Positions 1-35,021 of a stretch of DNA of 35,021 bases are shown here, piece after piece. The number at the start of each line of letters is the position of its first letter. Positions within the stretch are counted from its first letter, which is position 1. This DNA comes from a virus, in IMG/VR virus record IMGVR_UViG_3300030382_000226, positions 1 to 35,021 of that record, one strand, 5' to 3'. Under the pieces are notes generated by a model, which saw only the letters and a list, made by a program, of their open reading frames with translations, was not told the DNA's origin and made no database searches. Both the position numbers and the translations under genes were made by a program.

Positions 1-168
1 TCGTAAAATTTTTTCCTGCCACTTGCGAGGGCCTGTAAATTCTTCGAGGGGGGTGCCTGGTTCTCCCCAGGGGAAGATGAACTTAACAAAGTTGTAGGGA
101 TCGTTTTTGATATTCATTGACCAGATTTCGGTCATGAGTTCTTGTTCTTGTTTTACTCCGTATTTCAT
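1..168 (-). CDS. terL: Terminase large subunit, N-terminal part (gene split by the linear cut)
   Basis: The minus strand reads an ATG at 168 and stays open through base 1. The 56 residues include the stretch FVKFIFPWGEPGTPLEEFTG. Because 1-69 equals 34952-35020, the frame continues at 34951 and runs to the stop at 33587, giving one protein of about 510 residues (56 + 16 + 438). This supplies the part of TerL that precedes the Walker A motif. An in-frame stop (TAA at 190-192) lies just upstream, so ATG 168 is the first possible ATG; it has no clear Shine-Dalgarno and follows an A/T-only run. ATG at codon 11 is an alternative. It lies downstream of terS, as in most phages. Confidence 0.9.
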   Translation of the reverse strand, partial: MKYGVKQEQELMTEIWSMNIKNDPYNFVKFIFPWGEPGTPLEEFTGPRKWQEKILR

Positions 169-332
169 ATTAAAAAAAATAAAAAAATTTTAGTTCAACA
201 GTTGCATATAAATAACCCCGCCGAAAAAGTGAAAGGGGGGGTATTTACAATATCCGATATGAGGAGCTGACATTGTGGGTTTTTCCCTCCTTTCCATTGG
301 CTAATATTTGGGGGAGATAAGATAGCCAACGC
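169..332. other. terS-terL spacer with a hairpin and a possible 27-residue ORF
   Basis: The spacer holds a C-run/G-run hairpin (arms near 210-219 and 238-246) and an A/T-only run just before terL. On the minus strand a tiny ORF of 27 codons runs 273 to 190, with an AGGAGG 12 nt before its ATG; a longer version starts at 297. It may be a leader peptide or chance. No larger gene is visible. Confidence 0.35.
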
Positions 333-821
333 TTAACCCTTAGTTTTTTTCTGTTGCAACTTCTTTGAAACGAGTTGTTCCCCCTCTCCATCGCTTGTAT
401 GTAAAGGGTTTATTTCTTTCGCATCAATTATATTTGTCATAGAACTGCCGAGTCTGGTCTTTGCGCCATTAATTACATCATTTAAATTTATAGATGCGTT
501 GATTACTTCTTGGCGATCTTTCCAATTTTCAGGATCTCTGTTTTTAAGAAAGAAAATGGCAGAGGTTTCTTTGCCTTCCATTGCATTGTCAAAAAGTTTT
601 GAGCTAACTTGGGCCACAGCTTTCGCTCTCCCCCTTTTTAATGCGTGTTCTATTTGCTCAATATGTTTTTTCCTGGTGAGCGTTGAATTGCTTATATCCA
701 ATGCTGACGCGATTTGACGCTCACTCAATCCCATTCCAGAAAGCCTTTCCAATTCGACCAAATCAATATTAATAGGCTTTCTTCCTCGTTTTTTAGGTAA
801 TTTTTGTTCTTTTTGTTCCAT
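333..821 (-). CDS. terS: Terminase small subunit
   Basis: A 162-residue protein. It has a basic N-terminus (KKRGRKP), a helix-turn-helix at about residues 20-50 (LSERQIASALDISNSTLTRK), and the block AIFFLKNRDPENWKDR at about 85-102. That block is characteristic of small terminase subunits of many tailed phages. In packaging, TerS recognises phage DNA and recruits TerL. The C-terminus is polar and lysine-rich. It is the first gene of the leftward late operon, directly upstream of terL across a 164-bp spacer, and it is divergent from the rightward small-gene cassette. The assignment rests on sequence pattern and position. Confidence 0.8.
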   Translation of the reverse strand: MEQKEQKLPKKRGRKPINIDLVELERLSGMGLSERQIASALDISNSTLTRKKHIEQIEHALKRGRAKAVAQVSSKLFDNAMEGKETSAIFFLKNRDPENWKDRQEVINASINLNDVINGAKTRLGSSMTNIIDAKEINPLHTSDGEGEQLVSKKLQQKKTKG

Positions 822-973
822 TAATACCCCTTTTATAAGCCGATTTTATAGGAAAAAGCTCACTTTTTATACAAAAACCCCTATTTTCTGCCCTTGTCAT
901 GCACTTTTGTGATGTTTTATGAGTTATAATTCTTATGTAGCCAATAAAGGCTACGCTTTTTAGGAGAGATAGT
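822..973. promoter_or_regulatory. Divergent control region between terS and the rightward cassette
   Basis: Rightward, a perfect TATAAT lies at 925-930, with no good -35. It is followed by a 6-bp hairpin (GTAGCC 937-942, GGCTAC 949-954) and a T run just before the TAGGAG ribosome site at 961. Leftward, three TTTTATA boxes (831, 844, 865; TATAAAA on the minus strand) precede terS. One possible pairing is TTGTAT, 18 bp, TATAAA. An AAAAAG/CTTTTT inverted repeat lies at 853-868 between these elements. The hairpin could be a leader attenuator for the rightward genes; this is inferred. Confidence 0.5.
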
Positions 974-1237
974 ATGAGATATAGAATAATTTGTTTTGAT
1001 AACAATGTAGATGTTAAGAATAGTGTTTGCGACATTATGGAGACATCATCTTTAGGTACGGCGTTAATTAGACTGTTAGATTATAAGTTTCATAAAGAAG
1101 ATTCTTACGGCGAGCCAATTAGCAAAGTTGGTTTAACAGTTTTTAAATCTTGGGAAAGTAATAAAGTTATTTACAATTCAAAGTCAGTTAGAGATTTTGA
1201 ATATGTTTGTAATAAAAAATCAACTATTAAAATATAG
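974..1237 (+). CDS. Hypothetical small protein, first gene of the rightward cassette
   Basis: An 87-residue protein that I do not recognise. ATG 974 follows a TAGGAGAGATAGT ribosome site and lies 44 bases downstream of a TATAAT box. It starts MRYRIICFDNN and is soluble, with no signal peptide or membrane segment. The C-terminus is basic. It is separated from the next gene by a nested hairpin, so it may be regulated differently from the six tightly coupled genes that follow. The strong ribosome site and the leader position support a real gene. Confidence 0.65.
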   Translation: MRYRIICFDNNVDVKNSVCDIMETSSLGTALIRLLDYKFHKEDSYGEPISKVGLTVFKSWESNKVIYNSKSVRDFEYVCNKKSTIKI

Positions 1238-1247
1238 TTTAATTTTT

Positions 1248-1289
1248 CCGCGAACCCCCTTAGCCGAGTCTTATACTCGGCTTTCGCGG
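1248..1289 (+). promoter_or_regulatory. Nested stem-loop between small rightward genes
   Basis: The outer arms are CCGCGAA (1248-1254) and TTCGCGG (1283-1289). The inner arms are GCCGAG (1263-1268) and CTCGGC (1276-1281), around the loop TCTTATA. An unpaired CCCCCTTA sits on the 5' side. There is no uridine tract directly after the stem, so a classical terminator is unlikely. An RNA-processing, stability or protein-binding element is possible. Confidence 0.55.
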
Positions 1290-1321
1290 TATAACTAACC
1301 CATTTTTATAGGAGATAGAAA

Positions 1322-1462
1322 ATGAAAGACTTCGCACATAAATTAAATAGGCCCAAACAACCTAAACCATGGAACGATGTAGCTAGGGAAATGACAGAGA
1401 ACATTATCTTTGTCATAGCGACTGTGTTGGCTCTGGTAATCATTATCAAGGGAGTAATGTAA
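1322..1462 (+). CDS. Small single-span membrane protein (46 aa)
   Basis: ATG 1322 follows GGAGATAGAAA, a good ribosome site. The 46-residue product has a hydrophilic N-terminus (KLNRPKQPKPWND) and one membrane segment at about residues 28-43 (IIFVIATVLALVIIIK). The TAA stop overlaps the next start by one base (TAATG at 1460-1464), so the two genes are probably translationally coupled. The family is not recognised. Its size, membrane anchor and place in a divergent cassette fit host-takeover or superinfection-exclusion peptides, but that is a guess. Confidence 0.6.
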   Translation: MKDFAHKLNRPKQPKPWNDVAREMTENIIFVIATVLALVIIIKGVM

Positions 1463-1803
1463 TGGAAGATATAAAGACTTATTTAAACGAAGGTGAACAC
1501 AACAGTAGTTGGTCAAATGATTGGAAAGACCCGGACAACTTTTGGGGAAACAATGGTCAAGTTCATGTCTACTACAATCGTAATTGTAGCTTTAAACTCA
1601 AACGAGAAATTTGGCATGGTTATAAAACCAAGATTATTAAACCAAATGACATCGAGATACTTACCAACGACACGCCATTTACCAAAGCAGAATTAAAGAC
1701 AGCTCTGATAGAGAAATGGTTTGCATGGGAGAATGAGAATACAAGACAAGCAAACAACAAGGGTGCGCGAGAGCGTAGAGCGAGACAAAGGGAGATAGCG
1801 TAA
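1462..1803 (+). CDS. Hypothetical protein, second-linked gene of the cassette
   Basis: A 113-residue protein beginning MEDIKTYLNEGEHNSSWSND. It is rich in Trp and Asn in the first half and basic at the end (GARERRARQREIA). GGGAG before the start and TAATG overlaps on both sides place it in a tight rightward operon. There is no signal peptide or membrane segment. The strongly basic tail could contact nucleic acid. Family unknown. Confidence 0.6.
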   Translation: MEDIKTYLNEGEHNSSWSNDWKDPDNFWGNNGQVHVYYNRNCSFKLKREIWHGYKTKIIKPNDIEILTNDTPFTKAELKTALIEKWFAWENENTRQANNKGARERRARQREIA

Positions 1804-2048
1804 TGCAAATAGAAAAAAATATATTGATGGAAGATCATGTGCAAAAGCATCATAGGTCTAAGCACGATGAGATCAGAAAAACAATCTTTGCGATGGAGAT
1901 TGGCGATAGTGTTTTCTTTGATGTTTATGAGGAAGCTGTGAGGTTTAGAGGTAGGGCTGCAAACTACCTCAAAGCCATGCCTAACTTTACCAAAGACTTC
2001 AAGTTAAGAACTGTTGAGGGTGGCTGGAGAATATGGAGAACAAAATAA
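1803..2048 (+). CDS. Hypothetical small protein
   Basis: An 81-residue soluble protein that starts in a TAATG overlap with the gene before it and ends in a TAATG overlap with the gene after it. The C-terminal half has the pattern FRGRAANYLKAMPNFTKDFK followed by RTVEGGWRIWRTK. This resembles the small phage proteins of unknown function that precede basic DNA-interacting tails, without a confident family match. It also contains HVQKHHRSKHD, a His-rich stretch. Confidence 0.6.
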   Translation: MQIEKNILMEDHVQKHHRSKHDEIRKTIFAMEIGDSVFFDVYEEAVRFRGRAANYLKAMPNFTKDFKLRTVEGGWRIWRTK

Positions 2049-2212
2049 TGGCATTAATGAAACTACAAGTAACAGAAAAAGATAAAGAAGTCCTAATTAA
2101 AGCACTCGCTGACTTAGGAAAACCATTGGTTAAGAAACCAACACCAACGCCTGAAGAGAAAAGAACTTTAGGATCAATAGAAAACTTAATAAAGCAAATA
2201 GCATTTCAATAG
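2048..2212 (+). CDS. Hypothetical small protein (54 aa)
   Basis: ATG 2048 overlaps the previous stop (TAATG). The 54-residue product is helical and charged (LQVTEKDKEVLIKALADLGK) with a Pro/Thr hinge (KKPTPTPEEKR). It ends in TAG at 2210-2212, and an AGGAG ribosome site for the next gene follows at once. The overlap and packing support it. No family is recognised. Confidence 0.5.
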   Translation: MALMKLQVTEKDKEVLIKALADLGKPLVKKPTPTPEEKRTLGSIENLIKQIAFQ

Positions 2213-2221
2213 GAGTAAATT

Positions 2222-2401
2222 ATGCAATACGCAGATAAAGTAGAAGAACAACGCCAACGCTTAGACAAAGAAAAGCTGGACGGAGAAATAACCATGCTAG
2301 ACATTAGAAAAGGCAGAATAGAAACACGCTTTGCTAGTGGTCGTGTGGTTATTGAATATCCAAGAGATAAACGCAAAAAAACCAAAGTTTTAAATGATTG
2401 A
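2222..2401 (+). CDS. Hypothetical small basic protein (59 aa)
   Basis: ATG 2222 follows AGGAGTAAATT, a clear ribosome site. The 59-residue product has a charged helical first half (DKVEEQRQRLDKEKLDGE) and a beta-like second half (TRFASGRVVIEYPRDKRKK). This layout is common in small phage DNA- or RNA-binding proteins. The stop at 2399-2401 overlaps the start of the next small gene by 8 bases. Family unknown. Confidence 0.5.
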   Translation: MQYADKVEEQRQRLDKEKLDGEITMLDIRKGRIETRFASGRVVIEYPRDKRKKTKVLND

Positions 2402-2495
2402 GATAATAGGCTTTATCTTTGGCATAGGTTTTTTAATTTGGCTTACTGTCCTGATAGGTATTTATATAGCTATCAGGATATTTGAAAACCTCTAA
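2394..2495 (+). CDS. Single-span membrane peptide (33 aa), last gene of the cassette
   Basis: ATG 2394 sits inside the end of the previous gene. The 33-residue product is almost wholly hydrophobic (residues 3-29, GFIFGIGFLIWLTVLIGIYI) with a short charged end. Its stop at 2493-2495 overlaps the stop of the convergent minus-strand gene (2492-2494). No terminator is obvious between the converging genes. The coding call depends on the hydrophobic composition and the overlap coupling. Confidence 0.4.
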   Translation: MIEIIGFIFGIGFLIWLTVLIGIYIAIRIFENL

Positions 2496-2917
2496 TCTCC
2501 CTCCTCAACCAAAGCCACCCCTAAACCAATAAGGAGAATATGCTTTCTCCCATTTCGTCTTGCTTTCCTTAACAAGATCCTCTCTCCCTCTACTGCCAAC
2601 CAAATAACTTTTTTATCCACTAAAGACTGAATCGCCTTACCAACTGTTTTAGGTGTCAATCCTGTCATCTTCGCTAAATAGCTAAACGCATCTCTGCAAC
2701 TCATACTCTCTGCGCGATGTCTTTCGCAAATTGACCATAAAACCAAAGTCTCAGCAGCATTAAGATCCCTTCTCCCTGCCTGTCGTCTAAACCACTTCCA
2801 GACCACGCCTTTTAACTTCGCAAAACTTTTATACTTCTTCGCTACCCCATAGGCCACAAATCCAACATCTTCCTCGATTACACTATCCGTTGTTATCCAC
2901 CAGAACTTATCAACCAA
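2492..2917 (-). CDS. Winged-helix DNA-binding protein, possibly Rep-like
   Basis: A 141-residue protein whose start is TTG at 2917, chosen because GAGG lies 8 bases upstream and no nearby ATG is in frame. Residues 55-115 read as a winged helix (ETLVLWSICERHR, then SYLAKMTGLTPKTVGKAIQS, then a KKVIWL wing). This pattern is seen in DnaD/RepA-type replication proteins and in regulators. The N-terminus is Trp-rich (KFWWITTDS). Directly upstream lie a strong hairpin and three 22-bp repeats, so it may bind them as a replication initiator or autoregulator. This binding is inferred. Confidence 0.6.
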   Translation of the reverse strand: MVDKFWWITTDSVIEEDVGFVAYGVAKKYKSFAKLKGVVWKWFRRQAGRRDLNAAETLVLWSICERHRAESMSCRDAFSYLAKMTGLTPKTVGKAIQSLVDKKVIWLAVEGERILLRKARRNGRKHILLIGLGVALVEEGD

Positions 2918-2943
2918 TTTAATTACCTCTCTTTCTCCTCGAT

Positions 2944-2972
2944 GGGAAAATGAGCTTTAGCTCATTTCTCCC
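2944..2972. promoter_or_regulatory. Strong inverted repeat before the winged-helix gene
   Basis: GGGAAAATGAGC (2944-2955) pairs with GCTCATTTCTCCC (2960-2972) across a TTTA loop, with one unpaired base. It lies immediately upstream of the ribosome site of the winged-helix gene, with no U tract on either side. An operator or a leader hairpin controlling translation is more likely than a terminator. Confidence 0.55.
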
Positions 2973-3016
2973 TATATGTACATGTTATGTTATGGATATG
3001 CTTAACTACATTACGT

Positions 3017-3082
3017 TAAAGTCTTAACAGATCTTCCATAAAGTCTTAACAGTTCTTCTATAAAGTCTTAACAGAACTTCCA
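3017..3082. repeat. Three tandem 22-bp iteron-like repeats
   Basis: Units at 3017-3038, 3039-3060 and 3061-3082 share the core TAAAGTCTTAACAG followed by a variable pair and CTTCyA. A 22-bp period, about two helical turns, is typical of plasmid and phage replication iterons. It lies 100 bp upstream of a winged-helix gene and outside any good coding frame. A multi-site operator is the alternative. Confidence 0.75.
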
Positions 3083-3088
3083 TAAAAA

Positions 3089-3292
3089 CTATTTCTTTTT
3101 TACCTTATTTCGATCATATTTGGTCTTATCTTTATGTATTTTAGACTTAGCATGGTCTGGTGTTTTCTTTCTGGCTTTTGCCTTATCACCAAAGATACGT
3201 TCCCAATTATCTTTATATTCTTGTGAGTAAGCTCCAGGGCGAGGCATATCTCCCTTACCCATGATATTCACCACTTCGTCTAATGGCTTCAT
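3089..3292 (-). CDS. Hypothetical small basic protein
   Basis: The longest reading is 67 residues from ATG 3292, overlapping the upstream gene by 38 bases. ATGs at codon 11 (after that gene's stop) and codon 16 (MPRPGAYSQEYKDNWERIFG) are plausible real starts. The protein ends in a very basic, probably disordered tail (KSKIHKDKTKYDRNKVKKK), which suggests nucleic-acid contact. Its stop abuts the iteron region. The family is unknown and the start is uncertain. Confidence 0.5.
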   Translation of the reverse strand: MKPLDEVVNIMGKGDMPRPGAYSQEYKDNWERIFGDKAKARKKTPDHAKSKIHKDKTKYDRNKVKKK

Positions 3293-3443
3293 CTAATGGA
3301 TCATCTTTTGGTGGATAAGCATTGGCTACAGCTCCACATTCCAAACATTTAAAACTGAGTTTAATGTCAAAACAATCATTATATCGACTGATATCTTTCT
3401 CTCTTTCCAACTTCATGTTGGCATTACAATTAAAACATTTCAT
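3255..3443 (-). CDS. Zinc-ribbon-like small protein
   Basis: A 62-residue protein with two CxxC pairs: MKCFNCNANM at residues 3-6 and FKCLECGA at about 33-36. These would form a four-cysteine zinc ribbon. The C-terminus is acidic/polar (PPKDDPLDEAIRRSGEYHG). It overlaps both neighbours and starts 14 bases inside the gene upstream. Small zinc ribbons are common in phage early regions, where they can bind DNA or RNA polymerase, but the specific role here is unknown. An AGGAGG lies before the start. Confidence 0.65.
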   Translation of the reverse strand: MKCFNCNANMKLEREKDISRYNDCFDIKLSFKCLECGAVANAYPPKDDPLDEAIRRSGEYHG

Positions 3444-3651
3444 TTTTTACCTCCTTGGTGTCATACAATGTCATACCTCTTTTAGTTAATTCGTTTCTTA
3501 CCTTTTGTTTAACTTTTGGCTTGGTGTATTCATTGTCTAATAAAGCCACTAAATCTTTTTTACTGGCACATTTAATATAAAAATGTTCGGTAATAATTTT
3601 ACCTGTCTTTTTGTTTCTTACCTTTTCGCTCTGCTTTATCTTGGTCGGCAT
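3430..3651 (-). CDS. Hypothetical basic protein
   Basis: A 73-residue lysine-rich protein (TKIKQSEKVRNKKTGKIITE), with no membrane segment or known motif. Its ATG at 3651 follows CTGGAGGTTCAAG, a good ribosome site. The 3' end overlaps the zinc-ribbon gene by 14 bases and holds two TGTCATAC motifs 10 bp apart. Family not recognised. Confidence 0.55.
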   Translation of the reverse strand: MPTKIKQSEKVRNKKTGKIITEHFYIKCASKKDLVALLDNEYTKPKVKQKVRNELTKRGMTLYDTKEVKNEMF

Positions 3652-3707
3652 CTTGAACCTCCAGGTAATTGTTCAACATCAAACCAACCGCATGGATAAT
3701 TAATCAT
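3636..3707 (-). CDS. Possible 23-residue micro-ORF
   Basis: ATG 3707 overlaps the stop of the upstream gene (AATGATTAA) and has GAGG 8 bases upstream. The product starts MINYPCGWFDVEQLPGG and ends within the next gene's first codons. It could be a coupling leader that carries ribosomes to the next start. Evidence is limited to the ribosome site and the overlap. Confidence 0.3.
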   Translation of the reverse strand: MINYPCGWFDVEQLPGGSRCRPR

Positions 3708-3846
3708 TTTTTTTACCTCTCGTTTTTATTTCAAAATGGTTGATCTCATTGTTCTCAACCGCCTCTTTAAACTTCTTCTTCAACTCTTCGTGGCTAAGAT
3801 TAATCGCATCTTCGATAAATATAACTGCTTTGACTGTATCGCTCAT
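3700..3846 (-). CDS. Hypothetical small protein coupled to the methyltransferase gene
   Basis: I choose ATG 3846, giving 48 residues (MSDTVKAVIFIEDAINLSHE onward), because it overlaps the methyltransferase stop as ATGA. The longer reading from 3891 would lie 49 bases inside that gene. The product is a charged helical protein ending KTRGKKND. It is probably cotranslated with the methyltransferase. Function unknown. Confidence 0.5.
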   Translation of the reverse strand: MSDTVKAVIFIEDAINLSHEELKKKFKEAVENNEINHFEIKTRGKKND

Positions 3847-5342
3847 ACTTCCATGTTCTTTAAAATGTGAGCAATAACTTCTATAGTCCAACCATTGCCA
3901 AGCATCTTATAACGCTGAGTGTTGCTGACATGATTGGTGTAATTATCAGGAACAGTTTGCAATCTCTCGCACTCTAAGGGTGTTAGCTTTCGCCAATAGA
4001 CTTTATCTTTAGTTAAAACATTATCCTTTTGTACTGTAGTAATGGTATTGGTCTTTTCGTCTTTTCTTAACTCTAACTTTTGACTTGTAGATCCATCCTC
4101 GTTGTACCTACCACGATAGGCCCCAACAACCACCTTCGGCTCTCTATTACCACCACCCATCGTATTAATAGTTGGAGACTTGCCATTAGGCGAATACACA
4201 CGCTTTAATATATCGTGTCCATTAACATCAACTGCTGTTCCTATGTGTTGAGGTTTATCGCTTTTCATTACTTTAGGACTGTCAGCTCTTGCTAGTAATG
4301 TAGGTGATTTGCCTTCTTTGGAATAAACCCTTCTTTGCCTTTCGTTATCTTTTAATACATCTCTTGGTATGTCATGTATTTTTTGAGGTTTATCGCTAAC
4401 CAACTTCTGTGGTATTCCTGTTGCATGAAAAGTGCCACTTCTTTCAAAGTTTGCTTTAGATGATTTGTAATACTGCGATTTAATTGTTTGCGACTTTTCT
4501 GGTAAATCATTGGTATCATCAACTAACTTTTGAGGCACTAAAGTCATGCCATTGTTACCTGCACCTTTATACATAGTTGCAGTCATACAAAGAGATTTAT
4601 CATCAAGCTGCTTGAGGTGTCTAGCATTGCGTTCTGTGTGTTTAACAGGTTTGTGCTTGTCACCCACATAACCATTGGCATAACCATGAGTACCTGCACA
4701 TATCGTTCCAGATTTTTTATCTGAGTTATGTATGGTGTTAGCTTGGCTTTTATAGTTAGGGTTTAGTTGATTACCACCTTTGTAGTTCTTTTGCATATTA
4801 TCACCAACATAATGTTCTGAACCAACTTGGTCTTCTAATATGTCGCGTAGCACTATGCCTCGCTCTTCAGGTTGCTCAATCCCGGGAATGTTAGTCCAGT
4901 AGTATCTCTGTCTTGACTGTGCGCTAACCAAAGAGCTGTTAATAAAAATAGGTTCAACTCCCATGTACTCAGAAATAATATCCAAGTATTCTTTTTTCAT
5001 CTTCACATTTTCTAATAAAAAATATTTAGGATTTAATTCTTCTACACACTTAACAAACTCAAAGAATAAAGCTGACCTAGGATCATCAAACGCCAACTGT
5101 TTACCTGCAAAGCTAAATCCTTGACAGGGTGAACCACCCATAACTAAATCAATTTTCGGCAAGGTAGATAAATCTAGCTTGGTAATATCACCCACTTGAA
5201 TAATCTCTGGGTAATTGGCTTGGCTTACTTGGATTGCATACTTATCAATCTCACTTGCGTAATAATTATCAACTTTGATTCCTAAACGATCTAAAGCGAT
5301 CATTCCACAACTCATTCCGTCAAACAAACTTAATACATTCAT
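3843..5342 (-). CDS. DNA (cytosine-5) methyltransferase with an enlarged repeat-rich recognition region
   Basis: Transfers a methyl group from SAM to C5 of cytosine in phage DNA, probably against host restriction. The 499 residues show motif I (LSLFDGMSCG, 4-13), motif IV with catalytic Cys73 (GGSPCQGFS), ENV at 111-113 (motif VI), QSRQRYYW at 142-149 (motif VIII), and motifs IX/X at the end (LTPLECERLQ, MLGNGW). Between about 200 and 440 lies a long target-recognition region with repeated short modules: SGTI at 211, SQTI at 284, SGTF at 302, SPTL at 346, SPTI at 389 and TNTI at 431. Typical enzymes are 330-420 residues. GGAG repeats precede ATG 5342, and a good promoter lies just upstream. 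Confidence 0.92.
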   Translation of the reverse strand: MNVLSLFDGMSCGMIALDRLGIKVDNYYASEIDKYAIQVSQANYPEIIQVGDITKLDLSTLPKIDLVMGGSPCQGFSFAGKQLAFDDPRSALFFEFVKCVEELNPKYFLLENVKMKKEYLDIISEYMGVEPIFINSSLVSAQSRQRYYWTNIPGIEQPEERGIVLRDILEDQVGSEHYVGDNMQKNYKGGNQLNPNYKSQANTIHNSDKKSGTICAGTHGYANGYVGDKHKPVKHTERNARHLKQLDDKSLCMTATMYKGAGNNGMTLVPQKLVDDTNDLPEKSQTIKSQYYKSSKANFERSGTFHATGIPQKLVSDKPQKIHDIPRDVLKDNERQRRVYSKEGKSPTLLARADSPKVMKSDKPQHIGTAVDVNGHDILKRVYSPNGKSPTINTMGGGNREPKVVVGAYRGRYNEDGSTSQKLELRKDEKTNTITTVQKDNVLTKDKVYWRKLTPLECERLQTVPDNYTNHVSNTQRYKMLGNGWTIEVIAHILKNMEV

Positions 5343-5377
5343 CTCTCCTTTCTCCTTTAATTAATGCTAGGACTAAA

Positions 5378-5407
5378 ATTGTAACATCACGATTAATCAC
5401 AAATCAA
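5378..5407 (-). promoter_or_regulatory. Sigma70-like promoter for the methyltransferase operon
   Basis: On the minus strand, TTGATT (5407-5402) and TACAAT (5383-5378) are separated by 18 bp. The spacer contains the palindrome GATTAATC (5391-5398), which could be an operator. A start would fall near 5371, about 30 bases before the coding start. Confidence 0.55.
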
Positions 5408-5415
5408 CTTTGCGA

Positions 5416-7278
5416 CTAATTCCATTCAAATGATTTACTTCCGTCTAAGATTTCTAAAACTGCTTCTTTACGGATCAAAGTTTTGATTCCGTAATCCACG
5501 TTACCTGAATTACTTTTTACTAATGCAGCTTTAACAACTGCCATTCGGTTGAAGTCTATGCCTTGTTCTGCACAAATTCTTTCGCACGTTTCTTCGTCAG
5601 CTAACCACATTGCTATCGCAAATCTAACTGAGTCTGTAATTGATGATGCTCCACGAATTTCAGCACGATGCGTAAGAGCATCGTCAGAGTCATTCGTTAA
5701 TGCACCTTTATTAAGATGATGAACTGTTAAAGTGCTACAACCAATTCTGGCACTTATGTTCGCACAATAAGAACCCCATAATTGGCCCACTTCGTTAGAG
5801 CTAGAAACATTGCCTGTAGTAAATGCCTGGAGAGGATCAAAACAACATAACTTTAAATTAGGTATCATCTTTAATTCATCGACCAACTCTTGACCAATAG
5901 GAGTAATGCCTTCTTCTCTTAATAAGATCATTGGCTCTTTTTGTTCAGGAATAGGAAACACATAAACATCGTAAGGTGAATCAAACCTCTCACCTTTTGG
6001 ATCAAGTAGATCTATTCTCCTGTGGATCTCACTTAAATCATCCTCGGCTGCAAAGATTACGCTGTTACCTTGTTGTAGTATTTTCTTTCCCCACCAACTA
6101 CCACCTGTTGCAATGCCTAATGCCAACTGAATGACACTTAGACTTTTACCAACGCCACCGACCGCAGCAATGATGCCGGGTTTCGAGAGGGGAACAAACG
6201 AGTCTACTAACCACTCAGTCTGAGGAGGAGAGTTTACTAGATTCCGAATGGCATATTGTCGAATGTTAAACTTGGAGTCTAACAGTTCGAGTTTGACTTG
6301 CTCATTCCCCTGTTGTCTTGCTAAATCATTGTAATCACCAATGATGCTTGGCAATCTGGTTACACAATTTAAAACTGCTGTCGCAACTTCGTTGGCCTTA
6401 GTGTTGCCGACTTGGTTTTCATCATTGTCTAACGCTAAAATAAATTTACAGTTACTACCAATTATTTCTCTTAATCTGCTGAGAGCTGGCAAACAAAAGT
6501 TCGCACTAAATACCACCAAGCAAGGAACACCTGTACTCTCATAGATCGAACCTGCTGTCGCATAACCCTCACAGACGATAAGATTTGGTAAGTGCAACAG
6601 ATCATTCACATCGCAACCAATAAGGTTCACGTTGCCTCTGACAGCTCCACCACCAACAAACTTTTTATCTCCGTTTGGAAAAATATATTGTAGACTTTTT
6701 ATGTCTTTTGCTAATGTTCCGTTATCATTTTTGGTGATAGAATACACACCGACAAGTAGGTTGCCATTTACTTGTTTTAGACCATAACTTTTAACACTTT
6801 TTACATCCAGATACTTATGTTGAACAACCTCTTCAGCCGACTCAAACTTTTCTTTTGCGTATACAGCAACTTCTTCTTGTTGCTTTTCTTTAGCTTCTTG
6901 TCTCCTGGCATTAGCCTCTTCCAACTTACGCTGTAGGTCTTGCTTTTCTACAGGTGTTAAATCATTGGCTGAATAACTAAGGAACTTCCCCTCAAAAGAA
7001 CTGCGCCAATTACCAAAGACGCAAACAAATTTTTCGTGGTCGATCTGATTGAAAACATAATACCCAGATGCCTCGCCTACTTTATCAGGTCGACAGTTTG
7101 CAACTGCTCCAACTTTACAGCGAACTAAATCACCGCTCATGTCTATATAATCAACCAACAAACCATGCGTCTGCATCTCGTTCATTAGGTCTTGAATACT
7201 TTTACCCTTATTGGCAAAAGCAAAGTTAGGATCTATCGCTAGGCCCTCTTCTCCAAAAAACTGTGTTAGATCAGTCAT
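5416..7278 (-). CDS. Toprim-AAA primase/helicase-type replication protein
   Basis: A 620-residue two-part protein. A Toprim-like domain at about 225-310 has VCEGYATAG (Glu at 237) and LALDNDENQ (DND at 284-286). A RepA-like AAA domain from about 350 has Walker A GGVGKS (374-379), a Walker-B-like LCCFDPLQAF (Asp481) and a TVHHLNKG sensor region at 518-525. A charged helix (about 105-145, rich in Glu, Lys and Arg) precedes the Toprim part. Such fusions act as helicases with primase-related domains at replication forks. No DNA polymerase is present, so replication would use the host's. It overlaps the upstream gene by 8 bases. Confidence 0.85.
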   Translation of the reverse strand: MTDLTQFFGEEGLAIDPNFAFANKGKSIQDLMNEMQTHGLLVDYIDMSGDLVRCKVGAVANCRPDKVGEASGYYVFNQIDHEKFVCVFGNWRSSFEGKFLSYSANDLTPVEKQDLQRKLEEANARRQEAKEKQQEEVAVYAKEKFESAEEVVQHKYLDVKSVKSYGLKQVNGNLLVGVYSITKNDNGTLAKDIKSLQYIFPNGDKKFVGGGAVRGNVNLIGCDVNDLLHLPNLIVCEGYATAGSIYESTGVPCLVVFSANFCLPALSRLREIIGSNCKFILALDNDENQVGNTKANEVATAVLNCVTRLPSIIGDYNDLARQQGNEQVKLELLDSKFNIRQYAIRNLVNSPPQTEWLVDSFVPLSKPGIIAAVGGVGKSLSVIQLALGIATGGSWWGKKILQQGNSVIFAAEDDLSEIHRRIDLLDPKGERFDSPYDVYVFPIPEQKEPMILLREEGITPIGQELVDELKMIPNLKLCCFDPLQAFTTGNVSSSNEVGQLWGSYCANISARIGCSTLTVHHLNKGALTNDSDDALTHRAEIRGASSITDSVRFAIAMWLADEETCERICAEQGIDFNRMAVVKAALVKSNSGNVDYGIKTLIRKEAVLEILDGSKSFEWN

Positions 7279-7504
7279 TTAATTTTTTGACGAGCTTACA
7301 CAAAACCCCAGAACTTATCTTTTTACGATTAATAAATTTTTCTAATGTTTCATGGTAGATATTATTTTCTTTAGCAAGACTTCTGATAAAAGCGTTACTC
7401 AAGTATTGTTCACCATAATTTCGTTGCAGATAGCTTATTAATTTTACTCTGCATTGCTCTATTTCTAGGTCTGTGTATAAATTTTTGGGTATCTTAATTT
7501 TCAT
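7271..7504 (-). CDS. Small HTH-like protein
   Basis: A 77-residue protein. Residues 40-72 (FIRSLAKENNIYHETLEKFI, then NRKKISSGVLCKLVKKLND) resemble a Cro/CI-type helix-turn-helix. The N-terminal part is basic. It overlaps the primase/helicase start by 8 bases and the upstream gene by 4 bases. It may be a small regulator or a loader for the helicase. The family is unconfirmed. Confidence 0.55.
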   Translation of the reverse strand: MKIKIPKNLYTDLEIEQCRVKLISYLQRNYGEQYLSNAFIRSLAKENNIYHETLEKFINRKKISSGVLCKLVKKLND

Positions 7505-7893
7505 TTCCTGCTCTCACCTGTCTTTGCTTGATGATGAGCATGATTCAGATAAGAGCGCACAAGAGATCGGACAAATGCCAACCTCTGTTCTTTTGACCAC
7601 TTGTGTAATTCAAATGATCCTGTTTCTTTTTTTGTATCTAAATAAATGTCTTTGCTTTTCCCCAAAGCGTAATCAAGTCCTTCCTCAGAAACTTGCGCAA
7701 AATTTTTTATCTCTTGCATCTTTTCTCCTCGTTTAATTTTATCCAGGTGATCTAGTGAACACCCCCCAAACATCTTATTACCAACCATGACAAACATCGG
7801 GGAAGCCAAGCCTCTGCAATAACCACAAAGACTGGGCCTCCGATATTTAAGGTCATGGCTAGAAGGGGATGTTCTCGCTGTGGTCTGTATCAT
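7501..7893 (-). CDS. Hypothetical protein with a CxxC-CxxxH cluster
   Basis: A 130-residue protein with Cys23, Cys26, Cys45 and His49 (LCGYCRG and GGCSLDHL), fit for one zinc ion. A charged helical C-terminus ends HHQAKTGESRK. The start at ATG 7893 lies 35 bases inside the SSB-like gene and has only a weak ribosome site. Later starts would lose the cysteines, so I keep it. It lies within the replication block and is perhaps a DNA- or protein-binding accessory. Family unknown. Confidence 0.55.
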   Translation of the reverse strand: MIQTTARTSPSSHDLKYRRPSLCGYCRGLASPMFVMVGNKMFGGCSLDHLDKIKRGEKMQEIKNFAQVSEEGLDYALGKSKDIYLDTKKETGSFELHKWSKEQRLAFVRSLVRSYLNHAHHQAKTGESRK

Positions 7894-8329
7894 CAGCTTT
7901 TTCTTCGACCTTTGGCTCAGACTTAGCTTTGCTTACTTCTTGCCAAGTTTTACCGAAATCTTCTTTGATTTCTAAATAACCAGACTCAGCTCTAACTAAC
8001 TCTGCTGATACTGACTTGCCTACAAGTTGGTCAGTATTTTTCATTGAGTTTAATCCTACTGCGTTCATAAACAGCATCAAAGAGTTTTGCCCTATGTCTA
8101 CTGCTTTAGGATTATCAGATCCCATAGTAAAAGTGTTGCTGACATTGATAGTCGTTCCGTCAACTTCAAAAAGCATCTTTAACGCTTTCCAGTTGTTCTT
8201 TCCCTCTATCATATCTGAACCAGCATAATGCAAAGTGTAGCGACCTGGTTCTAAAGAACTTCCGCCACTCCCATTTGCATTTGCAGTATCAAACGCCTCA
8301 CCGCCATTATATTGTGTTAAATCAACCAT
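7859..8329 (-). CDS. DUF669-like SSB-type single-strand DNA-binding protein
   Basis: A 156-residue protein opening MVDLTQYNGGEAFDTA and containing an OB-like beta-rich core (KALKMLFEVDGTTINVSNTF), as in DUF669 phage proteins. It ends in an acidic linker and the tip DDTDHSENIPF. That tip mimics the bacterial SSB C-terminus (DDDIPF), the dock for host repair and replication proteins. It is inferred to coat single-stranded DNA for the helicase and recombination module. A strong ribosome site (ACGGAGGTAATT) precedes ATG 8329, after a short A/T-rich spacer. Confidence 0.75.
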   Translation of the reverse strand: MVDLTQYNGGEAFDTANANGSGGSSLEPGRYTLHYAGSDMIEGKNNWKALKMLFEVDGTTINVSNTFTMGSDNPKAVDIGQNSLMLFMNAVGLNSMKNTDQLVGKSVSAELVRAESGYLEIKEDFGKTWQEVSKAKSEPKVEEKADDTDHSENIPF

Positions 8330-8365
8330 AATTACCTCCGTAAAAAAATTAACACTAAAAAAAAC

Positions 8366-8566
8366 TTATCCGAGATCGTACTCTTCAAAGTCGCCTGTAC
8401 GATCAATCAAGAATAACAAGTCTTTGATAATCTCTACCAACTCCTTGTTACCGCCAATGGGTAGGATGTGATCGTTTTCCCCATTTTGTTCTTCAACATG
8501 ATCTAATAAAACCTTTGCTCTCTTCATGTAGTACAGAGCATCGTCATGGCTAATTTGTAATGCCAT
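8366..8566 (-). CDS. Hypothetical acidic small protein
   Basis: A 66-residue acidic helical protein (SHDDALYYMKRAKVLLDHVE ... FLIDRTGDFEEYDLG). Its ATG at 8566 overlaps the stop of the ATPase gene as TAATG, so it is cotranslated. No motif is recognised. It lies between the SSB-like and Sak4-like genes, which suggests a partner role in recombination. Confidence 0.55.
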   Translation of the reverse strand: MALQISHDDALYYMKRAKVLLDHVEEQNGENDHILPIGGNKELVEIIKDLLFLIDRTGDFEEYDLG

Positions 8567-9351
8567 TAGGATTTATTGATTAACTTACCAATCTCGGCCC
8601 AAGTCTTTTCAGCTCTGACAATAAAATCATCGCCTTCTTCAACAACTGGTATTTCCTCTGGTAAACCATATCTATTTTTAGCAACCGCAGCAGGTGATTC
8701 AGTCGTAACTAAAACTCTGCCTGACTGAACAGTTTTGCTGGTAAGACCTTTGTTACCTTGAACCTTAACAGTTCCTTTTTTGTAATTAAGGAACAAACAC
8801 ATATCACTAGCTTCAAGAACTAAGGCTGATGCGTGTTTATTAAGTTTGAGTTCGTGGCGGTCATAACTTTCAGTAGATGGATCATGGAATGTTTTAATCT
8901 GATTGTGTGCAATCAAAACAATTCGCATAGACTTTTCATTTCTAAGCCTATTAACCAGATCAAGTATTTCTCGCCAGTATTTAGTTGCCTCTGAAAAACC
9001 ACGACCATAGCCGAACGACTCTATGCTTGGTTGCTTGTGAACTTCGCAAGTTTTAACATGGACTAATGGTTCTAACCAATCCAGACTATCAACAACCAAA
9101 GTATCAAAAGGCAAATCGTCTGTATTTATTAACTTATTCAACCTATCAATAAAAGTGTCGTAATCTTTTATTAAACCAGAGTGTGCTATTTCTCTTTTCT
9201 TAGTTAATATTCCCAAACCCTCTTCAGTCTGTAACATGATAGGATTTTTGCTACCAATGGCTAATGTAGTTTTACCAAGACCAGATGGCCCATAGATAAT
9301 TACAATGCTTGGTTTCGCTTTTGCTTTCTTTTGAATCCACTCTAAGCTCAT
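8566..9351 (-). CDS. Sak4-like/AAA_24 RecA-fold ATPase (recombinase)
   Basis: A 261-residue P-loop ATPase. Walker A is GPSGLGKTT (21-29) and Walker B is TLVVDSL (Asp88). A sensor-like MRIVLIAHNQIKTFHDP follows at about 143-159. The layout matches AAA_24 phage proteins, which include Sak4 single-strand annealing recombinases. It probably pairs homologous single strands together with the adjacent SSB-like protein and the nuclease at 10243-10995. The 3' end overlaps the next gene by one base and the 5' end overlaps the upstream gene by four (ATGA). Confidence 0.8.
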   Translation of the reverse strand: MSLEWIQKKAKAKPSIVIIYGPSGLGKTTLAIGSKNPIMLQTEEGLGILTKKREIAHSGLIKDYDTFIDRLNKLINTDDLPFDTLVVDSLDWLEPLVHVKTCEVHKQPSIESFGYGRGFSEATKYWREILDLVNRLRNEKSMRIVLIAHNQIKTFHDPSTESYDRHELKLNKHASALVLEASDMCLFLNYKKGTVKVQGNKGLTSKTVQSGRVLVTTESPAAVAKNRYGLPEEIPVVEEGDDFIVRAEKTWAEIGKLINKS

Positions 9352-9638
9352 TTTTTCACCTCATCAACGCCATGAATTTTTACTGGCTTTTTATAAGGCG
9401 GTAATTTAGCCTCAAGTTTCTCTAGTGCATTTCGTATATTCTTTTGAATAGAAGCCATGTGATGAACAATTCTAATTGCTTCATCATGTTGTGGTTCTAA
9501 TTCTTGTTCGGCTTTTAAATCCTGTTGGATTTCTATGACCAAAGGTCGAATATTATCAGTTAAATCTTTGTTATAGATTTCCCTGGGGTTTCCGTCATTG
9601 TCATTAAATGACAATAACGCTTTCTCTTCTTCTTTCAT
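9348..9638 (-). CDS. Hypothetical charged helical protein
   Basis: A 96-residue protein with a strongly charged N-terminus (MKEEEKALLSFNDNDG) and a predicted helical coiled-coil-like region (HHMASIQKNIRNALEKLEAK). Overlaps of four bases on both sides tie it to the ATPase and methyltransferase-like genes. No catalytic motif is seen. It is possibly an adaptor within the recombination operon. Confidence 0.55.
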   Translation of the reverse strand: MKEEEKALLSFNDNDGNPREIYNKDLTDNIRPLVIEIQQDLKAEQELEPQHDEAIRIVHHMASIQKNIRNALEKLEAKLPPYKKPVKIHGVDEVKK

Positions 9639-10249
9639 TTTTCTTCTCCATTGTTTTGGGTAATATAATCACCCCATTGTTTAGCCATAGCTTTAGCAAT
9701 TCCTTGATAAAACAGACTCCTTTCTTTACCTTTGCCACTTCCTAACCACCAAATTCTATTTTTTTCTTTGGGGTGTAATTGATCTGTTTCTGCTTTCACA
9801 TTATGAGTTTCAATTAGCTTGGGTAAATCTTTTAACCATAAGCAGGTTCTTTTGTATTCTTTATGTCCAAATTGATATGGGTTAATCATTTGGTCTGACT
9901 TTCTTATATAAGATGAAATGACACTTACGGGATTTTCTATTGCGATATGTTTTATATCAGCATCCATAAGTTTTTGGACAAAAGCTATTGCTTCATCTCG
10001 TAAGTGCATTGGCTTTTTACCCTCAGTAAACCACCTTGATCCACTTACTGATAAGTGAGTGCAAGGAGGATGAGCAATCATTAAATCCCAATTTTGATTT
10101 AATATTTCTATAACATCACGTTGATAATGTCGGGATTGGTCGGAACAATATACACTTTCGCAAGGTAGAATATCGCAAGAGTAAGCATCAAATCCTAACT
10201 TTAAAAACTCATCTCTAACTGTTCCGCTATATTCACAAGCGACTAACAC
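9635..10249 (-). CDS. Cytosine methyltransferase-like protein (second)
   Basis: A 204-residue protein. It begins with a short SAM-motif-like VACEYSGTVRD and has AHPPCTHLSVSG (PPC at 61-63, like C5-methyltransferase motif IV) and IENPVS (105-107, like motif VI). A KRTCLW element (133-138) follows. It is smaller than usual C5 enzymes and lacks a clear target-recognition domain. Such phage proteins may be DNA modification enzymes or accessory subunits. The start is GTG at 10249, inside the upstream gene's last codons, with a weak ribosome site. Confidence 0.7.
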   Translation of the reverse strand: MLVACEYSGTVRDEFLKLGFDAYSCDILPCESVYCSDQSRHYQRDVIEILNQNWDLMIAHPPCTHLSVSGSRWFTEGKKPMHLRDEAIAFVQKLMDADIKHIAIENPVSVISSYIRKSDQMINPYQFGHKEYKRTCLWLKDLPKLIETHNVKAETDQLHPKEKNRIWWLGSGKGKERSLFYQGIAKAMAKQWGDYITQNNGEEK

Positions 10250-10995
10250 TTTTTTAATTTTTCACCTTCCTGATGTTTTTGAAATGTTAAACAATCGGGT
10301 TTGTAAGCACAAAACCGACACCAATCTCCAGCGTTGTAGGATGGATCTTTGTCCATAGCTTCCTCACACGCTGGTTTTAAAATATTGAAACCCCAATCTA
10401 CTAGATCGACAGCTTGAATATCAAAACTTCTAATAGGGCCATCTCTGTGAAAAGATTTTTTACTTGGTTGGATGATCGTCATTTCAACCACAGTATTTTC
10501 ATCTCCCCACCGAGCTAGTGCGCCCAAACTATATGTCATTAATTGTTCGTTAAAATTTACATCGACTGGAAAATTACCAGACTTTAAATCTGCAACCACC
10601 ATACGATTGCCTTCTCCTAAAATGACTGCGTCTGCTGTTCCCCAACAGTCATCGCTGATTTCATTAAGATAAACTTTCTCTTCTATCAAAAGTTTGCCAT
10701 TAAGTTCTTCGGTTCTTTGTCTAATGTAGTTGACGTAAGTTTCAGCTATTATTATTTCTTCTAAGCCTATCTCTATGGCGAAACCCTCTAACTCAACTGT
10801 CTTACCCAACCAATAATCTGATAAGGTAACTCCGTCTAATCTGTCTTTTAATAATTGTTCACACATCTCATGTATTGCTGTTCCTCTCGCAGCAGGAAAA
10901 CTTGATGATGAGGGAGCTTGTGCGTTGGGTATCGCTGAACCAGGACATCTTATAACCCTTGATATGCTACTCGGTGCTAGTGTTGCATGAGCCAA
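10243..10995 (-). CDS. PD-(D/E)XK nuclease, DUF2800-like, with a four-cysteine cluster
   Basis: A 250-residue exonuclease-like protein. The nuclease core shows RGTAIHE (38-43), CWGTADAV with Asp122, and VADLKSG with Asp136 and Lys138, then Gln151. Cys17 together with Cys226, Cys229 and Cys235 (CRFCAYKPDC) forms the one-plus-three pattern of the Fe-S staple in AddB and Cas4 nucleases. It probably resects DNA for the Sak4-like recombinase. The start is TTG at 10995, supported by AGAGGAG 7 bases upstream; the in-range ATGs are out of frame. It is the first gene of the recombination operon. Confidence 0.82.
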   Translation of the reverse strand: MAHATLAPSSISRVIRCPGSAIPNAQAPSSSSFPAARGTAIHEMCEQLLKDRLDGVTLSDYWLGKTVELEGFAIEIGLEEIIIAETYVNYIRQRTEELNGKLLIEEKVYLNEISDDCWGTADAVILGEGNRMVVADLKSGNFPVDVNFNEQLMTYSLGALARWGDENTVVEMTIIQPSKKSFHRDGPIRSFDIQAVDLVDWGFNILKPACEEAMDKDPSYNAGDWCRFCAYKPDCLTFQKHQEGEKLKKC

Positions 10996-11050
10996 TATAG
11001 TTCTCCTCTATCATTGATAATTTTCGGTCTTTCAACCCCACAGTAACGAA

Positions 11051-11242
11051 TTAACTTGCGACTGGTTCGATTGTTGATTTGTTTTCTGTTTCTTCTATAA
11101 CCTGAAGATCATAAAGAACTTTACCACCCATTTTGGAATAGGCTGGGCCTTTACCTTGCGCCCGATAGTTAGCTAGTGTTCTTGGAGATTTTCTCCATCT
11201 TTCTGCAAGCTCCTCTTGTGTAAGCCAAACTTTATTGTTCAT
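11051..11242 (-). CDS. xis: Excisionase-like HTH protein
   Basis: A 63-residue helix-turn-helix (HTH_17/AlpA type): WLTQEELAERWRKSPRTLAN at 6-25, followed by YRAQGKGPAYSKMGGKVLYD. Such proteins bend DNA at att sites to direct excision, or act as regulators. It stands near the integrase and an attP-like site. TGAGG precedes the ATG at 11242. It is the last gene before an AT-rich divergent region, so it may also control the promoters there. Confidence 0.7.
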   Translation of the reverse strand: MNNKVWLTQEELAERWRKSPRTLANYRAQGKGPAYSKMGGKVLYDLQVIEETENKSTIEPVAS

Positions 11243-11396
11243 TTATTTACCTCATTGTTCACGATTATGTTATTCTACTACATAGTTTTTTAAGAAAGCA
11301 AATTTTAAAAAAAAAATCTTATAAAAATATTTTTTTAATTTGCAATAAAAAAAATTAATTTTTAAAAAAAAATTTTAAATTTACACGGAGCAAAAA
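11243..11396. promoter_or_regulatory. Very AT-rich divergent intergenic region
   Basis: It lies between the excisionase-like gene (leftward) and the DUF3310 gene (rightward). From about 11285 to 11385 it is almost wholly A and T, in long homopolymer runs. It probably holds promoters for both genes and may be a curved or easily melted DNA unwinding element. No single promoter can be chosen with confidence. Confidence 0.45.
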
Positions 11397-11666
11397 ATGT
11401 CTATAGATAACGCAACACCTGAAGAATGGAATCAAGCAATGAAAGGGGAAAAAGATATGGTAAACAAACCAGCACACTATCAAGGTGCGATAGAGTGTAT
11501 TGATTTAATAAAAGATCGTGTCGGTTCAAATAATTTTCCATCTTATTTAGAGGGAAACATTTGGAAATACTTTTATCGTTACAAAGACAAAGAAGAAAAC
11601 ATCCAGGACTTAGAGAAAGCTGCTTGGTATCTCAACAAATTGATTGAGCATTACAAAGAGCTGTAA
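11397..11666 (+). CDS. DUF3310 family protein
   Basis: An 89-residue protein with the family signature: NKPAHYQGAIECIDLI at about 23-38, then GNIWKYFYRYKDKEENIQDL and AAWYLNKLIEH. DUF3310 proteins are widespread in phages and their biochemical role is not settled; they are sometimes linked to nucleotide metabolism. ACGGAG lies 8 bases before ATG 11397. This is a lone rightward gene within the leftward block, divergent from the excisionase-like gene. Confidence 0.85.
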   Translation: MSIDNATPEEWNQAMKGEKDMVNKPAHYQGAIECIDLIKDRVGSNNFPSYLEGNIWKYFYRYKDKEENIQDLEKAAWYLNKLIEHYKEL

Positions 11667-11674
11667 AAAATAAC

Positions 11675-11749
11675 ATGAACCACGAAGAAATAATGAGATT
11701 TGCCCTGGTTGGCTTAGTTTGTAGCATTATTGTACTAATAAGCCTTTAG
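11675..11749 (+). CDS. Possible 24-residue membrane peptide
   Basis: The ATG at 11675 is eight bases after the DUF3310 stop. The product (MNHEEIMRFALVGLVCSIIV and four more residues) is one hydrophobic helix behind a short charged head. The ribosome site is weak. Supporting points are the codon frame, the short gap and the similar micro-membrane proteins at 1322 and 2394. Confidence 0.35.
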   Translation: MNHEEIMRFALVGLVCSIIVLISL

Positions 11750-11858
11750 ATCGTTTCTAAGAACGCCTTTGTTTGGTTAATACTAAACCTTAGACCAAGT
11801 CAAATAAACGCCTCTGGTGGCTTTGTGTGCATCAACTTTTCTTTAAAATCACCAAAAA

Positions 11859-12893
11859 TTAGCCATTCATAATAATCTTCTGAATATGGTCGCCAATCTT
11901 CTGTGCGTTCTCAACTGACACCTTTTCATGGATATGTGCATAGCGTTGAGTCGCTGCAATATCTCTATGGCCCAATAAATTACCGACCATACTTAGGTTC
12001 ATATCTAAACCAATACCAAAAGATGCGTAGCTATGTCGAAGATCATGCAACCTTAAATCTGGTGCGTTGATTTGTTTTCTGATTCCATCCCAAAACTTTC
12101 TCGGACTACCGATCCCAACTATCGTGCCACTTGTTCTTGGCAAAGCATTGATAATGTTCATGGCTTGTTTAGATAAATAAATAACTCTGTCATCACCATA
12201 TCGCATCGTCTTATGGTTTTTTAATGTGAGTTTATTATCCTGAAGATCTGACCACCTAGCACCAGCCACCTCACCACACCTTGCACCTGTTAATATTAAC
12301 AACCAAATAAATGCAACTGAGTTCGCTAGTTCTGGTATCTTCGATTTAGAGTTTAATATTTTAACCACACCATTCAGCTCCTCTTCAGTTAGATAGCGTT
12401 TACGTTTAGCCTCTGGATTCTTTTCTATTCCGTCTACTGGATGGTCTTTAATTTTGGCATGACGATAAGTTGCCTTTAATACTTCCAGGCATTTGTTAGC
12501 TGCTATAGGCGCACGTTGAGTTACCTTGTCATGTAGTGTTTGTATCTCGCTGTCAGAAATCTCATCTAAATGTTTATGACCAAATTGTTTCTTAATATCC
12601 TTTTCATAAATTGCGGTATATTGCTTTGCACTATTTGATCCTTTGTTGGTAAGTTTTTGCACATAGTTAGTAAACGCCTCATCTAATGTGAGCTTGTTCT
12701 TCTTATCCATTGGATCTATTCCAGTAGCTACTAGGCCCAAGTTCTTTTGTGCTAGGTTTCTTGCTACTTTAATAGGTAAGTCCAGAGATCCTAACTTCAT
12801 GCTCCTGCGCTTACCATTAATTCTGTAGTAAACGTAATAACCAGTTGGATATATTTTAAGTGCCTGTACCTGTGTGTCGTTCTTGTATTTCAT
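11859..12893 (-). CDS. int: Tyrosine recombinase integrase
   Basis: A 344-residue phage integrase for site-specific insertion at a host att site. The N-terminal arm-binding region (about 1-60) is rich in beta-type YYVYYRINGKRRSMKLG. A core-binding SAM-like domain spans about 68-150. The catalytic domain has Arg205 (TGARCGEV), Lys228 (NHK), His283 and Arg286 (LHDLRHSY), His309 (LLGHR) and nucleophile Tyr318 (QRYAH). All expected residues are present, so it is probably active. AGGAGCAAAG precedes ATG 12893, which lies 38 bases inside the DUF1289 gene. The att-like region is about 0.6 kb upstream. Confidence 0.95.
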   Translation of the reverse strand: MKYKNDTQVQALKIYPTGYYVYYRINGKRRSMKLGSLDLPIKVARNLAQKNLGLVATGIDPMDKKNKLTLDEAFTNYVQKLTNKGSNSAKQYTAIYEKDIKKQFGHKHLDEISDSEIQTLHDKVTQRAPIAANKCLEVLKATYRHAKIKDHPVDGIEKNPEAKRKRYLTEEELNGVVKILNSKSKIPELANSVAFIWLLILTGARCGEVAGARWSDLQDNKLTLKNHKTMRYGDDRVIYLSKQAMNIINALPRTSGTIVGIGSPRKFWDGIRKQINAPDLRLHDLRHSYASFGIGLDMNLSMVGNLLGHRDIAATQRYAHIHEKVSVENAQKIGDHIQKIIMNG

Positions 12894-13146
12894 CTTTGCT
12901 CCTAGTTTGTAGATGTCTTATTCCAAAGTTTTCACTTGCATTACGCAAGTTAATTATTTTCTTTTCGAGGTCTGAATATTTCTCCCAATCTATTACCTCT
13001 GTTCTTGTTCTCCCACAGCCTACACAACGATCATCGTCAGGCATTGCCGAGGTTGAACAAACCCCAATGCAAGGACTATCTGCCACACTCACGCACCTGC
13101 CTAGTGTTTTAGATAGTTCTGTAAATTTTCCAGTTGTCGCTTTCAT
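12856..13146 (-). CDS. DUF1289 Fe-S-type protein
   Basis: A 96-residue protein with SPCIGVCSTS (Cys26, Cys30) and DDDRCVGCGRTRTEVIDW (Cys41, Cys44), the DUF1289 signature of small bacterial proteins thought to bind an Fe-S cluster. Residues 60-96 form a C-terminal extension whose coding end overlaps int by 38 bases. The start overlaps the upstream stop as ATGA. DUF1289 proteins are usually chromosomal, so presence inside an integrase operon suggests a captured host gene. Its role in the phage is unknown. Confidence 0.85.
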   Translation of the reverse strand: MKATTGKFTELSKTLGRCVSVADSPCIGVCSTSAMPDDDRCVGCGRTRTEVIDWEKYSDLEKKIINLRNASENFGIRHLQTRSKDEIQERHTGTGT

Positions 13147-13373
13147 TCTTGTTGTTTGTTGACTTCGTTTATTACGAACTCCCTAGCCTCTTTATAGCTG
13201 CAACCATGTAATCTCATTTCATGGCCCTTAAAAACATCCCACCAACCGCAAGAATTTTCAATAGTCCAATCTTCGTATTGGTACTTTGAAAGACCTGGCA
13301 CATATTGCCATTGACGAGTCAGCCTTGATTCTTGTGGTGTTCCCATTTTTTTAAAAACAATTTTCTTATCCAT
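13143..13373 (-). CDS. Hypothetical protein, first gene of the integrase operon
   Basis: I choose ATG 13373 (76 residues) because GGGGAGAAAGG precedes it; the longer reading from 13388 has no ribosome site. The protein is Trp-rich, with TIENSCGWWDVFKGHEMRLH and GCSYKEAREFV. It could be a small regulator, but no family is recognised. It overlaps the DUF1289 gene by four bases, so the order is this gene, DUF1289, int. The att-like region is just upstream, so integration could affect its promoter. Confidence 0.6.
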   Translation of the reverse strand: MDKKIVFKKMGTPQESRLTRQWQYVPGLSKYQYEDWTIENSCGWWDVFKGHEMRLHGCSYKEAREFVINEVNKQQE

Positions 13374-13522
13374 CCTTTCTCCCCTCATTTGTCATACATT
13401 TGACAACACCTATGTGTTGTTTGTGTATTTATAGTATGAATAATGAATCAAGTATGACACTTTTGCAAGTGTTTCCCTGGATTAATGATGTATAGTGATT
13501 TGTGGTGATGTGTATTTACATT

Positions 13523-13561
13523 GGTGTAAACGAGATGCTCTACCAGCTGAGCTAAACACCC
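13523..13561 (-). other. 5' half of a tRNA-Val(UAC) gene (att identity segment)
   Basis: On the minus strand these 39 bases read as tRNA positions 1-39: acceptor GGGTGTT, TA, D-arm GCTC and GAGC around AGCTGGTA, then TCTCG and loop TTTACAC. The anticodon is TAC (valine). The match ends at base 39, where the phage sequence diverges, so no complete tRNA is present. This is the usual mark of an integrase that targets a tRNA gene. Confidence 0.8.
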
Positions 13562-13569
13562 AAACGGCT

Positions 13570-13598
13570 GTTTTAAGCCAAAAACTAGCCTATTGCAA
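13570..13598 (-). promoter_or_regulatory. Possible phage-borne promoter for the reconstituted tRNA
   Basis: On the minus strand TTGCAA (13598-13593) and TAAAAC (13575-13570) are 17 bp apart, directed at the tRNA 5' end about 8 bp downstream. Each box matches consensus at four of six positions. It could replace the host promoter after integration. Confidence 0.35.
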
Positions 13599-13631
13599 CC
13601 AATGAATCATCTTTGTATGACACCATATTTG

Positions 13632-14045
13632 TCATACAGTTGCCGTTTTTATTTCTCCCATTGCAGTTTCAAAACTGTCCAATGAGCAAAGATTTTTCAT
13701 AATTTGATCCGATATAGTAGTTTGAGTTTTAGCGCAAGAAAAAGGGTAAAAACATATTGTTTGATGTTCTAAAGAAACCAAAGCATAGATGTCTATATTA
13801 CCTTTATTATAGTTTCTATTTTTTGTATGAGATCCCCTACGAAAATCAAAACGCCAGCCACCATCATGTGTTCCTATTTTACTTTTGGTTTTGACCTGGC
13901 ATTTATAAATTTTATCTTCCCACTCAAACAATATGTCTGCATGAGAACCATGTGGGATAACTGAAACTGTATCGGATATAAGAGAGAGAACTGAGGCAGT
14001 CAAGAACTCGCCACTACGACCAATCCTTTCCGTCTTTCTGGACAT
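13632..14045 (-). CDS. PD-(D/E)XK endonuclease-like protein
   Basis: A 137-residue protein with GRSGEFLTASVL (Glu13), HADILF (Asp37) and KCQVKTKS (Gln50, Lys52), a PD-(D/E)XK core. FDFRRGSHTKN and KGNIDIYALVSLE follow, as in the PDDEXK_5 / I-Ssp6803I-like homing-type family. It may nick or cut DNA at specific sites. It sits directly beside the att-like region and its stop overlaps an arm-type motif at 13630-13637. No strong ribosome site is seen at 14045. It could be a mobile gene, or a nuclease used in recombination. Confidence 0.75.
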   Translation of the reverse strand: MSRKTERIGRSGEFLTASVLSLISDTVSVIPHGSHADILFEWEDKIYKCQVKTKSKIGTHDGGWRFDFRRGSHTKNRNYNKGNIDIYALVSLEHQTICFYPFSCAKTQTTISDQIMKNLCSLDSFETAMGEIKTATV

Positions 14046-14051
14046 GGTTTA

Positions 14052-15632
14052 TTAGTCAGTTATTGCTTGTGTTCCGTAAGCTGATGCCATAGGAACTGTT
14101 GCTGATGTTCCTCTACCAAATGCGTTTAATAACTCTAATAAAGCTCTTGTTGTTTGTGGTGTTTGTAATCCTGCCATGTACGTTGCTGCTGGAATTGCAA
14201 CTGCTGGGCCACCTGCATAACTAGCGCCACCCATACCTGCTCCAGACATCATATTTAAAGCTGCGGATCTAATAGTTGTTCCTGAGTCTCCGATGTTTCT
14301 ACCTAATATATCTTGACCTTGTTTTCCTATGTCTTGCATCCTTCCTTGGTTTAAGAATGTTTGTTTTTTACCAACACTTTTATCAGCAGCTTTAGATGCT
14401 CTTAGTAATTGATTGGGTGTAAAAATATTATCATTAACAGAGGAAGTGCCTGCTTTTGCAGTAGTCATAAAATCACCATACGCACTTTTTGCGTTTTTAT
14501 AATTAGCAACGGAGTTTCCTTTACCACTTAATTTGCTAATAAAAAGATCATCAATATCATTAACTGCATCTAGTATAAATTTTGAAGAAGGATCTGGATT
14601 TGTTGAATAACTTGTTTTTAATTGTCTTAATGTTCTATCAATATCTTGTACTGATTTTCCACTAATAACATCGTCTGAGTTTCCTGTAAGTCTTGCCAAC
14701 CTTCTACTTAAAACATTTTGTTCAGCTTTTGTTAAGCCTTTTGACGCATCTTCAATAATATTGTTTATTTGTTTATTAAATTCTTTTGCACCTTTAATTT
14801 GTAATCCTGAAGCAGATTTATTAAGAGCTTTGGTTGTTTCATTAAATATGAAATTAGGAATGTCATCAGCAGAAATGTTAGATGGTATCTTTACATTAAT
14901 TTTTTTAGCAATGTCATTGTAAACAGCTTTATTAAATGATGTAACAGATCGGTCTAATGCTTTTTGTGTACCAAGTAAAGGAACAAGATTTAAAGTTTCT
15001 TCTAAATTTTTTAAAGCACCACCAACAACTGTATTACCAGTTGCTTGACCAGGTGTTAATTGAACGCCCTTTTTAATTAAGTCTCTTGCGCCTGATCCTA
15101 CTATTGGTAAAACCTTTTGTGCAACAGGCCCAACTGTTCCTGAGATACCAGCAGAGACAGCTCCACTTTTAACTCTGTCTCCTATATCACCCTCAGATAC
15201 ACCAGAACCATAAACTCCGCCTACAGCAGCTTGTGGTGCAACTGTTTTAAGAACTTTTGCTGTTCTAGGTGCTGTAGCAGCAACTCTTGCTGCGGTTGTA
15301 CCTAATACTCCAGCAGTTCCAGTTCCGCCAGTAGCTAACCCTGCAACTATAGATGGAATTATTGCACCAGCTATTTCTGATGTAATAGCAACACCAGGAT
15401 TTTTTTTTCTAAATGTATCTATGTCGTTTCTTATATCGCCTACAATATCTTTGTATTCTCTTTTGCTTCCAAGAGATCTAACAAAGGCTTCAGCTTCATC
15501 ACCATAACCAAGCATAAATCCTTGTCCTATGGCACTACGAACAATATCACCAAAATTACTATCGCCAGTTGGTTTAGTAGACGTTGTGCTACCGCTTGCT
15601 TTTAACTTGTCTAATTCTTCTAGGCTTTTCAT
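14052..15632 (-). CDS. Internal virion/DNA-ejection protein (inferred)
   Basis: A 526-residue Gly/Ala-rich protein with hydrophobic stretches (SEIAGAIIPSIVAGLATGGT and AALNMMSGAGMGGASYAGG) amid polar helical parts. Podovirus ejection proteins that form a trans-envelope channel often have this composition. It shares an ATGA overlap with the gene upstream, so the two are cotranslated. Position at the end of the virion operon, after the tail genes, fits the ejection-protein module. Assignment is by composition and place; no named family is certain. Confidence 0.55.
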   Translation of the reverse strand: MKSLEELDKLKASGSTTSTKPTGDSNFGDIVRSAIGQGFMLGYGDEAEAFVRSLGSKREYKDIVGDIRNDIDTFRKKNPGVAITSEIAGAIIPSIVAGLATGGTGTAGVLGTTAARVAATAPRTAKVLKTVAPQAAVGGVYGSGVSEGDIGDRVKSGAVSAGISGTVGPVAQKVLPIVGSGARDLIKKGVQLTPGQATGNTVVGGALKNLEETLNLVPLLGTQKALDRSVTSFNKAVYNDIAKKINVKIPSNISADDIPNFIFNETTKALNKSASGLQIKGAKEFNKQINNIIEDASKGLTKAEQNVLSRRLARLTGNSDDVISGKSVQDIDRTLRQLKTSYSTNPDPSSKFILDAVNDIDDLFISKLSGKGNSVANYKNAKSAYGDFMTTAKAGTSSVNDNIFTPNQLLRASKAADKSVGKKQTFLNQGRMQDIGKQGQDILGRNIGDSGTTIRSAALNMMSGAGMGGASYAGGPAVAIPAATYMAGLQTPQTTRALLELLNAFGRGTSATVPMASAYGTQAITD

Positions 15633-16921
15633 TTATTTCTTTTTATAACTTCTTCTCTAAGAACTTTAAAATATATTGAATCTTCGTCTGTGTTCACATA
15701 TTCTTGCTGTAACGCATCATCAGTTAATAGTTTCATGTCTTGTCTATAGAAAGATTCTATATCGCTTCTAAAATCTTCTTCTGCATACTTCTGACCTTTA
15801 AATCCAGCAATGCTATTATTTTTTTCATAGTAATCAACTAACGATTTTTTATAATTTTCTGCTTTATCAATTCTATTAATTAATTGAGTTAATCTTTCTA
15901 AGTTTTCTGCTTCACTTAGCAATGGATTGTATGCTCTTTGTATTAACAGTTCACCCTCTCTTTCAGAGAACTGACCACCTAAAATAGCTTTAAGACTTAA
16001 CTGTGCTACTGAGGCTATCCTGTCTTGTACAATAGCTCCCTCTGGATTAAAAAATGCTTGTAAAGTAGGATATTTTGATAATATTCCTTGGCTAACACCT
16101 GAAATGCTTTCACCAGACTTTTCTGCATCAGCTAAAACATCTCTTACGCCTTTTAAACTTTCTATGTAAGTTTGTTCTGTATTTCCACCACCTTTTACCA
16201 ACCACTCTTTTGTGTACCAATCGCCAAAGGCTTTGTCTGAGTTTATTTGAGCATCGGTTAATACAGATTGACCAATCCTACCTTGTTCTGCTGCTGTTGT
16301 TTCTGCGGCTAATTGAGATTGTCTATTAACATCATATTTATATGCTCCAATTCCTGCCTCTGCATTTCTAATAGCATTGTTTAAATCATTATAGGCTTTT
16401 GAATTTACAGGAAACTTATCTCTTCTTTTATATAAAGAATCTATATATTTCACATTACCAATTAAAGTAGTATCGCCAGAACCAGTAGAGTCAAAAATAT
16501 TACCAACAACATCTTCAGCAATGGCTGGATTATTTTTTGCCAACATTGCCATATTAGCGTTGCCTGTAGTTTTTAAAATGTAGTCGTAAGCTGACTCACC
16601 TAATGCCAAGCCTTGTTTTCTTTTTTCTTCCGCAGCTTTTTGAGCTTGAAGATGTTGTTGTCTTGCTAAATAATTTTTACTTACATCTTGACCTTTTAAA
16701 GCATCTCCCAAAGCCATTAACATATTTCCTCTAAATTGTTTTTTTGCAAAATCTTCAGCATCTTTAATCTGTTTTTGTGCTTGTGCTTGTTGAACCTGAA
16801 TGGGATCAACGCTTAATAAGTTTAAATTACCAGGTTCAGTCATTGTTTGTGCTGAATTAGTATTGTTATTGAAAAAACCCATAGGGTTAAAGTTTGTATT
16901 CGTGTATGGATTAATAGCCAT
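15629..16921 (-). CDS. Internal virion protein (inferred)
   Basis: A 430-residue protein with a Gln/Ala-rich helical region (QVQQAQAQKQIKDAEDFAKK) at about 42-120 and the conserved-looking block VAQLSLKAILGGQFSEREGE at about 305-325. Such blocks are known in podovirus internal or structural proteins. It is largely helical, without a signal peptide. It is flanked by the S74-domain protein and a second likely ejection protein, with overlaps on both sides. It probably travels in the capsid and is ejected with DNA. Confidence 0.5.
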   Translation of the reverse strand: MAINPYTNTNFNPMGFFNNNTNSAQTMTEPGNLNLLSVDPIQVQQAQAQKQIKDAEDFAKKQFRGNMLMALGDALKGQDVSKNYLARQQHLQAQKAAEEKRKQGLALGESAYDYILKTTGNANMAMLAKNNPAIAEDVVGNIFDSTGSGDTTLIGNVKYIDSLYKRRDKFPVNSKAYNDLNNAIRNAEAGIGAYKYDVNRQSQLAAETTAAEQGRIGQSVLTDAQINSDKAFGDWYTKEWLVKGGGNTEQTYIESLKGVRDVLADAEKSGESISGVSQGILSKYPTLQAFFNPEGAIVQDRIASVAQLSLKAILGGQFSEREGELLIQRAYNPLLSEAENLERLTQLINRIDKAENYKKSLVDYYEKNNSIAGFKGQKYAEEDFRSDIESFYRQDMKLLTDDALQQEYVNTDEDSIYFKVLREEVIKRNK

Positions 16922-17920
16922 TTACAATGCTCCGTAATTAACCATGTAATAACCATGTTCATCTTTTAAAACTGCGCTAGGTGTAAGTTTAATAACTTCT
17001 TGCGCTAAAACTCCAATGGTAGGATTATTAATGCCTAATTTTTTAGCTATATTATTCCACTTCCAAGTATATATATTGTAACCATCGCTAGATTTTCCTA
17101 GATAAGATATATCTTCTTTTAACCTTTCATCTGATTGACCAATAAAATATGATCCTGCTAATTGAGCAGCAGTTCCTAATACATCACCCATTCCAGTTTT
17201 TTGACTTTGCGTTGTATTGGTCTGCGTAGGCAACGCACTAACACCTTGCGCCAATAAGCCAAGTTGTTGTGGGCCATACTGTAAAGCTCGCATGAACTCG
17301 TTGTAACCAGCATCCATGCCTCTTTGTTGTAGTCCTTGTTGTTGAGAACCGATGCCAGATAAGAAACCAAGGTTTTTGTATTGATCGCTTAACAATCCTG
17401 ATTGTATGCCAGTTCTAAAGTTTCTGTCTTGCATTGCTGCATTTAAAGCATTGTTATAACCAGACTGTCTAAGATTGCTTGATGTTCTAGCTGCTTGATC
17501 GGCAAAGTTTCTATTGGTTTCAGCTTCTAATAAAGCAGAACGAGATCCACCAAATGCACCAGCTCCAATAGCTGCGTCTTGATCGCTTTGTAATCTTATT
17601 TGTCTTGCTCTATCTAAGTCAGCCAAAGATTGGTCAATGACTTGTGTATTGTAAGGATTTTGAAATGATTGAATGTCTAATGGTTGTGTACCCATGTCAG
17701 ACAATAATCCTCTTGGATCATAAGACATAGAATCTTGAAACATACCCCTGGTTGAATCAAAACCTTGTAGTTGATCTGGATTAAATCCTGCTACTCTTGC
17801 ACCTGTATAGGGTACAAAAGGCTGTCCTGCTATCGACTTAGACCTATCATATAGGTCTGAGTATATAGCCATTTGTTGTGGATCAGTTGTTGTAGATGTA
17901 GTGCTTTTTCCTTTACTCAT
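16922..17920 (-). CDS. Structural protein with C-terminal S74 intramolecular chaperone domain
   Basis: A 332-residue protein. Residues 1-240 are a helical, Gln-rich virion-type region (SKGKSTTSTTTDPQQMAIYS onward). The last 70 residues are a peptidase-S74 domain: SDERLKED with Ser263 and Lys268, spaced five as in the known Ser/Lys self-cleavage dyad, then IGVLAQEV and YYMVNYGAL. The domain usually trimerises tail spikes or fibres and then cuts itself off. The N-terminal part is not fibre-like, so the trimeric partner is unclear. It lies among internal virion genes. Confidence 0.75.
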   Translation of the reverse strand: MSKGKSTTSTTTDPQQMAIYSDLYDRSKSIAGQPFVPYTGARVAGFNPDQLQGFDSTRGMFQDSMSYDPRGLLSDMGTQPLDIQSFQNPYNTQVIDQSLADLDRARQIRLQSDQDAAIGAGAFGGSRSALLEAETNRNFADQAARTSSNLRQSGYNNALNAAMQDRNFRTGIQSGLLSDQYKNLGFLSGIGSQQQGLQQRGMDAGYNEFMRALQYGPQQLGLLAQGVSALPTQTNTTQSQKTGMGDVLGTAAQLAGSYFIGQSDERLKEDISYLGKSSDGYNIYTWKWNNIAKKLGINNPTIGVLAQEVIKLTPSAVLKDEHGYYMVNYGAL

Positions 17921-18342
17921 AATTCTTTTCTAATTAAATATTCTGTTTCAAAACCAAGGTGTTTAATCTTTCTTAACCACCCTTTCCTGCCACCGCCATA
18001 AAGTCTCTTACAGCCAAAATGTCTGGCAAACTGTTCAAGGCTAGGTAACATTTCTTCTAGCTCTGAATAATCACCACCACAAAACAGGAGGTTTAAGGCT
18101 TTCATTCTAGGGTATTCCACGATTTCTGTAATCATGACTGATTTTTTACCAGCCCAAATATGAAATATTCCAGCCTCTATTTTTTCTTTAATATCACCTA
18201 GATTATAACTGTCTTGATGCTTAATTGCACTAGAAATCCAATGCTCACACCTATCAAACTCTACTTCCCAATCTTCCTTACGCGACTTGGGTGGTAGAGA
18301 GGTTTCCGCTATTGTCGACTGTGATTTTATACTTAGTTCCAT
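17917..18342 (-). CDS. GNAT-like fold protein
   Basis: A 141-residue protein with beta strands and a loop resembling GNAT acetyltransferases (VMITEIVEYPRMKALNLLFC, then CGGDYSELEEMLPSLEQFAR). It ends FGCKRLYGGGRKGWLRKIKH and GFETEYLIRKEL. The basic glycine patch GGGRKGW is typical of phage relatives found in internal-virion clusters. Activity is unproved. The start at 18342 lies 65 bases inside the upstream ORF; a later start would shorten the first strand. Confidence 0.55.
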   Translation of the reverse strand: MELSIKSQSTIAETSLPPKSRKEDWEVEFDRCEHWISSAIKHQDSYNLGDIKEKIEAGIFHIWAGKKSVMITEIVEYPRMKALNLLFCGGDYSELEEMLPSLEQFARHFGCKRLYGGGRKGWLRKIKHLGFETEYLIRKEL

Positions 18343-18505
18343 TTGGACTCACTAAAACGACTTCTGTTTGATCGCCACCATTGGCTTCAATACGTTCGCC
18401 TTTTTTAAAACTTAAACCATCTCGGTATTCTATTTCTGTTACCAGATAGCTTTGGTATGAAGCATCATAATTTTCACCAGGCTTGGTTAAGGCTCTTCTT
18501 GCCAT
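18278..18505 (-). CDS. Hypothetical structural-region protein
   Basis: A 75-residue beta-rich protein (YQSYLVTEIEYRDGLSFKKG, then VVLVSPNGTKYKITVDNSGN). The ATG at 18505 overlaps the previous stop (TAATG). Its short strands and late-operon position suggest a small virion or assembly protein. No family is recognised. The last 65 bases are shared with the GNAT-like gene in another frame. Confidence 0.5.
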   Translation of the reverse strand: MARRALTKPGENYDASYQSYLVTEIEYRDGLSFKKGERIEANGGDQTEVVLVSPNGTKYKITVDNSGNLSTTQVA

Positions 18506-20010
18506 TACCTACGCCCTCTGTTGCGTAAATTAAGTCTTATATTACCAACTTTAAAATCTTGTGTGGTAGTTCCTGTAACTGTCATAGATACCTGTCTACC
18601 TGTAAATCTTGCGTCTGTGTAGCCATCTGTTTCAAAAGTAAATGATCCAAAGTCTTGTTCAGCTCCTAATGGAGTAAATCGACCTTTGAAACTAATTGTT
18701 ACACCAGGTAATGTATTGGCTTCTTCATCAGGAATAATCTGATTACATTGCACATAGTTATCGCCATTACCTATCTCGATTGGCCCACTTGTTGCAAATG
18801 GAACAGCAGAACCAATACCTGTTGAATTACTTAGTGTTGTGCTTTCATGTTGATAAACAAAACCATCACCATCACAGGCAATCGGATAATCAAACACACC
18901 TTGGTCAATCCAACAACCTCTGTCCATAGCGCCTATAGACCAAGTATTCTCTGCGTAGTTCCATATAACGTACTTGCTAGGCGTTGAGAATGTGGTAGGA
19001 AAGAACCACCAAATTTCATTAAAGTTTGAGTTATGTCCACCACATGAAACCCTGCGGAAATTATAAACTAAGTTGTCATATACAAAGTCATGGGTTTCGC
19101 ATGGTATTTCTCTGACATTACCATCGTAAATAAAGAAAGCATTTTCACCCATCCATGCTAAGAAGTTACCAGCCGAGACAACTGTTCTTGGGCCTGTTAC
19201 ACGACAGTTTGTTCCAGCATCTTGAATACCATAAATAAAAGGTGATCCAGCGTAATAAACTCTAGCAATACCTGTATCAGTAAATATGACTATGTCTGTT
19301 TGCCATTTAATACCACTTAGGATTTTACCGCCTGTTGGTATTTGTAAATCACCAGCAGTATTAGTAGATGCTGCTGTCCATGTTGTAGTAGTTTCTCTTG
19401 ATGACCAAGCAATTTTTCTTGGATCGCCACTTGCACCTAATGCGATAACGTGTCGTTCATTACTAACCAATACACCAGCACAATTAATTGGAGCATTAGT
19501 TAGAACAATACCTGTTGCATCGGGTGAGCCTGAACCTGCATCTGGTCGCCATTTATAAATTTTGCCATCACTTGCACAGCAAAAGAGTAAGTGTTCACCA
19601 AAGTTATCAAAAGACCAAGACTCTGAATCAAAGAATAAACCTGATTGACTTCTTGCATCTCCGTAATCTTCTTTGCCATATTGATATGCACCAAAACCAA
19701 GTGCATCGGTTGATGCGTCAGTTACAAAACCTGATGGTGTGATGTCATACCAAGTATCATCAAATAAAACATAAATCTTTTGTCTTGTACCAACAGCTAA
19801 AACTCTTTTACCCGCATTTGTTTTATAGGCATACATTCCTGTTGGAGTGCCAGTAAGAGCTGTGTCTTTAAGTTTTTCCCAACCACCGATAGGTTTGAGT
19901 GAGCCATTTTGAAAACGAATAAGATCGCTGTCTACCCAACGCCCTTTGTTTGAGTAATCAGTTCCGTTGGTTACGATTCCTGGTGGTGGAGTTACGGGTA
20001 GTAACGCCAT
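18505..20010 (-). CDS. Beta-propeller-like tail hub/stabilisation protein
   Basis: A 501-residue beta-rich protein with repeated blades (WEKLKDTALTGTPTGMYAYK, then GKIYKWRPDAG and FYNYAENTWSIGAMDRG-like segments). It has the opening GIVTNGTDYSNKGRWVDSDL seen in packaged-DNA stabilisation or tail-hub proteins of podoviruses (P22 gp10 class). It would close the portal and link the tail. It ends RNRGRR. Upstream are tail/fibre genes and downstream are internal virion genes, which fits this role. Exact family is inferred. Confidence 0.65.
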   Translation of the reverse strand: MALLPVTPPPGIVTNGTDYSNKGRWVDSDLIRFQNGSLKPIGGWEKLKDTALTGTPTGMYAYKTNAGKRVLAVGTRQKIYVLFDDTWYDITPSGFVTDASTDALGFGAYQYGKEDYGDARSQSGLFFDSESWSFDNFGEHLLFCCASDGKIYKWRPDAGSGSPDATGIVLTNAPINCAGVLVSNERHVIALGASGDPRKIAWSSRETTTTWTAASTNTAGDLQIPTGGKILSGIKWQTDIVIFTDTGIARVYYAGSPFIYGIQDAGTNCRVTGPRTVVSAGNFLAWMGENAFFIYDGNVREIPCETHDFVYDNLVYNFRRVSCGGHNSNFNEIWWFFPTTFSTPSKYVIWNYAENTWSIGAMDRGCWIDQGVFDYPIACDGDGFVYQHESTTLSNSTGIGSAVPFATSGPIEIGNGDNYVQCNQIIPDEEANTLPGVTISFKGRFTPLGAEQDFGSFTFETDGYTDARFTGRQVSMTVTGTTTQDFKVGNIRLNLRNRGRR

Positions 20011-20013
20011 GTT

Positions 20014-20619
20014 TTACTCCTCTGGTGGAGTTGGAAATTCTCCCAATGGTCGAACTGGTGGTTCATCATCGTTGTAAACATACAAAGCTGCGAGTGCATC
20101 AACTGTTGATACTGCATTAATTTTAGTTTTCATGCTATTGGCTGCTGTTCTAACTCCTGCTCTATAAGTAGTCCAATCGCTTGCAACTGTACCGCTTGTT
20201 TCTGTAGCTTTAACTACCATCCAATCGTTAGGTTGTAAAAGTCCGTATGCTTGAGAGTCTACAGTAGCTAACTTAGGCGGTCTTACTCCAGGTTGTTTTA
20301 CTTTTCCTTCTGTACCAAGACCATCTGTTTCGTCTTGTGCTGTAAAAAGCACATTATCTAAAGGTCTTGCTGTAGCTGTGCCATAAGATGCAGTTACTTT
20401 TCCACTTGCAAACGCAAAAGTTTGATTGGTGTTAATGTAATAAGCTGGATCTTTATAATTGGTGTTATCTACAATTATTTCATAAATACCTATTGCTTCT
20501 AGTTCAGAACTTGACCAAAGCATAAAAATATTTTGCGGATAAGATACATCCCCAATGGTTATTGCTTTAGGTCTGGTATAAACCTTGCTTACTTCGTTGT
20601 TTTCTACTAATGCCCACAT
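20014..20619 (-). CDS. Tail fibre-region protein, DUF4376/assembly-like
   Basis: A 201-residue protein. Its C-terminal part, DWTTYRAGVRTAANSMKTKI, resembles the DW-YR helical segment of phage tail-fibre assembly proteins (DUF4376 type). The N-terminus MWALVENNEVSKVYTRPKAI is also typical of that group. It ends in a Pro/Glu tail. It lies between the fibre proteins and the tail hub, and is probably an assembly chaperone or a small tail protein. Confidence 0.5.
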   Translation of the reverse strand: MWALVENNEVSKVYTRPKAITIGDVSYPQNIFMLWSSSELEAIGIYEIIVDNTNYKDPAYYINTNQTFAFASGKVTASYGTATARPLDNVLFTAQDETDGLGTEGKVKQPGVRPPKLATVDSQAYGLLQPNDWMVVKATETSGTVASDWTTYRAGVRTAANSMKTKINAVSTVDALAALYVYNDDEPPVRPLGEFPTPPEE

Positions 20620-20634
20620 ATTAAAATTATACTC

Positions 20635-21759
20635 CTATCTTGCTGTTGTTGGTATGCCTGTTGATGTTACGAATGGATTTTCTGCAAATGCCATGTAGAT
20701 GTATGTGCCTGATGCGTTTTCTGATGCTGCATCGCTTCTTGGTTTAAAACCATTACTAAGCATATCAATACTACCCCAGCTATCTACCGCACTGTTTTCG
20801 TTTGCTCGTAATGCTGCAGTATTTTCGTTTCCTATATTGCCTTTTTCGCTTCCAGTACCAGAAATAGTTCCAAGTTTATAAGTATGGACAACCCAATCAT
20901 TTGCAGCATCAGTTCTTTTTATCATAACCCAAGCAGGAGCAAAACCTGTATAAATAAAAGGACCATCACCACCTGAATGTGAATTTCCCTTGTAAGAACC
21001 GAACTTGCTGTAGCCTTGTTTTTCTGCGAAAGCATAGCCTACCCAAGAATCTACAGTATTTACTAATTGATTTCCTAAATAAATATAAGTAGAGTCAGGT
21101 TCTGTATTACTTGTATAAGAATTACCATCTCCTGCTGCGCTTTGGTTTAATAGTAAATGGACATTATTCCATCCGTTATTCGTTGTTACCATCTTACCGC
21201 CTAAATAATACCAATTACTATTACCATCTCTGCGTTTACAAATAAAAACACTTGGAGCAACACCTAAACCATGTGTTAGTTTTGATTCTTGTCCATTACT
21301 CAACTGGTCATCTCTGCCTGTGTAAGTAATAATGCTGAATCCTGCTGTAGTATTAGCTTGATGCGTACAAGCATTTACACAACCACTTCCTGTACCTGAT
21401 GCTGAAACTGATGTTGTCGTACCACCATTAGCTTTCCATTGCCATGCTGCATAAGTACCACTACTTGTTCCAACAGTTCCATAGTTTCCTACAGTAAAAC
21501 CATCTGTATTAAAACTTTTTAAAGACTCTCCAGCACTATATTCTGCATTTATTAAATCGGGGTAAAGCATTGTTGTTGCTCCCCTATTTGAATCGTATAT
21601 ATTATGATATTGACCAATATTTCTTTGTTTTATCCAAACAAAATCAGGTTGCATATCGCTGTTACCATCATTAGTAAGAACTAACTCTGAGCCTGTTCCT
21701 GTATAAAGTTTAGTCTGAAAATATGCTGAAGGGTCGTCTATTGCTGTGTAATCTGCCAT
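20635..21759 (-). CDS. DUF7483-like tail protein
   Basis: A 374-residue beta-rich protein with FVWIKQRNIGQYHNIYDSNR, then SFNTDGFTVGNYGTVGTSSG and a YAAWQWKANGG segment. This pattern recurs in large tail proteins of uncultured marine phages (DUF7483-type). It probably takes part in host surface binding. The GGAGGATAA at the end of the SPRY protein supplies its ribosome site, with stop and start abutting. The pair thus seems to form one functional tail module. Confidence 0.6.
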   Translation of the reverse strand: MADYTAIDDPSAYFQTKLYTGTGSELVLTNDGNSDMQPDFVWIKQRNIGQYHNIYDSNRGATTMLYPDLINAEYSAGESLKSFNTDGFTVGNYGTVGTSSGTYAAWQWKANGGTTTSVSASGTGSGCVNACTHQANTTAGFSIITYTGRDDQLSNGQESKLTHGLGVAPSVFICKRRDGNSNWYYLGGKMVTTNNGWNNVHLLLNQSAAGDGNSYTSNTEPDSTYIYLGNQLVNTVDSWVGYAFAEKQGYSKFGSYKGNSHSGGDGPFIYTGFAPAWVMIKRTDAANDWVVHTYKLGTISGTGSEKGNIGNENTAALRANENSAVDSWGSIDMLSNGFKPRSDAASENASGTYIYMAFAENPFVTSTGIPTTAR

Positions 21760-23160
21760 TTATCCTCCGAACTCACTTAAATTCTTTGTGCATAATGCGT
21801 AATACCCACTTGGTGGAGAATACTCGAATGTACCATATCCATTTTCATCATTTACTGCACTTGATGGTGTCCAAGCTGAATAACCACCAAAGTTATATTG
21901 ACATTCATCATTAATAGTTGCGTGTAAAGGCACTACCATTTTGTTTGCTGCATCATATAAAGAAGAGGCTGCAACACCACTTTGAAGTGTGCCATTACCA
22001 TAAATACTAATTTGGTTATCATCCATGTTTAAAGCTATACCTATAATATCTCCTGCACTATGAAAATCAGTAAAGGCATCAGCAGAACCATAAGACCACG
22101 TTCCACCATTAACATATTCAATTCTTGCTCCTGCTATATTAAAATTAAAACTAGAATTGATTTGGTGTGGGTCTGATGAGGCTGTAACATTATCGCCATC
22201 ATCAACAGCACTTACACCTATATAATGTGAGCTTTGTTGAGTAAGTTTTACTTCCCAATACCATTTACCTGCTGTTACTGCCATAGTGCCAAAAGCACCA
22301 CCAACGCCACCACCTGTATTATCCCCAAATTCTGTTCCACCTTCAGTAATTCCATTGGTTGTGTATTTAAAATTAACAATAGGATTAAGTGTACAAAAAT
22401 TATTAGTCGGAGTATCTGTTGATTGGTCGGCTGCTGCTATGTTGTTTTCTGTAAAGTCGTTACCGTTTCCACTTTCATCATCACCTAAATCTCCTGAATC
22501 TGCAAAGTCTAAAAAAAATCCATTAGTGCCATAAGTAACACTAGCTTGTTTAGGAATCCAAATACCAGTATCGCTATCAAACTCGCCAAAGTCATCTTGG
22601 TCTGATGCTGTACCATCTTGACAATATATATCAGCCATATATCCATTAAAAGGACTGTCATTATCAATACTGTTATAACCTATGGTTTGTTTTTCAAAAT
22701 TAATACCTAAATCATCATTTTGACTAGGGTTGTTCGTAGTAGAAAAAGAAGTTTCCTGAACTCCATTTATATATATTTTTATTCTATCGTTTGCTGTGCC
22801 ATCTGTTGTATCAAAAGCAACAACTATGTGCATCCAAGCTGAACAATCACGAAATACTCTATTAGTTTCTCTCCAAAGAGTAGTACCACCACCAACTCTT
22901 AATGTGTCGGTGTTTTGAAATTTGACATATGTTCTTTGAGTGTCACTATCAGTATCGCCAAATGTAAAAAGATACATATGACCACCAAGCTCTGTTCTTT
23001 TAATCCAAAAACTTATAGTGCCTACATCTCTATTACCTGTGCTTGATACAGTTCTGTGTAAGTATTCAGTATTATCAGCTTCAAACTTACAAGAGTTATC
23101 AATATCATAAGCTGCAGTAGATATACTACCTCTGTTAGCCATTCGTTGCAGGGTTTCCAT
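21760..23160 (-). CDS. LamG- and SPRY-like receptor-binding tail protein
   Basis: A 466-residue protein. Residues about 33-200 form a concanavalin-A-like LamG domain (TISFWIKRTELGGHMYLFTF, AWMHIVVAFDTTDG, IKIYINGVQETSF, NGYMADIYCQDG). Residues about 275-430 form a SPRY-like domain (GKWYWEVKLTQQSSHYIGVS, GDIIGIALNMDDNQISIYGN). Both are carbohydrate/protein-binding beta sandwiches, so it is a candidate adhesin. The start at 23160 has no ribosome site of its own but follows the upstream stop by one base. An alternative start is Met7. Confidence 0.7.
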   Translation of the reverse strand: METLQRMANRGSISTAAYDIDNSCKFEADNTEYLHRTVSSTGNRDVGTISFWIKRTELGGHMYLFTFGDTDSDTQRTYVKFQNTDTLRVGGGTTLWRETNRVFRDCSAWMHIVVAFDTTDGTANDRIKIYINGVQETSFSTTNNPSQNDDLGINFEKQTIGYNSIDNDSPFNGYMADIYCQDGTASDQDDFGEFDSDTGIWIPKQASVTYGTNGFFLDFADSGDLGDDESGNGNDFTENNIAAADQSTDTPTNNFCTLNPIVNFKYTTNGITEGGTEFGDNTGGGVGGAFGTMAVTAGKWYWEVKLTQQSSHYIGVSAVDDGDNVTASSDPHQINSSFNFNIAGARIEYVNGGTWSYGSADAFTDFHSAGDIIGIALNMDDNQISIYGNGTLQSGVAASSLYDAANKMVVPLHATINDECQYNFGGYSAWTPSSAVNDENGYGTFEYSPPSGYYALCTKNLSEFGG

Positions 23161-23161
23161 A

Positions 23162-24082
23162 TTAGGTTTGTGCTAGGTTTTGGACTCTACCGATTTCTTG
23201 CCAGACTGATCCGTTGTATCTAAAACTAAAGATGTCAGTTTTGTTTGCGGTAGCTGTAACAGTTGGTGCTGAACTCCCTGCAAATTCAAAAGCTGTATTG
23301 AACGCTATCGTTCTTGCAGTTCCACCCTGGGCCAGTTCAAGTGTAATAATTGCACCTTCTGTTGAATTACTAGGAGATGAAATGGTCGTATTTTCTGTGG
23401 TTACATGATAGGCATTGGCCGCTGCTTGTGCATCCCAAGCTACTGCATTGCTGCTTGAAGTTAATGCTACTTGAGTAATGTTTGCTGAAGTTGATGCAGT
23501 AACTACACCAGAAAAAGATGCTGTTGCAAAAGTTGTTGGTGTAATGTTTGCTGTTCCATCAAAACTTACGCCACCGATAGTTCTTGCAGTTGCAAGTGCT
23601 GTGGCTGTGGCTGCATTTCCTGTAGTAGAGCCTGAAGATCCTGAACAGTTACCAGTAACATTTCCTGTTAATGGGCCTGCAAAAGCATCTGAGGTTACAG
23701 TTCCGTCAAAGTAAGCATTTTTAAATTCTAATGAAGCTGTACCTAAGTCAACATCATTGGTTGTAATTGGCGCAATGACTCCGTCTGCAAAAGTTACTTG
23801 ACCAGTTCCACCTGCTGTAAATGCCAATGTATCTGCTGCGCTAAAATATAAACCACAGTTAGTATCACCAGTATTTGTTAATGATGGAGCTGCAGCAGTT
23901 CCGTCTGGAAGAAGGGCCTTAACACCAATGGTTAAAGTTCCCATGCTGACTGCTGTACCACCTGCACCAAAAATTGCATCAAGGGTATCTAAATCTGCGT
24001 TCAGTTTTGTTCCCCAGGTATCGGTAGATGCACCGACCTCTGGTTTGGTCATGTTTAAGTTTGTTGTAAATGTATCTGCCAT
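23162..24082 (-). CDS. Tail fibre protein
   Basis: A 306-residue Thr/Ala/Ser-rich protein with the opening [20 protein letters not shown] and the block [10 protein letters not shown] near the end, found in many phage fibres. The middle is low-complexity beta-helix-like ([20 protein letters not shown]) and the last third has an immunoglobulin-like character. It probably forms a trimeric fibre or fibre shaft. It lies upstream of the LamG/SPRY protein with a one-base gap. Confidence 0.7.
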
Positions 24083-24097
24083 AAAAAATTACCTGTT

Positions 24098-24871
24098 TTA
24101 AGCTGCTATATCAGTCCAATTCGTTGTTGATGGTGTCTGATTTGACCAAGTTGTTGTAGCTGGAGTTTGCGTTGTATAAGTCGTAGTCGCTACAGTCTGG
24201 TCATTCCATTTTAAACCACCTATCGCAGAAAAACCACTTGTTTCTGCTATCGTGGAAACCCCGCCATGCGTTTTATTTGCATTAGCACTAAATGCACTTG
24301 TTTGTGCAATGGTCGCAAAACCAGCCAATGAGAATACTGGAACACCACTCATACCAGAAGTTTCAGCTATAGTTGACGATCCTAAATGGATTAAAACACA
24401 ATCAGCACTAAATCCACTTGTCTGAGCTAGGGTTGCTGATCCGTCTTTTACTATTTCTCCAGCACTTGTCATGCCAGAGGTTTGAGCAATCGTTGATGCT
24501 CCTAAATGTAAGATACCACCCGTTGCACTAAACCCAGAGGTTTGTTCTATGGTAGCTGATGCCAGGTCAATTAATTGCGCTGTAGCACTAAAGCCTGATG
24601 TTTGCGCTGATGTGGCTGAACCAAGAGTAACAATTTGACCTGCTGCACTAAACCCACTTGTTTGAGCAGATGTTGATTGGCCAAGTAATACTAAAGTACC
24701 AGCAGAAGTAAATGCGCTTGTTTGTGCTGATGTTGCAGACGCACCAAGAAGAACGCTAGATGAGGCAGTTACACCTGATGTTTGAGCTATTGTTGCGGAT
24801 GCAACTTCATATTGAGGATTGCCAAATGCAGCTATCCCGTAGTTATATGCGCCATAGCCTACTGAGGCCAT
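24098..24871 (-). CDS. Repeat fibre protein with ten 20-residue tandem repeats
   Basis: A 257-residue protein built almost only of repeats. Residues 24-224 hold ten units (nine of 20 residues, one of 21) of the form SATIAQTSGFSATG followed by a hydrophobic LIxLG end. The first 23 residues are a Tyr/Gly-rich head. The tail (225-257) has a second, shorter motif, QTPATTTWSN-like, repeated about three times. It probably folds as a beta-solenoid or a thin fibre and sits among fibre genes. The family is not recognised. Copy number may vary between related phages. Confidence 0.65.
   Translation of the reverse strand: MASVGYGAYNYGIAAFGNPQYEVASATIAQTSGVTASSSVLLGASATSAQTSAFTSAGTLVLLGQSTSAQTSGFSAAGQIVTLGSATSAQTSGFSATAQLIDLASATIEQTSGFSATGGILHLGASTIAQTSGMTSAGEIVKDGSATLAQTSGFSADCVLIHLGSSTIAETSGMSGVPVFSLAGFATIAQTSAFSANANKTHGGVSTIAETSGFSAIGGLKWNDQTVATTTYTTQTPATTTWSNQTPSTTNWTDIAA
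24200..24802 (-). repeat. About ten in-gene 60-bp repeats (20-residue units)
   Basis: This is the coding tract for residues 24-224 of the fibre protein. Each unit keeps AQTSGFSA-type codons but the DNA is diverged, so expansion is old or selected for protein shape. Neighbouring units could recombine. Confidence 0.7.
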
Positions 24872-24875
24872 GTTA

Positions 24876-25271
24876 TTAAGCTAAAGTAATGTCTAGTTCG
24901 CCAGCATTGAATCTGAAAACATCACCACTTGTTACTGCTTTTGATGTTGTCAAAGCGGCCCAAGCAAGTAAGTTCCCACTAGATGCTGCGTCAAAAACTC
25001 CAACATGAGTTACAGTTCCCCATGAACCAGTAGCAGTTACAAATTCTACTGCTGCGCCATTGGTTGCTGTTGTTGGAGAAGTTCCTGATACAGTCATAGC
25101 TGGCATACTTTTCCTGGCGTAAGAACCACCAGAACACTCTGTGCCACCGCCTGTATCGGAAGGTGCTGATGTATATAAACCAACATATAAAGTTGATGCT
25201 GCTGTATAAGCAGTACCACCAAATACATGATCTAAAACTTTATCTTCTAAATAATCACTAAATCCTGCCAT
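24876..25271 (-). CDS. Small tail fibre-type protein
   Basis: A 131-residue protein opening MAGFSDYLEDKVLDHVFGGT and with LYVGLYTSAPSDTGGGTECS. This opening is common in a family annotated as phage tail fibre or virion proteins of marine and Gram-negative phages. It is beta-rich with no transmembrane segment. It lies between the adaptor and the repeat fibre. Its exact place in the virion is unknown. Confidence 0.65.
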   Translation of the reverse strand: MAGFSDYLEDKVLDHVFGGTAYTAASTLYVGLYTSAPSDTGGGTECSGGSYARKSMPAMTVSGTSPTTATNGAAVEFVTATGSWGTVTHVGVFDAASSGNLLAWAALTTSKAVTSGDVFRFNAGELDITLA

Positions 25272-25284
25272 TCTATTCTCCTAA

Positions 25285-25935
25285 TTAATTGTTCGCCCAG
25301 TAATAAGTTCTTTTACCAGTCTTGCCGTAAGTTTTTCTTCTCTGCATTAAAGATCCTTTTCCAAATGCAGCCTTTTCTTGTTCTAATCTTATTTCCTCTA
25401 ATGCCTTCTCAAATTGATTGGTAAATAAAGGGATTCTTTCATCTTCCATTAAAAATATACTGGCGTGTTTTAATGCACCATATAAATAAACGTCTGGATG
25501 ATCCGTTGAAACAAAGTTAGTCGTATTAGAATCACTTAACGCATTTATTTTAGCATAGTAAGTGAGCTGTAGGGTATAAGAACTGTCAGGAGTTGGTGCT
25601 AATTCTATTGAGTCATCTACCATTGCATAATAAACAGGTTGACCAACTGCATTGTTATTTGCTTTTCTATAAATGTCTAAACTTTCTATGGATTGTTGAA
25701 ACAATGGTGAAAAGTTATTAGATGTAATTTCTATGTTGATGGCCTCTTGCCAATCTGTCGGTACAGTTAAATATTGGCTATCTGCTGTTGCAGTAGCTCT
25801 TTTAATCATTTCTTTTGTGCGTAATCTTCTATTGAGTTCAGCTTCGGTGCTGTCAATAAAGGTATCAATGTATGAAGTTAAATCTGAACGATTTAAGTAA
25901 TTTGCGATATTAGTTTTTAATTCTGCATAAGTCAT
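25285..25935 (-). CDS. SU10-type head-tail adaptor
   Basis: A 216-residue protein. The N-terminus MTYAELKTNIANYLNRSDLT and the pattern FIDSTEAELNRRLRTKEMIK match the SU10 adaptor family, which joins the portal to the tail. The middle is beta-rich (LTVPTDWQEAINIEITSNNF, YAMVDDSIELAP) and the C-terminal helices are basic. It shares an ATGA overlap with the gene upstream and follows the capsid region. Confidence 0.7.
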   Translation of the reverse strand: MTYAELKTNIANYLNRSDLTSYIDTFIDSTEAELNRRLRTKEMIKRATATADSQYLTVPTDWQEAINIEITSNNFSPLFQQSIESLDIYRKANNNAVGQPVYYAMVDDSIELAPTPDSSYTLQLTYYAKINALSDSNTTNFVSTDHPDVYLYGALKHASIFLMEDERIPLFTNQFEKALEEIRLEQEKAAFGKGSLMQRRKTYGKTGKRTYYWANN

Positions 25936-26231
25936 ACTTTACCTTGCCATGTTCTAAATACGTTGTTATCTGGATTGTTTAACCATTTCTTCCACGCTGT
26001 TCTATCTCTATCCCAGCCTTCTCGGACTGCTCTTTGATAAACAACCATTGGAACTTCAGCGATGTGTCGCATATCCTTTCCAGGCTTAATTGTATTATCT
26101 CTAAGTTTCTTAACGTGGTCAATGACGGGATTAACGTCTTGGGTAGTGTGATAAACGAGCTTGTCATCTTCGGTGATGAACTCTGACTTGTAGCCAGTTG
26201 TGTGATCGGTAACAGTTCGTTTTATCGGCAT
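25932..26231 (-). CDS. Hypothetical structural protein between capsid and adaptor
   Basis: A 99-residue charged protein (MPIKRTVTDHTTGYKSEFIT, then NVFRTWQGKV). Such small genes often sit between major capsid and connector genes. No motif identifies it. It lies after the terminator that follows the capsid gene and overlaps the adaptor start by four bases. Confidence 0.5.
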   Translation of the reverse strand: MPIKRTVTDHTTGYKSEFITEDDKLVYHTTQDVNPVIDHVKKLRDNTIKPGKDMRHIAEVPMVVYQRAVREGWDRDRTAWKKWLNNPDNNVFRTWQGKV

Positions 26232-26234
26232 AAA

Positions 26235-26263
26235 TAAAAAGGCGGGTGGCTTTTACACCACCC
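26235..26263 (-). terminator. Intrinsic terminator after the major capsid gene
   Basis: On the minus strand GGGTGG (26263-26258) and CCACCC (26249-26244) form a stem around TGTAAAAG, followed by GCC and a U run (26240-26236). It lies 15 bases past the capsid stop and just before the next gene. Partial termination would raise capsid mRNA above the downstream connector and tail genes. Confidence 0.8.
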
Positions 26264-26277
26264 TAAATCTAACTAAC

Positions 26278-27213
26278 TTATGTAGTTGTTAAATCAACGA
26301 CTGCTCCATGAGCAGCTTCGTTGCTCACTTCAAGTCCGTATTCAACGACTATCATTTTAGTAACAGCATCACCAATGGTGGCAATGTCGACTGCTTCAAA
26401 GTCTCTTAGGTAAGAAACTTTTGCAAAGTCTGGATCTACTAATAATAGTGATCTTTCTCTACTAAAGTTAGATGGAACGATTTTTAGTTCTCCAAAGTCT
26501 GAAGAATAAATAGAAACACTAGCTTCTACAGTAGTAGCGTCAATCATTTGACGAGCTGAACTTCTACCAGTAAAACCTGAGATTTTTCCTTTATTAACAG
26601 GCCCACAGATTGCCATTGAAGGCTCTCCACCACTAGAGAAACAAGACTGTAATTGAGCCTTTAAAAGTGCTTCAGTTAAAGCTCTTTGAGTTCCGTCTGT
26701 TGGAGCTGTTCCACCACCAGTAGGTGTTGATCCTGCTGCGTTACCAACATTGGTTTTCACCCAAGACTCAAAACCACCAGTTAAACGAGCAGTTGTCGCA
26801 TTACCAGTTGTTTTTCCACCTTTTTGACAGAGAGCTGTTTCCATATCTCTTTTAAGTGCTTTAGACATAATAGCAAGTTGATGAGCCATTTCTGACTTTT
26901 TACCTGCTGGATCACTAGCTTGTTGAGAGCCAGTTACAGTTGCATCTCTTTTGGAGATCATTGCTACGTTGCTATTTCTAACAGTAGCAGTTGATGCTGC
27001 TCTTGAGAGTTCAAAACCTTCAAGATTTCCAGTACCAACTGGTGTTGGTAGAGATTCAGTTTGCCAATCAAAAACTACGTTCTTGATTGAGTTTTTTCCG
27101 ATTGATGACATAAACGGAGTTGTCTGAGGAGAGATGTTGTAAATAATATTACTTAACTGTTCTCTATCAGAGGTTGCTGTATATGTATCAAAAGCGTTTG
27201 TTACTTTTGCCAT
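26278..27213 (-). CDS. Major capsid protein, SU10/DUF5309 type
   Basis: A 311-residue HK97-fold capsid protein. The N-terminal block YTATSDREQLSNIIYNISPQ and TTPFMSSIGK are the DUF5309 (SU10 major capsid) signature. The middle contains Gly/Thr-rich loops (KTTGNATTARLTGGFESW) and the C-terminal beta-rich region ends VVDLTTT. It is preceded by a scaffold gene and followed by an intrinsic terminator. It self-assembles on the scaffold into the icosahedral head. Confidence 0.85.
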   Translation of the reverse strand: MAKVTNAFDTYTATSDREQLSNIIYNISPQTTPFMSSIGKNSIKNVVFDWQTESLPTPVGTGNLEGFELSRAASTATVRNSNVAMISKRDATVTGSQQASDPAGKKSEMAHQLAIMSKALKRDMETALCQKGGKTTGNATTARLTGGFESWVKTNVGNAAGSTPTGGGTAPTDGTQRALTEALLKAQLQSCFSSGGEPSMAICGPVNKGKISGFTGRSSARQMIDATTVEASVSIYSSDFGELKIVPSNFSRERSLLLVDPDFAKVSYLRDFEAVDIATIGDAVTKMIVVEYGLEVSNEAAHGAVVDLTTT

Positions 27214-27237
27214 GATATTTTACCTATATTAAAAAGT

Positions 27238-28239
27238 TTAAATTATTTGTTCAAATAGTTTAGCTGCATCCTGGACTTTTCCAGATTTAGCTAATTTTTG
27301 ACGCGCTTTTTTCACAGGTGTTGAAGTTTTTGGTACGTTTGAAGTGCCAGGTCTTGCTGTCCGAGCCACCGCCTTCTTTTCAGTTGGCTTTTTCTTGGTC
27401 GCTTCTACTGTCTTTTGTTGTAACCAAGCATTTCTTAAACCGAGTAAAACTCGATAATCATATACTGAGTCCATCTCTTGAGGCGTATAGCCTAAGACAT
27501 TAATCCCGTAATCACGAATTGCTAGTTTTTCTTTACCAGCTACTTCGTTATTCTGCCATTCTGGAATTTGTTGTAGCAACTGTTGGTTTCCGTAATCAAC
27601 AAACTCTGCGAGTTTCTTTTGCCGTTCAACTTGGGCCTCTTGTTGAGTCCTTTGTTGTTCAGCTTGTACGGATTGCAGCTTTTGCTTCTTCTCATTCCAA
27701 ATGTCCTTTTCTCGGACATAAGCAATAGGATCTGCTTCGTATAAAGCGTTCCAATCTGGTTCATTAGCTAACTCACCCTTCAATGTTGCCTCTAACTTCG
27801 GTAGCAACTGAGAATAAATTGCGTCTTTTTGCGCTAACTCTTGTTGTTGGTTCTCAATCGTTTTTCTTTGTTGAGCCAATTCTTGCGTTTTGCGCGTATA
27901 GTCTTGCTGACGACTGTAACCACTTTGGAGTTCTTCGAGGGTAACCTGCTTATCTTCGCCATTAACACTAATGGTGTAGAGTTGAGGTTCTTCGGACTCC
28001 AAGTTTTCTACTTGATCTTCCTCTGACTGTTCTTCTTCTTCGTAGTCATCATCTTCGGTTTGTTCTTCCTCAATCAATTCTTCGATCTCTTGGTCGATTT
28101 CTTCCTCAGTAATTTCTACTGCTGCTTCTTCTTGGGGTTCTACTGGTACTTCCTCTTGAGGAGTCAGTAGAGCTTCCATTGAATGAGCTGCTTTTTCCAT
28201 GTTGGATTGTAAAGCAGTCGGTTTTTCCGTTGTTGCCAT
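27238..28239 (-). CDS. Scaffolding protein
   Basis: A 333-residue protein with a very acidic N-terminus (residues 30-85, for example EIDQEIEELIEEEQTEDDDY), a Gln/Glu-rich coiled-coil middle (QELAQQRKTIENQQQELAQK and VQAEQQRTQQEAQVERQKKL) and a basic C-terminus (KKPTEKKAVARTARPGTSNV). This charge layout and the position directly before the capsid gene fit an assembly scaffold. The basic end would bind the capsid. Confidence 0.75.
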   Translation of the reverse strand: MATTEKPTALQSNMEKAAHSMEALLTPQEEVPVEPQEEAAVEITEEEIDQEIEELIEEEQTEDDDYEEEEQSEEDQVENLESEEPQLYTISVNGEDKQVTLEELQSGYSRQQDYTRKTQELAQQRKTIENQQQELAQKDAIYSQLLPKLEATLKGELANEPDWNALYEADPIAYVREKDIWNEKKQKLQSVQAEQQRTQQEAQVERQKKLAEFVDYGNQQLLQQIPEWQNNEVAGKEKLAIRDYGINVLGYTPQEMDSVYDYRVLLGLRNAWLQQKTVEATKKKPTEKKAVARTARPGTSNVPKTSTPVKKARQKLAKSGKVQDAAKLFEQII

Positions 28240-28277
28240 GATAAGTTCCTAAAATGTAAAAGGTTATTTTAACAGTA

Positions 28278-28318
28278 TTTACACAAAATTAGCACATTTT
28301 TTACACAACTTTGTGTAA
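28278..28318. promoter_or_regulatory. Repeated TTTACACAA motif with a palindrome before the scaffold gene
   Basis: TTTACACAA occurs at 28278-28286 and 28300-28308, and TTGTGTAA at 28311-28318, so the last two form TTACACAA-CT-TTGTGTAA. The palindrome covers the stop of the upstream gene. No U run follows, so it is not a terminator. It may be an operator or a promoter element for scaffold and capsid. Confidence 0.4.
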
Positions 28319-28561
28319 TCTGCTAAGTTGTGATTTTGTGATTTTTCCTTTCTCTATAATGATGCGTAGATGTTTTTCTACTTCGGGGAGTAATTTGATT
28401 GCTTTGTGGAGTGATTCTCTGTTGGTTACTTCTTCTGGTTTGCTTAATAACCAAAGATTAACATATTCGTCTTTGAGATGTTCTATAGCGTTTTTGAATG
28501 TTTCGCTGTTTAAGATTAATTCAGCTTCGTTGGATTTTAAGATCTCTTCTTGTGATGCCAT
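28301..28561 (-). CDS. Hypothetical small helical protein
   Basis: An 86-residue helical charged protein (MASQEEILKSNEAELILNSE, then KGKITKSQLSRLHKVV). The start overlaps the upstream stop (TAATG). It sits before scaffold and capsid genes and is perhaps a minor assembly protein. No motif is recognised. Confidence 0.55.
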   Translation of the reverse strand: MASQEEILKSNEAELILNSETFKNAIEHLKDEYVNLWLLSKPEEVTNRESLHKAIKLLPEVEKHLRIIIEKGKITKSQLSRLHKVV

Positions 28562-29397
28562 TATCTTAGAAAGCCTCTAACACTATCATAACCACCAAAG
28601 TTTGATGTTGGTAGCGATGTTGAAACTGGATCTAAAATTTCTCTTATTAATTGATCGTTATAATCTTGCATTGACACGGATGGTATTAATGGTTCATTTG
28701 GAATAAATGGCATATCAACTGGGCCTGTTGAATTGTCTTGTAAAGATACAACTGGAAGTTCTGGAATTGTGTAAGTTGGCATTGGATCAACCGGTACATC
28801 TACTGGTTCAGGCATTGGATCAATCTCTACTGGTTCATAAGGTAAACTATCAACAAATGGATTAAATGAGAAATCTATTGGCGATGATCCTACGCTTGGC
28901 GTAGTGTCTCTACTAAAATCAGAAAAATCACTTGTGTAGTCTATGTTTGGCATTAGATCATCTATTGCCATAGGTTCGCCATCAATAAATGGATCAAGAG
29001 AAACTTCAGTACCACTAGGCATATTTGCATTAAATAAATCTGCCAAGTTTTTAAGAGACTCTTGGTCTTTAATGATTGGTAAATATCTTTCTGGTGTAGT
29101 TACTCCTGCTGGAGCGTAAGGCATTTGATTTTCTATTGTTAGTGGACTGCCTTTTGTCGGTGCGCTTGGCATAACTGGAACTAGACCTGGATTGTAAAAT
29201 CTATTTTCTTCATTTAACTGAGCTTGAGTATAACCCTCTGGTCTTGCTGCTGAATAACTTACGCCTGGTGCAATCATGCCTGGTACGTTTTCACCACCAG
29301 CGATTGATTGTGCGTATTGTTGACCGCTTGAATAACCTTGGTCGGTAGAGCCGATCATATTCATAAGATCTCGTAAGTCTGGATTCAAATTAATCAT
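28561..29397 (-). CDS. Proline-rich hypothetical protein
   Basis: A 278-residue protein rich in Pro, Asp and Ser (PMPEPVDVPVDPMPTYTIPE, then FIPNEPLIPSVS), probably disordered. An N-terminal helical segment (MINLNPDLRDLMNMIGST) and a short ordered C-terminus (DYNDQLIREILDP) flank it. The start overlaps the stop of the membrane-protein gene (ATGA). It is perhaps a minor virion or linker protein. Family unknown. Confidence 0.5.
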   Translation of the reverse strand: MINLNPDLRDLMNMIGSTDQGYSSGQQYAQSIAGGENVPGMIAPGVSYSAARPEGYTQAQLNEENRFYNPGLVPVMPSAPTKGSPLTIENQMPYAPAGVTTPERYLPIIKDQESLKNLADLFNANMPSGTEVSLDPFIDGEPMAIDDLMPNIDYTSDFSDFSRDTTPSVGSSPIDFSFNPFVDSLPYEPVEIDPMPEPVDVPVDPMPTYTIPELPVVSLQDNSTGPVDMPFIPNEPLIPSVSMQDYNDQLIREILDPVSTSLPTSNFGGYDSVRGFLR

Positions 29398-29633
29398 AGG
29401 TTTAATAGTTTATCAATTTTTTCGTCTATTTTGTCGAATCTGTCAAAAATTCTATCCATGTCTTTGTGCAACTCATGTTTGGTTACATACTTGGTTGGCA
29501 ACTCTTCTCTTGTTTTGTTAAGAAGAATATCAACTCTTTTAATCTCACTTGAGGTTGATCTTAGGCTAGTAATAATTGGTATATATACCAATGTTATGAG
29601 GCCATTCCACAAGATCCATGGAGAAAGCTCCAT
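29394..29633 (-). CDS. N-terminal membrane segment plus coiled coil; i-spanin-like candidate
   Basis: A 79-residue protein with a hydrophobic segment at about 5-24 (PWILWNGLITLVYIPIITSL) and a charged coiled-coil tail (KHELHKDMDRIFDRFDKIDE). Inner-membrane spanin subunits have just this topology. A lipoprotein gene lies 128 bp upstream, and an endolysin and holin-like gene stand before it. The TAATG overlap with the 35-residue gene shows coupling. The spanin role is inferred. Confidence 0.55.
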   Translation of the reverse strand: MELSPWILWNGLITLVYIPIITSLRSTSSEIKRVDILLNKTREELPTKYVTKHELHKDMDRIFDRFDKIDEKIDKLLNL

Positions 29634-29740
29634 TAGTTTTTAATTAGCTTTTTAAGAGCTTCCCATCTATCAGGCTGGAAGTGTCTAATACATAGACCTA
29701 TTCCTATTACTATAATTGCTGTCCAAAATAAAAATTCCAT
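29633..29740 (-). CDS. Small membrane peptide (35 aa) in the lysis region
   Basis: ATG 29740 has a strong AAGGAGACAATT ribosome site, and the TAA stop overlaps the next start (TAATG). The 35 residues have one hydrophobic helix (FLFWTAIIVIGIGLCI, about 3-18) and a basic, amphipathic C-terminal half (HFQPDRWEALKKLIKN). It may be an accessory holin or antiholin. Confidence 0.6.
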   Translation of the reverse strand: MEFLFWTAIIVIGIGLCIRHFQPDRWEALKKLIKN

Positions 29741-29760
29741 AATTGTCTCCTTAAAATAAT

Positions 29761-30018
29761 TTACTTGTCGTCTTGAAGTTCGTCAGTTTGTTTGTCAACA
29801 TTTTCAACAACTGTAGTAATTACGCCATCGTAAGTTTCAGCCACCGTATTAACAACGCCACTAACATCTTTTAATGCTGCACTTGAGATAGAGCCAGCAG
29901 TTTTAACGGTTGTATCAACTGTAGTCATGGCGATATTTTTTCCGCCTTCTATAACAGAGCCTACTGTTGCACATGAAGTTGCAAATAAGCCAGCCAAAAT
30001 TAAATACACATTTTTCAT
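29761..30018 (-). CDS. Small lipoprotein; o-spanin-like candidate
   Basis: I choose ATG 30018 because AAGGAGAAAATT precedes it; the longer reading from 30081 overlaps the endolysin gene. The 85-residue product has a signal peptide (MKNVYLILAGLFATSC) with a lipobox cysteine at residue 16 and a soluble, Val/Thr-rich mature part. It may be the outer-membrane partner of the membrane coiled-coil protein. The lipobox is slightly atypical (Ala at -3). Confidence 0.65.
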   Translation of the reverse strand: MKNVYLILAGLFATSCATVGSVIEGGKNIAMTTVDTTVKTAGSISSAALKDVSGVVNTVAETYDGVITTVVENVDKQTDELQDDK

Positions 30019-30028
30019 AATTTTCTCC

Positions 30029-30439
30029 TTAATAACTCCAAATCCAAGGTCTGGGCCTTGTATGTTTTTGTGGTGAAACATCTAAATGGATAAATCTACT
30101 ATTACCCTTTTGCGCAACACCTATTCCTGTAAAACCAAACTCTTTTGCCTGAGATATCACTTCGTATGCTTTCTGCCCTCTAACACCTATGTCAGCAGCC
30201 AAACCATCTCTGTGTGCGCCAGGATTAACTTTCTTTTTTTCTATCGGGTGATCTTTACATCTATATCCCGAAGTAATCTTGAAAGGAAAATCTAGTTCAG
30301 TTCTCAGTAATTGTAACTTATCTAATAATAATTCACTAATACCATTTTCACCGCAATGTTGACAAGCAAACTCTTCGGGTGAGAAGTTAGGATATTGTTC
30401 CCAATCTATAGATTCCTTTTTTTTTAAAAAGTTGAGCAT
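30029..30439 (-). CDS. M15-family peptidase endolysin
   Basis: A 136-residue peptidoglycan peptidase. The zinc site is GAHRDGLAADIGV (His76, Asp83) and RFIHLDV (His118), with SGYRCKDHP upstream, as in M15_3 L-alanyl-D-glutamate or D-Ala-D-Ala-type peptidases. The N-terminus carries FACQHCG (Cys26, Cys29), and the end RPRPWIWSY matches the family. It cleaves the host wall at lysis. No signal peptide is seen, so it needs the holin-like protein encoded just upstream. The start is one base beyond the previous stop. Confidence 0.88.
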   Translation of the reverse strand: MLNFLKKKESIDWEQYPNFSPEEFACQHCGENGISELLLDKLQLLRTELDFPFKITSGYRCKDHPIEKKKVNPGAHRDGLAADIGVRGQKAYEVISQAKEFGFTGIGVAQKGNSRFIHLDVSPQKHTRPRPWIWSY

Positions 30440-30918
30440 TACTTCTCAGATGTTTTATTAGATGCACCAAAGTAAAAAGAAATTACTGCTGATGCTATAC
30501 CAGATAAGTAACCAAGAATAAGCATGACTATATCGTCAGAAGAATCATCGATAGGATATGCAGTAATCATAAATATATAACCAATGAAACCAACAACAGT
30601 TAATGAGCCTAAAAACTTAGGAGTCCAATCACCGCCAAACCTCTTTCTTGCGTCTTGTATATCTTTGGTTTGTAAAGCATAGACATCTACATCTAACTCT
30701 TTCATTTGAACTTCAAAATCTTTTTCAGCTTTTTTAAGTTCTAATAATTGTTGCGGTGTAGCGTTGTGAATTGCTTGTTCAATACTGTGTGGATCTGCTT
30801 TTACACCCAATGCTTCAGATAATATATTTGCAGCCATACCACCGATAGGGCCACCTAAAGCAGTTCCTATGGTTGGTGCGAGTGAGCCGACTAGATTTTT
30901 AATTTTATTGAATTTCAT
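30439..30918 (-). CDS. Holin-like membrane protein (3TM/GTA-holin type)
   Basis: A 159-residue protein with an N-terminal hydrophobic Gly-rich segment (VGSLAPTIGTALGGPIGG, about 10-27) and two membrane spans at about 103-121 and 129-150 (FLGSLTVVGFIGYIFMITAY; VMLILGYLSGIASAVISFYF). A helical soluble part with KAEKDFEVQMKELDVDVYAL lies between. This resembles the GTA-type three-segment holins. It probably forms the membrane lesion for endolysin release. Confidence 0.7.
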   Translation of the reverse strand: MKFNKIKNLVGSLAPTIGTALGGPIGGMAANILSEALGVKADPHSIEQAIHNATPQQLLELKKAEKDFEVQMKELDVDVYALQTKDIQDARKRFGGDWTPKFLGSLTVVGFIGYIFMITAYPIDDSSDDIVMLILGYLSGIASAVISFYFGASNKTSEK

Positions 30919-31091
30919 TAGTGTAAAGTTTTTTCCTCAAATTTAATTATTTCTGAATCTTCGTTCACCATACCATTAGAAATAATAATCATAATTGCTA
31001 GTGCGTGGCTTTCATCTTTGGCTTGGATTCCAGAACCGACATACACCATGTCATCTTCTAATATTTCTATATCAAATATTTTAGCTGCCAT
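30918..31091 (-). CDS. Hypothetical small protein after the portal
   Basis: I choose ATG 31091 (57 residues, MAAKIFDIEILEDDMVYVGS), which overlaps the portal stop by 11 bases. The longer reading from 31127 lies inside the portal gene. It is an acidic, beta/alpha-like small protein (HALAIMIIISNGMVNEDS) without membrane features of note. It lies before the holin-like gene. Family unknown. Confidence 0.5.
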   Translation of the reverse strand: MAAKIFDIEILEDDMVYVGSGIQAKDESHALAIMIIISNGMVNEDSEIIKFEEKTLH

Positions 31092-33195
31092 TGCCTGTGA
31101 ACAATCCTTGTGCATTGGTCTTGGCAATTTGTCTTATGGTTTCTCTGTCTCTTTCCATAAGCGCATTGATTTCTGCTACGTTCACTTGTGCGCCATACTT
31201 AGCATTTAGTTCAGCAGCTTTAAGTCTAATGTTAGCCTCTGCCTCATCTCGGTTTCTGTCATCATCCATGATGATTTTCATGCGATCTGTTTCTGCGTCT
31301 ATCATAGCTTTCTGTGCTGATACTTTTGCTTTTTCCATTTCAGCTTGAGCCAACATATCTTGTGGTGTTGGTTTTTCTGGTTGTGGTGGTATAGGTTGCA
31401 CTTCAGTATTAATGAAGGATTGTACGTCTTTGAAACCAGCCATTTCTATCATTTTAGCAATGGTGTTTGAGTATTGTTGTAGTGATACCAATGGATTGCT
31501 TGGCCCAAGAGTTGTAAGCATTTGTTCTTGCTTTTGTGCAAGTTGTGTTAATACATTCATTTTTTCCATGTCGCTAGATTTTGAAATAGCCACGTTGACC
31601 ACTAAGTCTTTATCGCTATCCCAATAACGAGGATCGATTGGAACAAACTCATTGTTAAGTCTTACCATGTCTGGTTGGTCTTGGTGTTTAACAACCAAGC
31701 TGTTGACCAGTTTAAATAAATCTTTCATGCCATCGGCAAAGTGTCGGCAGATTAATTCTACTCGACCTTGTGCGCCTGACATGGTAGCTGAGACTGCCGA
31801 TGCAGTTGAGCTTTGTAATGCGTCAGCGTTTAGTCCTGCCGATGCCTTAGATACACCTGTTCTATTTTCTTTCGCTTCGTCTAAGTAAGACAGAACGGGG
31901 AAAGCCTCTTTACCAACAAAAGGAACTGCGAAAGGTTGCACCATACCTGGCGCACGCATTCTAATCGGTTGTCCTATGTCGGTGTTGAGTACATCGTCAA
32001 TGTTGACTTGTCCTTCAACGACTCCCATGCGAGGGAAGATGGCGTGGCCCAGACTATCAAGTGTGTCTCGCATAATTTGAGACTTAGCAGCTTGAATAGG
32101 CTTCAAGTAATCTGCTGGACAAGAACCGATGGAGGTGTGCGGTTCGGGATCAGGACAGAAGAGAGTTATCGGAAGGTCATCCCATTGAGCTGTATTTACT
32201 ATATTTAAGCCATTGCCTACAGTACATACTCTTATCCTTTCGTCTATTCCATCGCCATCTAAATCATAAAATAAATAGTGTTCAACGTACAAAACATTCT
32301 TTTGTCCTGCATCGTTTCTTGCATCAAAAATTCCGTCTGAATATGGATTTCTTGCTTCTTCTTCTTCAAAAGTTTCGGCATCAATTAAATTACCTGAACC
32401 AGCGTATTGTTCCATGTCATCTTTGTCGTAACCCATAGCAACCAAGTCGCTAACTGTTTTAATCATGCGGTGTGCTACATAAGGAGAACTGTGTAAGTCT
32501 CTGGCATACCTAGATATTAAAACTTCTTCAGGTGGAATGGACTCGATACACACTTGGTTTTTACCTTTCACTCGTCTGATGGTTAGGTCATAACTAACAG
32601 GAGATTCTTGTGTTACCTCTTCACCAGTTTCAGGATTGATGATCATTATAGATTGCATTTCTGCTTTCTCTTTTACGATCTCTACATCAGGATCTAACAT
32701 GAGAGCTTGATAACCCTCTGGTGATACGTCTGTGTATTCGTGGGTGGATGCAGTTATGCTGTCATCCCAATAGGCTTTAACAAAACCAGTCTTTCTAATG
32801 AGTGCATCTTTAAACACGTCATATAAAACTTTGAAACCAGGATTCTTTTGTTGAATGATGTAATTGATGTAGTCGGTTTGTTGGGTTGCAAGAGGTATAT
32901 CCTCTGCGTTGCGTGGTACAAACTCAACTATTTTATTAGTACCAAAGAAAGTTCGCATGATAGACGGAAGCATAAACAGTACGCTGTCTCTAACGTCTGT
33001 TGAAACATATTCAGATTGCATGGAGCTTTGTCCATTGGGTGCATCACCTAAATAATATTCAGTTGCTTCAGCTCTATCTTCGCCTACTTGCTCGATGTAA
33101 TCTCTGGCATCGTCTAGCTCAGATTTTAAGATGCCTTGCAGTTCTTCTTCGTTGGCTTCTTGGCTAACTGTATCTTGTTCTTTCTTGTATTCCAT
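31081..33195 (-). CDS. Portal protein
   Basis: A 704-residue protein. The order of segments is a charged start (LDDARDYIEQVGEDRAEATE), a YVSTDVRDSVLFMLPSIMRT helix with TFFGTNKIVEFVPRN, KTGFVKAYWDDSITASTHEY, then a long central stalk, and a C-terminal helical barrel region (AQAEMEKAKVSAQKAMIDAE). This is typical of P22-like/podovirus portals, the dodecameric channel for DNA at the capsid vertex. AGGA precedes ATG 33195. It lies between terL and the lysis cassette and is transcribed from the late promoter. Confidence 0.88.
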   Translation of the reverse strand: MEYKKEQDTVSQEANEEELQGILKSELDDARDYIEQVGEDRAEATEYYLGDAPNGQSSMQSEYVSTDVRDSVLFMLPSIMRTFFGTNKIVEFVPRNAEDIPLATQQTDYINYIIQQKNPGFKVLYDVFKDALIRKTGFVKAYWDDSITASTHEYTDVSPEGYQALMLDPDVEIVKEKAEMQSIMIINPETGEEVTQESPVSYDLTIRRVKGKNQVCIESIPPEEVLISRYARDLHSSPYVAHRMIKTVSDLVAMGYDKDDMEQYAGSGNLIDAETFEEEEARNPYSDGIFDARNDAGQKNVLYVEHYLFYDLDGDGIDERIRVCTVGNGLNIVNTAQWDDLPITLFCPDPEPHTSIGSCPADYLKPIQAAKSQIMRDTLDSLGHAIFPRMGVVEGQVNIDDVLNTDIGQPIRMRAPGMVQPFAVPFVGKEAFPVLSYLDEAKENRTGVSKASAGLNADALQSSTASAVSATMSGAQGRVELICRHFADGMKDLFKLVNSLVVKHQDQPDMVRLNNEFVPIDPRYWDSDKDLVVNVAISKSSDMEKMNVLTQLAQKQEQMLTTLGPSNPLVSLQQYSNTIAKMIEMAGFKDVQSFINTEVQPIPPQPEKPTPQDMLAQAEMEKAKVSAQKAMIDAETDRMKIIMDDDRNRDEAEANIRLKAAELNAKYGAQVNVAEINALMERDRETIRQIAKTNAQGLFTGNGS

Positions 33196-33197
33196 AT

Positions 33198-33587
33198 TTA
33201 TTCCTGTAACAAACCTTTGTAATATTCTTTAAATTCTAAAGGTTTATAATTTTTAGAAAAATTTAAGGCTGAGTTTTTATCTTTACCAAAAGACACTACA
33301 TTTTTATTTTTTATTGCTTCAGCCAAAGCCTCATCTTCATTTTTATTAACCTTTCTATATTTACCATTTTCAAAAACTATATTTGGGTAAGCAAACCAAT
33401 TACCATCTTTGTCTGGTGTTGCAGACATAAAATGCGTTTGCATTCTTCCAGCATCATCAAAAATACTAGGACTCGGATAATTTCTTGGATTTAATACTCT
33501 GTCTACAAAAGGAACTTGTTTGTTCTGTTGTAAAATGTTCATGTTTTGTAAATTTAACATTTGCATTAAATCTTCTGTATTGTTCAT
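33198..33587 (-). CDS. Hypothetical protein between terminase and portal
   Basis: A 129-residue protein with MSATPDKDGNWFAYPNIVFE and AEAIKNKNVVSFGKDKNSAL. This kind of domain recurs in phage structural clusters but has no settled role. The start overlaps the terL stop (TAATG). It could be a head-completion or assembly factor. No motif supports a firmer call. Confidence 0.55.
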   Translation of the reverse strand: MNNTEDLMQMLNLQNMNILQQNKQVPFVDRVLNPRNYPSPSIFDDAGRMQTHFMSATPDKDGNWFAYPNIVFENGKYRKVNKNEDEALAEAIKNKNVVSFGKDKNSALNFSKNYKPLEFKEYYKGLLQE

Positions 33588-35021
33588 TAACCTACTCGTA
33601 GAATTTTGGATTTTAAAGGTTTCTTGAAATTATAACCCAAAAAGGAAGTTCCTCCACCAAAACTTGCAGCCGAACTTGCCATGGTTAATGCAAGTGCATC
33701 TGCTTTGTCTGGAGATTTAATTCCTCTTTTTTTCATTTCTTCTTTTGACTCTATTTTTATTTTTCCTGTTGATGTATATTTGTAGGAAGGCGCAACCAAT
33801 TCCGCTACAAGCTCATCATCATAAGGAAGTCGGCAATCACGTTGCGCCAACCAATCTTTTATCGCAAACCACAATTCTGCTCTCAGGTTTAAATAGTTTT
33901 TACTGGTCGCTGGAGACTCAGATACATTAACACCCCTAACAGGTAAATTTTGTTCTGAAAGTCTGTCAACAACACCACTACCTAAACCAATTACGTCTAT
34001 AAGGATCTCTTGTGGTCTGTTCATTGCGGTTGCATCATCGTATAAGTTTTTAACCGCACCGCATAATTGCATTAAATCCATCGATTTAAAAGTCTTAATT
34101 TCAAAAACTGTGTTGCCCTGTCTGACACATAGTGCTGAGTTATCGCCACCAAATCTAGCTACGTCTAATCCCCAAACTATCGGATCACTTGCGCTGAGTG
34201 CAACATCTCTACCTAATGCTGCTCTGGCAAGTTCCATTGGAATAACAGAATCATCGTCTGCATGGGGAAACTCACCTAGAACTTCTACTCTAGCGACTGT
34301 TGAATCTTCACCATATTGTTCAAGCATGGATTGAAAGAGGTTTTGGTCAGTTCCCTCAACTGTGCGTGAGTCGATTTGCTCTAATTCCCAGAATTTACGC
34401 TTGGAATGGAAAGAATCATAGAATGGGCCTGTGTTTCTGCGTGGATTTGAGAAGGTAAACCAAAAACGATTTTCGGTGGGTTCGGAGAAAAACCCCTCTG
34501 ATACGGAATATATAGGCGCAGGAATGCCTGATGCCTCATCCATGATGAGACAAACTCCGTAGTTAGAGTGAATACCAGCAAATGCGTCTGGGTTTTCTTC
34601 ACTCCATAACTGCGCTTGAGCGTAGTAGTAGCCTGTATCTATTTTAAGATCTCTTTTTAGTGCTTCTTCAAACCACGCTTCAGGTTTAATTGTGGTAGCT
34701 GTTTTTGTAAACCAATGATTGTTAATCGAAAGCGTTAGCCATTTACCTAATTCCGCCCAAGTTCTACTTCTAAGCTGCTGTTCGGTGTTAGCGGTAACGA
34801 TAATGGTAGAACCAGCTCTGGTTGAGAGCATCCAAAGTATGAGCCATGCGACCAAGGCTGATTTGCCGATACCACGACCACTTGCGACAGCAAGTCTAAA
34901 CATCTCTGGTGTGGCTTTTCCGTTGTTGCGTTGTATGTGTATGGAAATATCTCGTAAAATTTTTTCCTGCCACTTGCGAGGGCCTGTAAATTCTTCGAGG
35001 GGGGTGCCTGGTTCTCCCCAA
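33587..35021 (-). CDS. terL: Terminase large subunit, main part (continues at 168-1)
   Basis: The frame is open from the right end (35021) to TAA at 33587. Together with 1-168 it makes about 510 residues. In that numbering Walker A (SGRGIGKS) ends near 87, Walker B (CLIMDEASG) has Asp194 and Glu195, and FSNPRRNTG follows as coupling motif. The nuclease domain has WGLDVARFGGDN (Asp319), ILIDVIGLGSG (Asp375) and DKADALALTMA (Asp474). It is the ATP-driven packaging motor and endonuclease. The ATG at 34903 is internal and not the true start. Complete catalytic residues suggest activity. Confidence 0.93.
   Translation of the reverse strand, partial: WGEPGTPLEEFTGPRKWQEKILRDISIHIQRNNGKATPEMFRLAVASGRGIGKSALVAWLILWMLSTRAGSTIIVTANTEQQLRSRTWAELGKWLTLSINNHWFTKTATTIKPEAWFEEALKRDLKIDTGYYYAQAQLWSEENPDAFAGIHSNYGVCLIMDEASGIPAPIYSVSEGFFSEPTENRFWFTFSNPRRNTGPFYDSFHSKRKFWELEQIDSRTVEGTDQNLFQSMLEQYGEDSTVARVEVLGEFPHADDDSVIPMELARAALGRDVALSASDPIVWGLDVARFGGDNSALCVRQGNTVFEIKTFKSMDLMQLCGAVKNLYDDATAMNRPQEILIDVIGLGSGVVDRLSEQNLPVRGVNVSESPATSKNYLNLRAELWFAIKDWLAQRDCRLPYDDELVAELVAPSYKYTSTGKIKIESKEEMKKRGIKSPDKADALALTMASSAASFGGGTSFLGYNFKKPLKSKILRVG
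34952..35020. repeat. Terminal assembly overlap, identical to 1-69
   Basis: These 69 bases match the first 69 bases of the window. The next base differs (35021 is a; base 70 is g), a synonymous Pro codon change in terL. It lies within coding sequence, so it marks circular closure rather than a packaged direct terminal repeat. Confidence 0.9.

Follow-up and report, generated by a model that had tools for sequence, protein, structure and literature searches.

A conserved 22-bp repeat module beside a small winged-helix gene as a probable IncQ-like replication origin of uncultured phages

In P4, with its alpha protein, iterons mark an origin that lies next to a replicative helicase encoded by the element itself. 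The same combination is described for the SaPI Rep and SCCmec Cch2 systems (PMC7581432). In phage lambda, the initiator O binds iterons beside an AT-rich tract (PMC7466680). The origins of IncQ plasmids are built from three direct repeats, two palindromes and an AT-rich region (PMC7557826); the repeats are recognised by RepC, the DNA is unwound by RepA and priming by the primase RepB' begins at the stem-loops ssiA and ssiB once these are exposed (PMC4234260). The features of the locus described here suggest that region 2944–3086 of a virus genome is most likely the replication origin of the phage, with the adjacent winged-helix gene encoding the initiator. The module is probably an iteron-type origin together with its initiator, organised like the oriV of IncQ/RSF1010.

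The window, i.e., the whole stretch of DNA that was analysed, is an IMG/VR virus record of 35,021 bp. Its ends overlap by 69 bp (1–69 = 34952–35020); therefore, the contig is circular (or circularly permuted) and represents a near-complete genome, in which the gene of the large terminase spans the contig junction. The genome encodes a portal protein, large and small terminase subunits, a primase-helicase, recombination genes and an integrase, the presence of the latter being in agreement with the initial annotation. The winged-helix gene is the last gene of a long leftward operon. It follows the array on the minus strand, and the array itself follows a gene for a protein of 67 aa. The features of the locus are listed in Table 1.

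Table 1. Coordinates of the putative origin module and associated genes in the window.
Feature	Position	Strand	Details
22-bp array, three units	3017..3086	minus	reads TGGAAGWTCTGTTAAGACTTTA on the minus strand; units in minus-strand order: 3061–3082, 3039–3060, 3017–3038
Degenerate fourth unit (weak candidate)	3000..3016	minus	ACGTAATGTAGTTAAGC; GTTAAG in the 22-bp register; from alignment
ATATCC motif abutting the array	2994..2999	minus	from alignment and relatives
AT-rich block with CATAA pentamers	2973..2993	minus	site of palindrome 1 in most relatives
Hairpin 2	2944..2972	minus	GGGAGAAATGAGCTAAAGCTCATTTTCCC; arms change together in relatives
141-aa winged-helix protein, predicted initiator	2492..2917	minus	TTG start at 2917
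TOPRIM-AAA_25 primase-helicase	5416..7278	minus	helicase half homologous to RSF1010 RepA

The initial annotation reported three direct repeats with a 22-bp period 100 bp before the winged-helix gene, with a hairpin in between, and this description is accurate. The repeats (3017–3042, 3039–3064 and 3061–3086) are spaced by exactly 22 bp and were detected by TRF with a score of 119 and 89% matches. A 20-bp pattern with up to three mismatches matched only the three array places in 35 kb, and three matches of this pattern occurred in none of 100 dinucleotide shuffles of the sequence. The three repeats are real, far beyond chance and unique in the window; a PWM scan of the window genome yielded no further sites comparable to the array units. 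The register alone points, weakly, to a degenerate fourth unit. The AT-rich block is only mildly unstable, 4–15% of genome windows being less stable. The hairpin between the array and the gene has a folding energy of −16 kcal/mol (z = −2.9). Its identification as an ordinary terminator in the direction of the winged-helix gene was rejected, as no T-run follows the stem on that strand; in two relatives it resembles a terminator, but only on the opposite strand. An Rfam search with the window and its relatives gave no match.

Relatives were collected in a first protein scan (16 virus contigs), a profile scan (38) and with the profile from the enlarged set (236 IMG/VR relatives, 80 kept). Up to 260 bp of the upstream stretch were taken per relative, and 74 relatives had usable upstream DNA. 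No relative was detected among cultured phages with the window and the L091-type proteins, among plasmids with the L090-type protein, or among bacterial genomes.

In all 74 relatives checked, the module sits just upstream of the winged-helix gene or its operon, and exactly one ATATCC[A/G]T is present in the upstream stretch of each. The order is constant: the array with a spacing of 21–23 bp, then ATATCC[A/G]T and then the hairpins. The array exceeded all 15 base shuffles in 70 of 73 relatives, and the spacing was exactly 22 + 22 bp in 58 of these 70. The arrays fall into 15 sequence clusters, while the spacing, motif and hairpins persist. The arrays frequently terminate in an inverted half-unit immediately next to ATATCC, and palindromic units also occur. 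An AT-rich palindrome (palindrome 1) lies behind ATATCC in all 52 distinct leaders, compared to about 15% of shuffles; its arms form 23 different pairs, e.g., ATACCAT/ATGGTAT, ATAGCAT/ATGCTAT and ATAACAT/ATGTTAT. Palindrome 1 is followed by the second hairpin; both are conserved in most relatives, with arms that vary in concert. In the clade of the window, the right arm of palindrome 1 is missing and hairpin 2 is kept. A search for the exact 19-nt AT block revealed seven new contigs; in each of them, the block is directly preceded by an array and followed by a hairpin, and a diverged winged-helix gene is present. Two further array types were found among them. A search with a degenerate block, serving as a negative control, returned 24 chance matches with neither an array nor a winged-helix gene. 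In the ten near-complete genomes scanned, array-like sites are essentially confined to this locus, apart from a few isolated and weaker matches. Loss of the repeats from relatives that retain the gene had been named at the outset as evidence against the origin; no such loss occurred, and the repeats are kept.

The relatives can be divided into groups. In group 1 (L002, L005, L007 and L008), the array and hairpin of the window are preserved, the latter with paired changes (GAGC/GCTC vs. GGTC/GACC). In group 2 (L003, L004, L006 and L009–L011), an extra gene for a 121-aa protein separates the module from the winged-helix gene, and the array, AT block and hairpin are retained upstream of this extra gene. 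The extra gene is located at L003:2925–3290, L009:4629–4994 and L011:4546–4947 and overlaps the winged-helix gene with a TAGTTG stop/start. The extra protein matched no known family, and its structure model was poor. In group 3, the winged-helix protein is 51% identical, the repeat is a different one, TGGCACTAGTAGTACC, with the same 22-bp spacing, and a related AT block is accompanied by a different hairpin and the motif ATATCC[A/C]. The array scores were above those of shuffles in groups 1, 3 and 2a and in L038. In group 2b (L009–L011), one unit is inverted and two are direct; this arrangement is detected by the pair score and missed by the triple score.

Two side observations concern group 3. 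In L013 and L015, the spacer that separates array units 2 and 3 is present in two mutually inverted versions, CCCTTCATAGG and CCTATGAAGGG, flanked by inverted repeats as if it had been flipped repeatedly. A conserved frame of 58 aa ends within the third array unit (L083:5647–5823 and equivalents in L012–L037) and holds a long-range inverted repeat, GATTGTGCAATCGGG...CCTGGTTGCACAATC, of which a compensated version exists in L037; this frame may be a gene or a structured element.

The dependence of the array on the neighbouring proteins was analysed in 39 dereplicated loci. Array distance was correlated with winged-helix distance when primase distance was taken into account (partial correlation 0.67, permutation p = 0.0005), whereas the partial correlation of array distance with primase distance, given the winged-helix protein, was −0.07. 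Individual pairs of loci illustrate this. In L003 and L154, the primases differ by 13% and the winged-helix proteins by 58%, and the arrays are unrelated; in L191 and L187, the primases differ by 27% and the winged-helix proteins by 4%, and the array is the same. Extra genes that are 88% identical (L003 and L009) are paired with different arrays, and extra genes as diverged as those of L009 and L011 (the latter being 53% identical to that of L003) share an array type. The extra gene was excluded as the array binder, the array type being independent of it. As judged from these comparisons, the array type tracks the winged-helix protein and neither the extra gene nor the primase-helicase. This co-variation could partly reflect the linkage of neighbours, with the array and the gene inherited as one cassette, but this explanation is weakened because another gene intervenes in the group 2 loci.

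The winged-helix protein matches the Pfam family HTH_36 (E = 6 × 10⁻⁷, 29.6 bits against a gathering score of 25), and several of its relatives remain below the gathering score. Its best family matches are phage initiators, namely PHROG replication-initiation families with E = 1 × 10⁻⁵ to 4 × 10⁻⁴; the 141-aa protein covers only the DNA-binding part of known initiators (268–383 positions). Matches to HTH_36 and replication-initiation PHROGs were found in several clades, and several clade representatives showed no replication-family match. The match to the model of the O N-terminal domain, TIGR01610, is weak (E = 0.002, 18.5 bits against a cut-off of 45.5), and the score with Phage_rep_O is 13 bits, under the cut-off of 28.7; at the curated cut-offs, the protein would not be classed as a full-length O-type protein. 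Neither Pfam nor NCBIfam gave a RepC-type match. With a pLDDT of 63, the AlphaFold model is weak, and the fold search with it pointed to generic winged helices only, which is not discriminating. The comparison of the profile with sequences of solved structures gave no meaningful match.

The constant companion of the module is the primase-helicase (AAA_25, E = 6.6 × 10⁻²⁹), residues 349–591 of which match RSF1010 RepA (PDB 1g8y, E = 1.8 × 10⁻⁹). The same TOPRIM-AAA_25 protein is encoded in all 67 loci with a primase match, and it is present wherever 5 kb or more of upstream sequence were available. Its gene often ends about 200 bp before the winged-helix gene, the array then being located between both. 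Homologous primase-helicases are found in two cultured phages, Alteromonas phage PB15 and Idiomarinaceae phage 1N2-2. In these phages, the primase-helicase gene is directly followed by short repeats: seven copies of GGTTCAC in 451 bp in PB15 (L084:8897–9347) and eight copies of CGGTACA in 265 bp in 1N2-2 (L085:9008–9272). These repeats are unannotated, occur in both orientations with a central hairpin and look like P4-type origins.

The resemblance to the RSF1010/IncQ oriV comprises direct repeats, about three in number and each spanning two helical turns (22 bp here and 20 bp in RSF1010), an adjoining AT-rich stretch, two palindromes, of which the first is incomplete in the clade of the window, a separate iteron-binding protein, which is predicted for the present locus, and a homologous RepA-type helicase. 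In contrast to RSF1010, the primase and helicase are fused in one TOPRIM-containing protein, both palindromes are consecutive and directly follow ATATCC, and the module resides in phages of 31–37 kb. The putative initiator of 141 aa also differs, and because it has no RepC-type match the module is not filed as a member of the IncQ/RSF1010 group. The origin of lambda is similar in having iterons by an AT-rich tract, and the weak TIGR01610 match points the same way; however, the iterons here are located upstream of the gene and not within it, the C-terminal half is missing from the protein and the helicase is phage-encoded. The P4 alpha, SaPI and SCCmec systems share the iteron-marked origin by an own helicase, a pattern that PB15 and 1N2-2 show as well, but here the array specificity appears to follow a separate small protein and not the helicase.

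In this reading, the winged-helix protein would contact the 22-bp units, which are two helical turns apart, from the same side of the double helix. It would melt the neighbouring ATATCC/AT-rich segment and assist in loading the RepA-type primase-helicase. The hairpins could serve as single-strand priming signals, like ssiA and ssiB of RSF1010. Since the array directly precedes the initiator gene, binding may also regulate the expression of the initiator, and such autoregulation may exist in addition to the origin role. The suggestion of an iteron origin made in the initial annotation is strongly supported, on comparative grounds, by the conserved layout, the co-variation of array and winged-helix protein, the restriction of the sites to the locus and the constant presence of the RepA-type primase-helicase.

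Autoregulation alone is the main rival to the origin. Here, the winged-helix protein would be a transcription regulator acting on three operators before its own gene and the hairpin a leader or attenuator, with no origin involved. The array directly upstream of the gene, the generic regulator-like fold matches, the inverted half-units at the array ends and the palindromic units, as operators can have, are all compatible with this; nevertheless, we consider it unlikely. The sites occur essentially nowhere else in the ten genomes, and a regulator would therefore control only itself. The window region yielded no sigma-70-like promoter, and both the invariant ATATCC with its palindromes and the constant link to the RepA-type primase-helicase are left unexplained.

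Alternatively, the locus could be an origin at which the primase-helicase itself binds the array in the manner of P4 alpha, the winged-helix protein being an accessory factor. The many short iterons immediately after the homologous primase gene in PB15 and 1N2-2 would fit, as would the failure to detect a winged-helix relative in phage records. The near-zero partial correlation with primase distance speaks against it, as do similar primases with unrelated arrays and more distant ones with the same array, and it is judged highly improbable. Three spaced repeats with a small winged-helix binder would also suit a packaging or partition site, where the protein would be a small terminase acting on cosB-like R sites or a TubR-type centromere binder. 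The gene of the small terminase subunit is indeed only about 2 kb away, but it is a separate gene (PHROG, E = 5.6 × 10⁻²¹), no tubZ-like gene was seen downstream and the array accompanies the primase-helicase; such a site is barely credible. An iteron-type origin with its own initiator is, hence, the preferred reading.

A shift in GC skew had been proposed as a sign of the origin, and it provides no support, because the raw change is located at about 2.4 kb, where the genes switch strand, and follows gene orientation. In ten genomes, the skew at four-fold sites tended to be weakest close to the array, on either side of it, with no consistent reversal there. Compositional skew is supporting rather than defining for origins, especially in phages. 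A plasmid-like mode of lysogeny had also been considered. It is unlikely to be the main function of the module because relatives without an integrase keep the module: no integrase was detectable in near-complete relatives such as G005 and G007 (about 32.6 kb, syntenic with the window), nor in 9 of 12 other contigs of 30–37 kb, which may be incomplete.

The origins of uncultured phages are seldom located from sequence alone. The 150-bp module with its searchable invariant core marks a probable origin in more than 200 virus contigs, in a family for which the cultured-phage, plasmid and bacterial-genome collections searched gave no relative. The 15 repeat types and their matching small winged-helix proteins offer a natural series in which the joint change of initiator and origin specificity could be followed. 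If the organisation is indeed like that of the IncQ oriV, a plasmid-type replication mechanism would operate in phages of 31–37 kb. A broader proposal is that these loci are a widespread new class of origin–initiator cassettes, with an invariant ATATCC[A/G]T core and palindromes, diversifying 22-bp arrays with matching initiators and IncQ-like strand displacement, exchanged between phages sharing the primase-helicase and possibly escaping cross-interference during co-infection; it is put forward tentatively, and we lean somewhat towards doubting it.

Two further features of the window genome deserve mention. An excisionase-like HTH_17 gene lies beside a divergent intergenic region (window 11051–11242; G005:24890–25102). 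Because of this position and its retention in relatives without an integrase, the gene product may be an early regulator instead of an excisionase. AT-rich imperfect tandem repeats are located at 11300–11382, in the divergent intergenic region that separates the HTH_17 gene from the DUF3310 gene.
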